This document shows positions 1 to 64,000 of a stretch of DNA of 64,000 nt, one piece after another. The notes under the pieces were generated by a model. It was not told the origin of the DNA, did no database searches, and saw nothing but the letters and a program-made list of their open reading frames with translations. The DNA comes from Chrysogorgia sp. JL179-B06 (Eukaryota; Cnidaria; Anthozoa; Scleralcyonacea; Chrysogorgiidae): NCBI GenBank assembly GCA_035772405.1, contig JAYKKM010000209.1:186001-250000 (forward strand), in the 5' to 3' direction. Made by a program: the position numbers and the translations under genes. How positions within the stretch are numbered: the stretch's first letter is position 1; each line of letters begins with the position of its first letter.

Positions 1-1522
1 GAAAAGAAAGTCCAAAGTCATGTTACGAAGGAGACAGAAGATATTGGAGAGAACGACAACCTTGATCCTAAACGTTATTCGTCTTGGAGACGCCTTATTC
101 ATGTTACGACCTGGCTGAAACGGTTCCTCCAGAATTGCAAGTCTGCACGTGAGTCACGAAAGCTGTCGAACGTGCTGCAGGGAGCCGAGCTCAGCGACGC
201 CCGAACGTTTTGCCTACGAAAAACACAAAGCGAGAGTTTTCCCGACCGAGAAAAAGACAAACGTTTAGTGAGGTTTTCGCCTCTTTTGGATGACGACAAA
301 CTGTTGAGAGTGGATGGCCGCCTCCGTCTTGCCGAGGACTTGCCATATGATACGAGGCATCCGATCATTCTCCCCAAGGATCATCCTGTGACAAAACTGA
401 TCATAGTCGACGCTCACAAGAAGCTTGGTCACGGTTCGGGAACAGAACACCTTTTGACGGAACTCCGTTCGAGATTTTGGATTGTGAAAGGAAGATTGAC
501 AGTCAGAGTGGTTGTTGAAAGTTGCACTGCGTGTCGCCGACAATTTCTCGCGAAGCCAACAGGTCAAAAGATGGCTCCTCTTCCTATGTCGAGATTAACC
601 CTACCTTTAAGAGCCTTTGAAAGAGTTGGTACAGACTTCGCTGAACCATTCTTAACGAAGCAAGGACGGGGAAAATGCAGAATGAAACGATATCTATGCC
701 TCTTTACATGCCTAGCGACCCGTGCAGTCCATTTAGAACTGGCGTACTCGTTGGACACGGACTCATTCATAAATGCATTCGTCCGGATGACTTCACGGAG
801 GGGGACGCCAGGATTTGTCTTATCGGATAACGGAACGAACTTTGTTGGGGCAGAGAAAGAGATGTGCCAGAAGTTACGCGAATTGGATCAAGAGAAGATC
901 ATAAAGAAAACAACCCAGTTCCAGCAAATCGAGTTAGACGTTTAACCCGCCATCGGCTCCTCACTTTGGAGGAGTCTTCGAGAGTATGATTAAGAGCGCG
1001 AAGAAAGCCATCAGAGCAATTTTAGGAAACGCTGAAGTCACAGACGAAGAATTACACACGGCAATTTGTGGGGCTGAAGGCCTGCTAAACTCAAGACCGA
1101 TCACATATGTCAGCTCAAGTCCCGACGACCTGGTACCTCTCACTCCTAGCCATTTCTTGGTAGGACATTTGGGCGGACAGTTTGCTCCTGAGACCACGAA
1201 AGAAGAAATATTCAACCCTAAGAAGCGTTGGAGACGTATTCAGCAGTTGATAACCCAGTTCTGGAAACGATGGCGAAAGGAATTTCTACCTAGCCTCAAC
1301 GTGCGAGGAAAATGGTTCAATCCCAAACGAGAGTTAATTGCAGGCGATGTCGTATTAGTTGTTGAACCAAACGCAAAGCGTGGCGAGTGGCCGCTTGGAC
1401 GAGTCCTAGAAACCTACCGAGGCGCCGATGATCTCATACGAGTCGTGAAGATTCGAGTTAAAGACAGTGAATACATACGACCAGTACACAGATTATGTCC
1501 GTTGGAGCAAGGCAAATTGTGA
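1..1522 (+). pseudogene. BEL/Pao retrotransposon pol, C-terminal part (integrase + DUF5641-like tail), one frameshift
   Basis: The frame is open from base 1, so the polyprotein enters from outside the window. It reads the connection region, an H-H-C-C zinc-binding module (GHG.. then CTACRR near 520-540) and the integrase core: first acidic residue in GTDFAEP (about 630-650), second in LSDNGTNFVGAEKE (about 820-860), third in HFGGVFESMIKSAK (about 963-1000). From about 1200 to 1520 follows the basic tail typical of BEL/Pao pol (KRWRRIQQL, GDVVLVVEPN, WPLGRV, RPVHRLCPLE). Frame 1 stops at 945. The rest is in another frame, and one extra base near 929-935 explains the break. Integrase inserts the cDNA into the genome. 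Family assignment is secure from motif order; the copy is inactive unless the indel is an assembly error. Confidence 0.93.
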
Positions 1523-1579
1523 GAACAACAATAAGGACAAAACTTTGACTTTATATATTAAGCGAATGTAGTAACATTC

Positions 1580-1589
1580 GGGAGGGAGA
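1580..1589 (+). other. Polypurine tract of the BEL/Pao element
   Basis: The ten-purine run GGGAGGGAGA lies directly before the first base of the LTR, where plus-strand priming occurs in LTR retrotransposons. It fixes the LTR start. Confidence 0.8.
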
Positions 1590-2252
1590 TGTTTTGGAGT
1601 GTTGATATTCGTTAACAAGTTAATGTTACCCCTCCCCCCCTTGGGACAAGTATGAAGAGACTGGGACGACGCGGTCGCGAGGAGGAAAATCGAGCGTGGT
1701 TTTGGTGATATTATTGACTTTTGACTTATATTGTGAGAGTATAAAAATACATGTTCAAAAACGACGATTCGACTATTGGTTTGTGTTAAATAAAAACACA
1801 CGTATATCGACGAGTTCTAGACAAGAACAGTTATATTTCCTCAATAACCCTTGTTTTGCAGTTTTTACTTTGTTTTTTGATGAATTGTTGACGTTATGAC
1901 GTCATCTAGTTTCTATGGCAACGGAAATAAGTTTATAGTATGATTTTGTTCAGTAATGACTTCTAAGAACTGTATTAGGTTTAGTTTGTGGGAAATCGTG
2001 TAATCGCATGTCGATATGTTTATTATCTGTCAACAAGTAGGAATAAGTGATTAGAGCTTGTATACGTAAGATATTAGAGAATAGCTAAGTGCGTATAAGT
2101 AACGAGTATAATCTATTTAGTGTGAATGTGTAAGTTCAGACCATATGAGAACCTTTTAGGCGATTGAAACCAAGTGATTGTGAATAAATTGTGAAACCTT
2201 AACAAAGCTATCGTGACTGTGGGCTTAACAGCCTCTAACGGCATTCCCAACA
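1590..2252 (+). repeat. BEL/Pao long terminal repeat (663 bp, TGTT...AACA)
   Basis: The LTR begins TGTTTTGGAG right after the polypurine tract and ends CCCAACA, a four-base inverted TGTT/AACA terminus. It is followed by a primer-binding-like site and a degraded gag, so this one LTR is flanked by pol on the left and gag on the right. It contains the palindrome TGACGTCA (CRE/ATF core) at 1897-1904, possibly part of its promoter. No second LTR copy is in the window, so the boundaries rest on the PPT, the terminal dinucleotides and the downstream PBS-like site. Confidence 0.75.
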
Positions 2253-2256
2253 CAAG

Positions 2257-2272
2257 TGGCACCTGCTGAAGG
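2257..2272 (+). other. Candidate primer binding site (starts TGG)
   Basis: TGGCACCTGCTGAAGG starts five bases after the LTR end. A tRNA-primed PBS starts TGG because tRNAs end CCA. I cannot name the tRNA. Confidence 0.45.
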
Positions 2273-2279
2273 AGAAAAA

Positions 2280-2690
2280 TGGAAGATTCTTCAAAGGGAA
2301 TTAATGCGAAACTAGAGTTATTACGAGTTACACATGAGGGTACTAAAAGAGGGTAGACAAGAAGAACCTCACTGGCATCGAACGGCAGAAAAGAACAATC
2401 GTGAGGACCGCAGAGGAAATTCATGAGCTCAAAGTGAAAGTACAGGAGCAGAAAATACTGAACAAATCCAAGTGTGGACGAACACTATAGAGCAACAGCT
2501 CGAGATTTATGATGACAAAGTCGCGACGCTAGACAAATTGTCGCACAAACTGAAATAAGTTGAGAGTGCGCAAGCAAAACAACACGATGAGAAACTGGAA
2601 GGCCGCGTCAGGCAAGATGTTTTTAAACAACAAATGGAGGAGTTTGACCAAAACAAAATTTGAACAAATCGAAAGAATGCCACACTTTAC
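2280..2690 (+). pseudogene. BEL/Pao gag remnant, frameshifted
   Basis: An ATG lies 28 bases after the LTR. The first frame runs about 25 codons to a stop. The reading then continues in other frames with charged, coiled-coil-like sequence (for example EQQLEIYDDKVATLDKLSH near 2485-2550 and QQMEEFDQNKFEQIE near 2630-2675), which resembles the helical N-terminal part of BEL gag. At least two frameshifts and several stops are needed. Its position straight after LTR and PBS is the main reason for calling it gag. The rest of the element is missing: nothing element-like is visible past about 2700. Confidence 0.55.
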
Positions 2691-2745
2691 GTGTTGGATA
2701 TACTTGGATATCGGACATTGTGGTGTTCTTTTGATCTGGTCTTGA

Positions 2746-4060
2746 GTGATCTCTTTAATTGTCTAATGCATTGTAGACGAAAAGACATTAATTATATAAG
2801 ACCAGAAATCGTACGTCAACAAAAACACACAAATTCAAACGAGTCGCATTCTTTCGATTTCTTAAAGATATCCAGTCTAAAGTTATATAGATACAATGTA
2901 GACAGTAAAATTTATTTACTAACAAGTAACTATTGTGCCGTTGTCTGGAGCTCGACATTTGTCCATGTTTAGCAATTTTAGATCACTGGCGGGTTTATGT
3001 TTACGCCGACTACACGTTTGCGATCTTTGTGCGTCTTTTATGCTCGCTGATGCCGTGGCCTGCAAACGTCAAATGAAAGAAGGTATGGAAGGCCAAAAAT
3101 TAAGAGAGTGTACTGTCTCTAGACATTAAGTATTTCGCAATAAAATCACAGAAAAGAATAATTCCATTGTATGCGTTTTAATTGTCTGTTTTGTGTAACA
3201 TATGATACTTACTGTCGAAATGACTCCATATAATGGCGCAATCAAATGATGTTTTCAAATGTAATGGTTTCATCGGCATTAATTTTGATTTACAATGAAC
3301 ATTTAATATTCACCATTAAACAATATATATTAATTTATTTTTAAAGTAAAAAAATAGTCAAATATAATCCATGTTCTACCCTATGCCTTGTGGGCATGAC
3401 GAAACTAGAATCAGTGGCATGAGTATAGTACAATATATAGCTTTAGTATGAATTGTAAGCAACTAAAAATTAAAAATTAGATAACCGCATTTATACAGAA
3501 TCCAATACTTACTAAAATTATGAGCAGAAAACAAATGATGTATGATGTCTTGTTTTGAAGCAATTTTTCTTCGGCAAATCTGGTATTCGAAACTCTTCTT
3601 GCCTCGCTCACCTACAACTTCAAGGAACAAGTGAACAACTTCTCTTTTTGGGTAGTAGGAAATATTATTTGGTACTGTTTCATGTGTCAAGTGAGGAATG
3701 TAGTTTTAAATTCGACTGTTGATATCTTATAACGATCATACCATGTAGCAAAGTGTATCTACCTTGTGTTACAGTCACTAGATAGAGAACTATTTTCTTG
3801 ACAAAAAAGATAGGAACAGGACGTGAAATAAAAGTCCAAATTCGAGACGGAGGATTTTACCGAGATTTCAAAGTCCGAGTGTCTATTGAAAAGGCGAACC
3901 GAAGGCGAACATTTTTAATGCACTACTACGCCTTTAAAAAATCCTGGTAAAGTCCGTCATCGAGCGTTTGAACTATATTTCAAAGTCCTAGTACTTTGAA
4001 ATATTTCAAAACGTCATCATGTGATCAGCTAGATGGATCTTCCTCCGGTTTCAAAACACT
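2746..4060. other. Gene-poor AT-rich stretch
   Basis: I recognise no gene here. A minus-strand ORF (3690-3463) contains CRRKIASKQDIIHHLFSAHN, which looks vaguely like a degenerate C2H2 finger and could be an exon relic, but nothing else supports it. Around 3830-4010 short fragments of 'aaagtcc' recur in both orientations and may be a decayed short repeat. Confidence 0.4.
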
Positions 4061-4066
4061 GATTAC

Positions 4067-4380
4067 TCAGGCCACCTGTCTGTGGTGGACGAGTCTAGCA
4101 TCCGGCTCTGTTTTTTGTCTATGTTGAGAAATCGCAATTATTGCATCATCGCGGCGAAGGCTCTGGGAACGAGTTTGCGTGCTTTTCTTCGCTCCTATTA
4201 ATCCCAACCTCGTACCCAGGGTCTTATCTCCGCTCGCCGCCTTCCGCTGAAGCGTGCGAGAAAGGGGGGCACAGTGGGGCTGTTTTTCAAATTTTGCCAA
4301 GCGCACTGCATTGTGGTTGTGTGCAGTGCGAGTAACGTTCTGCGCACAACGACAATGCAATGGGCCCATGTTATATAGAT
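4067..4380. repeat. GC-richer interspersed repeat fragment
   Basis: This block is markedly more GC-rich than its surroundings and contains CCTCGTACCCAGGGTCT followed by CGCTCGCCGCCTTCCGCTG-like sequence, a pattern I associate with dispersed elements in anthozoan genomes. It has no long ORF of its own. Family unknown. Confidence 0.4.
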
Positions 4381-4560
4381 CAGTGTAAATCAGTACATTA
4401 CCTTTCTTTCACGTGTTTTACTCGTCTGTGCCCTGTGGTTTGGATTAATATCAATTTCATTTTTGTTTTATTTCAATTTTATTTTTAAAGAAAATTAAAA
4501 AACAACAAAAACATTAATGGAATTGAGGTGAGTATTTAATAAATGCTTCTGTAAGTGTAA

Positions 4561-4785
4561 GTGTGAGTTGTTGTCAATTTTAATTCTGTCTTCATTCAGG
4601 GAAACGTTTGTAGCGTCATGTGTGAGTTGTCAATTTTAATTCTGTCTTCATTCAGGGAAACGTTTGTAGCGTCATGTGTGAGTAGTCAATTTTAATTCTG
4701 TCTTCATTCAGGGAAACGTTTGTAGCGTCATGTGTGAGTAGTCAATTTTAATTCTGTCTTCATTCAGGGAAACGTTTGTAGCGTT
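4561..4785 (+). repeat. Tandem repeat, about 56 bp x 4
   Basis: Four successive copies of a unit GTGTGAGT(A/T)GTCAATTTTA...GGGAAACGTTTGTAGCGTCAT. The first copy has a 3-base insertion (gtt) and the last two differ from the second by a T/A change. Copies are nearly identical, so the array is young. It is a minisatellite, not a CRISPR array: there are no variable spacers. Confidence 0.9.
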
Positions 4786-4860
4786 AAATAAAGTGTATTA
4801 TTATTAAAGTTTGACCTAAGGAACTATTTTTTGTGATTTAATATAGGGGTAGTGATTTCA

Positions 4861-5033
4861 GAACTGACTACAGCAAGCTGGGAGTTCTTTGTGCTATATT
4901 TCCACATGTGCCTGTACTTGCCATGACAGCAACTGCAAATGAGCAGGATAGAAAAGGCATTAAGGAATCATTGGGACTAAAGAAATGCAAGCATGTTATT
5001 GGCAATCCAGATAGAAAGAACATCTTATCTGTC
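4861..5033 (+). pseudogene. RecQ-like helicase fragment (motif III region)
   Basis: After a plausible splice acceptor (ttttgtgat...tttcag) the sequence reads TDYSKLGVLCAIFPHVPVLA followed by MTATANEQDR and DRKNI, the RecQ-type helicase segment after the DEAH box, with the TAT(A/S) motif III. Only this exon-sized piece is present. There is no Walker A, DEAH box or helicase C-terminal domain nearby. A separate, more complete RecQ-like copy is at 28659-30341, and that copy lacks precisely this block because of an insertion. It is likely a relic of a multi-copy RecQ-like family, possibly carried by a DNA transposon. Confidence 0.75.
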
Positions 5034-8000
5034 TACAATATACGTAAACGTTATTGTGCTACCTTACTTAGTTTTTTTTAAAAAGCGATATATCGAACAT
5101 GCCTTGATGTTCGTGATATGTCATCGTGATCAAGCGCCAAGAATTCCACGGAGCGCATCGAAAACATTCGTTATAATACAACAGAATTTTAAATTTTAAA
5201 AGTACTTCTACATGCTCGTACAATTCCATACTTTCAAAAAACATTCAGCCGACTCATCGCTTTCTATCAATACATATTTAATGTCTGTAGCTGCTGTACT
5301 TCAAAAGTTATACAAGTTAAAATGGATGTTACAGTTTCTATTGAAACAATTAAGCTAGTTCGCAGTTCGACATTTTTTACATTTAGATATCCAAATTTAA
5401 TACTATCATTGCTACAATACTATTAGCTTTTACTTCAATATAAACATAGCTACATTCGTTGGCTTTCAAATTGAGGTATATGCATACGTTGTGCTCCATA
5501 CTTTTACATACAAGCCCAAGTAGCCCGAGTTAACGCCTACCCGGCGTCTTGTTAAATATTAATTTCTTTTATTTTCGGTTCATGAATTATTAATGAATTT
5601 GAGAATGAAGCTGCTTTTTACTGACAAATTTCTATGTTATCGCCTAGAAATTAAGTGCAATTATAGAGAATAAATGTATCTCTTCCCCCAGGGATTGCAA
5701 AAAAGGCAGCTATATATTCATAATCTCATAGCTACCAGTAAACGTCTAAGACTATATAAATGAGGTATACCCACCATGCTTTTCGCAATTAGATTGTACG
5801 TTTGACTAATGACTATATTGCCTGTGTGGGCTGTGACAACTGACATAGCTGTATTTGCCATTAGGATGAAATCAAACGATCTTCGAAACGAGTCAGACCT
5901 GTCATCTCTCCCGGTGCCACCGGGAGACTCCCGGTTTTGACCCTTTTCTCCCGGTCTCCCGGTATGAAGGATTTTCTCCCGGTTTCTTGATTTAATTGTA
6001 ACAAGACGCCCGCTAGGCGTTAACTTGGGCCACTTAATCACTGGACAAATTAGGGAGATATGCCATATGGCGTGGATTTGGGATTTGGGCGGGGGGTATG
6101 GGTATGCAATTACCTCGGCTTTGCAGCCCGAGGAATGAGGAAGAAAAATCAGGCGTCTACACGCAGGCTACCCCCCCGCAGACGAAATTTAATGTAAACA
6201 CTAAACACGGGCAATGCTATTTTTTCTAATATCTGTTCGATTGAAGGTCTTCGTGTGTCAAAATTTATATAACAACAACGGAAAGGTATACGAAACATAT
6301 CTGTTACGAAATTACATCGGTTTAACGAACATAAAAGCATTAAATCATCGGGTAAACAACGAATAGATCTTGAAGCCATGTCCTTTGATTTTAGAGGCGA
6401 GTCTCGCTTTAATCGCTAATACGCATTTTCTTATATAACATCTGATCTTCACATTTTAAGTAGACGAAACCTACAGCGTTCGATTCGCCAGATTCAAGTG
6501 ATCATTTCGATATAGAATTGATGTAAATCGGATAAAAACACAACATTTCATGATTAAATTACGGAGTTTCACGGGATAAATGTCAACACAGTATAATAAT
6601 ATTTCCCTGCCCTTCGGCTGTCCTTTCCGTCTTCGTGATTGATCTCTCATCTGTGTTTCTTTCATCTTCACATTTTAAGTAGACGAAACCTACAGCGTTC
6701 GATTCGCCAAATTCAAGTGATCATTTCGATATAGAATTGATTTAAATCAGACAAAAACACAACATTTCATAATGATAAATATCACGGAGTTTCGCGGGAT
6801 AAATGTCAACACAGCATAATAATATTTCCCTGTCCTTCGGCTGTCCATTCTGTCTTCATGATTGATCTCTCATCTGTGTTTCTTTCACCTTGGAGAGAAT
6901 CTTTGCAATGGTTTGCAGGTTTACAGGTCTCGGTAAACTTTCCAACTGCGATTCATTGTCAATAAAACGAAAGTCCGAAATCGCTTTGCCTTGCAACGAC
7001 TATCTCTGTTTATATGTTGACGTTTCGTCCACGGTTCTCTCTTTAATCTCTCATCTGTGTTTCTCTCAGTCATCCAGTTATCTTGGAGAGAATCTTTGCA
7101 TTAATTTGCGGGTTTACAGGTCTCGTAAATGCTTTTCAGACTGCGATTCATTGACAACAAGACGCCTGCTCAGGCGTTCACTTGGGCTACTGATTTGGGA
7201 GCAAGGCATGCAAGCGAATATGAAGCGAGTTCGGACTTTCGTTTTATTGCCAATGAATCGCTGTTGGAAAGTTTACCGAGACCTGTAAACCTGCAAACCA
7301 TTGCAAAGATTCTCTCCAAGATGAGAGATCTTCAGATCAATCATGAAGACGGAAAGAACAGCCAAGGACAAACATATTATTACTCGGGCCTCCCCCCCTT
7401 GGGGGGAGAGCACGAGTCTTAGAAAGGGCTCTGTTTATTACTTGGGCTACTCCCTGTGGGGTAGTACCAAGTTTTAAAATGGGTCGCGATTCTTTATTTA
7501 ACCGGTCAACAGAATGCGTCTAAATTTCAAAAATGAGCGCTGACCATAAACGCGTGTGTTCATATTAACACGCTTCTTTGGTCGCCATTGATCAATTTTA
7601 AAGACTCTTAGTAGCAAGTTGTTTGTGATATTAAAGATTGATAAGGAATTTGGCTGGCAAGTATCTTACTCATAAACACGCTCATACTACTTACAATCGC
7701 AGCTGATGTGTACTCGATCAAATCTATGTTTACATGTTTTATTGAATCGATCAAACTGTTTAAATTTGTTGCTGAATTGTACTGAAATATGTTGCTCAAT
7801 TGCTGTAAATGGAAGAATGAAGAACATTGATGAAGTGATAAATGAACTTAATAATGAAGTGAATATGAACGCTGAATGGAAAAACGTTTATACATGTACT
7901 ATAAAGGTAACTCCTCTAACTGTAATATTTGTAATACATTTTATTGTCTGTATTGTTTATTGCAGTGTCATACAAAATAAAGTCGATGCTATTCAACATT

Positions 8001-8119
8001 TTCTTGTTTCATATATATACCAAGTGTACAGTCACATAATATTTTCCCTAATAAATCAGGAAACATCAACATGCCATCGGATGACCCTGTTTCACTTGAT
8101 AATAATTTGATGTGAACAT

Positions 8120-8650
8120 TATTATAGTTGGAGTTGTGCAAGCTGGTCTTATTAAATCATCAACCACCAATAATATGTTCCTCTAGTCTGGATTGACTTC
8201 ACGTCATTAACATATCTGATATTTCTGAAAAACCAAACTCTAATTACACTGGTATCAGTCTACAACACTTACAGCATTGTTGGAGTTGTACAAGTTCGTC
8301 TATTAAACCATCAACCACCAATTTCCTCTGGTCGCAAATGACTTCATAACATCAACATAAATTATTATGTAGCTGATATTATGTTATGAAAGACCAATCT
8401 CTAATGACAATGATGTCTGAAGTGAAGCTGAGCCTCTACAACCACATAGTTGTCCCTTTGGTATCAAATGACTTCATATTAACATCAACATAATTATTTG
8501 ATATTTATGAAAGACCAGATGCTAATAACACCCCTGTCTGAAGTGCAGTCCAAGAACCTCTACAACCAATTGCACAGTTGGAATTATACAAGTTGGTCCT
8601 GGCAATCACCAATTTATTACTCTGGTATTAAATGACATTATACCATTGAG
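8120..8650 (+). repeat. Degenerate tandem repeat, unit about 150-170 bp
   Basis: Four diverged units each contain, in the same order, 'ttggagttgtacaagttggtc', 'tcaaccaccaat', 'ctggtatcaaatgacttca', 'catcaacataat', 'gatatttatgaaagacca' and 'ctaat.acac...gtctgaagt'. Units start near 8128, 8279, 8445 and 8575. Old, substantial divergence. Confidence 0.7.
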
Positions 8651-8851
8651 TTGACTGTATATAATTGGTCAATGACACAGCAAAATTATGCAAGTTAAAC
8701 CTCAGTGTTAAATAAACTACTGTATACGGTATATAATTAGACACTCATTAAGAATCCAAGCAATTTCAAAACAGTCTGGTCTGCAACCATGCAACTTTAA
8801 TAAAAAATCAACCAGATAAAAAGGGTCATCATGCCGTCAAATTGTAAACTA

Positions 8852-8878
8852 CAGTACTGCTCAGAAATAACCTAACAC
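8852..8878 (+). repeat. Tc1/mariner-like terminal repeat relic
   Basis: CAGTACTGCTCAGAAATAACC matches, with two transitions, CAGTACCGCTCAGAAGTAACC at 33480, which lies upstream of an HTH fragment. Both are preceded by TA-containing sequence. Probably the end of a related element. Confidence 0.5.
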
Positions 8879-9073
8879 TGCGGGTGCGGTTATTTTAAAC
8901 AATGCTTGAACTAGTGTTAAACATTGGTAAATCATAATAATCTTCTATATTTATAACATAGAAAACACTTCATATTTTCAGCATTTGCATGCATTGGCAG
9001 TTTAGGCAAGGTTGAACCCAAAATATAAATGTGATAGTTTTGTTAAATACTGTTATTTTGGGTTATCATCCCA

Positions 9074-9158
9074 TGTCCTATTTACACCAAACAAACAGTT
9101 ACAGTTAAGGTCAGTTTGGGGGTTAATGATAGATCAAATATTTGGTGTAAATAGGACA
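9074..9158. repeat. Perfect 18-bp inverted repeat (stem-loop)
   Basis: TGTCCTATTTACACCAAA at 9074-9091 is the exact reverse complement of 9141-9158, with a 49-base loop. Confidence 0.9.
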
Positions 9159-12100
9159 TTTCGTGGGATTATTGGGGTGCCTTTGCAACGCTTTATATTC
9201 TGCGTGTGGGTTCGTTTGTTGGTTCAAAATCAGTGGTATATTTTTGACGCGACATTTTTGACGGTCGCTCTTTTGTGCCCGAAATGACGAAATATGGCAC
9301 AGTTTCCCGTGCATTTTTTTGATTAAATCATTGAAGAAACATAATACAATAGATGTACTGTCAAAAGTAAGTTTATTTTATCGATTTTAAGCTAAAATAC
9401 GGCAATATTTTTTTGTTTATATATTTGTGATTGTTTACTCTCCATAAACAGAGCCAGAGCCTGGGGAACCTGTGAATATGGCAGACAGCTTTATAAATAT
9501 TCTGACTGTTTAATATTTCGTTGGTTCGTTTAATTATTAATTAATATATAGTAATACTTGCAAGATGAATCTCAAAGGCACTGCATTTTAGAACTGTGTC
9601 TGGTACCATATTTTTCATATTAGATTCTGTATCCCACACTGCCGGCACCTGCTCCCCATATGTAGCCCAAGTTAACACCTAGCGGGTGTCTTGTTTTTTT
9701 TATTTTGGCAATGTCGCGAAATGGCAATTATTGCATCATTGTTGACTAAATTAGTAGACTAGTGAGTGAGACTATGAATGTGGGATTACTACACATGCGC
9801 AGTGAAGTTATCCCCAAAACAATTTTGCCCCCCGCAGTCGTTTAATCATCATCCCGATCAACCTCTTACCCAGGCTTTCCACCTTTGCGAAACTGAAAAC
9901 ACTGCGTATATTTCTGATTTATTTACTCATCTGATCTGACACCTTTCTTCGAGTGCTCTTCACTGAAAATCTTTGATGTGGCTGGCAAGTATCTTGATCT
10001 TATATACGCTCACAATCCAGATCGCTTTTGAAACGGGTTGGTCTACGATTTCGAGAACCTGTACTCGATCAAATTATATGTTTCCATTACGCTTTTTGTC
10101 TACTAAATGTTTAATAATTTAATATGAGACTCAACATATGAATGCTTGCATATGAATGCTGTATGGAATTAGGAAATATGTTAACTGTTCTGAGGTAGCT
10201 GTAATATTTTTATAAGCTTTGTTGCCTGTATTGTTTATTGTTATGTAATTATACAAAATAAAGTCGATGCTACAGTTTATTGTTTCATATTATACCAAGT
10301 AGAAGTACTATTATTAAAGTATGCAATGTTGCTATATATCGAATTAATTACCCTGTTTCACTTGATATTGTACCAGTAAGCTTAAATGGGGCTCCAAAAT
10401 GTTCTGGGTTATCAGTAAGTTTGTATCGATTGTTCATATTATAATATGCGAATGCTTACAAATGAACGTACAGTATATAAATCTCTGACACCCATACCAA
10501 CTATCAAGATCAAGGAGTAAAGAGTTTGTTGTTGTTTGACCTTGCTACTGCCAGCTAAATGCATGGTTTGATTTACTGCCATGCCTTATACACTGAGAAA
10601 AAGATTAACTGATTTAATGCTTGCTCAAACTGAACCTGTTTGCCGGACTGACCATATGAATTCTTATTACATGAGCACAGGCCGGCTCGCTTGCCAGGCT
10701 GACCCTGTTGACTAGAACTGGATTAGGTCAGCAAACAGGATGGCTCATTTGGTGGGGCAGACTTCTCAGTAAGCCAGCTTGGATACTGAGCCAACTCACC
10801 TTCATATAATCAAAGCCATTGGCCAACACTATGCTATGGGTTTGTAATGATGGAAAATTTAACCACCCCTGCACTGACAGCTGTATCATTACATGTACCA
10901 TTGTACCTACAACTATAGATTTGTGTATATTGAATTCAAATCACTGAATTTGCCTACAATGTCTTTCAACAAGCCACAACCTCAAGTAGCCCGAGTTAAC
11001 GCCTAGCGGGCGTCTTGTTATTATTATACTGTGTTGACATTTATCCCGTGAAACTCTGTAATATTAATCATGAAATATTGTGTTTTTGTCCGATTTAAAT
11101 CAATTCTATATCGAAATGATCACTTGAATCTGGCGAATCGAACGCTGTAGGTTTCGTCTACTTAAAATGTGAAGATCAGATGTTATATGAGAAAATGCGT
11201 ATTAGCGATTAAAGCGAGACTCGTCTCTAAAATCAAAGGACATGACTTCAAGATCTATTCGTTGTTTACCCGATGATTTAATGCTCTTATGTCCATTAAA
11301 CCGATGTAATTTCGTAACAGATATGTTTCGTATACCTTGCCGTTGTTCAATCGAACAGATATTAGAAAAAATAACATTGCCGCGTCGGGTATAATATATC
11401 ACAACAGCATCAGCATGTTTTATAGTGCCTGTCACTTCATTTATCACTTCGTCAATGTTCTTCATTCTTCCATTTACAGCAATTGAGCAACATATTTCAG
11501 TACAATTTAGCAGCACATTTAAACAGTTTGATCGATTCAATAAAACATGTAAACATAGATTTGATCGAGTCGGAACAACCTGTTTCGAAATCGCTCATCT
11601 TTTACTTTTAGTGTAGGTCTACCGCTATCGGTGTCTGCGATTGTAAGTAGTGTGAGCATGTTTATTATGAATATACTTGCCAGCCACATTCCTTATCAAT
11701 CTTATCACAAATTTGCTAGAGTCTTGAAGTTGATCAATGGCAATGGCGACCAAAGAAGCGTGGATGAATATAAGGTCAGCGCTCGTTTTCATCACTGAAA
11801 CAGTCAGACGTCATGAGAATAAACACTGAAACAGTCATGACGTCATGAGAATAAAGAAAACGAAATAAGATCACGTCAGTTTGATAGATGGGAATTAGTT
11901 GCATTTTGTTGACCAGAAAAATAAAAATAATAAAAATAAAAATAATACAGAAGTGCAGCCCGTTTTAAGACTTGGTGCTACCCGGTAGCCCAAGTAATAA
12001 AACGGGCCAAAATCGCTTAATTCGCTATTTATACGCCCACGCAATAATTACATTCTCTCGACGTATAAAACGACGAACAACATGACGAACACAGAAATCA

Positions 12101-12369
12101 AGCTGGATTTAAGACTTGTGCTCACCACAGGTGGCCCAAGTAATAAACTCTTTATAAAGTATTGAAATGTTTTCCAGATACAGTAATTGCGTGAAAATGA
12201 AGCATGTCCAAGCTCAAACCGAAACAGTAGACTCCAAGTCTTTCAGTTTCACTTTTTTAGCTATTTTTACGCAATAATATAAATAATAAGGATAATTAGG
12301 TTACCAAAGGGATACGAGAGGCAATATTATTGGGTAACATGGGATCTCAAGAAACATGTTTTATTCAAC

Positions 12370-13858
12370 ATGGCGTCGTACTCAAGCTCTGACGGTGACA
12401 GCAGTGCTGCATCAGGAATTGAAAGTGAAAATGAAGCAGAAATACCGCTTAAAAGAAAGTACACTGGATCTGCTAAGTACAAAGTTGCTTTTAAAACCGA
12501 GTGGAGATCTTTGCATCCTATTCAAGCAGTAAAAAGTGATGTTTATAAATTTCATTGCCTTCCATGTGGTAAAAATCTGAGTTGTCATCATCAAGGATTA
12601 AAAGACGTCGAAGACCACTGCAAGACGGAAACTCACCTTAAAAATTACTCTTCCTGGAAAAAGCAGCCCCAGTTATCGTTCTTTAAATCTTCTGATATCA
12701 ACTTCGAAAACCAGGTTTTGAATGCTGAAGTTATGGTAACCAACTTTATTGTTCAACATAACTTACCTATAGCCACAGCAGATCACACTCTTCAAGAAAA
12801 TTTTTCCTGATAGCAAAATTGCATCATCTTATTCATGTGCCAAAACCAAAACATTTGCAATTTTGAACGAAGCATTTGCACCTGATTGTCACAACTATAT
12901 AGTTGAACACTGCAAGACCCATGCATATAGTGTCGGACATGATGGATCAAATGATACTGGTGTCCAGAAGATGAATCCAGTGTCAATCAGAATATATGAC
13001 ATAAAACGATCTAAACTTGTCACTGATCATTTTTTCAACATGTGTGTCACTGAAGGTGATGATTGTTGCAAAGCTTTTAAGATATTTGAGGCAATTGAGC
13101 AATGCTTTGAGGAAGATGATATGCCTTGGACAAATTGTGTTAGTTTAAGTGTTGATAACACTAACAGCATGATTGGCATAAATAATTCAGTGGCATCTCG
13201 TTTCTTGGAGAAGAATCCTGCGACATTTATTGCAGGATGCCCTTGTCATCTGGCCCACATTGCAGCCATGAGTCATGCCAATGAAGCGTTCAGTACACAC
13301 GTCAACCTTAGTGTGGAAGATGTGTGTGTAGACTGTTATTATTGGTTTGACAAAAGTACTAAAAGAAAGGGAAAACTCACCGAGTACTTCGAATTTTGTG
13401 ATCAAGAGTATCAATCTGTGCTAAAACATCTTTCTGTTCGTTGGCTTTCATTAGAGCGTTGTATGGAAAGAATATTGAAAAAGCTACCAAGTTTGAAAGC
13501 ATATTTCCTGAGTGAAGATTTTCGAGATGATAGGTTCCAACGCTTAAATCGTTGGTTTACTAATCCACTGCTCGAACCTTCTCTACTGTTCAATACAGCT
13601 GCCATTGGCATTTTTACCTCCTTCAATCGTTTACTTCAAAGAGAGGAGCCCACTATTCATATTCTCAAGCCATCAATGGAGCGTCTGGGAAGAAAACTTG
13701 CCAACAGAATCGTTAAGCCTGCCGTGCTGCAAGATATCTCATCTATTACAGAGATAGATCTTGACATGTTTAATGTTTACATCAAAACATGTTTAATGTT
13801 TATGTATAATGTCACATATTGTCGTATGAATCATATATTGAATAAAGAAAAGGCGTAA
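12370..13858 (+). pseudogene. hAT-like transposase/domesticated-like gene, one frameshift, C-terminus missing
   Basis: One long reading frame of about 490 codons is broken once, near 12780, where one base appears lost: frame 1 to 12810, frame 2 from about 12782. The N-terminus is acidic and Ser-rich, followed by KRKYTGSAKYKVAFKTEWRS and a C-x2-C...H-x5-H zinc finger (FHCLPCGKN...DHCKTETH, about 12550-12635) of the type preceding hAT-like transposases. The second half has HDGSNDTG, LSVDNTNSMIG and GCPCHLAHIAA, matching hAT-core patterns (aspartates around the first catalytic motif, then C-x2-H). The final hATC dimerisation region is absent: the frame ends at 13858 before a tandem repeat. It has no intron. 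It could be a host family derived from hAT rather than an active transposon. Confidence 0.7.
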
Positions 13859-13915
13859 TAAACTCGTTAAAAAGTACAGGAAAAGCAGAATATATATCAA
13901 CAAAATTGCGTTCAT

Positions 13916-14127
13916 CTGCGTTTTGTACGTTTATCCGTATCCGCGTTTTGTACGTTTATCCGTATCTTGCGAAGGGTTGGGACAAAAAGCAGATACATCA
14001 TACAGTTCGTTTCGTTGAACGAAACCATTTCGTTTCGTTGAACGAAACCATTTCGTTTCGTTGAACGAAACCATTTCGTTGAACGAAACCATTTCGTTTC
14101 GTTGAACGAAACCATTTCGTTTCGCAA
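13916..14127. repeat. Two tandem arrays; the second made of near-palindromic units
   Basis: 13918-13966 has two copies of a 24-bp unit containing TTTTGTACGTTTATCCGTATC. 14003-14127 has about six copies of a 23-bp unit CATTTCGTTTCGTTGAACGAAAC, one of them shortened. The core GTTTCGTTGAACGAAAC is an almost perfect palindrome, so each unit can form a hairpin. Confidence 0.85.
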
Positions 14128-14264
14128 AATACAGTAAGCCACTTACAGGTGTATGAGTAATGTATTCAAAATATGAGCTTGATGCCAAGATGGTCACAAT
14201 GTTCTGACAATACAAGCTTCCAATGGAACACAATAGATTGTAGTTAAATTATAGTAAAAAATAA

Positions 14265-16414
14265 TGTCTCTTTCAAATTCATAGTTTTCCAGTCCTTGTG
14301 GCCTTATCTTCTCATCGCCAGTCTCATCGCCAGTCCCATCTGCAGTCATCAGGCATCCAGTTTTCTCAAACAGTTTCCAGAAGAAATCCTTGTTTACTCT
14401 GAGTACCCGCCATGCTTCTCCAGTCCATTTGGTCATAAGAATTCTTCTTTCCTTCGCAGATATTTTGCCGTGCCACTGTTCTAGATTACCTTCTTCTTCT
14501 AGCCACCTTTCCATTACTTCCCCAATTTTTATCTAATCATTCTTCCCCAACCTGCGTCGATTGGTTGAACTTTATCAGCTCGGTTTTCAGGCAGTAAGTA
14601 CAACACGGTATTTACCTCTTCTCTACATTTCTGATGAAATTCCATAGCTTGTTGGAACCCAACATTATCTGCAAACAGCACCTTTTCATCAGTTTCTTTC
14701 CCTACCCCTGGAACAAATGTTATTTCAAGCCATTGCATATTAATGTCAGAATCCATCCATGCAGATTTCTGAAAATACACATCAACATCATATTGTGCAA
14801 TCTCAGCGTTTGCTACATTGCCTTTTCCTCTAAATACAATGGCTGGTTTAAAGGGAAATGGCAATAAAAATTAAGTTTATCTTATTTGAAAGAACTTTTA
14901 AAATGATATATCAAGACCTTTTACAGATTTTCCATATCGTTCTTGGTTCTGTAAATATTTCACTTCTTTTTAACAAAGAACATTGAACATTCCGCCATCT
15001 TGGATATGCATAACCATCCTTGGATATGCATGACGTCACAACCAGGGTAGAAATGTTTTTTATATCAGCAATTATCGAGTCATTATAGATGCTAAATCGT
15101 AGTTGTTTTGGGTGTTGTATACTTTTAAGTGAACTAGCAATCTATTTGAACGCATTCCACTGATATTTGGGCAATTATTTACAACTTTTAGAATGTTTAC
15201 CCTGGTTTTGACGTCACTTAATTAGATCTAATTATAAAACAAGATGGTGGATTGCAGATATTTTTGTTCACAGATATTTCAAAAATTAAGGAAGTTATGG
15301 GGAAATTTTAAAAGGTCTTCATATATTATTTTAAATGTTCTTTCAAATGAGATTATTGCCATTTCCCTTTAATGTTCTGCTCTCCAGCTGCTCGTATACA
15401 GAGCTGTAAAGTTGCTTGTCTTTTGTCCAATCCTGTTGAAGGCTGTGACACCCATATTTGTTTGGATCCTTTTACATCATAGGATTTATCTTGCTCGATT
15501 ACAAATGGCAGTGGCACTTGGTCCACATTGTACCTGTTCTTTGGTAGCCACCTTCCATACTTTGGGTCTAAGACGGTCTTATTTCTTCGGCGCGTAGTTT
15601 TCACAGCCTGTCTCAGATTCCATCATCTGCTGAGTCTTTCTTTTTATTTGTTCTGCGCCTGAGGACAATGTTGTGTCGCTTCTTAAACCTGTAAAACCAG
15701 TTATTACTGGCTTTAAATTTATCTGCCTCCTGCTTGCCATAGCAATGCTATATTTTTTACTTCATTTTTTTCTAAACCAGATTTTTGAGACTTTGCAACC
15801 AGCTGCTCGTCGCACCTTAAATTCGGAAACCAAGAGCTTGCCAGCTTCAGGGTATCTTTCGCTGTACCTCGATTTTTCTCCTATCATTTTCCTCCTTTGC
15901 CTGGCAGATCTAACACTGCCCCTGTTTGCTTTGTGCTTGTTCAGTGAAAACTCCCTCATAATGTTATCTCGATTTTTGTTCCATTTTACGACCAAACACT
16001 TGTTCACACCTCTCATTTCTGCAACCTTATTTCATTTATTTTTGGCTTTGCTTTTTGTAAGAGTATCCAGAAGGTCAAGCGTTTGTTTTTAAATTCTACA
16101 GTGTAAGATTTCCTTTGTTTGCTTGAATTGCTTCCCTTTCTCATCTGACTCCTTGTATTTGGCGCAGACTCCATAGCTTGCCGATTATCCACGTTGTAAT
16201 CTAACGGCACATCATTGTCACCTGAATTACATTCCACTTGAAACTCCACATTACAACTGAGTGTATTCGACGAAGAAATCGGCTGGTTAACTTGAGATTC
16301 TTGCACATTAGGGTTGTGCTCTGGGTTGTGCTTGAAATGCATGTGAATATCAAGATATTGTTTACCTGCAAACACTTCTTCGCAGAGACTGCATTTCAAG
16401 GACTTTTTGGTCAT
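14265..16414 (-). pseudogene. pogo-group DNA transposase (CENP-B-type HTH + DDE_1), frameshifted and split by a MITE
   Basis: Reading the minus strand from 16414: a C2H2 finger (LKCSLCEEVFAGKQYLDIH..FKH), a Ser/Asn-rich linker, a KQRKSYTVEFK HTH (about 16110-16070), MRGVNKCLVVKWNKNRDN and RRKMIGEK (about 16010-15890), and a second HTH-like block (WFYRFKKRHNIVLRRRTNKK, about 15720-15650). Then comes the DDE domain: YNVDQVPLPF (about 15535), KGSKQIWVSQPS, KRQATLQLCIRA, PAIVFRGKG, VLFADNV and PIDAGWG, ending with a WYG/ISAKERRILMTKWTGEAW and EKTGCLMTADG tail. Order and motifs match cnidarian pogo/Tigger-type transposases. At least three frameshifts occur (about 16040, 15740, 15600), and a 517-bp insert at 14852-15368 separates EQNIK from PAIVF. 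No longer functional. Confidence 0.85.
14852..15368. mobile_element. 517-bp long-armed MITE, TSD TTAA (type A)
   Basis: The element starts AGGGAAATGGCAATAA and ends TTATTGCCATTTCCCT, flanked by TTAA at 14848-14851 and 15369-15372. The arms continue inward for well over 100 bp with mismatches. Removing it plus one TTAA makes the host pogo ORF read ...GEQNI-KPAIVFRG... without interruption, which fixes the borders. Each arm carries TGACGTCA (15031-15038, 15209-15216). TTAA and AGGG/CCCT ends match the Kolobok at 50629-54852. Subterminal sequence (TTTATCTTATTTGAAAGAAC) is shared with the MITE at 47777-48571. Confidence 0.92.
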
Positions 16415-16765
16415 GCAGTTGTAATGTCATAAAGTTGACCACTCTTTGACTCAACCTGCTTCTTGAAGCCACAGTCAAATAAAGTGCGATTCATAGCTTA
16501 AAATGTTAGAAAACTTTGTGTAGTAATCCTAGTTGCTCACCACATGAGCGCTAGCTGTCAGATCTGTCAAATGTCTCTGTGACCCATGTGACCTTGGTCC
16601 GTACTACAGTACTTCTAGGCAGCGGTTTCAGCATAAATACTGAAATCACAAGCTGCCAAAAATTTCAAGCTGCCATCTTGGATGAAAATTCGAGTTGCTT
16701 CAGGTTTGCTTTTATTTGAAAGTGGAATGTGTCTACTCCATAGTGAAAGGTAGCATGTATGTACA

Positions 16766-17168
16766 GTGATGGCAAATGAATACGAGCTTTTTATCGAGTC
16801 CAGTTTACGTGGATATCATGCATACAAGGATGCAAAAGTTTACATAGGGGAGATGTTGGAATGCGAACTGGATCTCGACAACGAACACGATAAATATGCA
16901 GTTGTAAAAAAAACGGAGCGGGGAGATTGTTGGGCATGTTCCAATTGAACTTTCACGGGCATTTCACAAGTTTATTGCTGATTATGGAGAACTCAAAGCT
17001 GAGTGCATTGGAGATAGATTCAATGCTGGAGGAGGAAAGGGCTTGGAAGTCCCGGTTGATTACACATTAGTTGGAAATGTCCAGTACCTGAACAGGGTCT
17101 TAAGAAGATTGAAGTGCAGGGAGTCTACATGTAACCTGAAATACAGTGATGTCAGAAAAAGATCATAG
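16766..17168 (+). pseudogene. HIRAN-domain-like small protein, single-base break in an A-run
   Basis: The frame starts at ATG 16766 and reads ESSLRGYHAYKDAKVYIGEM, ECELDLDNEHDKYAVVVKK. After an eight-A run it needs a one-base shift to continue GEIVGHVPIELSRAFHKFI, then ...GGGKGLEVPVDYTLVGN and a basic tail ending at 17168. The pattern (G.HAY..., N.hD.yAV.V, vGhvP...) is that of HIRAN domains, which bind DNA ends in helicases and also occur as short stand-alone proteins in cnidarians and fish. The single defect lies in a homopolymer, so a sequencing indel is possible and the gene may be intact (about 134 aa). It has no introns. Confidence 0.65.
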
Positions 17169-17169
17169 G

Positions 17170-17880
17170 CTAAGTCCTACATGTACATTTACGGATGTGT
17201 GAAACATTAATGTAATTTATTTTATTTTACATCTGTTTCTATGCAGTACTGTATACTGCTTAATACTGACATTTGTTTTGTTGACAATTTTATTATACCA
17301 GTAGAAGTTGAAAGTATAAGTGCTGTATCATATAAAGTCTGAAACACTTTCATGAAAGTAAATTTTGCAGTCTAGGAGTTTAATACCCTGAAACACATTT
17401 ATCTGGAACTGTATAAATCACTGCCAAGCCTTCAGTCTTATTTTTCATTCCATAACTATTACATGCCTACCAAATAAGAACCTTTTCCAAATTTCAGGCT
17501 GAATTGGTTCTTATAAAAATGGGTGTCTAAATGGCAAATTTCAGGCTGTAGGTTCTTAATCCATTAGGTTCTTATACGTGGGATTTCACTGTATTTCAAT
17601 ATATATTTGCCATTTGCTATTGACTGTATTTAAAATTTTTAATAGCAAATAGAGTCAATAGACTCGGTAAAAAATAAAAATAGACACATTTAAACATGAA
17701 AATTTCAATTCTGGGATCCATTTTTGCCAGCTATCAAAGCTGATAAGGGCATCAATCCTGAGGGGGAGGAAAGAATGCATCACCCCCACGTGTTGGCCCT
17801 TTGGGGAGGGGGGTAAATATCTGCAAATTTAATATTCATACTAAAATTAATGAAATGTAGCAAAAGGGTACCCAATATGT
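17170..17880. other. Non-coding AT-rich spacer
   Basis: I see no gene. A short imperfect inverted repeat lies at about 17605-17660 (tatttgccatttgctattgact / agtcaatag...atagcaaat), and a C/G-run-containing block at about 17760-17815. Confidence 0.4.
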
Positions 17881-17910
17881 TTGTTGCTACTTGCAGCCTT
17901 GGACGCCATC

Positions 17911-19850
17911 ATGACTGACAGTGAACTTGAGCTTACAACAGTTGTAGAAGCAAGAGACGACAACATCGAAATGATTGATACCAATAGACCAATTGAAAAT
18001 ATGCAGATTGGGGAGGTTACTATTGGCAAACCCAAGCGGGGCCCACCAGTTCATCCAATATGGAGTTATGCGTTTGATGACCCCACTGGCACTGCTTACT
18101 CCATCACCAGCCCTAACAATGCCATATGCAAACACTGCAAGCAATCTGTCTGGCATCACCACAAAACGGCATCTATCAAAACCCACCTTCGAAAATGCCC
18201 CCAGTTCAAAAAGGTAATGTTGGACATGGCTGTCAGCGACCGCCCAGACTGGTGGACTAAGCAAAGGGGCACTGCAAAGAAGTCAATGGGGTCTACATCC
18301 TCCAAAAGCACTTCGTCTGTCAGCAGCAAGTCACAATCATCAGTAAGATCATTTAGCATACCCCTGTTCAGTGTCTCAGAACAAAAGAGGTTCAATCATG
18401 AGATGGCAATGTATTTTTACTGCACAGGCACAAGTTTCCAGAGGGCTGAAGATCCATTTCTCCTTCGGGCTATCCAATTGGTGCGCCCAGGTGCTAAATT
18501 GCCAACACGCAAGCAGAAGGTAAAGAAGGAAGTCAATAAGGTGCTTTCCACTAATGGTCTGTCTGCATTACAAGTGATGCATGGGACTGTAGCGAACGAT
18601 CCTGTTGTCAACTACATGGCTGTGTGTCCAACTAAATCGCTATTTTTGGAAGCAGTACACACAGAAGAGCAAAGTCATGATGCAGACTGGCTTTTTGCAG
18701 ACCTACGTCGTGTGATAGATAGTCTCGATGACAATGTGGTTGGTGCAGTTACCAATAACACAACAACCGACAAGAAGGCGTGCAGTGAATTGGAGAAGAA
18801 ATACCCAACACATTTTTTCCATGGGTGTGTGTCCCATGGTCTGCATTTTCTAGTGAAAGATATCTTTGCAGCCAAAAAGAAGGATGTCCCTGGTGGTGGA
18901 CCTGCTGAATATCCAGCTGGTTACCCATTTGAAGACCTGCTCCAGTTTGCTATCGACTGCAAGGATGTTGTTGCCTTTTTCCATAACCAAGTGGTCTGGT
19001 CCAGCCTGCACCAACACGTTGGGGCACATTGAATGGCTGTTTTAAATCGTTGCGAGCTGCTGATAACATCCTGAATGGTTTGGTATCTGAGCGGGATTTC
19101 GTTACCAAGGGAAATGCCAAACAAAAAGGAGAAACGTGTAGCAATTTAAGCAGTCATCACAGATCCTGATTTTGTCACCAAGCTTGACGAATGCATTACG
19201 ATTCTGGCACCAATCTACATGCACATAAAGATCTTGCAAAGCGATGCGGTTCCATGCTCAGATGTGTACAAGGCATTTGTTGAGCTGGAGGAGAAAATAC
19301 ACAGCCTGACGAATGTTGACGCAGACAAGAAGGCTTACCTAGTCGAGCTGGTGCGTAAACGATTCGATTTTATGTATGGAGATGCGCATGGTGTGGCCTA
19401 TCTTCTAGATCCGCGATACCTGGGTGATGGGATGCTGCGCACTCTACGAAAGGAGATTGAAGATTTCATGTACAAATTTCCAAAAAAGGATGGCACCGCA
19501 AGTGAGGCACGGATCATGGAGCAGTTGGCACAAGAGTATACTGCCTTTCGGATTGAAGCGCTCAGCGAAAGACAACAGAGCACATTCCGCTTTAAAATAA
19601 TCGGCAAGTCCAAGTCAGTACTCCAATGGTGGTTAGTGGACGGCACAGACTGGCCATTATTGCAGAATCTAGCATTGCATGTCTTTTCCATGGCAGCATC
19701 GAGTGCCGCCTCAGGAGCGGATTCATTCAAAACTAAGAAATCGCCTTGGTCACAAGAAAATCAAGAAATTGGTCTACATCAAGACAAACACTGTTCAGAT
19801 GGCAGATGTGCTGCTCAAGGACTGATTGTGACAGTGACGAGGATAGTATT
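17911..19850 (+). pseudogene. hAT transposase with BED zinc finger, two or more frameshifts
   Basis: ATG at 17911 starts a 373-codon frame. It has an acidic N-terminus, then a BED-type finger (HPIWSYAFDD, AICKHCKQSVWHHHKTASIKTHLRKC, about 18050-18200), a Ser/Thr linker, PLFSVSEQKRFNHEMAMYFY, FLRAIQLVRPG, and a hAT core with VVGAVTNNTTTDKKA and FFHGCVSHGLHFLVKDI. It shifts at about 19025-19150, then frame 1 reads HIKILQSDAVPCSDVYK... FLLDPRYLG..., the region before hATC. At about 19730 another one-base shift leads into KLRNRLGHKKIKKLVYIKTN, a hATC end. Two to three indels disable it. The likely right terminus is the CATCCCTG at about 20048-20055. I could not find the matching left end. Confidence 0.82.
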
Positions 19851-20055
19851 GTAGAGGTAGACTCACTAGACTCTAGAGGGACTAAACAGCAAAACTCTGA
19901 AACATTTGGGGACATGACAATATTACCGTATTAATTAAGTTATAAAAAATTGTTGAAATTTTAAAGGTTTTCTCAAGAATCGTCTTTAATTGTCTTTAAT
20001 TGAATTAAAGAATAAAGAAGAATTTTTTTCCGGAAAAACCTTTAATCCATCCCTG

Positions 20056-20312
20056 GCACTGGTACCTTCCTAGCAAAAGCCGACATTGAATCCACCTTTC
20101 GCCAATACCCGGTACATCCTGAAGAGTGGGAATTATTGGGCATGAGGTGAAACAACCATTATTATCTCGATAAAGTCCTCCCCTTTGGTTTAAGAAGCGC
20201 GTCCTACAGTATTTGTTCAACCAATGGACGCCCTCGAGTGGGTACTCGTTAACAAATGTAATATAAGCTATGTACGTTGGACACATCCTAGATGATTGAA
20301 CGTTTTTTATTC
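20056..20312 (+). pseudogene. DIRS-type reverse transcriptase fragment
   Basis: Immediately after the presumed hAT end CATCCCTG the sequence reads GTGTFLAKADIESTFRQYPV, EEWELLGMR, YYLDKVLPFGLRSA, ALEWVLVNKCNISYVGHILD-D. These are the RT blocks (K.DI..AFR, LP FGLRSAP, LDD) of DIRS/Ngaro-like YR retrotransposons rather than gypsy. Two frameshifts are needed. No recombinase or split repeats are seen. Confidence 0.7.
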
Positions 20313-20331
20313 GAAAATAAAAGGCTAAATA

Positions 20332-20493
20332 ATGGCTGGAAACGTTCATGGCAGTTATACGAAGATTACCGATTGTCAGAAAGATGTTCTTATGCAATAT
20401 TATGATGCTAGGATGACAGGGAAGGGCGTAAAACACAAGGTTGCCATTCAATCTGCAGCTGGTGAAAGTGGTTTGTATCCTGAAAGAGTCAAG
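20332..20493 (+). pseudogene. Unrecognised gene, first exon
   Basis: ATG at 20332 opens 54 codons (MAGNVHGSYTKITDCQKDV..., AAGESGLYPERVK) ending at a GT donor (aag|gtgtgt). In phase, an acceptor at 20678-20679 leads to KWIGNETAKHNASC, giving ERVKKWIGNETAKH across the junction, which faintly recalls a helix-turn-helix recognition helix. The second exon (20680-20810) runs into a stop. I cannot name the family. It may be the start of the gene whose later exons are at 21663-22390 and 25020-25410. Confidence 0.45.
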
Positions 20494-20954
20494 GTGTGTT
20501 TGCTTTATTATTGGGTTTAAAGCTTGCTAAAATGTGTCTCAATTGTATAGCCTCTTTGCTAATATTATTGTATATTTAGATCTTTAACAAACTAGTGTTT
20601 GTTTAGACGATCAGACAGATCATTGGTCATTCTACTTTAATGTAACCTAAAAATATTTACCTTGTTTTACTAAATATAGAAATGGATTGGTAATGAAACA
20701 GCTAAGCATAACGCAAGCTGTTTAATTGACTCTGTTCAATCGCACGAAAAACAATCGAAGAGACTAAAGCCTGCGTTTGTCAAAATAACGTTTTCTGCAG
20801 GGAATTGATCTACAAATCAGGTAAATTATTGACAATGTATCTTGATCAAGTCTGATTCTGTAAGCAAAATGTTAAATGAAGCTGCTATATTAGTGTGTTT
20901 GATTGCAAATACTCAGTAGATAGATAAAAACGCAATTGTAAAGCTTGTTTTATT

Positions 20955-21312
20955 AACCTGTGTGCTGTATCTCGTGCTTTGAGATCATCAGACCGTAATC
21001 TGCTAATTGAGCCAAAATCCAAAACGGTGACTCATGGAGACAGAGCGTTCTCGGCACCAAAACTGTGGAAATCATTACCACAGGAAATTAGAAGCTTTGA
21101 TATGTTGGGTAATTTTAAGTCAGCAGTTAAGACTTTTCTTTTTTTAAATTAATAGTTTTTTTGTTTATAGTGGTAATATATGTAGTAGGCTTTATCTTAT
21201 AATGAAACTGTAATAAGTTTTTATTAGTTTATTTAAGAATATATTGTTGTAAGAGCATTGAGACTATTGTATAATGCTCCTAATACGTCTATTATTATTA
21301 TTATAAAGTAGA
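20955..21312 (+). mobile_element. LINE 3' end (CR1/L2-like) with ATT tail
   Basis: Frame reads LLIEPKSKTVTHGDRAFSAP, KLWKSLPQEIRSF, NFKSAVKTFLF then a stop, the conserved C-terminal tail of CR1/L2/RTE-like LINE ORF2 (SAP.LWN.LP..IR......FK..LKT.LF). It is followed by a short 3' UTR ending in an (ATT)n tract (about 21288-21303). 5' truncated. It lies in an intron-like gap of the unrecognised gene. Confidence 0.75.
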
Positions 21313-21334
21313 CTTGACTTAAGATTAATGGTGA

Positions 21335-21505
21335 TATTTAACAATTATCGAATTTGGTTGTCGTATGATATCAAGTCTTATCAAGGCCAAGGTTTGTGTT
21401 ATCTGCCAAAGCGTGAGGCGGATAACACCAACCAAGGGCTGGAAAAGTCTTGATATCATGCGATAACCAAATTCAATATCATGCGATAACCAAATTCAAC
21501 AATTG
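21335..21505. repeat. Fold-back repeat with duplicated arm
   Basis: TTATCGAATTTGGTTGTCGTATGATATCAAGTCTT at about 21337 is complemented by AAGTCTTGATATCATGCGATAACCAAATTC at about 21438-21470. The last about 28 bases (CAATATCATGCGATAACCAAATT) are then repeated once more in tandem. GTTATCTGCC/GGCGGATAAC forms the inner stem. A MITE-like hairpin element. Confidence 0.75.
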
Positions 21506-21662
21506 TTTTATTATACAATATTGAATTCAGAAGCCTTAACTGGCTTTTGGAAATTTACGAAGAAAGACATGCAATGAAACGTTTCATAGTACTTTAGTAA
21601 TACGCAAATACCTGGTGTATAGATTAAAGGTTGCAATTTTACAACTTTCTTGTACCTTTTAG

Positions 21663-22390
21663 AATATACTTGAAAAAGATCCAGATAATACTGAAGAGTC
21701 GCATAGACCAGTATACCAGAAAATCGAGCTTTGTATTGGATGTAAAGTTAGTGGAGAAGTTATAGAAAATCCTGATACAGATCCCAACAGCAAACGTTTG
21801 AAAAAGACGACCGTTGTCAACTGGGAAGAGCGCACAGTGGAGGAGTCATTCGTTGATGTAAGACGCTTTTCAGAAGACCTTGCTGAATCCTTGGAATCAA
21901 GGCTAGAAAACTGCGTTTCTGATGCTGCTGAGTCGACAACGTTCTTTGATATCGCAGAAACTGCAAAGCTAATGTGTGGACCAAAACTTGGCAACAACAG
22001 TGTGCAAATTAAAGAGGGAGAGTTGGAAGAACATGGCACGCAGAAATTCCACGCCTTTTTCAAAGAGGTTTGTGAACTGAAACATCAATGATGACCGTTT
22101 TGATCATCGAATGTATTGAAGCGTACTTCACAACTGGAAAAAGGGCATTAGGCATCTGATCTGAGACAGAAAACAACGTTTTTCGTCCGTCTTGATACCG
22201 TTAAAGATAGTGGGTTACCAACTTCACTTGGGACAGATTTTGAAACGTTTGCTAAAAATGGAACTTTTGCCGCAGTCAGTGAACGAGATGACAACCCGTC
22301 AACAGTTTCGATTTCATTATGCAAACCATGAGCCTTTTGATGCACACATTTTGGAAGACGAAGTTGTTTGTGCCTTGTATACAAACGAGG
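21663..22390 (+). pseudogene. Unrecognised multi-exon gene, middle exons
   Basis: After acceptor ttttag (21662) a 142-codon frame runs to 22091: NILEKDPDNTEESHRPVYQK, CIGCKVSGEV, VNWEERTVEESFVDVRRFSE, AAESTTFFDIAETAKLMCG, KFHAFFKEVC. From about 22160 a second block reads TTFFVRLDTVKDSGLPTSLG, FAAVSERDDN, then EDEVVCALYTNE before a GT at about 22389. A later block at 25050-25330 (MAMGRSEAIMESFYSVMDMQ, LEDRTLVDWARPSVLR, AAELYVNGKK) looks like the next part, across an inserted Penelope-like element. I recall similar EAIVESFYSVM...RT.VDW proteins in cnidarians and fish but cannot name them. Confidence 0.5.
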
Positions 22391-22600
22391 TAATAATAAA
22401 ATTATTAATAATCTTATATATATATACAAACATGTAGTTTAATCGAGTGAAATGCCAAATAACATGAAGAACTAAGAACATGAAAGAACTGGAAGAAAGC
22501 CTGATGAATAGACGTCTGAGGAAATGGCAGACACTGATGCCCGACGAAGCCCATGTCAACCGACCGCGTATTTCTATCGAAGCCATGAAGAGTTCAAGAT

Positions 22601-24935
22601 GTGCTATCTGATGCTCAGAATTTTAATCAACAACACCATCTCCATTACTTCATCGATAACCATCACCACGACGAAGACGAAGACAGAGAAGACTTAAACC
22701 AAACAGAAGTAAGAACTGACAATCTTAATTATTTAGACAACGTTCTTAATTTATCTAATAGAACTTTGACATCTGCTGAATTAAGTGTTCTCTCTAGGGG
22801 TCTTAATTTTTGCCCCATTCCTAAGATTATTGATCGTTTTCAGTTAAAAAAAGATTTGGTTGAATTTGGTAGATCGCTTAAGTGTAAGTTATTTTTTCAT
22901 GGTAAATCCAATACATCCAAACGCAGATGTTTTTTCCAAATTTAGAAAGAAGTCTACTTGGAATCCTCCAGTTTCTGAGCCAGCATTAGATTTATTTATT
23001 TCTGAGCTGGAAGTTAGACTTCTTTCTTTGGCAGACAAGGGAGGTCGTAAGCTCTCAAAAATCTTAAAACCTATAAAGATATAGTCATAAAACAAGCTGA
23101 TAAAGGTTCAGCTGTGGTAGTTTTGGGTCGTGATTATTATAAAGAAGAGGTGTTTAGGCAACTTTATGATTTGGCTATTTATGAGAGCATTGAAGCTGAC
23201 CCTAGTCCTGTGGTGTTCTCCCTTATCTGCGATAAATTTAAAAATTTGCATGATAATAAATTTATTGACACCAAATGTTTTGAATACCTTAATTTAAGGA
23301 TTGTAAAGTTAACTTAGGTAAATTTTATCTACTTCCTAAAATACATAAGGATGCCGTTAACCCCCCCCCCCTGGACGACCTGTAGTTTCTAATTGTGGTA
23401 TGCCCACTGAAAAAATTTCCGAATTTCTAGATTTTCATTTCCAGCCACTTGTCAAGGGAATCGCTTACTACATTCAGGACACCACGGGTTTTCTTGACAA
23501 GTTGGCGGGAATTGGAGATATCCCTGACAATGCTTTGCTTGTCACTATCGATGTAGTTGGCCTATATTCGCATATTCCCCATTCTGAGGGATTAGAGGCA
23601 CTCACAAAAGCTCTGGATGAGAGGGAGCATTTTCATATTCCCACATCGGAGTTAGTTGATTTGGCACAAATTGTTTTAGAAAATAATTATTTTGTATTTG
23701 ATGAAAAGATATTTCATCAAAAATTGGGCACAGCCATGGGCACTAAATTTGCACCAGCTTTTGCCAATATTTTTATGGCAGAACTGGAAAATCTCTTCAT
23801 TCAGTCTGTTCCATTTAGACCATGGTTGTGGAAGCGTTTTTTAGACGATGTTTTTATGATTTGGACTCACGGCAGGGCTCTTCTTGATGAATTCCTAATT
23901 GCTATTTTAAATTATTTTCATCAAACCATTAAATTTACATGGAGTATCTCTGATTCCTCTTTACCATGGACGTATTGGTGTCTTTCTCGGAAGGTTCCAT
24001 TAATACGGACCTTTATTGTAAGCCGACTGATACTCATCAATACCTCGATAGAAAGTCTTGTCATCCTAATTATGTCAAACGAGCCATACCTTATAGCCAG
24101 GCTCTGCGTACTAGTCGTATATGTAGCAAGACTACCGATTTTGAAGCCAGAAGTAGAGAGATGAAAACCTGGTTTAAGAAAAAGGGCTATAAAAGTAAAT
24201 TTTTAGACTCGCAAATTTCCAGGGCTGCTCGTCTTTCTCGTTCTGATACGCTCAAGCGTAAAGATCCCATGAATAATAATCATAAAAATAGGCCCTTAAT
24301 TTTAGATTTTCATCACTCTTTCTGGCGCTACTAACATTTTGAAGGATTTATATCCTATTCTTGCTAGTACGATCACCACTAAAGAAGTATTTTCATTAGC
24401 TCCATTTGTTTCCTTTCGTAGGCCTAAAAATCTTAAAGATAATTTACTTCGGGCTAATTAAGCTGCCTAAATCAGTTGACGTTTCAGGTCCGAAAGGTAT
24501 GCAACCATGCGGCAAATAAAGGTGCCAAACACGCCAGTTTGTTGTAGGGTTGGATACCTTTCAGGACTCTGATTCTAAACATTCTTATTTTATTAATTAT
24601 AATTTTAATTGCGACTCAGTAGGAGTCATTTATCTTTTAAGTTGTAGAAAGTGCAAGAAATTTTATATAGGCAGCACCACTGACTCTTTTCGTAGGCGGT
24701 TCAATAACCATAAAAGTAGTTTGAATCGTTACGGAAGGGGTCAGCGAGAAATGCCCGGAGAACACTTATATGCACATTTTTTTAGAAGGCCACAAGGGTT
24801 AAGCAGATGTATCAGTAAATATAATTGATAGGACAGACATTCATAATCCGACCGATAGAGAGGGATATTGGACATACCGACTTGACAATTATAAATCTAA
24901 TAAAACTAAAACTAAAAAGTTTTTATAGTTCCTAT
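22601..24935 (+). mobile_element. Penelope-like element with RT and GIY-YIG endonuclease, frameshifted
   Basis: N-terminal block LDNVLNLSNRTLTSAELSVL, SRGLNFCPIPKIIDRF, KKDLVEFGRSLK (22700-22890) is diagnostic of Penelope-like elements. The RT follows in a 254-codon frame (23400-24164): LLVTIDVVGLYSHIPHSEG, KLGTAMGTKFAPAFANIFMA and catalytic RFLDDVFMIWTHG (about 23838-23875). After more frame changes (about 23960, 24340-24550) a GIY-YIG nuclease appears: VGVIYLLSCRKCKKFYIGST, then RRRFNNHKSS (24620-24720). The end motif DIHNPTDREGYWTYRLDN is at about 24845-24890. At least five frameshifts occur. I see no LTR-like repeats. A TA/CA microsatellite follows at 24941-24981. Confidence 0.9.
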
Positions 24936-24940
24936 TTGAT

Positions 24941-24981
24941 TATTTTATATATATATACATATATATATATACACACACACA
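24941..24981 (+). repeat. (TA)n-(CA)n microsatellite
   Basis: Alternating TA repeats run into a CACACACA tract directly after the Penelope-like element. Confidence 0.9.
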
Positions 24982-25019
24982 ATGATGCAATTGTGCTATC
25001 TTTTATTTATCACAGGTGT

Positions 25020-25410
25020 TGTATACTATATATTGGTCCTGCTACCATGACTTCTTTCGACGTAGCAATGGCCATGGGAAGAAGCGAAGCGATCATGGAA
25101 AGCTTTTATAGTGTGATGGACATGCAGGGATGCAGGGGCAAGTTGGTCAACATCATTCGACCTTAGAGGACAGGACTCTCGTGGATTGGGCTAGGCCGAG
25201 TGTCTTAAGATCAAATGATGTCGTTTCACGTGCAGCTGAACTTTACGTCAATGGGAAAAAAGATTGACAACTTGAAGAAAACATCCTCTGTTTCTCACAA
25301 GGCAAGCCAAGTTCTGGCTCGTCTTAGCGATGAAAAAGGACGATATCCATTTCTACAATGACTCCACACTCTGCAGTGCCAGTACTGAAAAAGATGGCGA
25401 TTTAACTAAT
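25020..25410 (+). pseudogene. Unrecognised gene, downstream exon
   Basis: After a possible acceptor (tatcacag, about 25015) the sequence reads MTSFDVAMAMGRSEAIMESF, YSVMDMQGCRGK, then shifts frame into LEDRTLVDWARPSVLRSNDV, VSRAAELYVNGKK. It probably continues the gene at 21663-22390. At least one frameshift (about 25135-25150) makes it a pseudogene. I cannot name the family. Confidence 0.45.
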
Positions 25411-25419
25411 TAACTTTAA

Positions 25420-26260
25420 CCCTGTGGTAATGTTAGTAGTGTCCTTTTGTCCAGACTTGTGATTTGCTGCGTTCTCGCTACTACATAAACCCAAAATCAT
25501 ATTTCAAAGCAGAACTGGCTTAGTTTGGCTGTAAGAAGAGCATAAAGTTATTTCAAATGATTTTTTGGTACAGGAAATATTTTCGTGACACAACTCAGCC
25601 CGGCTCATATAAACAGCCATTAAAACTTCTTGAATGCGGAAAGACCAAATTCATTTCCGGTCTAACGATATCGCCATGGCAACATGTATTTTTCAAATAT
25701 TTTGGTGGCTTGACGCACGACGGCAACGGTCGACCCCGCTGTCCGGCGCACGTAAATCTTACATTCCAAACTGGAGTACACCTATTAAAAGTGCAGTCAA
25801 ATCTCAAAGTGGATACCTTTATTTAATGGTTCAAAAACAATTATTTGTTCTTACATGCATTCCGATCTGAAGTTTGCAAATTTCAACTTTTCAACTGTAA
25901 TCTTCCTTCGATTTCTAAATACTGATTAAAAATTAATTTCTTTTCTATTTTCTTCATGAATTGTTAATGAGTTTGAGAATAAATGGTCAGCAACTGTAAT
26001 CTTGGTTCCTAATTTCTTTGACTGTAATAATTCCTTTTAAGGACTAAGGAGAGCATCAAATTTAGTCACAGGGATGTCTACATTAGAAACCTAACTGTAT
26101 TTTTGACAGAGTTTAAGCTTCCTTATTATATTCTGTCTATCAGCAGATGATTTTATTTATCAAGTAAGAAACAGACAGACAAAAGAGAACATGAATTCAG
26201 CCGATACAGGAAAGTCGGACAGAATGATATTGTAATATTCTTATCTAATGTTCATTTAAA
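25420..26260. other. No recognisable gene
   Basis: Short overlapping ORFs at 25557-25870 occur on both strands without family motifs. The rest is AT-rich. Confidence 0.4.
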
Positions 26261-26274
26261 AAATTCTCTTTCAG

Positions 26275-27073
26275 GTATATCTGTTGGTAAACCCAGCAGG
26301 GTGCCTTACCAGTCAGGTGGTTTCAAAGTTGAGGGCCTTCCTGCTGGCATAGCATTCAAGAAACCATTTTACTACCATAATGGCAAACCAAGAAAATGTC
26401 AGATTTGTAATTGACCAAGAAAATGAATGCACAACTCCTGTTACAGACAAAAATAGACAGAATTCCAGAATCGACACAATGCAGCATGCTTGTTTGGCAA
26501 AAATTGGTGGCGAAGAAGTTGCCAAAAGAGTGCTGTCTGGAGGAACAAAAATTAAAGAAGATGAAGTAGAAGTTATAAATCTACAAATGACTCAAGAAGA
26601 AATGGTCACATTACACCACAAGTGTTCCACATATTTTGAGAGAGATGCTGCATGCACAGCCACAAAGGAAAACCTACAACATTCTGAAAAAATAACAGAT
26701 GTTGTTTTACCAATAGCACTTTGTTCAGATGAAGTCAGTACCCATGTTTGTCCGCATTTAAATAGCTCATTTGCAATCATTTGTGAGTCCAATTTGGTTT
26801 GTTTGTCCGCATTTTGAGCTATTAATAGCAACAGCTTAAAGGGGCTATTTACACAAAGGCTGATGACGAACAAGTTGTTTTTTTCTGTTGCAGATAAAAG
26901 CCAAGTGTAATATCCAAACTTTTGCCAAACTCAAGGCTTTGTGGCCATTGGCTTGATATTGTAAATTCCGAGGATAGGAAATACAGAGTCATCAAAAGTG
27001 AAGATGCATTTGTAAATGGCATATCGATTATTCGCACAGACTTTGGACCAATTTATTACCATGACAAGGACTA
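26275..27073 (+). pseudogene. Unrecognised exon-like ORFs
   Basis: After an acceptor (tctctttcag, 26274) a short frame reads YISVGKPSRVPYQSGGFKVE, GLPAGIAFKKPFYYHNGKPR, KCQICN and stops. An overlapping 145-codon frame (26380-26817) is acidic and rich in E/K/T. A third segment (about 26905-27073) reads GHWLDIVNSEDRKYRVIKSE, DAFVNGISIIRTDFGPIYYH and ends in a stop. Composition and splice-like borders suggest former exons. I recognise no family. Confidence 0.35.
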
Positions 27074-27414
27074 ATTACATCTGCAAGTGAGGTATTTTTT
27101 ATGCCCAAACCCTTTTTTGACTGTGTTTTGTCCGTTGTAAAGGAAAATCGATTCCTTAAAGTAATTTAAGTGAACATTGTTGTTGCATTAGTTGGTAGTG
27201 TGTTAGTTACTGTATAGTAGAACTGTAGAAGTAATACATAAAGGAAACTATGAAGTAGTGTGTTATGTCACACGAGGCAATTTTTCTTGCAACTTGCAAT
27301 GCAATCCCTGATACAGAACTGATTAATGTAAAGTGAGATATACAATTAAATACAAGCAATAAATACATTCTGATATTTGCTATAGGTCTGCTTTCTCTCC
27401 TCTGCACAGGCTTC

Positions 27415-27600
27415 CAATGCAGTGAGGGGGGTTATATGGTTGGGACGAGGAAAACCGCTGAAAATCGGAACGCGGGCGAGCGGAGAAACGAGAAGAGAGA
27501 GAGGAAGCCTCTGCCAGATTTCAGGCCAAATATGGCGCCAAACCGGGGGGTGCAATATCTGTAATATATTCGAGAAAAATCTGAATATTTCATTTCCTGC
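27415..27600. repeat. GC-rich interspersed repeat (inverted partner near 57660-57825)
   Basis: The block GCAGTGAGGGGGGTTATATG...CCGCTGAAAATCGGAACGC...GAGCGGAGAAACGAGAAGAG...CTGCCAGATTTCAGG reappears in reverse complement at 57660-57825. The two copies bound a 30-kb interval in opposite orientation. No ORF content; a MITE-like family. Confidence 0.75.
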
Positions 27601-27655
27601 TGTGAATACTTGAAAGCAACATGACGTTCCTAATTTACAATCTGAATAATTCACA

Positions 27656-27889
27656 GTTGAAGGAGATGGAGAGCGTATTGATTTGGTTTGTTTAAATGAT
27701 AAAGAAGCTGCGAAATTGTTTGGCCTGTATATCGATCATAAAGTTTCCTTGCCAAAGTTAGAGGACAGTGGTGAGGGAATGAAAGTAAATGTCTGGAATA
27801 CATCAATAAGCTCAACCAACATATCAATTGTGGCGATCACAAGAAAAATTAATGCAGAAGCAATCTATTTCAAAATGGTGAGTGATTTG
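27656..27889 (+). other. Exon-like ORF, unrecognised
   Basis: Frame open across VEGDGERIDLVCLNDKEAAK, LFGLYIDHKVSLPKLEDSGE, NVWNTSISSTNISIVAITRK, NAEAIYFKM and ending at a GT donor (atg|gtgagtg, about 27877-27884). The composition is typical of real protein. I cannot assign it. It may belong with 26275-27073. Confidence 0.4.
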
Positions 27890-27959
27890 CGTTTCAAAAC
27901 TTGTGTTTTCTGCATGTTTCGACCACTGCATTATGTTATATAAAACTACAGATAAAACG

Positions 27960-28330
27960 TACGTACATGGTCATGTTTTTTTTTTAAATGGACATGTTCT
28001 TTCGGTTCTTTCTCCTTGTGTTCTCACTGTTCAACAATGTCAAATGAAGATTTTCATTTGAACAATTAAATTTTTTAAGTAAAACGTACCAAGACAGAAA
28101 TATATTTTTCTATCAAATTTATTTATTCACATATTTATTTCCTTATATAATTATTTATTATTTTGCCTATATAAAATTATGTTTTACTATTTTATGTTTC
28201 CATTTGATTGATTGGTCATTATAAAGTAGGGCTATAGGGATATTACGGATATACTAGAAAACTTAATAGGCTTTTTATTAAGACCCATATAATAGTCGAG
28301 ATTGTATTCTAATTATTTACAATTACAGAA
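27960..28330. other. AT-rich spacer
   Basis: No gene or repeat that I can recognise. Confidence 0.4.
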
Positions 28331-28337
28331 AATCACA

Positions 28338-28432
28338 TAGTGTGTATAAAAAAACTGAACTGGCATAAAATTACACCTCTGAGCCAATACTAATTAATTT
28401 TATGCCGGTTCAGTTTTTTTGATACACACTGT
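28338..28432. mobile_element. About 95-bp hairpin MITE (Tc1/mariner-like ends)
   Basis: GTGTGTATAAAAAAACTGAACTGGCATAAAATTA pairs with TAATTTTATGCCGGTTCAGTTTTTTTGATACACAC, leaving a loop of only about 25 bases. Flanking TA on both sides (tagtg / cacactgta) is consistent with a TA target duplication. Confidence 0.8.
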
Positions 28433-28658
28433 ATTGTAAAAAGATGCAAAACAACATTCTATACTTAGGATCACTCTTGAAATACCTGCACTACATTTAA
28501 CATAATTTTTTGTTTTAGAAAATGCCTGCCACTGCATTACCAACTCCTGTATTGCAACATGTCCATACAACTACAACCCCAATCAACTTACCTGCCAACC
28601 AAAATGATAGAGAACTGTTTCTTTTAAAATAAATGTATGGTTATGACTCATTTCAGGA

Positions 28659-30341
28659 TGGGCAGTTAGAGGCACTTCAGTCGATATTGAAAGGGAAAGA
28701 TACACTAACCCTTGCGCCAACTGGAGGTGGAAAAAGTGTAGTTTATACATTGGCTAGTGTGCTAAATCAAGACTCGCCATCATTATTGAGCCTTTGAAAT
28801 TCATTATGGAGGAACAGGCAGAAAAGTTTAGACAAAAACAAGTTCCAGCTTTTTTTCCAACTCATCCCTTACAGACACCGAGATGGAGTTTGTGGTCAAT
28901 GTTCTTTGTGACAAGACCTACCCTATGCTATCCTATTTACTAGTCCTGAGTGTATAGTTCCTAGTAAACTTCTCACTGTTTTGAAGAAGCGGAATGATGC
29001 TGGAAATTTGAATTTTATCGCTGTGGATGAAGCACATTGCATAGACGTTTGGGGGCAAGCATTCCGTCTAACACAATATACTAAGCGATCTTGTGTCGGA
29101 CCACCACTCAGGGTCTTAAAAATAATTGAGGAGAAAGTGCTGCCTTTGCTATAATATCAGCAAATGGTAAGACTTTCGGGTCTTCTCGGATAACGACCTT
29201 AAATCGTAGGCCCTCGGAACCCCTATCAATTGGGCTTCTAGCCTGTTGGGGTATTCCGTTCACCAAAGAGTGATAAATCTAATAAACTCAAACTCAAACA
29301 GATTACGTTAAACTTAGTTAACTAAAGGATTTTAAGGTTACAGTATTGGCTCTTACAGGTATTTGTACAAACAGAATCCAGACCAAAATAATAACCACAT
29401 TAAAGATGGAAATGCCCAAGATAATACATCTTGCAAGTAGTGCAAAAAACAAACAAGCCAATCAAGCAAATTGCCAACTTCATCGACCAACATTTTCAAG
29501 GACAGCATGGCATTGTTTATTGTGCACGACGAAAAGACACTGTTGATCTTGCACATGAACTAAAGTCAATGGTGTTCTTACGGATTTTGATAGAAAAAAG
29601 CATGATCGTGCTTGGGCTAGTGGTCTTGCCCAACTGATTTGTGCTACAAAATCATTTGGCATGGGTATTGACCAAAAGGATGTGAGATTGGTACTTCACA
29701 TGTCCTTCTCTGAAAGAATTGAGGACTACTGTCAAGAGATTGGCCGTGCAGGAAGGGATGGACTACCTGCATTTTGTACATTGTTCTTCAAGCATGAAGA
29801 CAGATAATTCCATCTACACAATATACTGCAAATTGAAGACAAAGAGTATCAAGAATACAAGTACAACTTGATGAATCAAATGGTAAACTACTGTGACAGT
29901 GGTACTTGTCGTCATAAGTCTATCTTATCATATTTTGAAGAAGTTGTACCAGACTGTGAAGAACATTGTGACATTTGCACTGGAAATTATGCACAGCCAT
30001 CTAAAGACTGCACAGTCATTTCTCAGAAAATAATCCAAGGTCTCCTAACTATTAAAGAAGTGTAGGAAAAATTAACTCTCCTTTCACAATTTTTGCTTGG
30101 GTCATCAGCAGCTGAACTCAAAGCTTTGTCATTAGATGTAGCTCATGGATTTGGATCCACAAAGCCTTACTATAAGCAAAGAAATGGAAGAAAGCAACTG
30201 CAAAGGTTGATCTACCATCTCATTGTTGTTGGGATTATTAAAGAAGAACCGCCTGGCACTACTGAAAAGCCTACTATATTTTTGAACACAGGAAATACAG
30301 AGAAATTAATAGCTAATAGGGAAAGTATCTTATTTGTATAA
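28659..30341 (+). pseudogene. RecQ-like ATP-dependent DNA helicase, broken
   Basis: After an acceptor (tttcag, 28658): DGQLEALQSILKGKD (motif 0), APTGGGKSVVY (Walker A, about 28714-28743), then by frameshift IVEPLKFIMEEQ..., FTSPECI, and AVDEAHCIDVWGQAFR (DEAH box, 29019-29066). An insert at about 29070-29335 replaces the next block. The frame resumes with VLALTG, then KQIANFI.., GQHGIVYCARRKDTVDLAHE (motif IV, about 29490-29555), CATKSFGMGIDQKDVRLV and IGRAGRDG (motif VI, 29737-29763), a Cys cluster (CRHKSILSYF...CDICTG, RecQ zinc site) and a winged-helix-like end finishing at 30341. Stops at about 28795, 29807 and 30063, plus frameshifts, disable it. RecQ enzymes unwind 3'-5'. Large RecQ-like copy numbers are typical of cnidarian genomes. 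Confidence 0.88.
29070..29335 (+). mobile_element. Short insertion in the RecQ-like gene with LINE/SINE-like tail
   Basis: This stretch interrupts the helicase between the DEAH box and motif III. Its end, AATCTAATAAACTCAAACTC + AAAC, is a short-unit tail typical of a non-LTR element 3' end. No coding capacity. Confidence 0.5.
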
Positions 30342-30432
30342 TATTATGAATATTCATTAAATAAATTTAAGTTACTCAAATACTCTGAATAAATTTAAGT
30401 TATATCTTTCTATTAGATATATTTCATTATTA

Positions 30433-30699
30433 TACCCCAAGTGTCAAAGTTCCCTTTTTCTAGTATGTCATTGGTCGAGAGTGTATCACGTGAAAGTGAT
30501 AAAATTTAGCTGTTTCCCCCGCAATAGCTCTGAGAGGGCAATATGTTGTCGACTATCAATAATCACGTGAAAAAATCACGTGAAATACCATGTGAAAGTG
30601 CGACCTTTGGAATGAAATCTCCTTTCGCCTTAATTGTATTTAATTTAATGTTCGAAGAATAAAATATTTCATATCTTTTTATTTCTTTGACACTTGGTA
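30433..30699. mobile_element. About 266-bp MITE with CCAAGTGTCAAAG ends
   Basis: CCAAGTGTCAAAG at 30433-30445 is exactly inverted at the other end (CTTTGACACTTGG). Inside are three CACGTGA E-box-like sites (about 30487, 30564, 30579). No ORF. Confidence 0.7.
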
Positions 30700-30706
30700 T
30701 GATAAT

Positions 30707-30825
30707 AAAGCACTTATTTACTGGGACCTCGTAAAAGGAGTATGTTTTGTGGTCCTTCGACCATCGATGTTTTGGGACCACAAAACATACTGTTTCCTTC
30801 AGTCCCAGTAAATAAGTGTTAATTA
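30707..30825. repeat. Hairpin element with ACACTTATTTACTGGGAC-like arms
   Basis: GCACTTATTTACTGGGAC ... AGTATGTTTTGTGGTCC is inverted as GGACCACAAAACATACT ... GTCCCAGTAAATAAGTGT. The arms are about 50 bp with small bulges and a loop of about 20 bases. Confidence 0.75.
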
Positions 30826-31012
30826 TTAACTTTGTCAACCTAATTTTTTAAAACATGCTACACTGTTCTAAAATATTAACTACAGTATGTACAAAAATAA
30901 ATATATGAAACTAGGTAACTACATCAGGGCCATATCAAGATGCTTTTTGATACTTGTGTACCAGAACGTGTTCCAAAAAAACAAAATGAAATCTGCATTT
31001 TTAGTATGGAAG

Positions 31013-33402
31013 TTAAGTATCGAATAAAATCTGATATCTCAATTCAGGAAATGATTCATACAACTTAAATTTAAAGTTCTGGGATATTTTTGTCACTCCT
31101 TTGTCAGTAACATCAAGGAGAGCATTTGGCACCTTACCACTTGGTTTGCCTAGTCCATCTAATGGGTAACAGCTAGGAGTTTCTTTGGGATCTAACAAGC
31201 CATTTTCAAATAGAACCAGGCACCTTTAAGTTGGTCAACAAAGGGGTCAGCCACTGAATGTCGAGTCGTTGTGTGCTCGTCAAATCCTGCCTGACACATT
31301 TTAACTGATGTATGACCTGCAAAAATATACACAAATTAATTTGGCAAGTACCAATAGAGGAAAGTGACTGGTTTAGCCAATTAACCCCCAGAGTTGTATT
31401 CTGGTTAATGCCAGACCATTTTATCCAGTGGAGGAAAACTTACATAAACAAATGGTTAATGGATGTGCTTACCCTTAATTTTCATGAAAAATGATACATT
31501 GTTAAACTAGGTGTTTACGCTTTAAAAATTTTGATCAAGAACGTGAATATCCTAGTAATTATCATTTTAATGTGAATTAACCTTTACTTTCAACTTTAAA
31601 CTGCCGCAATTTAGTCTAACAAATCTATCATGTTTCACAAGAATAGGGATTCCTCTTTATAACCATATTGATTATCAGATAACATTATACCTGACATGTA
31701 CACTTTAAGAGGTTGCACTATCTCTGCTTCAACAAAGGCATCCAGCTCAATTCCACATCCTTTTGTCCAGAGATATTGATAGAGAAGTTGTTACACAGAA
31801 TCTGTCGGAACGCAAGTGGCCATTTTCCAAGGAAATTGACCACATGGATAAAAGACTCTGAATAATAGTTTCTAAAGTTCAGTTGTGCATAGACTGGTAA
31901 CTGAATAATAAAACAGTTTCTCTTGCTTTTCCCCAACAATGTTTTGTTGAAAGATCAAACAGCTCTAGTAAAGGCCCATAAAACAGGAACATTCGACTCC
32001 TGTACTTAAAAGCAGTATTGATGCTTCTGAATGATCAGAAACACTTTAGAGTGACTTCCTGTTGCTCGAAGACACTGTGATTTCTCAGCTTCAGTTGGAT
32101 ATAATTCTGACTCTTTAAATTCTATACTGCTGCCAAACCATATTCGATCCAAATTACCTTCTGCAAACTTCTTCTTCTTAAATGCTTCAGTTGTCAGCTT
32201 TGGGCTTTTCAGGACTTTGGCAACCAGGTAACGAAATCCACCAGGGCCTTGCTCTTTAAAACATGATTCTGCAAAATAGCCCTTGGTCCAACCCAGTTAT
32301 AGGCAGTTGATCCAGACATAACACCACGGTTAGTCTTGCATGTAACCACATCGCCAACAACTCCAGTAATAAACCAAGGAGTATCTCTCTGGAAATTATC
32401 AGGTACAACACTGTCGCTACTATATGGTCTGGTTAAATCGGTGGATCTTGAAAAGATTGGATCATATGCTGCTATGTCATCGTCATCAGACACACAGGGA
32501 TTTAGAATTTCGTAGATCTCGTGCAATTCCATTTTCAAGGCAACAGCAAGAGGACTTGGAATGTTGGTAAACAATGGTCATCTTACACAAGCTTTACTGT
32601 TCACCAACAACTGACAAATATCCTTGTTCTTAACAGTAACTGCAATTAGCAGAGGGGTAACACCACATTTTTCTTTAACATTTGGATTAAATCCTGCATG
32701 AAGTAAACAATCCACAAGATTTCTATTTTGCTGTTCTACTGCAACATGTAAGAATGGACACCCTAAATGGTTTCTTAAATCTCTTACATGTTTGTTCTCT
32801 GACAGATCTTTCACAAATCTCTCAAGGTATCTGACTGAATAGCATTCCAAAGCTTATTCTTGATAGAATCAAATGTACTGTTAAAAATCCTGTCTTCTTT
32901 TCGAAACACCTTTTGCACATTTTTCATAGTAGTTTCTGACCTAGATATGCCCAAACTGCTGCTGTTGTCACCCTCATTTTCATCACTTTCATCATCTTTA
33001 TCACCATCATCTTCATCAGATGCATCTTCATTCTCATTGGAAACAATGTCCCCATCTTTCTCAGCATTGGACAGTTGGGAATCATACTTCCTCTTCTCTT
33101 CTTCGTGGTGACTCATGAGCATAAATTCAGCATGTTCTCTTGCCTTCTTCAAACAAAATGATTTGGAGTTGCTATCAAATGGAAGAATTTCAACACTGGA
33201 GACTGTTGGAATTGAAAAATCTTTCCCAAACTGATCCAGTATTAACCAGTTCCAGTGAGAGTGCTATTATTTTCCAGAGAGAGAGAGGCAAAATGACAGT
33301 TTCTGATTTAATGCCTGATCGAGATGTGTCACAAGTACTTTTTGAGGGCAACTTTAAATCATTTGTGATCTTATAAGCTTTGGTGGACAACAATGGTTGC
33401 AA
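31013..33402 (-). pseudogene. Ankyrin-repeat protein of a cnidarian-type multi-copy family, frameshifted
   Basis: Reading the minus strand from about 33402: LVNTGSVWERFFNSNSLQC, KKAREHAEFMLMSHHEEEKR, a strongly acidic stretch (EDASDEDDGDKDDESDENEG, about 33040-32980), then an ankyrin pair: NHLGCPFLHVAVEQQNRNLV / LLHAGFNPNVKEKCGVTPLL / AVTVKNKDICQLLVNSKA (about 32790-32580). Next come FSRSTDLTRPYSSDSVVPDN, GDVVTCKTNRGVMSGSTAYN and, after frameshifts, blocks to about 31690. A later exon (about 31320-31013) reads GHTSVKMCQAGFDEHTTTRH, QLKGAWFYLKM... FKLYESFPELRYQILFDT. Breaks lie near 33155, 32825, 32577, 32250 and 31190. Function is unknown; ankyrin repeats imply protein binding. Confidence 0.6.
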
Positions 33403-33479
33403 TCTGATTCAGTCATATCTTTCAGGGGATTGTTGGTATATAGAGATAAGCCATCGTTTAACAGTTCAGTTAAGTATAA

Positions 33480-34130
33480 CAGTACCGCTCAGAAGTAACC
33501 TAACAAAATCCGCGATCCGAGGATCATCCGCGGTTGAATCGCTGGTCATGCTCGGGTCAACCTACAGTAGGTCAAACCTAGGGTCTACCTCAACCGCTGC
33601 TGTGCGGTTCGCATGGCGTCATTTCACAAGTCTAGTATTATTGGAAGAAGTCGGTTATAGTAAGTTTAGTGTCCGTCGCACGTTGTCTGCACTTCTTCTA
33701 ATTGGCGTTTGTCGTAGCTTGGCAAGTTCGTTTTCAAATACAGTTACCGTGTTTAAATTGATAATGGGAAAGCTATCTCGATATGCGAGGGAAAGAATTG
33801 TCTCATTGTCGTCCTCTGGGGTAAAAATATCGCTTATTTCCGAAGTTTAGCATACTTTTCCTTTGCACGTTGTATTAATCGTTGTAAGCAGTTCTATGTG
33901 TTCGACAATCGACAGTTTCAAGTTTTGATATCTAGCAACAATGGAAAAGCTATCACGATACGCGAGGGAACGAATAATTTCACTTTTTCTTCTGGAGTGG
34001 GTTCTAAAATTACAGATCTGCTTCAAGAGGAAGGAATTAAAACTTCGAGATTTGCTGTCAGCTTAGCTATCGTTTCTTTCCCGATATTGTCGTGGTGGTA
34101 GTTATGATGATGTGCAGTTGCTAAAGAATG
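33480..34130 (+). mobile_element. Tc1/mariner-like element fragment: terminal repeat + duplicated HTH segment
   Basis: CAGTACCGCTCAGAAGTAACC at 33480 resembles a terminal repeat (second copy at 8852). Downstream, MGKLSRYARERIVSLSSSGV (33766-33825) and MEKLSRYARERIISLF plus EGIKTSRFAVS (about 33940-34080) are two versions of the same N-terminal HTH of a Tc1/mariner-type transposase. The second continues further with frameshifts. No catalytic DDD/E domain is visible. A 5' remnant. Confidence 0.55.
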
Positions 34131-34479
34131 AGACAAACATAGAGCGCGACTTTGCTTTTAAGGGCAGTGTATCAAAAATCTTACTCTAGAAATTCCATTC
34201 GCGACAAACATGCATATTTTTCCACCACAGCCGTTCCCACATCTCATGCACGATTGCGTTCTCACAATGCTACTCTGTTTTGTTTGTGAATCCCGTGGCA
34301 CAGATAAAATATATTACTAGATGGTGATATAAACGCCGTGACTCCGAGTGTGGGTCCGTTCATGCGAAGCATTCCAAGCTCTGTTTCATAATGACAGAAT
34401 CATTCTCAGCAAAACATGAAGAGAATTTTTTATAAAAATGTATTCATGAAATTTTCTATTCCGAGACTATTGCCACAGA

Positions 34480-34615
34480 CGACAAAAAGGACACTTGCCT
34501 GCTTGGCTACTGCCACTGTTGACACTTGGCCTGACATGCACTTGGCCTGACATGCATTTGGCCTGCTTTGCCACTGTTGACGCTTGGCCTGCTTTGCCAC
34601 GCGCGCACTTGGATT
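34480..34615. repeat. Short tandem repeat of a CTTGGCCTG-based unit
   Basis: CACTTGGCCTGACATG repeats twice and GGCCTGCTTTGCCACTGTTGAC-like units recur three times in an imperfect array. Confidence 0.75.
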
Positions 34616-34619
34616 GCTC

Positions 34620-35690
34620 AATATCAATTTTCAGGTGAAAGTGTAAAGTTGGCGGCGAAACTTAAGGGGGGTGTAGGGTAGTGTGACACCCCCCAAAATA
34701 CTAAAAACACCAATTGGCAGGGCAAACAGAGATCTTGCAGGGCAGCGCCGTCGGAGGCTAAGAGAGAAGCTACTTAAGGTAATCTACTTATGGGCTACAT
34801 CTACACAAGATTTTACAAACGGGTGTAGCCTGAATACGTGTTAGCCAACCCCAGAGCCTGCGTTCCTTTTGGCCTGCGCAACAGGTAAGCTTAGATTCAT
34901 TTGAAATATGCTCGCTGTAGAATGATGAAAAAGTTTGCTCAAATTGCTGCAAATTGTCTTTCCGAGCTTCTAGATTTCAAAATTTTCCAGGGGAGGACCC
35001 CCTAAAAATGCGAACACTGATTACCTGCTTGTCGATTTTACATCCGTTCCTACGCCTCTGCTTCCAGAAAAATAATGTATGACGATTATACTTTTATCAG
35101 TTTATGCACGATCAATGATCAATTCTGTATGTTATACGAATTAACTAAAGTGAACTTAGTCCGCGCACGCAGCGCTTGTGCAGCTGTTCATGTGTACTGT
35201 GCTTTAGGAAACCTGAGACACACGGGCTGTAGTTGTGTCATCCTCGTTGGAGACGGCTGAATGCCTACTCTCGTATGTGGTCTTGCTATAAATTAATATC
35301 TATTTTTAACTCTATGTATTGCCAGTTTGCCATCACATACCAGACTGACAATAGGAATTTAGTTCAAATGCATTTAGATTGAGGTACGCTTCCATTTATA
35401 CGTTTCGGTAAATTTTACCTACGGAGCTGCAGGGCACCAAAGATTTTAGCAGGGCAATTTTACGGTACACCTCCAGCGAAAAAGGTCTAGTTTCGCCCCT
35501 GTGTACTCCCTCATGATTTTATAGTATATATTGCATGGCGGTAGTTATTAGAGAATTACTCACAGATTTAGGAGCGCCTGACCAAAGCGCCACATGCCAA
35601 TATATAAAACGGAAATTGACAATACACATGTCAAAAGCTCTGGCTTAACTTGAGGATTTTTACGTTATTATTTTATAGTGCACATACATA
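34620..35690. other. No recognisable gene
   Basis: Only short ORFs on both strands, with no motif I can support. Confidence 0.4.
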
Positions 35691-35700
35691 CAGTAAGAGA

Positions 35701-35737
35701 AAACAGTTACATATATGACTCATATATGTAACTGTTT
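35701..35737. repeat. Near-perfect 37-bp palindrome
   Basis: AAACAGTTACATATATGA and TCATATATGTAACTGTTT are exact reverse complements separated by a single C. Forms a tight hairpin or cruciform. Confidence 0.92.
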
Positions 35738-36234
35738 GCTATGAGACGCATGTCGGATAGCAATGCCAATGATATAGTTCATCGACCAATATTTTTTAAC
35801 AAGCATCATTGAAAATATCAATGCAATATCGTTTCTACATTGTTTGTTCCTTATAGGCCGATGGCTGTGACCACAAAACGTTCAGTTCCGTCGCCCCCAG
35901 ATCGCGGTGCTAAAATATCTCAACGGGTATTAGGAGATTTGAGTACGCTGATTTCAAATATCTTTGTTCCCACGTGCGAAAACCTGCCAGTTTTTTAACT
36001 ATCTAAGGCCAAAGTTTGATATTTTTACCGGCTGGTCGCTATCTTGAATTCCGCGGTACTTTTGATCATTCTAACTTCTCCTAACTTGAAGTATCGTGCG
36101 TACACAAGGGACGTGGGCTCATAAACAACATAAATATGGATGAGTTAGTAAGTTAGCATTAGATGAGTTAGTTAGTTGTAAGTTAACATATCATACAATT
36201 ACTAAAATTAACGAATATTGTGAAAGGTGGGTAC

Positions 36235-37763
36235 ATTATTTGGATGGAGAACAGAGCCAAATTGCAGCAAATGTGTCCGAAAATGTGAAACGTTGGTCGC
36301 TTGATGCAGAAGGAGAAGAGTTAGCAAATGTAGGATACCACAAAGAGTGTTATATTCGTTTTTGCGATAAAACTAAGGTTGAAAGAGCCGAGAAACGTGG
36401 AATAAAATGGAAGAGATTGTATCGAACCAGGGTGAGCCGAGCACTTTTGTCCCAGAAGGAACGGATGAAGACAGATATTTACCTGTAACTGTACGTGTAT
36501 CACCTCGAACAAAATTGACAAGTGGTAATGACAAGGTTCCCAGAAGAAACAAACACGTCCTACCAGAACAATGCATAATTTGTAAAAGACAAGATTCATA
36601 CGTTATGGACAAGGTAACGTTTTTAATAGAAGTATATTGTTAAGCTCATGTTAATTACACTTCTCGTTATAAGTATATCCATGCCTTTATGTTGTGCATA
36701 GCTTTTAATTATACATGTACAGCACAGAGCATTTGTCTTTATTACTTGTATCATATCGTTGGTTTACATTTGATATGACAGCGTCCATGACCATGGTGCA
36801 GGAAGGGTACAAAGGAATACTGAACAAGGTGTTATTGCACTCTCCTCCAACATGGCTTCCACGGCTTGTCTTTTCTGTCCCACGTGATTGACCAAAAACC
36901 ACTAATTCACTAACTGCCATTATAGGCTAGCCGAAAACGGAAACTAGATAAGCTGGTTATGGCAGAAACGTTTGATGGAGGTCTTTTAAGAGCGGCTGCA
37001 GAGAAGAAAAAAGATGAGTCGATTTTAGCACACATTAGAGGCAATGACTGTGTTTCCATAGAAGTACGATACCACAGACATCGCCATTTGAACTACTGCA
37101 GATACTTGACCCAAAAATGCTAGTTAGTAAGCCAATTGATGAGCTGTACCAATTAGGCTACAGTAATTGAGGAAAAGGTGATTAAGAAAAAACAAATAAT
37201 GAGAACGAAAGTGCTACATCAGATGTTTGTAGAAAAAGTTATGACGACTGAATGCCTTGATGCATAAAATTATCGCCCCACTCGGCTTAAGACGAGACTG
37301 CAAAGGGATTATCCGCAACTTGTATTTCACCATCCTGCAACCAGAAATCAAAGTGAATTTGTCTTTCTTGAAGAGCTATCAGCAGGTGATGTGGTAGAAA
37401 GCTGCGGGGCAGCTGATAGTGACGATGAGGAGATGAGTGCTGAAACTTCCATTTGCAAAAAAGAAGTAACTTTGAAGGAGTTTTACAATGTTGCTATGGC
37501 TTTGCATAATGCTATTAAAGGAGCACAAGCTATGGATTCATCTTGGCCACAAACATCTATAGATCTCTCAACAGAGCAAGTACTAAAAATGGTGCCAATT
37601 GAGTTGTTTAATTTTATTGCTTGGACATTGGGCTTCTCAGATTATACACAAATGTCATCTCACTCAAAACTACAGGATCCACACATGACAAAAGTCCTAT
37701 CTATTTGCCAGGACATGTTGTATGTAGCAACAAATGGGAGATTACAAACGCCAAAGTCATTAG
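36235..37763 (+). pseudogene. Large multi-exon gene, 5' part: two Cys/His modules and start of the central region
   Basis: First module: YHKECYIRFCDK (about 36340-36375), followed by KVERAEKRGIKWKR. One frameshift near 36400-36430 leads to EPSTFVPEGTDEDRYLPVTV, PRRNKHVLPEQCIICKRQ, ending MDK at donor 36614. The intron is 36614-36925 (GT-AG). The next exon reads ASRKRKLDKLVMAETFDGGL, DCVSIEVRYHRHCHLNYCRY (second Cys/His module) and, after frame changes, RLKTRLQRDYPQLVFHHPAT, FVFLEELSAGDVVES with an in-frame TAA at 37265-37267. It continues MDSSWPQTSIDLSTEQVLKM, ELFNFIAWTLGFSD and ends NGRLQTPKSL at 37763, where a gypsy element is inserted. I know similar proteins from corals, anemones and fish, without assigned function. 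Confidence 0.8.
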
Positions 37764-37802
37764 TGTAGAGTTACCCGTGCGTCACACGTGCGTGACCGGA
37801 TA
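37764..37802 (+). repeat. Truncated 5' LTR (39 bp) of the gypsy element
   Basis: TGTAGAGTTACCCGTGCGTC... matches the first 39 bases of the 3' LTR at 42511 with one A/G difference. Similarity stops abruptly after GACCGGATA. Confidence 0.9.
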
Positions 37803-37828
37803 ATACTATAAGCCATCTTCGACTAACG

Positions 37829-39514
37829 ATGGTCGTCGTCAACTGTACCATCGACGGGTGTGATTTCCAAACCGACGATACATCGGAGGCGCTGGCCATC
37901 GCCTTACTCGCAAACAACGGAATCTCACATCAAACTCAGCCACAAGCGAGCAACGGGCCGTCGCCTGCCCCCCGTGGCCCAAAGCTCGAGAGACCGAAGG
38001 TCGATGTGGGCGTCTCGATAGAGGAATGGAACATCTTCGTCCGCCGCTGGAATGTATTCCGTGCAGGCTCCGGCATCGACAACGAATCAGCGCCATCCCA
38101 GCTGTTCCAGTGCGCAGGAACAGCCCTCGGGGATAGCCTCCTTAAGTCGAACGCGAATGCCATGTCCCTGCCTTTTGCCGACCTACTCCAGGCGATACGT
38201 TCCCTGGCCATTATCCCGGTTGCGATCGGCGTTTTACGTACCGAACTACTCCAGGTGCGACAGGATCGTGACGAGGCCTTCAGAACATTTTCAGCAAGAG
38301 TACGCGGGAAAGCTGAGATGTGTGAGTTTGCAGCCACGTGCACGTGTGGATTGGCAGTCGATTACACCGACCACATAATCCGTGACGTCCTCCTCAGCGG
38401 CATTTTGGACTCAGACATACGTCGTGAAGTGCTTGGGACGATCGACATCCTAAAGAAGCCTGTTAATGACGTCATAGCCATGATTGAAAACAAGGAGATG
38501 GCGCGCAATGCCCTACCGTCGGCATCGTTATCAGCAATGTCATCATTCCGTCGCCAGCAGTCAGCCGCACCGTCCCCATCGTCATCAGAGCGCACGAGGC
38601 AAGCACCCTGTCCGGACTGCAAAACCATGTACATGCTCTTCTCCGAAGGGCAGCGAGGATGGAATGCCAAGCCCCACCAGGTGTGCATTGGCTGTTACAG
38701 AGCCCGGCACCGTACGAGGAAACCGACTGTCGCACCGGCCGCCCCCGCGGTTAACGCGGTGGAAACAGGCCACGTGTCTCAACTCGCGACTATCCTTGCT
38801 GATGACGCCAGTGTGCCCCACCGTCGGCGGCGGCGTCGTGGTCGTCGCAACCGTGGATGTTACAAGCAGCACTCCAACGAATCGGCCTCATCCAGCCTCC
38901 CAAGCGTGGCCCTTGATCATCATGTCTTTACAGCCGGTGAGTGGAGAAAGGCCCAGCTCCGTGAGCACCCCAAGGTCGCAGTCACCATCTCAGTTGATCA
39001 CTCGCACCCCTCGCCCCACCGGCCGCGCAGAAGTCATAGCAATCGCAGACACCGGTGCCATGTCGGACCTATGGTCGCTGTCGGAATTCCTCTCCTGCGG
39101 ACTAACACGCGATCTAGGACTAACACGCGATCTCTAAGACTAGGATTCTCCGCTGCGAACAAATCCCCCATCTCAATCGAAGGGGCATTCTTCGCCGAAA
39201 TCACAGCCGGGAGCAGCGGGAGCGTTAAAACATGTCGCTCTATGGTATACGTCAGCGGCTCTGTAAAAGGCATGTACCTCTCATATGATACGATGCTCAA
39301 CCTCGGCATCCTGCCAACCAGCTTCCCAGCCGCCGCACCAACCAATCCACTGCCCACAGCCCTTCGATCAACGTCGTCCGGATGGCCACCGGAGGCTGTA
39401 ATGCAGCCCACAAATCTTGCGACGACGCTTGCGCTTGCCCCCAGCGCAGCACCACACCTCCGAGGCGGAGTAGCTTGCCTTTTCCCTGCACACCCGAGAA
39501 CAACGAGCGAATGA
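37829..39514 (+). CDS. gag: Gypsy gag (with out-of-frame protease segment)
   Basis: ATG at 37829 opens 561 codons. Residues about 50-215 look like a retroviral-type capsid (KVDVGVSIEEWNIFVRRWNV, LFQCAGTALGD, FRTFSARVRGKAEMCEF, HIIRDVLLSGI, DIRREVLG). Instead of a CCHC knuckle there is a C4 ribbon-like pair, CPDC (C261, C264) and CIGC (C286, C289), then Arg-rich RRRRRRGRRNR. The protease signature AIADTGAMSDLWSLSEF lies in the +1 frame (DTGA at 39048-39059), while the protease end (CRSMVYVSGSVKGMYLSYDT) is back in the gag frame. So the frame was lost and regained around a small tandem duplication (ACTAACACGCGATCT, 39100-39135). The capsid part may still be translatable. Confidence 0.8.
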   Translation: MVVVNCTIDGCDFQTDDTSEALAIALLANNGISHQTQPQASNGPSPAPRGPKLERPKVDVGVSIEEWNIFVRRWNVFRAGSGIDNESAPSQLFQCAGTALGDSLLKSNANAMSLPFADLLQAIRSLAIIPVAIGVLRTELLQVRQDRDEAFRTFSARVRGKAEMCEFAATCTCGLAVDYTDHIIRDVLLSGILDSDIRREVLGTIDILKKPVNDVIAMIENKEMARNALPSASLSAMSSFRRQQSAAPSPSSSERTRQAPCPDCKTMYMLFSEGQRGWNAKPHQVCIGCYRARHRTRKPTVAPAAPAVNAVETGHVSQLATILADDASVPHRRRRRRGRRNRGCYKQHSNESASSSLPSVALDHHVFTAGEWRKAQLREHPKVAVTISVDHSHPSPHRPRRSHSNRRHRCHVGPMVAVGIPLLRTNTRSRTNTRSLRLGFSAANKSPISIEGAFFAEITAGSSGSVKTCRSMVYVSGSVKGMYLSYDTMLNLGILPTSFPAAAPTNPLPTALRSTSSGWPPEAVMQPTNLATTLALAPSAAPHLRGGVACLFPAHPRTTSE

Positions 39515-42200
39515 AGACATGGCTACTCGAACGATACTCATCGTCGACCTTCAACATGTGCCCGCACCGCACGTTACCCTGCATGGAAGGGGCTCCGATT
39601 GAAATACACATCGACCCGGACGCGACACCCAAGGCATGTCACACGCCCACTGACATCCCACTGCACTGGCAGAAACGGGTCCACGAAGATCTCCTCCGCG
39701 ATGAGGCCCTGGGGGTGATAGAATGGGTGCCTTATGGCGTCCGACAACATGGTGTCACAGGATGGTAGTCACGCGCAAACACGATGGGTGGCCAAGACAA
39801 ACCGTAGACCTCTCCCCGCTGAACAAATTTTGCAAGAGAGAAACGTTTGCTTCAGAGTCGCCATTCCACTTGGCCCGCCGCGTCCCGCACAACACCTGGA
39901 AAACTGTAACGGATGCATGGAACGGATTGCACAGTGTGCCACTACGCGAGAGCGATCGTCACCTCACCATGTTCATTACACTCCCTTTGGACGATGGCGT
40001 TACACACGCGCGCCCCAAGAATTCCTCAGCAGCGGAGACAGATACAACCGCCGCTTCGATGAAATTCTATCCGAGGTGCAACGGAAGGAGAGATGCATAG
40101 ATGATACAATCCACTACGACACAGACCTAGACGACCGCTGGTGACGAACCATCGACCTCCTCACAAGGGTCGGACAGGCAGGAATAGTGTTGAATCCTGA
40201 CAAACTCCAGTTCTCTCAGAAGACAGTGGACTTCCCATCAGGGAATTCCCCACGCCCACATCTACCACCGACATCAGGAGCTGGTTTGGACTAGTCAATC
40301 AAGTAGCCAACTACGCCAAGCTCCGGGACATCATGGCCCCTTTCAAGCCCTTCCTCAGCCCTCGGTGCCAGTTCTCATGGACACCGACATTGGACGAGGC
40401 ATTCGAATCATCGAAACAGGAGATCGTCAGTGCCATCCGCCGCGGTGTCGAGATATTCGACATTACAAGACGCACATGCCTGCGACCAGACTGGTCGTGC
40501 CGTGGCGTGGGCTACTTCCTGTTACAGAAGCATTGCAACTGCCCATCACAAATCCCCGACTGCTGCCAGGATGGCTGGCAAGTAACCCTGGCAGGGTCCC
40601 GTTCATTGTCGTCCGCGGAGGGACGCTACGCCGCTATTGAGGGCGAGGCCTTAGCCGTCGCATGGGGCCTAGAACAAACCAAGTACTTCACCCAGGGCTG
40701 TGATAACCTCGTGATCGTGACGGACCACAAGCCATTAGTGAAAATCTGGAAGTTCGAGATCCAACATCTTCCCGGCACGTCTAACACAGCAGCAGACGCC
40801 GCGTCCCGGCACCCCGCATCATCAGGCGCGACAGGACCTAACATGGACGACCTCATAGAGGCCACACTCATGGCGGCGGTCCACCGCGATGTAGAAGGCC
40901 TCGATGCCATCCCTTGGATCGAGATCTCCCGGGAGACGGCAGCAGACACCACGATGTCTCGCCTCATGCAATTGATCGAACATGGGTTCCACGAGAGCGA
41001 CAAAAGTGACAACGACCTAGCCCAATTCTGGCCTCTTCGCGAAGCCCTGTACATACAAGACGGTGTGATCCTTTACCAGGACCGCGTGGTAGTGCCAGCC
41101 ACCCTCCGTCGCCGCATACTCAGCCATCTACACTTCGCTCACTAGGGGGTAGCCCTGATGGGGCAGCGTGCACGGGCCATCATATACTGGCCCGGAATGA
41201 CAAAGGACATCAGCGATACTCGGCACTCATGCGCCATATGCAACCGCAACGCCCCGTCACAACCAGCAACGCCACCGATACTCCCTTCTCCTCCGTCGAC
41301 GCCCTTCGAAGCAGTGTTCGCAGATTTTTTTGACTACGGTGGTTGCCACTATTTGGTGGTAGGCGACCGCCTCTGGATGGGTGGAGATATTTGAATCCTC
41401 GTCCGGTACAGACCTGGCGGGCGCATCCGGCCTGACACGCCACCTTCGATCTTTCTTCGCCACCTTTGGAGTCCCGGAAGAACTGTCAAGTGACGGCGGA
41501 CCGGAGTTCTTAGAGGGACAAACGCAAGACTTCCTCCATCGTTGGGGCGTCCGACACCGTGTCTCATCGGCTTACTTCCCGCAATCCAACGGACGAGCCG
41601 AAGTCGCCGTTAAGACAGCCAAGCGCCTGTTAATGTCCAACACAGGTCCTACTGGCAGCCTGGACCGAGACCGATTTTTCCGTGCTATATTACAGCTGCG
41701 TAATACCCCCGATCCCGACTGCAATGTGTCTCCAGCTCAGATCGTGTTTGGGCGGCCGTTGCGCGATGCGTTCACATTCGTCAACCGTCTGGAAAAGTTC
41801 ACCAACCCTGATATTCGACCCCTATGGCGCAGGTCATGGACCTTAAAAGAAAATGCCCTACTGACAAGAATGACGCGCACGACAGTCTCTCGGAGAGCAC
41901 TCACGACCACTCCGTCCGCTGGCCATTGGCGATCGCGTGTTCATACAGAACCAGATGGGTGCTCACCCCACGAAATGGGACAGATCAGGAACTATCGTCG
42001 AGTCCCCTGGCTGCGATCAGTATCGGGTGAAGGTCGACGGCTCCGGAAGACTCACCCTCAGGAACCGGCGGTTCATACGCGTCTTCACCCCGGTCACCTT
42101 CGTCTCCAGTGCTCGCCATACCCCCGTGCGTGACGACGCCATCACCTCCGGGACCTGTCGTGGACTCAGCAGAGTGACCCGCGTCCGACGCTAAGTCGAA
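39382..42200 (+). pseudogene. pol: Gypsy pol: RT, RNase H, integrase, multiply frameshifted
   Basis: RT N-terminus: MKTWLLERYSSSTFNMCPHR, PTDIPLHWQKRVHEDL (39512-39710). After shifts: WCHRMVVTRKHDG, VDLSPLNKFC, TWKTVTDAWNG, and CIDDTIHYDTD (40090-40130), the position of the YxDD box, here with IDD. The RNase H frame is 40333-41145: CQFSWTPTLDEAFESSKQEI, SLSSAEGRYAAIEGEALAVA, VTDHKPLV, then a deletion joining to HLPGTSNTAADAASRH. The integrase zinc region (HLHFAH..., CAICNRNAP) stops once at 41145. The core FADFFDYGG (41326-41350), LSSDGGPEF and YFPQSNGRAEVAVKTAKRL follows to about 41830, then a basic tail. At least six frame breaks. Confidence 0.88.
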
Positions 42201-42499
42201 GCCTACGTCAACGCCTGTGACGTTACCCGCGGCGCTAGGGCTACATCGCGACAACCAGATGGCAGGCGATGGCGGCCATGACGCTACCCAAGATCCACAT
42301 CCAGGGAGGTTAGACGGCAATGGTGGCAGGCCTACGTTACTCGTCCCGTCCTTGACTAGGCCAGAAACCCCACACACTGATGCCTCTCCGCCCGCCACAC
42401 GTCCTCATCGAGTGACCCGTCCACCGAAGATCTATGAACCAGAATCCGGCCGGTGGATAAACAGTTAGTCAGTTGGCCCGTGCTGACACTGACCAACGG

Positions 42500-42510
42500 A
42501 CTGGGGGGGA
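42500..42510 (+). other. Polypurine tract of the gypsy element
   Basis: A purine/G run (ACTGGGGGGGA) ends at the base before the 3' LTR. Confidence 0.8.
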
Positions 42511-42854
42511 TGTAGAGTTACCCATGCGTCACACGTGCGTGACCGGATATCACTTCCGGGTCAAGCGGACTTTGATCTGTTGTTTTCGTTGAACGGATGT
42601 CGGGAGCTGTCTTTAGAAGAGTCAGTCTCACAGACACTGCATTCAGAGTTCTGGACATTCTTTTTTTAGGTAAATGTTATGTCATTACCGTGTATTCTAC
42701 TTTAATCTTTGCAGGCTATTGTTAAGCCTTTTTGTATTGCCATGTGGCTTATCGCAGGCATATTTAGTGTATGCTTTATGTCCATTTTCAGAACTTATAG
42801 TTTCTTCATCGTTGACAAATAAATCATTGTTGAATCGAAAGGGATTATTCTTTA
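42511..42854 (+). repeat. 3' LTR of the gypsy element (344 bp)
   Basis: Starts TGTAGAGTTACCC and ends TTCTTTAA before the TSD ATTAG. The end is not the usual CA, so the final bases are either mutated or atypical. Confidence 0.85.
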
Positions 42855-42859
42855 ATTAG

Positions 42860-43537
42860 CACTGGGTATGGCAGTAAGGCAGCTCACACAATCATCGCAA
42901 CTTACACAAAGCTTAAATGGTTTTGGCCACTGTGCAAGTCATTATGCAATTTTAACCTATGAAACAGACTTGGCCAAGTTAGCTATGAAATCCAACTGCT
43001 GCATTCCAAAAGGTGTACAAAAAAAATTAATTCACTTGTCTGGCATATGACAATGATGACTTTTCAGAAGAGTCTAGGAATCAAACCCATATACTGTATA
43101 TTAATTCAAAGAGAGGATCCATCTGGCAATCTAGTTGCTTCAGAGACCAAAGAAGAAAGGGGGCAGAAGTTTTCAGGCTCCAAGTACAGCTATAGTGCCG
43201 TACAGCCTTGGCAGAAAACAGACACCAAAGATTTTAGATTCATCAGATGCAATAAATATCGGCGAAACAAACGATTCAACTCATAAAGCTCTTGCTAAGA
43301 GGTTGGATTTTGCTTACATTCTTATGAAGTTGTACCAATGTCAATTTGGTTATGTACTTCCTGGTTGGACAATGTCTAAAATCAGATATTTACCAATAAT
43401 TGATGGTTCTCCCAGTGAGTACCCAATATTGTACACTGCCCTTTTAAGGAGCATCACAATTGCAGATAAACTGTCATTAGAACACATAGTTCTGGTATTT
43501 GATGAAGCAATATATGCGAAGATTCAACACAAATCAG
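42860..43537 (+). pseudogene. Large multi-exon gene, continuation after the gypsy insertion
   Basis: Resumes exactly after the TSD: ALGMAVRQLTQSSQLTQSLN, GFGHCASHYAILTYETDLAK. One frameshift near 43040 leads to AYDNDDFSEESRNQTH (a conserved DN-D-EE block), then about 43135-43537 reads ALAKRLDFAYILMKLYQCQF, LPGWTMSKIRYLPIID, LSLEHIVLVFDEAIYAKIQH before a GT donor at 43538. Lost frame at least twice. Confidence 0.78.
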
Positions 43538-43599
43538 GTACAGTAATAACTGCTGAGAGTTTGATTTTTTTTTACACTTATTTCATTTTTTAAAACTTT

Positions 43600-45929
43600 G
43601 TATTAGATGTATGTCATTGATATAATCCTGCTTCCATACTCTAAAAAAAATAATATAATTGTTTGTTTCCTTTTATTTCTTAAACTAGAAATACGTGTAC
43701 GTAACAACCCCTCGCCCGCTTACTGTTTGCGGCTTTAATATTGCCAATCTGAACAGATTTTCAAACTGCTTATTTTTTTGGTGCAATTTGTGGGTAGTGC
43801 ACTGAACAGAACACAAGTGGGAAAGTCTTCCAACAAAGTACAATTCTATTCACGAGACTGCATAACCTTATACATACTTATTCTTTTAGAAGACTTCTGT
43901 TTCTTTTATTAATATTATATAATTATGCACATACATGTACCAGTATTTCAATGGTTATTCAAGTACCGGTAACACAATTTCAAAAAGATGAAATGACAAA
44001 AGCCCATAATATGCAACAAATAATGATATTGCTTAATCTAATTATTTCACCAATACAGTATATATATTAATTCAGGATGAAATTCCTTTCAGCTGCTTCT
44101 TAGCAGTGAGGTGATACCAGTTGTTTAATCCCTAACATGTTCCCCTGACACAGTGAGTGTTAACCCACCCAATTATACATTATACAGTATTTATCCTTCA
44201 AAAGCTGTGTAAAAATGTACAATGCAAGCCTAGGACTGGCACTGTCCAGGACAAAGGTGAATTTACACAGACACACTAAGTCATTGGCCAGAAGGGCATG
44301 CCATAATATCAGATGAGTGTAAACCCCTGATTATTATAACCAGTATTGTGCATGTTTACACTATCAAAGTCAATAAAATGTAAGCCAGGCCCAGGTGGTG
44401 GCTGGCCAGGTTGGTCGTATAGACTTGCAATATATGTAAACACAGCTAAAGTCTGTACTTTTTTTTACATCCTTACTACCAGACACCAGTATACTCTCTA
44501 TATCAGCTAATTTTCGAGTTTTGTAATGAGTGTTGTCTGTGTATTGATAAGCTCGATAAACCTTTTATTCTGTTAGAAGACTTCTGTTGCTTTTATTAAA
44601 TAATCTTATTATATTATATAATTATGCATACATGTACTGGTATTTCAATGGTATTCAAGTACTTGTAACACCTTTCAAAAAGATGAAATGCAGACAAAAG
44701 CCCATGATATGCAACAAAGAACAACATTGCTTAATCTAATTATTTCACCAATATATCATTAATTCAAGATGAAATTCCCTTCAGCTGCTTGTTGTCAATG
44801 AGATGATACCAGTTGTTTAATCCATGTGTTCCCCTGACAGTGATTGTTAACCTACCCAATTATACAGTATCTATATACAATATATATCCTACAAAATCTG
44901 TGTAAATATATACATTGCAAGCCTATGACTGGCATTGTCTAGGCCTATAATACAGGACAAAGGTGTTTACACCGACACACTAAGCCATTGGCCAGACCAG
45001 CATGCCATCAGATGAGCGTATAAACACTGATTCTTATAACCAGTGTGGTGCATGTTTACACTATTAAAATCAGTAAAATGTAAGCCAGGCCCAAGGTGGC
45101 ATTCAGCCATGTTGGTCCTGGTTAGTCCTATAGACTTGCAGTACATAGCTGTGTTTTGCTCAAATTTGCTAAAGTAAGATTGAGCTGTAAAAAGTGGCCA
45201 AGTTCACCATAGCAACTGGTCTTGCTATGCAAATTTTGAAACGATTTACATATTCAGATATTTAGAAATATATTGTTTCCAAAATATGCAGATATTTATA
45301 AATTAGCATAGCATCACCAGTTGCTGCGGCCAGCTTCGCCACTGGCTGTAAATTAAGGCAAACAAAGATTCAAAGAAGAAACTGGTCTAAATAATGCGCT
45401 CGTAATACTCGTTTTTTGTTTACAATTTTTACTGATCTCTCCACCCTGACTTCGCTTACCCAGCTGGACTTGTCTGTGTAAGCATCGCCAAACTTGTTGC
45501 CTTTGTTCACGATCTTTTGACCTAATAGTATGGAGTTTCTACTCGCGATTTTCGACGCCTTTGTTCACAGTCTTTCAACCTTATTACATGTTGTTGGTTT
45601 GGTTTTCCTGTAGGCAATATTGGACTTTGCTTCCTGTCCCCTTTCGTTCTCCTCTGCTCGTGCAGCTTCAACCTGCCATTCGTTATTTAAATTACCGCTC
45701 ATTTCACGTTTTTTCGAGTTTCCAAATGCTGTTTAAATTCACAAACAGTAATAAAATCGCTTTTGGAAAATAATATCAAATAAAAAATAAAATAAAATAA
45801 TAATACCGGTTGATGGATACCTATATTTATATGCGGCCACATACATATTCCAGAACTAACTTCCCCACAAACGACCGGACATTCTACCACCCCGTCAAGA
45901 TTCTCGCGCCGTCCGTGCGAGGGCATTAG
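43600..45929. repeat. Large intron containing a diverged tandem duplication (about 686-bp period)
   Basis: 43888-44430 and 44574-45130 are two copies of the same sequence in direct orientation: GAAGACTTCTGTT.CTTTTATT, ATGCACATACATGTACCAGT, AAAAGCCCATAATATGCAAC, TCAGCTGCTT, CAGGCCCA.GTGG, ATAGACTTGCA. They differ by many small indels. No gene inside. Confidence 0.8.
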
Positions 45930-47776
45930 GTGGAAGGATGAGATTTTCATGAAGAGGTTTGTTGTCAGACTAGGGGCGTTCCATGCAACTGTAATTTCTG
46001 AGTGCAATGGGAAACATGTTTAGAGATGCTGGATTACAGGTTTGTTCTCTTTTACACATTCATGAGCAATATAACATGCATGGTTTGTAATTGTTATATT
46101 TCTTCAAAGTATATACTTATTTTATAGGAAGAGTTCTTAAGACTGAGGCAACATAACTATATCAATTGTAGGACATACTTATCGAGTCTGACGTTGTTGG
46201 TCAAGGGCAAATTAAAGGTGTGATGACTGGAAAGCATTACAATAGAAGTATGCATTGTCACAAAGTAATGAGCGAAGCACTGCACAGACTTCGATTCAAG
46301 GCATGCTTAGATTGCCTTAGTGATGAAGAATCAACTAATATCACCTCAGTCGTGTCTGACTTGCTAGAAGATTTCCCAAATGAAGATTTCGAGGAGAAAG
46401 TTAAAGCAGAACCATTCTCAGATATTTGTTGTTCAGGAAAGTGAATGCAACCCTACGTTTTCATTGTGGAGCAGCTACCTTGAAATGATTGGTATCCTTC
46501 TTCAATTTATAAGGTGAGCTGATTTCTTTTATATAACTAAGTAGACAATTATTACACAATTCATTAAACTGCCCAAGTACCATATACAGTATAAGAGAAG
46601 CCTAAGGTAACAATTTTTTTGACAAAACAAATTTAATATTCAAAAGTAAGTAACCATATGAAATTTTTCTGAATCTTTCAGAGCTACACGTGAAGGTGAT
46701 TGGGACCTGCATCTATCTACTATGCGTTCAATGCTTACCTGGTATTTTGGATGTAATCGAGTGAATTATTCTCGTTATGGGACAGCATATTGGCTCGAAA
46801 TGACAAGACTACAACAGACACATCCAGGTAATGTACTGCATGTCAGTGCTGTTTTCATGTATGCACACGACTATATACACGAAGGAGTATTCGTAAGTAT
46901 CAGCCATTAATTCCAGGAATTCATTTTCACTTTAAAGCCTAATCTTCCTATACTACATTTATGCAGCAAAATGATAGTGTTACCAACAGTATATCCTACA
47001 ACCTTTCACATTTTGGTAAAGTATCTCTAAGAAATGTCTCCGTTATTGGCAGGTTCTGAAGAAAATAGGTTACCCCACAGAACAATGTGAAAAGCCATGC
47101 TTAAGATAAGAGACTTTATTTTAATAGGATAGTACTTGCTTGCACTTTATTTCGTTTTTAAGGTTTATTGGAAGATCTTCGTCACCAATGGACAGTACAA
47201 CGCCAACAAATTCATGGGTTTTCCTCTGTCGCATGTGACTTAACTATTGAACAAACGTTAAACAGGGACTCGAAAACTAAAGGAGGTGAGTACAGTACTA
47301 GTAGAGTCATAGTTCCATTATAGTCATGCTGACCTCACTGCATATCTTAGAATATATTTTCCAACATTTTAGGAATGATTGGAATAACATTCAACGATGG
47401 ATTCTGGTCCAGCTGGTCCGAGAGATCAGCTATAACAGGGGAGTGTATGAAAATGGCCGGTGTTGATCCAATTAGCAGGTACATGTACACTATATCAAGA
47501 TTGCAATATTAATTTTTGCTATTAACAACTACATAATTAACACGACACTACATGACTTTAGTGTTGTACAGCTATACCAGTACTTTGTATGATTAATTGT
47601 CATATTTTATATCTTTATAGGAGAAGAAAGGAATTAGATGTTCCACAAAGAACTCGACATGAGAAAGATGTCTTGAGTATAGTCAACATACTTGAGCATA
47701 TGGTCAATCATATTGAAACTGGAAGAACAGATATGATACACTTGTTGAGTGGATTAGTAGCGACACCAGATGTTAA
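45930..47776 (+). pseudogene. Large multi-exon gene, central exons with GT-AG introns
   Basis: Exons and junctions: 45930-46039 (RFVVRLGAFHATVISE, one-base shift, NMFRDAGLQ); 46172-46513 (DILIESDVVGQGQIKGVMTG, KHYNRSMHCHKVMSEALHRL, frameshift about 46430, SECNPTFSLWSSYLEMIGIL); 46682-46827 (ATREGDWDLHLSTMRSMLTW, YFGCNRVNYSRYGTAYWLEM); 47163-47285 (LLEDLRHQWTVQRQQIHGFS, ACDLTIEQTLNRDSKTKG); 47373-47478 (MIGITFNDGFWSSWSERSAI); and 47621 onward (RRKELDVPQRTRHEKD...GLVATPDVK). All listed introns begin GT and end AG, and most join in phase. The exon starting at 47621 is cut at 47773 by a MITE. Conserved exon structure argues for an old gene family. The disruptions argue that this copy is dead. Confidence 0.8.
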
Positions 47777-48571
47777 AGTGCCTATGACATGAAAATTTGG
47801 TTCATCTTATTTAACTCCTAAAATATAGAACTCCTAAAATAATTAAGAAAATCAATTTACAGCTTTTCCATATTTCACTTAGTTGTTGAGTTATTTAGAC
47901 TTATATGATATTCAAATGAGATGATCTATGACGTCACAAGTTGTGCACAACAGTTTAACATATTTGAAAAGCGCAAATATCTTTAAGATTATTGAAGGAA
48001 ATCACTTGGAACTTTGAATGTGCATACAGACCACTAAACTGGATAACATAGTTCTAGTTTTATGGTCGCCATGGTAAATGATTAGATTCCAGACCTCTTG
48101 AGTTTCAAAACAAATTATTTGTTTTCTTTTCGGTGGGAAACATTTGCGAATTGGTACTGGTTGAGTAGATTTGCACTAACTTAACTAATTTGAAACTGAA
48201 GTTTGACGTTGGTGCAAAGCCTACTATGTTAGAAAACGAAGATTTTTTTAAAAGAGACGTAGTGGTCTGGGAACTATACTATTACTGTTGTAACATTAAA
48301 ACTTGAACGATCTTATTCCGTTTAGTGGTCTGTATCGACATGCAAAGTTTCAAGTGATTTCGTTCAATAATCTTAAAGATATACATGATCTTCCAATATG
48401 TTAAAATGTATTGCACAACTTGTGACGTCATAGATCATCTCATTTGAATATCATATAAGTCTAAATATCTCACGAACTAAATGAAATATGGAAAAGCTTT
48501 AAATTGATATTCTTAATTATTTTAAGAGTTCTTTCAAATAAGATAAACTTAATTTTCATGTCATAGGCACT
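47777..48571. mobile_element. 795-bp long-armed MITE, TSD TTAA (type B)
   Basis: Begins AGTGCCTATGACATG and ends CATGTCATAGGCACT, flanked by TTAA (47773-47776, 48572-48575). The arms extend about 260 bp each (for example ACTTATATGATATTCAAATG is inverted at about 48434-48455). Excision restores ATPDVK-NDLLTIKQQG in the host exon. TGACGTCA lies in each arm (47929-47936, 48423-48430). Subterminal TTATCTTATTT..AA(G)AACTC.TAAAATA is shared with the 14852-15368 MITE. No ORF. Confidence 0.93.
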
Positions 48572-50290
48572 TTAAGAATGACCTACTAACAATTAAACAA
48601 CAAGGAGAGAAGAATGTGTGACTGATTTTATAAAGAGTAGGTTGCTTGTTGCAGAGCCTGATATCTTCTCAAAGATTTCTAAGCTAAAGTTGAAAACATT
48701 TTCATCCGTGACCAAGAAAGTTCGTGTTAGTTCAGCAAAAGGGGCCGAAGTCACCCTAAAGAATAACCGCAACCTGTTTGCTCGAATGCTTTTGTTGGCA
48801 CAAAGTAGAAACATCAACATGAAGGAAGTTCTAACATTTTCTTTGGGCACATTTCCTTTATCTCTTTCAACCGAAATGGGTACCTTGCACAAGACCCAAA
48901 AAAGGAAGTTGATGACATCAGTCGAATCAAGTGTCCAAAATCACACAGTGGATAACATTCCTGAAGGAAATGCCATTGTTCTTGATGGAATGGTACTCGT
49001 ACAGACTACCAAAAAGCTACCTTCATCGTTTGGAGAATTTGCAGAGAGTTATTTTCAAGGGTAATAAAGCTGGCAATTTATCACAAATCATCGCGTGTCG
49101 ATTTTTTAGTGGACAGATATCCTGACGTGAACATCAAAGACCTTGAACGAAATAAACGGACAAGTGGTGGATTAGCTGTAATCAATATTTATGGAGTTGA
49201 CCAAAAACTACCAGCACAATGGGGCAAGTTTCTTAAGCACGGTCCAAACAAAGAAGATTCATTGATTCGGTTTTTGTTTGAACAGTGGTGTACATACAAA
49301 TCCATGATGTTCAGTGGTATTGTTGTCTATGTTTGCCATGATGACAAGTGTCATCGCCTGATACCAGGACCAAATGATGCACCCAACAATGTTGAGGAAA
49401 TCGCTGAATTATCTTGTGACCACGAAGAAGCCGACACTAGAATGCTACTCCATGCATCCCATGCATCTCAGTCATATGGAAACGTTCTCATAAAGAGCCC
49501 AGATACAGATGTCTTCATAATTGTGCTAAATTTTTGTCCGATCCTCCGTTGTCGACTATTTTTTGAGACAGGTATCAAAGATAAAGCTCGTATTATAGAT
49601 GTCACTTGTGTTCTATAGCAGATTGGTGAGAAAGAAGGCAAAGCATTAATTGGATTTCATGCATTTACAGGTGAGCGATGTTATATTGCCTTTTAACTTG
49701 CATGATGTTTATTTAACTCATTAATGACACTTCAGTACCTCATTCTCCAACAAACTTGACAGATTTCATTTCTTTTATTTTTTCAAGGATGTGATTCTAC
49801 AAGCTCATTTTATGGTCGCAGTAAGATCTCAACTTGGAAATTGGTTTCAAACAGCCAAACATCCCTCGACACATTTGCACAACTTGGGAGTGACTTTAAT
49901 GTTGATGAGCCCATTCGGAAGAATCTTGAATCACTCACATGTATGCTATATGGGGTTAAGGATACCACTTCTGTGGATGAAGCAAGACACAATATGTTCA
50001 GGATGGGTAAATTTTGTGATGCAGCCTTGCCTCCAAACAAGGATTGTCTCTTAAAGCACATTCAGCGGGCAAATTACCAGGCAGCAATATGGAAGAAAGC
50101 AACATCACCAATGATAAATGCACCTTCACCAACTAACCATGGATGGAAGATTGACGAGGAAGGAAATATTGCTGTGGTGTGGATGGAAAACAAATGTGTT
50201 ACTGAAAGATTGTAAATGCAATGTTGCAACCTTGAGATGCTCATGCAAAAAAGAAAACAACCAGTGCAATGAAATGGGTCAGTGTGTTGG
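48572..50290 (+). pseudogene. Large multi-exon gene, 3' exons: EEADTR/DTDV acidic motif and CXC cysteine tail
   Basis: Continues NDLLTIKQQGEKN, a one-base shift (about 48613), then TDFIKSRLLVAEPDIFSKIS, LKTFSSVTKKVRV, NRNLFARMLLLAQSRNINMK. Next are a shift at about 49062, FLVDRYPDVNIKDLERNKR and WGKFLKHGPNKEDSLIRFLF. The acidic motif CDHEEADTRMLLHASHASQS ... IKSPDTDVFII (49415-49530) resembles XPG/FEN-type nuclease acidic clusters (inference). A TAG interrupts at 49616-49618. The intron is 49671-49787. The last exon reads GCDSTSSFYGR, ARHNMFRMGKFCDAALPPNK, QRANYQAAIWKKATSPMINA, and after a shift near 50200 CKCNVATLRCSCKKENNQC (50205-50262), a tesmin/CXC-like motif. Dead copy: stops plus at least four indels in this part. 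Confidence 0.82.
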
Positions 50291-50628
50291 ATAACAATAT
50301 CTGTTAGTATAGGAGAATCTCTTAAAAAAAACACACTTACACAAAAGACCCAATTCAATCAGTTTTTCACGTCTGTAGGCAAAAATACAGCAGATGCGTC
50401 CATTCGTCTGGCAGAAGAGTACAACATTACTGCAGCGGAAACACCTTTAGAGACAGTTCATATGCCCATTGAAGATCTCTTTTCCTTCAGAACAGTAACT
50501 AGTGAAGAAGTACGCCGTGTTATTTCATCTCTGCCATTGAACAAATCCCCTGGACCAGACAAGATAAACTCTCGAATCCTCAAAGACTGTCTCCCCATTA
50601 TACTAGGACCACTAACAAACATTATTAA
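50291..50628 (+). pseudogene. CR1/L2-like LINE ORF2, 5' segment before the Kolobok insertion
   Basis: Reads TQFNQFFTSVGKNTADASIR, VTSEEVRRVISSLPLNKSPG, PDKINSRILKDCLPIILGPL, TNII. This is the linker and first RT block (NKSPGPD) of a Jockey-superclade LINE. It ends at the TTAA where the Kolobok sits. Joining to 54857 gives GPLTNIINCSLTSCIFPTAW in frame. Confidence 0.9.
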
Positions 50629-50844
50629 AGGGATACTCCAGCCCCGAAACAAGTGTCGCTCAGATGAAAGATATATATGCCCTTACCTCCGAATGAGTAT
50701 TAGTTTCCTTCAAAACTTTTTAGTTTTAGAGTAATTTGCGTTTGTTTCTCGTATTTTTCGTTTACTGTGGGCCGCCATTGTTGCTTGTTTGCGGGCGAAA
50801 GCGGTCGCTCCCATTAGCGTTTTGACGTCATTGAGTGATAGAAA
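50629..50844 (+). repeat. Left TIR of the Kolobok
   Basis: 216 bp ending TTGAGTGATAGAAA. It contains TGACGTCA at 50823-50830 and GGCCGCCATTGTTGCTTG, features common in promoter DNA. It lies directly upstream of the transposase exon 1. Confidence 0.93.
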
Positions 50845-50915
50845 CAAATTTTCCTTCGACATTGTCTGCTTATATTCGTAAACACTGTTGATATATGTTT
50901 TGATATTTTTTTATA

Positions 50916-53525
50916 ATGCCTCATTGCATGGTGCCTGACTGCACAAACAACTCACGCAAGACTGCGGGAATAAGTTACCATCGAGTTCCAGCAGAAAAAC
51001 GTCTGCGGCAAGCGTGGCTGGCGAAAATTCGGCGAGCGAATCCTTGCAGCCGCGATAATTCATTTGTTTGCTCCGAACATTTTACCCCCGATTCCTTCGA
51101 GGAAAACTTACCTGGACTCGTATCTGGTTATCGAACAAGAAGACGACTAAAAGCCAATGCAGTTCCTTCAATATTTCATTTGAGAAGTACCGATAAACCC
51201 AAACCAACTACCCAACGAAGAAACCTTCGACGTTGTAGACAAGAGGTATTAATATAATTAGCTGAAATCCAATGCGCAATCTTTATTTCAATGCTTGTTA
51301 GGCATTTCATACGTTCTAGTTTCAATAGTTTAGCCAAGAGTTACTTTGTATACATATGCGCAAACGTAATTTAAAATTTAAAATCAGAATAAATGAAAAA
51401 AACAAAACTCGTTTCTGTATCTTTATTTTAAAGCATCACATTAAGACATATTTATGCATATTTTATTAAGATATCAGATGTTTCACTCGAATCAACATCA
51501 AAGTCAGAACATACCAGCCCAAGGGTTTGCGAAGTATCTGAGAACTCCGGGTCTACTGATGTAAGTCAAATGGACTTACAAGTTTTCCCTGAAGGTCTTT
51601 TAGCGGCGGCTAGTAGTAGTCTTCAACATGACAACAGTACCGAAGGCATTTCAGCTGAAATGCAACACTTTCCTGAAGATTTTGGCACAACAATCGAGGT
51701 AATTATGTCAGAATCTCAATCTCTTGCTGAAGATTTTGGCAAAGCAACAACTGAGATTGAAATCCAATGTGAGCTGTTAGTAAGACCAACCAGAAGTGTT
51801 GGAGTACAGACAGAAACAGTTACTGTTGCCGGTCAAACAGACATTGCTATTGACCATTGTTATGCCAAAACTCTTTCACCCATCTCTACCAATCAGAATA
51901 TATCCCCTTCAAAACCCAGCACTTCTTCTGCATATGTGTCTCCTTCAAAAAGTACCTATTCTGCAAATACATCTCCTACAGATTCTGATGGAGAAAATAT
52001 TGATGATGCGTACATACCTGGTTATGAAGATAGCCAAACTGAATCAGAAACTGAAAATGATGATGAATCAGAAAAAAGGCCCGTATACCAGAGAAAGTTT
52101 ATTGTGTTTGAAGAACAACTCGATAAGCTTTTTGTCAGTTGTTCTACCTGCCATAAGCCAATAATTGAAAACTCTAAAACTCTTTTTGGTAGCATGGTTG
52201 TGCTACAGTCATCATGTGTTGATGGTCACAATAACAAATGGCAATCACAACCCACTGTTAATGGGAGAATATCAGGAAATATGATGATTGCAGCATCCAT
52301 ATTGTTCAGTGGTAATACATTTGCCAATGTCAATTCCTTAGCATGGTGTCTTAACCTGTCTTTCATCAGCAGCTCCTTGTTCTATGACATACAAAAAAGC
52401 CTTCTATTTCCTGTGATCGAGAAGGTTTGGAAAGAACACCAAGTTAAGCTATTTAAGGAAATGAAAAAATCAAAGAAATTAGAAGTGTGTGGAGATGGAC
52501 GGTGTGATAGCCCGGGGCACTGTGCAAAATATGGTACATACACTATAATGGATGAAAGTAGCAGTAAAATAATTGATTTTAGTGTGGTACAAGTTACAGA
52601 GGTCACATCGTCCAATGCCATGGAAGCTGAAGGATGCAACCGAGTTCTATACAACCTCAAAGATGAAGGAATAAAGGTGAAATGTTTGACAACCGACAGA
52701 CATGTTACCGTTACCTCTGACATGAAGAAGAAGCATTCAGAAATCACACACCAGTATGATGTATGGCACCTGGCTAAATGGGTGGTCAAGAAACTGACCA
52801 AAAAAGCCAAAAAGAAAGAGTGTGAAGCATTAATGGCCTGGATACAGTCAGTATCATCCCATTTCTGGTGGAGCATATCAACATGTGAAGGCGATTATGA
52901 GATGCTGATTGAAAAATGGACATCCATAGTCCACCATGTTGGTAACAAGCACTCATGGCGAAATGGGAAGCTCTTCAAAAAATGTGCTCATGGTAGGCTA
53001 TCAAGAAAAGAGAGAAAAGAAAAAACCTGGCTGAAACCTGGAACCCCTGCCAATGTAGCTTTGGAAGAAATTGTCTTCAACAAAAAGTTGCTCAAAGATA
53101 TGAAGCTGGTTACAGAGTTCCATCACACTGGTAATCTGGAGGTGTACCATTCCATGATGCTGAAGTACTGTCCCAAAAGACAGCATTTCAGTCATGCAGG
53201 AATGGTGGCCAGAACACAGTTAGCTGCCCTTGATAACAACCACAATTGTACAAGGGAGCAAGCTGTGATCCAGCATGGTGAAAACAAAGGCAATCTAAAA
53301 TACAATCTGGTCTTCCCCAAAGTTCGTAAAACATGGGTGGTCAAGCCAATCAAGCAGCCAAAACAACACAGCTATCTCCATGGAATGATGGAAAATGTGC
53401 TCGAACAAGAAAAAGTCACTACAATCAGCAACCTCACACCTCCTGCTAAAAATATTGCTACAAAACCAAAGCCAGATAAAGCAGCAGCAATTATGAGCCA
53501 TATCAGCAGATTTCAAAACAAGTAA
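50916..53525 (+). CDS. Kolobok transposase, THAP domain + DDE core (2 exons, about 794 aa)
   Basis: Exon 1 (50916-51245) encodes a complete THAP zinc finger: C4 and C9 in MPHCMVPDCTNNSRK, W at QAWLAKI, C..H in NSFVCSEHFTPDSF, and the closing AVPSIF. The intron 51246-51470 starts GT and ends AG and joins in phase 0. Exon 2 (51471-53525) begins with an acidic Ser/Thr linker, then the catalytic domain: CGDGRCDSPGHCAKYGTYTI (about 52490-52550), VKCLTTDRHVTV (about 52678-52710), HQYDVWHLAKWVVKKL, FHHTGNLEVYHSMMLKYCPK, ALDNNHNCTREQA. THAP binds the transposon ends; the DDE core cuts at TTAA. No stop or frameshift, so possibly active. The length fits two-part Kolobok transposases. Confidence 0.93.
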
Positions 53526-53744
53526 ACATTTATTTTTAAACTACAGTGGTGAACTGCCAAGATTTTCGACAAGGAAATACTAAAATTTTGAATCAAAGCC
53601 CCTTATCAGAGTAAATTGTGACAATAACTACACAAGACAACAGAAGCCAGCAAAATTATACTGAATAATTTTTACACGCACATATATATTTTAACTATTG
53701 CTGAATCTTCCCACCATATTACAAAAGTTACAGTATAGTACTAT

Positions 53745-54548
53745 TCAATTTTCCTCATCAGATGCTTGCCTATGCCCAACAAACACATGTTCATCTTCTG
53801 GTCCAGGAGGTGGGAAGTGCGCTCTTATGCAACTGACCGCACAAGAGGGAAGCACAACTCTAACTTGCCTCCCAAGTACTCCCCAGCCTAATCGTGCTAG
53901 TTGTCGGTAAGCTATGTGCCTGTTTTTTTGGTGTTCTGGTCCTTCGTATGGATTGTCATATTGCTGCTTATACTGGTACCATGCCGTACGAAGAACCCAC
54001 CGATTTAAACACACAGCCCCAAACCCAGGATTATCTGTAATGCAAACAAGGGGATCTTTTAATTTCTCGAGAATCACCGCTTCTTCGTTGAGAGAGATCA
54101 TCTCTGGGATTTCCTGACAACAAACACACTCTGCAATTCTATCCATCATTTGACAATGGCCACACTGACACCTTATAATACAGTAATTATGTATTAGAAT
54201 ATGGAAGAATGCTCCATTGTTGACATTGGTAAGTGGCTGAGTTTCAACGCAATAGTATTACAGTCCGTAAAATATCACGAACGTTAATGCAAGTTACATT
54301 CTACAAGGATATTTTACAACATAAACTTACCATTCTAGGTTATTCAAACGGCTTCCGTCAATGGACGAGTCCGAGTTTTCGTCGCCAGCACTTTCATCCT
54401 CTTCAGAATCTGAGGACGAACATGGTTTGGTCGGCTCGAACTGATATGGCATTATCCCGGAGTTTTCAGCTTCGAGTAGAGTTTCTGACTGGTAGGGCAT
54501 GGCAATGTCACCTTCTTGGTCAGAAGAATCACTACTCGATCCAGACAT
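53745..54548 (-). CDS. P2X7 C-terminal (ballast)-like zinc protein carried by the Kolobok (2 exons, about 214 aa)
   Basis: Exon 1 (54548-54331, minus) is acidic and Ser-rich with MPYQFEPTKP and ends at a GTAAGT donor. The intron is 54330-54172. Exon 2 (54171-53745) joins in phase: W-CQCGHCQMM...ECVCCQEI, VCLNRWVLRTAWYQYKQQYD, HIAYRQLARLGWGVLGRQVR, VVLPSCAVSCIRAHFPPPG. The Cys cluster and the RWVL.TAW / YRQ...W..L / VVLP.CAV..IR..FP signature are those of the cytosolic ballast region of vertebrate P2X7, also found as stand-alone proteins in invertebrates. No transmembrane segment or P2X channel part is present. The frame is undamaged, and it starts about 90 bp inside the right TIR. Role in the element is unknown. 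Confidence 0.88.
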
Positions 54549-54636
54549 TTGTATTCTCAGTTAAATTTTCCAAATTTTAGGTTACAACAATGTTCAGCTA
54601 CAGAGAATACACAGTGTGATATACGAGCGGATGATT

Positions 54637-54852
54637 TTTCTATCACTCAATGACGTCAAAACGCTAATGGGAGCGACCGCTTTCGCCCGCAAACAAGCAA
54701 CAATGGCGGCCCACAGTAAACGAAAAATACGAGAAACAAATGCAAATTACTCTAAAACTAAAAAGATTTGAAGGAAACTAATACTCATTCGGAGGTAAGG
54801 GCATATATATCTTTCATCTGAGCGACACTTGTTTCGGGGCTGGAGTATCCCT
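54637..54852 (-). repeat. Right TIR of the Kolobok
   Basis: Inverted copy of the left TIR, with TGACGTCA at 54651-54658. It lies directly upstream of the minus-strand gene, as the left TIR lies upstream of the transposase. Confidence 0.93.
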
Positions 54853-54856
54853 TTAA

Positions 54857-56420
54857 CTGCTCTCTAACATCTTGTATATTCCCTACTGCATGGAAGGAGG
54901 CAGAAGCGATTCCCATAGTGAAAGACGGAGACCACGAAGTAGCATCAAACAACCGCCCGATATCTCTTCTTGCCATAGCTTCTAAGGTTTGTGAAAAGAT
55001 TGTACTTGAACAATTCAGTACTTACCTTATAAGTAAAAACCTGCTCTCTTCTCATCAAAGCGGAAATAAAACAACTCCATTCCACCGAGACCCTGAACAT
55101 TTTTAGTACTGACACGATGCCAGAGGCCATGGACAAAAAGAAACTCACCGCTTTAGTGTTGTTAGACCTCTCGAAAGCCTTCGACAGTATCAACCATCAC
55201 AGAATGTTACACAAACTAGCGAATGTTGGTGCTTCCCCAGAAACAGTACAGTGGTTTAAAAGCTACTTGTCAACTCAATCAACTCCACCCTATCTGATCC
55301 ACTACCAATTACTCACGGAGTACCTTAAGGTGCGACGCTTTCACCATTATTATTTTGTATTTACTTGAACGATCTGCCCTCCGTATCTCGTGACTCCAAC
55401 CTTAAATCGTACGTTGATGACTCGAAAGTTTTCCTCTCCTTTCCATTACGTGAAATAGATACATCAATTACAAATCTCGAACAAGACCTACACAGAGTCG
55501 CAAGTTGGTGCTGTGAAAAAACCACCTTTTAATTAACCCGTGGAAAACTAAGTACATGATAATTGGAACAAAGCAGCTGATGAACAGACTACCTACAGAT
55601 ACATCCGTATCATTCTTGGGCAAATCTCTTAGACCAGTGGACTCTGCTAAAGATTTAGGTGTTACGTTAGATAGTCACCTAAATTACGACAATCATACCT
55701 CGCTACTTGTCTCGTCGTGTATGAACAAATTATACCAGATAAATCGTGCTAAAAATAGTTTCGACACAAAACTCTATCGGAAATAATTTCATCCTTAGTC
55801 ATTAGCAAGATGCTTTATTGCTCTTCGGTGTGGTCGAATACGTCTGCCTCCAACGTAAAGAAAGTCCAGTCGATCCAGAATTTTGCATGTAAAATCATCA
55901 CGAAATCCAGGAAATATGACCACGTAACTCCACTTCTACGTGAATTAAATTGGCTTCCAGTGGACAAATTACTATATTTTAGAGACGCTATTTTGACCTA
56001 CAAATGTGTAAACAACCTCGCACCCGACTACCTTTGTAACAAATTGATAAAAAGGTCATCAATCCACAACCGTAGGACTCGTACACGTGACTCTCTTCAA
56101 ATACCGCTATTTAAAACTGCAGCTGGTCAACGGTCATTTGCATATAGAGCTGTCCACATTTGGAACAATTTAGATAAGAACCTGAAAGACAACTTTTCTC
56201 TTAAAACATTTAAAGCAGCACTGAAGAAACATTTGCTTGCAAAAGAAAACATTTAGTATAACCAACTAAATTATGTACATAGTTAAGATAATTTTTAAGA
56301 TACTTTTGTAAAACTTATACATGAAACCTCTACTGCATGCATGTAACTGTAAATAATTTCTGAAAAACCCTTTTAGGGAGAATTTATTAAATATCTATCT
56401 ATCTATCTCTCTCTCTTGAA
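54857..56420 (+). pseudogene. CR1/L2-like LINE ORF2, RT to 3' end, after the Kolobok insertion
   Basis: Reads EAIPIVKDGDHEVASNNRPI, SLLAIASKVCEKIVLEQF (RT block with NRPIS), LVLLDLSKAFDSINHHRMLH (55156-55215), then by frameshift LPLLF.IYLNDLP, SYVDDSKVFLSF (catalytic YVDD, about 55408-55440), KTKYMIIGTKQL, AKDLGVTLDSHLNYD, then LARCFIAL. The C-terminal part MLYCSSVWSN...KVQSIQNFACKIITKSR...ELNWLPV...FAYRAVHIWNNLDKNLKDNF runs to 56256. The 3' end carries a TATC/TC microsatellite tail (56392-56416), usual for this LINE type. At least four frame breaks. Confidence 0.9.
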
Positions 56421-57095
56421 CTCGACTTTAAGGTTTTGAAATACCTCATTTCTTAGCTGGACTTCAGCAATATTCTCATCACTTTGTATACCCAAATTTA
56501 CAATGTTAGATAACTTCTGGAATTCATCAACAAGAGGACAAGTTTTTGCCATGTTGCATCAGAAACTCAAGTTCCCTTTCATACATGATGTCAATTCTAT
56601 CTGTAAGGGTAGACACACAATCCATTTCTTTGTTATATAGACATATCAGACTTGTCAGGTGCGAGTTTGCCAGTGATGATATAATAGCATCCATAAGGGT
56701 TTTGGCCTTTTGTTTGTGTGTAGCAACTTCTTGTTGTATTTCTGAGTCTCGGTGCACTTCAAACGTTGCACTGCTACTGTCAAAGGGCACTGACCGACGG
56801 ATGTTCTTGTATTCGCCTTTGTGGTGGTCAACTTTAACGGAGGTAAACTCTTTTTCACAGCTCTTGTTGCAAGACTTTTGTTGTATGTCCCAAGGGCTTC
56901 CATTACATCTAAATGACTTGTGGTTTTTCCAGGACTCTCAACAAAATTTTCTTTGAGGACAGATTGCAAATTCTCTACTCTTTTCCTACAGCGACTGCTG
57001 TTTAGATTAGGACGCTTTGCAATTGGTTCAGACTTTGATGGGCTGAGCTGGTGTTTATTGCTTTTTTTGGCGTGCTGGAGGTAGACGAAGGTATG
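56410..57095 (-). pseudogene. Unrecognised minus-strand coding remnant
   Basis: Minus strand from about 57090: KHQLSPSKSEPIAKRPNL, SRCRKRVENLQSVLKENFVE, SHLDVMEALGTYNKSLATRA, then after a shift VPFDSSSATFEVHRDSEIQQ, TLMDAIISSLANSHLTSLIC, VSTLTDRIDIMYERELEFLM, and FQKLSNIVNLG. Clearly protein-like, with at least two frameshifts. Same strand as the KDZ remnants at 58912-60873, so it may be the second ORF or C-terminus of that element. No family recognised. Confidence 0.45.
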
Positions 57096-57659
57096 AATGC
57101 CTAAGTATCATCTGGAGAATCTGGGCAAAATAAACACTATATTACCCAATAATATAAACATACTAGATATTATACTGCTAACAGTATATAGAAGAATTAG
57201 AAACGAATTCTTAGTAGCCTGCTATGTAGCAGACTCTTTTTTATAGTAAAACGTCTCTACTACAATAGGCTAAATAATGAGCAACTGCTTAACAAAAATA
57301 GAATTATATTTCTACAGATTTGTAAAGTTTGAAATGAAACCACAGGCATCAGCCAGAAATATGAAAATAAAACAACAGATTAACTATTTAATGGAACAAC
57401 TCAACACAGAAAAATGAAATAATAAAAAGCTAATAAAAACTTACCATCGATTGAGATATTTTGGATCGATGTGCTCAAAATATCTGCTTCAGAATTATCA
57501 TCAGACTCTTCCATCGCATCAAAACGTTAAAATACAAAAATTAAGACGTCAGCCAAACGCTCTTGGTAACATGTCTCCTTACATGAAAAATTATTACGAA
57601 AAACAATAGGATTGCCGAGATATAAAACGGATTACAAGAAATCGCCGATTTCGTTAAGA

Positions 57660-57830
57660 TATCACCTGAAATCTGGCAGATGCTTCCTCTCTCTCTCTTC
57701 TCGTTTCTCCGCTCGCCCGCGTTCCGATTTTCAGCGGTTTTCCTCGTTCATTACCCTCTACCGCATTCCTTATCCGAACCATATAACCCCCCTCACTGCA
57801 TTGGAAGCCTCTGCGGAGGAGAGAGACCTT
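57660..57830. repeat. GC-rich interspersed repeat (inverted copy of 27415-27600)
   Basis: CTGAAATCTGGCAGATGCTTCC...CTCTTCTCGTTTCTCCGCTCG...ATATAACCCCCCTCACTGCA is the reverse complement of the first copy, with an extra GAAGCCTCTGCGGAGGAGAG end. Confidence 0.75.
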
Positions 57831-57973
57831 TCTCCATACTTTAGATTAATGAAACCCGTTGGGAAGTCATGTCGACACATGCCCAAAAACACCTTTTTCA
57901 TAAAGGATTTCATTCTTGTCTTTTGATCGCAAACTTGTCAAAACTTCTAAGCATGGAAAGGACTGCAATGCTT

Positions 57974-58789
57974 GGGTGGAGGCTATTTCAGATACCTTGA
58001 AGCAGATCCGCCCCAGTACTTTCATTATTTTACACGGCCAATTTGCCTACTCGCAGCCTATGAGGGATATCAAAGATCTACAATTTATATAATTTGTTTC
58101 CAAATAGTCTAAGTGGATATTTTATACATATAAAAACAAATCTTAAATTTCAAGGTCTTATAATATACCGCTTCAAGAAAAACGCGTTGCGTGTTCAAAG
58201 TTGCAATATAAATCCAGACAATCAATAGTAAGGTCCATTTCCCATCTTTTCAAACGAAGGCCATTCATTGCTCGTGGCTTTCGAGTTTCGTAATATATGT
58301 TTGCGCAAAATAAAGAAAAACTGGAATACTAAAGAAATGAGCAAAATGAAGCTGATGTAAAACTGCTCCTCGATTTATATTCTGGAATATTTGTGTAACC
58401 ATAGTTAATTTAGAATAATGAAAATCGTTTATATGAGTTAATATGCACAAGCTTGCGCACGAAGCATGTGGTGGTCGTGGACTCCAAATGGTTTTGTCTT
58501 CTTGTAGATTGTGAATTTCGTTGTTGTTCGGAGCTCGTAATCTCTTACAAGAGCGCTTCTTCTGTTGTGTAGACGTAGTCATAAAATGGATTTTTTTCAT
58601 CAATAATATGGTGAATATTTACTCGAGTTGGTTCAACGTTCTCTTCCATCCATATATTAACTATGTTCCATCTTAGCGCATATTCAAATCAGGCGCACGG
58701 CCTGATTTGAATATGAACGTGTAAAATAATGAAAGTGCTGGGGCAGATCTGCTTCAAGGTATCTGAAATAGCCTCCACCCACTGCTTGA
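57974..58789. mobile_element. Fold-back element with about 63-bp arms
   Basis: GGGTGGAGGCTATTTCAGATACC...CATTATTTTACA (57974-58036) is inverted at 58727-58789. The middle has no supported gene; a minus ORF at 58603-58265 lacks motifs. Possible short flanking repeat TGCTT. Superfamily unknown. Confidence 0.75.
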
Positions 58790-58911
58790 ACGTGATAAAA
58801 ATGGAAAAGTTTACTGAATATTTATTTGAAGAACTGGTATGTTTATTGGTAGTAATTGTTATATTGTATCCTAAATAGGCACTGCATTAGTGTAAGATTA
58901 TTACAGTACCT

Positions 58912-60873
58912 CATTAGGCTTAATTGCATCATTTCCATAGTTGTCAACATCAGTCTGGTCACCAAACATTAATAAGCCATGCCGTGAGTGGGTCAGATCT
59001 TTCCACTTATTATTTTTCTGGCAAAACCCATGCAAGCATCCATACCTTCATCATATAAGTATATATATATACATTTTAAAATAATTTTTACTATTTACTG
59101 TAGTACTTTAAGATGACTTTTTAAAATTTAATCTTGAAGCCACAAAAATATAAATATATACTGTACCTCTGGACCTAATGGACAGCTGGCAGCACTTCTG
59201 GGCATGTGCTCAGGCACTTCACATGGTATGAAAGAAAATTATGATTACTAGAGTTGCTAACAATTATTTATTATCTGTTGCACAGATTGTACTACGAAAT
59301 ATGAATAGGAACTACCTGGAAATAATATGGCAGTGCAGGGGTTTACAAACCCTGACAGCTTTCATACATTATACTTATGCTAACAATTGTACCACTGACA
59401 ACACCTTGCAATATTACAAAATACCGTATGAAAGAATAGTATGTTCTACAGTATATAGTTTAAGCTGGCTGTTATTATATTATAACCTACCTGAACTCCT
59501 CAAAGCATCCGGAATTTAACACGCTGTACAATGAATGTAACTAAAGAACAATTGTAAAATATTCTCCCGATTCACACTAAGTGTGAAGCCCAAAGGAATA
59601 GCAATGTCACGTGTGTGACGGGAGAATCGCCCTGTTAAAGTTTCAGTCTTCTTTAAGTCTATGCACAGCCATTTATAGACAATCACAAGTAGACTTGGAA
59701 AAACTGTATTTAACGTTTCAGAGTAGGCAACTGTTGGTTTGTCTGGTGTGCCTGGCCAAAAGTTGCATCTCAGAGTTACAGCATCAGGAACACAACTGCA
59801 AACCTCTACCTCTTTAACATGTTTTATTCCTAAATAAATACAAATCAACTTACAAACTTATGTTTACGAGAATGCTAGGAACACCCAATCATGCTACTAG
59901 GGTAACCCTAGTAACCGAGTTATATTTTGTCCTTTTTACTGCTGTATGTAGATTGTTATTCGTGCTTCATAACCAATTGTCTAAGAAAGTTGACCCAAGA
60001 GCAGCCAGGGAAACTTGTTTGTAATCACTGTCTAACTTTGACCCAAGTGCTAGATGTAGGGTAACCTGAGTGCGCTAGGGTAACCACTATACACCTTCTA
60101 AACAGGCCATATCAGCAAAATTAATGGTTCTTCAATTAATTAATTCCATCTTTTATTAAACTGCTATTGATTGCTATTGGTTGATACTGTGTTGCTAAAC
60201 TGATTGGGTTCATCGATTGTATAGGTTGTGTATATAAAAGGCATCTAAATGTTATAATTACCTGAACTATCAATGAGGGTAAATATTCGTCTAATTTTGG
60301 TCGGGCAGTTGTGGCCATATCCAACAATAGCATGGTCGGTCAGGGTAAAGGGAACAAACATACCATCCTAAAAACATAAATGACAATTCATCAGCTATTG
60401 AAGCATTTTTTTCATATATGAAAATTATTGACATGGTGCCCATATGTTAAATCGTCGCAATTAAGAAAGATCACTTACTTTCCAAAGTTCCAGCAAATGA
60501 AACTGATTTCTGTCCTTGTGTATAGCGATCTTGCACACGATAAACACATGTATTGTCTTGGACCACAGTTTTGACAACGTGCTGATGCTTGGCTCGAACA
60601 GCCATGAACACATGTGGCATCTTCAGGCAAAGCTGATTCTCTGATGAATGTATTTAATAAACTCTCACGAACTTTAGACCAGTTCGCAAAGGCCTTGCCC
60701 TTACGTTTACCAAACGCCAAGAAAGTAGGAGGCGACGTGTAAGCTTCACCTTCGCTCTCCAATAAACAGTCGTTGTTTAGGTTCTCGATTGCAGCTGCAC
60801 CTAAATTTAGTTCACTTAGGTTTGGTCGTTGGATGCCTTGATTTCTCTTAAATTTTAATGGAATATAAGTCAA
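58912..60873 (-). pseudogene. KDZ (Kyakuja-Dileera-Zisupton) transposase, N-terminal exons with CxC2-type zinc region
   Basis: Minus-strand exon 60873-60479: YIPLKFKRNQG..., EDATCVHGCSSQASARCQNC, MCLSCARSLYTRTEISFICW (a Cys-rich CxC module), donor GTAAGT. Exon 60367-60262: DGMFVPFTLTDHAIVGYGHN, CPTKIRRIFTLIDSSG, donor GT. Exon from 59829: GIKHVKEVEVCSCVPDAVTL, FWPGTPDKPTVAYSETLN, typical of the CxC2 region of KDZ proteins. Near 59035-58912: DACMGFARK then, after a shift, HGLLMFGDQTDVDNYGNDAI, matching the DAC.GL.RK core. The DDE remainder is not found. KDZ are large eukaryotic DNA transposons. This copy is partial and shifted. Confidence 0.72.
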
Positions 60874-60879
60874 GAACCG

Positions 60880-61730
60880 TCGCTTTAAGTTTAACCACTT
60901 TTCTTCCCCTCATGTCCACGACTGCATGTTGAAAGAAATAGTTGCGAAATTACGCTTTGTCAATGCATTTATTTTAATTTACTGAATGCATTTATTATTT
61001 TAATATAATTTATAGATATTGGATGATTTAAACAATGATAGTAAACAAATAAAGTTGCTACATCAGAAGGCTTGCTATTGGATAGCTTTATAGACAAAGG
61101 TGTCTAGTGACCGCTTGAGAAGGCTTAGAAGATCTTCTGAGCAGGCTTCAACCCGCTGGTCTAAATTTAGACTTATGGGTTCAACCCAGGGCGCTTATAT
61201 ATAGGGCGGTGCAACGCGCGCATATCACGGTGGTCAATGTGTGATGCGGAAGTGGACTGGCACGAGCCGTCGTGTTTCTAGTACTGTTAAATTATGGCTG
61301 GTTTTTTGCTCACTATGTAATTTTGGATGTTAAGTACTGATTCTTTTAACGTATGGTTGCTTATTTTGCTTAACAAGTTGTACTATAGAGATCTGATTAT
61401 GGATAACGACTGCTTCTTTCTATGACTTCTATGGAGGGAAATTTCACCACGAAATCAAAGCATGTTTCCTGTTTGACTGCGGCAAGATATTCACGTATGT
61501 CGAAGATAACATTAGTACGGTTATACGGTATTCTTAAATTTTCATAAAAATCGGAGTTGATAGTTTGCAGATAAAACGATCGGGATTGGTTTATTATTAT
61601 GGCTTAACCTGATGGCTATAAAGATGGCGACCGGACGTGTGTTTACGTGCTCCGTGAAATTGAGTATAGCGTTCATCATACTAATAATTTTAGCCAAGTA
61701 GGATAAAGCTCCTATAAGAATTACCACACA
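60880..61730. other. Non-coding, possible 5' region of the following LINE
   Basis: No supported gene. 61127-61180 has a short tandem-like echo (agaaggcttagaag, cccgctggtc). From about 61240 the sequence could be the LINE 5' UTR, but I cannot place its start. Confidence 0.35.
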
Positions 61731-61737
61731 GTAATTC

Positions 61738-63055
61738 TTGTTACAGACAAGAGATTGTATCGTACATATACAAGTTGAATCCGTGCGAAATGAATCAATT
61801 GGTTATGCGACGATTCCTATTTCTACCATCATTCTGTCTGGGAGGAGAAAATCTAAATCTATCGGTGGAAATATTCTCTACTACTCGAATTCGGTGAAAA
61901 CCTTTCGGCTTGTTCTAAGTGGGGATGTGGAGACAAATCCTGGACCTTCAAATCAAGCTGGGGAAAAGAAATCACGATGGAAATATCCATGCGGAGAATG
62001 TGCGAAGCCAGTCAAAAACAATGAGGATGGAATTCTATGCGTAGACTGTTCCCTTTGGTATCACGCGAAATGCGTTGGTATTTCGAAGACTACGTTTAAT
62101 TCATATTATATTATATGCAACACCCTGATATCGACTGGAGTTGTGTTAACTGTTTGATAAGCAGACCATCAGATTCGTTCGAAGATATCGAAGGCGAAAT
62201 ATGTGGTGGAAATTACGGCACTCCTACATCAAATGCAAATGAACCATCTAATAATGGAAACTTCATGTCACCTGTCGAAGCCAATGGATTTGTCGGTTCA
62301 TCGAATAGCTCAGATTTAGAGCTATTCCCTGAGGAAGGAAAACAAAGACCAAATTTCTATCTACAAAGTGGTGTTGTGAATCCTCAGCCTAACCTCGATT
62401 CTAATGCTGATTCACCAAGACCTGGCTTGAGAAAGTCCCCTGTTCAGGTAAACAATACTTTACCTCCTCGCAATAACTCTAGCCTGAACTTGTCATTGTC
62501 TTCACTTCGTCCTTCTACCAGTGTCCATCGACATTGCACTGTTTCTCCCAGAATGTTCGAAGTATAAATTCCAAACTTAAAGACTTTCAAGACTCAATCT
62601 ATGCTAATCAATTCGACATTGTCGCCATAACAGAATCATGGCTAACCAACGCCATTTCTGACTCTGAACTGCTGCCGTGGGGCTACGATATCCATCGCTG
62701 TGATCGTCGTGTTCCAACAAACCCTTCCTCCTCTTTGCCAGCTCGTGACGGTGGGGTGTTCTTAGCGATTCGAAATGAACTCCGCTGTAAACCCGTTTCC
62801 TTGTGTGCCGATCACTGTGACATTGAATATGCCGCTGTTGAAGTACTTACAAATAACTGCGGGAAAGTATTATTCGCTGTGTTCTACAGACCGCCTAACG
62901 CGAGTATTGATTGGACCTCTCAATTTACTAGGATACTGGATAGTTGTACATATAATAAGGCTGTAATACTTGGCGACTTCAACTTCACCTCAATCAATTG
63001 CATTGAAGGTTCTGGTTTCTGGTTTCTGTGAGTCTGCTAACTCGGATTTATTTAA
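61738..63055 (+). pseudogene. CR1/L2-like LINE 5' part: 2A peptide, PHD finger, APE endonuclease, truncated
   Basis: Frame 1 contains TFRLVLSGDVETNPGP at 61900-61947, a 2A-type ribosome-skipping motif (D-x-E-x-N-P-G-P). It is followed by a PHD finger (CGECAKP, ILCVDCSLWYHAKCVG, DWSCVNC; 61990-62155) across a one-base shift near 62105. A Ser/Asn-rich linker follows. After a second shift near 62545 the endonuclease reads FSQNVRSINSKLKDFQ, DIVAITESWLT, GGVFLAIRNEL, VFYRPPNASIDW, KAVILGDFNF. It stops at a TTAA (63052-63055), where an inverted-repeat element begins. No RT is present. PHD + APE is the usual CR1/L2 N-terminal layout. Confidence 0.9.
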
Positions 63056-64000
63056 AGGTGGGTTACAGTCCCTTCTGCGCATGTGCAGGGTTTGTTTACG
63101 GTTTGCTTGTTTTGTTTATGCTGGAGACTCCACACCGGAAATGGCTGCTATATAAGTGCGTTGTTTTTATCGCAGGCATGTAGAACAATATGGTGATTTA
63201 AATCCTTTGATTTCGAATTCCAATCTATTTTGCTGCGCTGGTAGAGATAAACTGTATTTATTTCACACACACGACATGGAAGAAATTCAAAGAAGAAAAT
63301 AATTTATTAAATATGAACAATGAAGTGGCGAGACACCAAGACTGCGTAGATGCCGTGAAAATATACGAGTGAAATTCTCGGGGTACCAAAGAATCAATTT
63401 TAATATTCTGGTAAGCATTTTATAAAATACAACAAATCTTTGACCCTTTAAAGGCCTTCCATGTTCTTTAATACATGCTCTGATGTCGATTTTTTAGCCG
63501 CGGTGTGTAAACGGTAATCTCTAACAACACCGGAGGCAATGTCAAGCATATTTTTATAAAATGCAAACAAGCACTCTCTTTCAGTAGTAAAAGTCTCAAG
63601 AAAGAAAAAAGAACTTCAGTAAATATATATTACTTTATATATGTACCTTATTATAGTGTGGTGTATTTATAGTATGTTTAAAATCGAAGTCGGTCGTCGG
63701 ATTATATGTATTGTCATGTCAGTAAAAAAAACTCGAAAGCCGTGCGAGTTTACTGTATCTTAAAGAACATGGAAGGCCTTTAAATGGTCAAAGGTTTGTT
63801 GTATTTTATGAAATGCTTATCAAAATGAACTGATTCTTCGATTCGGCGGCGATTCCCCAGAGGTTTTCGAAGCATAGTAGCCGTAGAAATTGACCAGGAT
63901 TTTCGCCATGTCGGATCGTGCATGTGAAATAAATACAGTTTAGTCCAGGGCTGGTTTAGTCTTTAAAGGCATCTCTACCAGTCTAGTATTGTATCTTAAA
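63056..64000. mobile_element. Long-armed TTAA inverted-repeat element, right end outside the window
   Basis: Starts AGGTGGGTTACAGTCCC after TTAA. Nested arms: GGTAGAGATAAACTGTATTT (63240-63259) with AAATAAATACAGTTT and GGCATCTCTACC (about 63929-63980), and AGCATTTTATAAAATACAAC...CCATGTTCTTTAA (63413-63475) inverted at 63763-63825. From the arm spacing the right end should lie roughly 150-200 bp past the window. No ORF. Confidence 0.75.

Follow-up and report, generated by a model that had tools for sequence, protein, structure and literature searches.

Kolobok families of the Kol0 group encode a second protein, KolX, beside the transposase (Kojima and Bao 2022, PMC9587614). According to the sections of that account drawn on here, KolX is similar to the region of P2X7 with the ballast fold and has seven conserved cysteines, Nanor is likely a domesticated KolX, and a KolX-like protein without most of the cysteines occurs in a few piggyBac families, whose target is likewise TTAA. 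The same sections report no experimental test of KolX function. P2X7 is described there as the product of a fusion between a P2X4-like gene and KolX, a published inference that is accepted here. Stand-alone ballast genes occur widely among animals, as described by Rump 2020 (PMC7016195), a paper whose main text holds no word beginning with 'transpos' or 'mobile'. Among the exceptions listed in the portion of that paper considered here is an Ixodes open reading frame (ORF) in which a 'TAHP' (presumably THAP) domain precedes the ballast domain on the N-terminal side; it could be a Kolobok element that was annotated as a single gene.

The window, the whole 64-kb stretch of DNA that was analysed, contains an element with the following borders.

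50629-54852: Kolobok element, 4224 bp
50625..50628: left TTAA target-site duplication, directly outside the left end
50629..50844, plus strand: left terminal inverted repeat (TIR), 216 bp, first letters AGGG
54637..54852, minus strand: right TIR, 216 bp, last letters CCCT
54853..54856: right TTAA target-site duplication, directly outside the right end

Near-identical 216-bp TIRs and TTAA duplications had been claimed in an earlier reading made from the sequence only, and both are present at these coordinates. Left and right TIRs are identical at 214 of 216 positions (two mismatches, 99%). The TTAA target-site duplication is that of the Kolobok superfamily, and the termini (AGGG...CCCT) have the 5'-RR...YY-3' form that is part of the Kolobok definition (Kojima and Bao 2022, PMC9587614). 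An inverted-repeat scan of 50400-55100 returned a 220-nt inverted pair, which corresponds to the TIRs including TTAA. Two facing 216-bp inverted arms with 99% identity, 3.8 kb apart, exclude a chance event. The only other pairs in the scan are two weak ones (24-27 nt, 70-71%) that fall in acidic coding stretches and do not resemble borders; no other long inverted repeat was found in 50400-55100.

The insertion site was reconstructed by removing the element and one TTAA in silico. The frame is open across the join (50282-50628 + 54857-55100) and reads into ...KEAEAIPIVKDGDHEVASNNRPISLLAIASKV..., with a stop 82 residues past the join, after which it goes on in another frame. By motif, we take the rejoined frame to be a LINE-type reverse transcriptase; its left 115 aa alone gave no Pfam match. 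The target was thus probably an older LINE-type element, hit in its reverse-transcriptase-like ORF and itself decayed, as the stop indicates. The 64-kb window holds no second copy of the element by blastn (E 0.01), and tblastn within it gave only one stray KolX match (21 residues, E 0.44). Pfam searches on its ORFs show the window to be rich in remains of transposons.

172-1519: integrase-type ORF and DUF5641 ORF, by Pfam
17881-19032: DUF659 ORF (17881-19029), by Pfam
23400-24164: reverse transcriptase (23400-24161), just under the Pfam cut-off
40333-41142: RT RNase H, by Pfam, in a relic region at 37829-41145
62534-63031: endonuclease domain (62534-63028), by Pfam

The ORFs at 12863-13858 and 37829-39514 gave no Pfam match at E 0.001.

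Within the element, the gene on the plus strand encodes the transposase.

50916..51242, plus strand: transposase exon 1, THAP DNA-binding domain (C4, C9, C52, H55), AVPSIF box at 82
51243..51470, plus strand: predicted intron, GT-AG, phase 0, 228 bp
51471..53525, plus strand: transposase exon 2, acidic linker and RNase H-like DDE core
Positions in the 793-aa transposase: DDE core residues D451, D518, DxxH 539-542, E666

The predicted spliced product has 793 aa and no internal stop, and its THAP domain was recognised by Pfam (PF05485, E 5e-20). The undamaged THAP-DDE gene proposed earlier for this strand is therefore borne out by the open frame, the THAP match and the conserved DDE residues. 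The features of Kolobok transposases are present: a THAP domain with an AVPTIF-type box, a DDE core with C/DxxH between the second D and the E, and a presumed H2CH zinc finger. In an alignment of 17 transposase sequences (residues in 651-aa numbering), D309, D376 and E524 are each conserved in 17/17; in the DxxH motif D397 is kept in 16 of the 17 (H in one) and H400 in all. H456, H461, C472 and H474 are likewise invariant (17/17 each) and would form the H2CH finger, and E524 is the presumed catalytic E. The positions of these key residues agree with the strands and helices of the predicted model, whose structure matches also back the RNase H-like DDE core. A search of PDB sequences with the transposase profile gave three matches only (E 0.29-0.92), which were read as chance. 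Relatives of the transposase gave no confirmed locus in viral or prokaryotic contigs.

The gene on the minus strand has two exons.

54331..54548, minus strand: KolX exon 1, N-terminus rich in acidic residues and Ser, containing MPYQSE as well as MPYQFEP
54172..54330, minus strand: predicted KolX intron, GT-AG, 159 bp
53745..54171, minus strand: KolX exon 2, zinc/ballast domain with Cys 74, 76, 79, 90, 91, 116 and 183, R157-H158 and R189

Splicing across the predicted GT-AG intron yields a protein of 214 aa with no internal stop and all seven cysteines in frame, in agreement with the undamaged two-exon gene proposed earlier. The splice matters for KolX because the unspliced exon-2 ORF, read from its own first ATG (134 aa), is without CQCGHC, that is, without the first three cysteines. 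The junction, W followed by CxCxx[CF], is found in 12/12 NCBI-named homologues with a complete N-terminus; these include P0027, which is C-terminally short and was kept, while a thirteenth named sequence, P0084, is partial and was left out. Pfam assigned the 134-aa exon-2 ORF to P2RX7_C (PF20478, E 1.8e-10) and exon 1 to no family, and no P2X channel domain was found in the gene. Exon 1 has a D+E+S fraction of 0.49, compared with 0.38-0.56 in the 12 named homologues. It carries the motif MPYQFEP and a second, partial copy, MPYQSE. The form x[YF]x[FY]EP is present in the exon-1 part of 12/12 NCBI-named homologues with a complete N-terminus, and the stricter [PAG][YF]x[FY]EP in 12 of the 21 homologues, among the 120 listed, whose first Cys is preceded by 30 or more residues. 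Among the nine without the strict motif, P0013 has LYQFEP; the other eight carry no NCBI name. The N-terminal stretch of P0052 resembles a translated intron. Neither main text, PMC9587614 or PMC7016195, holds a word that begins with FEP; a motif buried in a longer string would escape such a search. Conservation of x[YF]x[FY]EP in exon 1 is an addition of this analysis.

To place the exon-2 protein, sequence and structure searches were carried out. The 134-aa ORF as a single sequence matched P2X7 in the PDB at E 0.03, and a 45-sequence KolX profile did so at E 1.2e-5. The fold predicted for the 141-aa exon-2 part (pLDDT 81.6, pTM 0.76) was used for a structure search, in which rows 1-14 were P2X7 residues 477-595 and the next match was far lower. 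Pfam, profile and structure search thus all indicate the KolX protein with ballast fold that distinguishes the Kol0 group. A structure search of viral proteins with KolX gave nothing at E 0.001. The structure alignments start with model residue 1, the first Cys of CQCGHC, against P2X7 chain residue 477. Contrary to this, both sequence alignments put the CVCC stretch at 477, the single-sequence query being without CQCGHC. The structure alignment and the cysteine spacing are taken as the better guide, and the alignment end points and this spacing suggest that CQCGHC pairs with CQCGNC of rat P2X7. CIT, RH.AYR and LPSC....IR..FP are shared with rat P2X7. The string RWVLRTAW, part of the P2X7 signature named in the sequence-only reading, is KolX-like, and rat P2X7 differs there.

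The homologue search gave 225 sequences at E <= 0.001. Counts were taken from the 120 listed, which are close relatives of the query and describe conservation within KolX-like proteins, not all ballast proteins. The best match listed shares 93% identity with the query over the exon-2 ORF. Those of the 120 that carry a name come from Montipora, Exaiptasia, Acropora, Xenia, Saccoglossus and Tubulanus, which we take to be anthozoans, a nemertean and an acorn worm. The first three cysteines are conserved where a residue is present (C74 50/50, C76 51/51, C79 50/51), the low numbers probably reflecting that many matches are exon-2 ORFs; the remaining four are nearly invariant (C90 117/119, C91 118/119, C116 118/120, C183 120/120). 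Three extra cysteines are also conserved, C88 in 108/117, C127 in 119/120 and C187 in 113/120. In the alignment with rat P2X7, C127 lies opposite V and C187 opposite K, and C88 adjoins the CC pair. These three might provide a further metal site or bond. KolX relatives had no confirmed locus in viral contigs (searched with the single sequence and the alignment) or in prokaryotic genome contigs; the contig collections scanned hold viruses and prokaryotes only, and nulls there say little.

Five residues of rat P2X7, R546, H547, R574, R578 and K583, contact GDP according to Rump 2020 (PMC7016195). Matched by alignment with the rat P2X7 sequence, R546 corresponds to KolX R157 (R in 118 of the 120 homologues listed), H547 to H158 (H in 120/120) and R578 to R189 (R in 116/120). 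R574 is V185 in KolX, with R in 0/120, and K583 is P194, with P in 119/120. The near-invariant R-H...R that appears, by this alignment, at three of the five GDP contacts is an addition of this analysis. Beyond deuterostomes, only R546 and R578 were described as retained in that part of Rump 2020 (PMC7016195), whereas here H547 is kept in 120/120 of a set whose named members are anthozoan, nemertean and acorn worm. GDP, GTP and guanosine are not mentioned in the main text of PMC9587614.

The P element transposase, like the Kolobok transposase here, is a THAP-DDE enzyme. As described in a preprint (PMC10983969), it requires GTP for end pairing, GTP being needed without hydrolysis for synaptic complex assembly. 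By analogy with its built-in GTP-binding domain, KolX might act in trans to supply a transposition step that depends on a guanine nucleotide, and the match of R157, H158 and R189 to three GDP contacts, near-invariant among the 120 listed homologues, points this way. However, R574 and K583 are replaced in KolX, the homologues counted are all fairly near to the query, and RH and R may be structural, equally able to hold the fold; such a step is unlikely. A fuller version is as doubtful: KolX would be a guanine-nucleotide-responsive cofactor gating Kolobok end pairing, the GDP site of mammalian P2X7 a relic of transposon control, and x[YF]x[FY]EP a peptide that docks on the transposase or on a host factor. 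Among the 50 matches listed in the structure search with the transposase, that of the P element does not appear.

Taken together, the locus is very probably a Kolobok transposon of the KolX-bearing (Kol0) type, autonomous and structurally complete, probably recently inserted, and both genes are its own. In the proposed mechanism, each near-identical TIR would drive one gene inwards, as suggested by the ATG positions, which lie 71 bp (transposase) and 88 bp (KolX) inside the TIRs. The THAP domain would bind the element ends, the DDE core would cut and paste at TTAA, and KolX would be an accessory protein with a putative role in assembly or regulation. Both TIRs have a palindromic TGACGTCA near the inner end, presumably a CREB/ATF-type site, and a ATGGCGGC core on the other strand, which we take to be YY1-type. 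The YY1 consensus is AANATGGCGGC; this pattern is absent from the TIRs, where only its ATGGCGGC core is found. TGACGTCA gave 18 strand-hits in the 64-kb window, corresponding to nine places as it is a palindrome, two in the TIRs and seven elsewhere. It is a weak candidate for the inward promoter of the two genes because of these seven further places.

Capture of a host ballast gene by a Kolobok element, leaving KolX as chance cargo with no role in transposition, is very improbable. Stand-alone ballast genes do occur widely in animals, as noted above (Rump 2020, PMC7016195), and one genomic copy is seen here, but in the Kol0 group KolX is given as the second protein encoded (PMC9587614), the KolX gene is undamaged and in mirror position to the transposase, and the inner inverted pairs are only weak (24-27 nt, 70-71%) and not border-like. 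The earlier label 'cargo' does not hold, KolX being described as a regular second protein of the Kol0 lineage (PMC9587614). That KolX was never an element gene, and belongs to a second transposon or a pseudogene nested inside the Kolobok, is hardly credible: the KolX-like protein lacking most Cys in a few TTAA-using piggyBac families (PMC9587614) would favour it, but the TIRs are the only long inverted repeats in 50400-55100 and the spliced KolX frame is open with all seven Cys. Two separate elements and a viral origin were also considered and dropped.

The main idea of the sequence-only reading is correct and was already in print in 2022 (PMC9587614). That Kolobok elements have the P2X7-like zinc domain as an accessory protein, as it proposed, agrees with the sequence and with that published conclusion. 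Its proposal that transposon residence explains how the domain reached P2X7 is likewise the conclusion of PMC9587614, on which the direction of transfer rests. Transposition might also account for the number of stand-alone ballast genes, as that reading further proposed. The window adds one more apparently undamaged copy of a KolX element, an exact gene model and details of conservation, and the element is a direct illustration of the published claim that a transposon protein was the source of a P2X7 receptor domain. With both genes open, this copy offers a practical basis for testing the role of KolX, and through the conserved RH...R site the guanine-nucleotide question can be put to the test.

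With the Kol0 group (Kolobok-1_XT type, PMC9587614) the element shares TTAA duplications, RR/YY termini, and a DDE transposase with a second protein of P2X7 ballast fold; no difference was seen, the published families being compared by description, not sequence. Unlike the cytoplasmic ballast domain of P2X7, KolX is without a channel, has a longer loop from CC to the next Cys, and carries the extra conserved C88, C127 and C187, while R574 and K583 are absent from it. Xenopus Kolobok transposases (PMC6004289) have in common TTAA, AG termini, THAP C2CH, an AVPTIF-type box, H2CH and DDE; the part of that account considered here describes the transposases, not KolX. Nanor and the stand-alone ballast (ZCD) proteins, as described in PMC7016195, are similarly short, with a variable N-terminus and a C-terminal Cys domain, whereas KolX here lies within a complete transposon.
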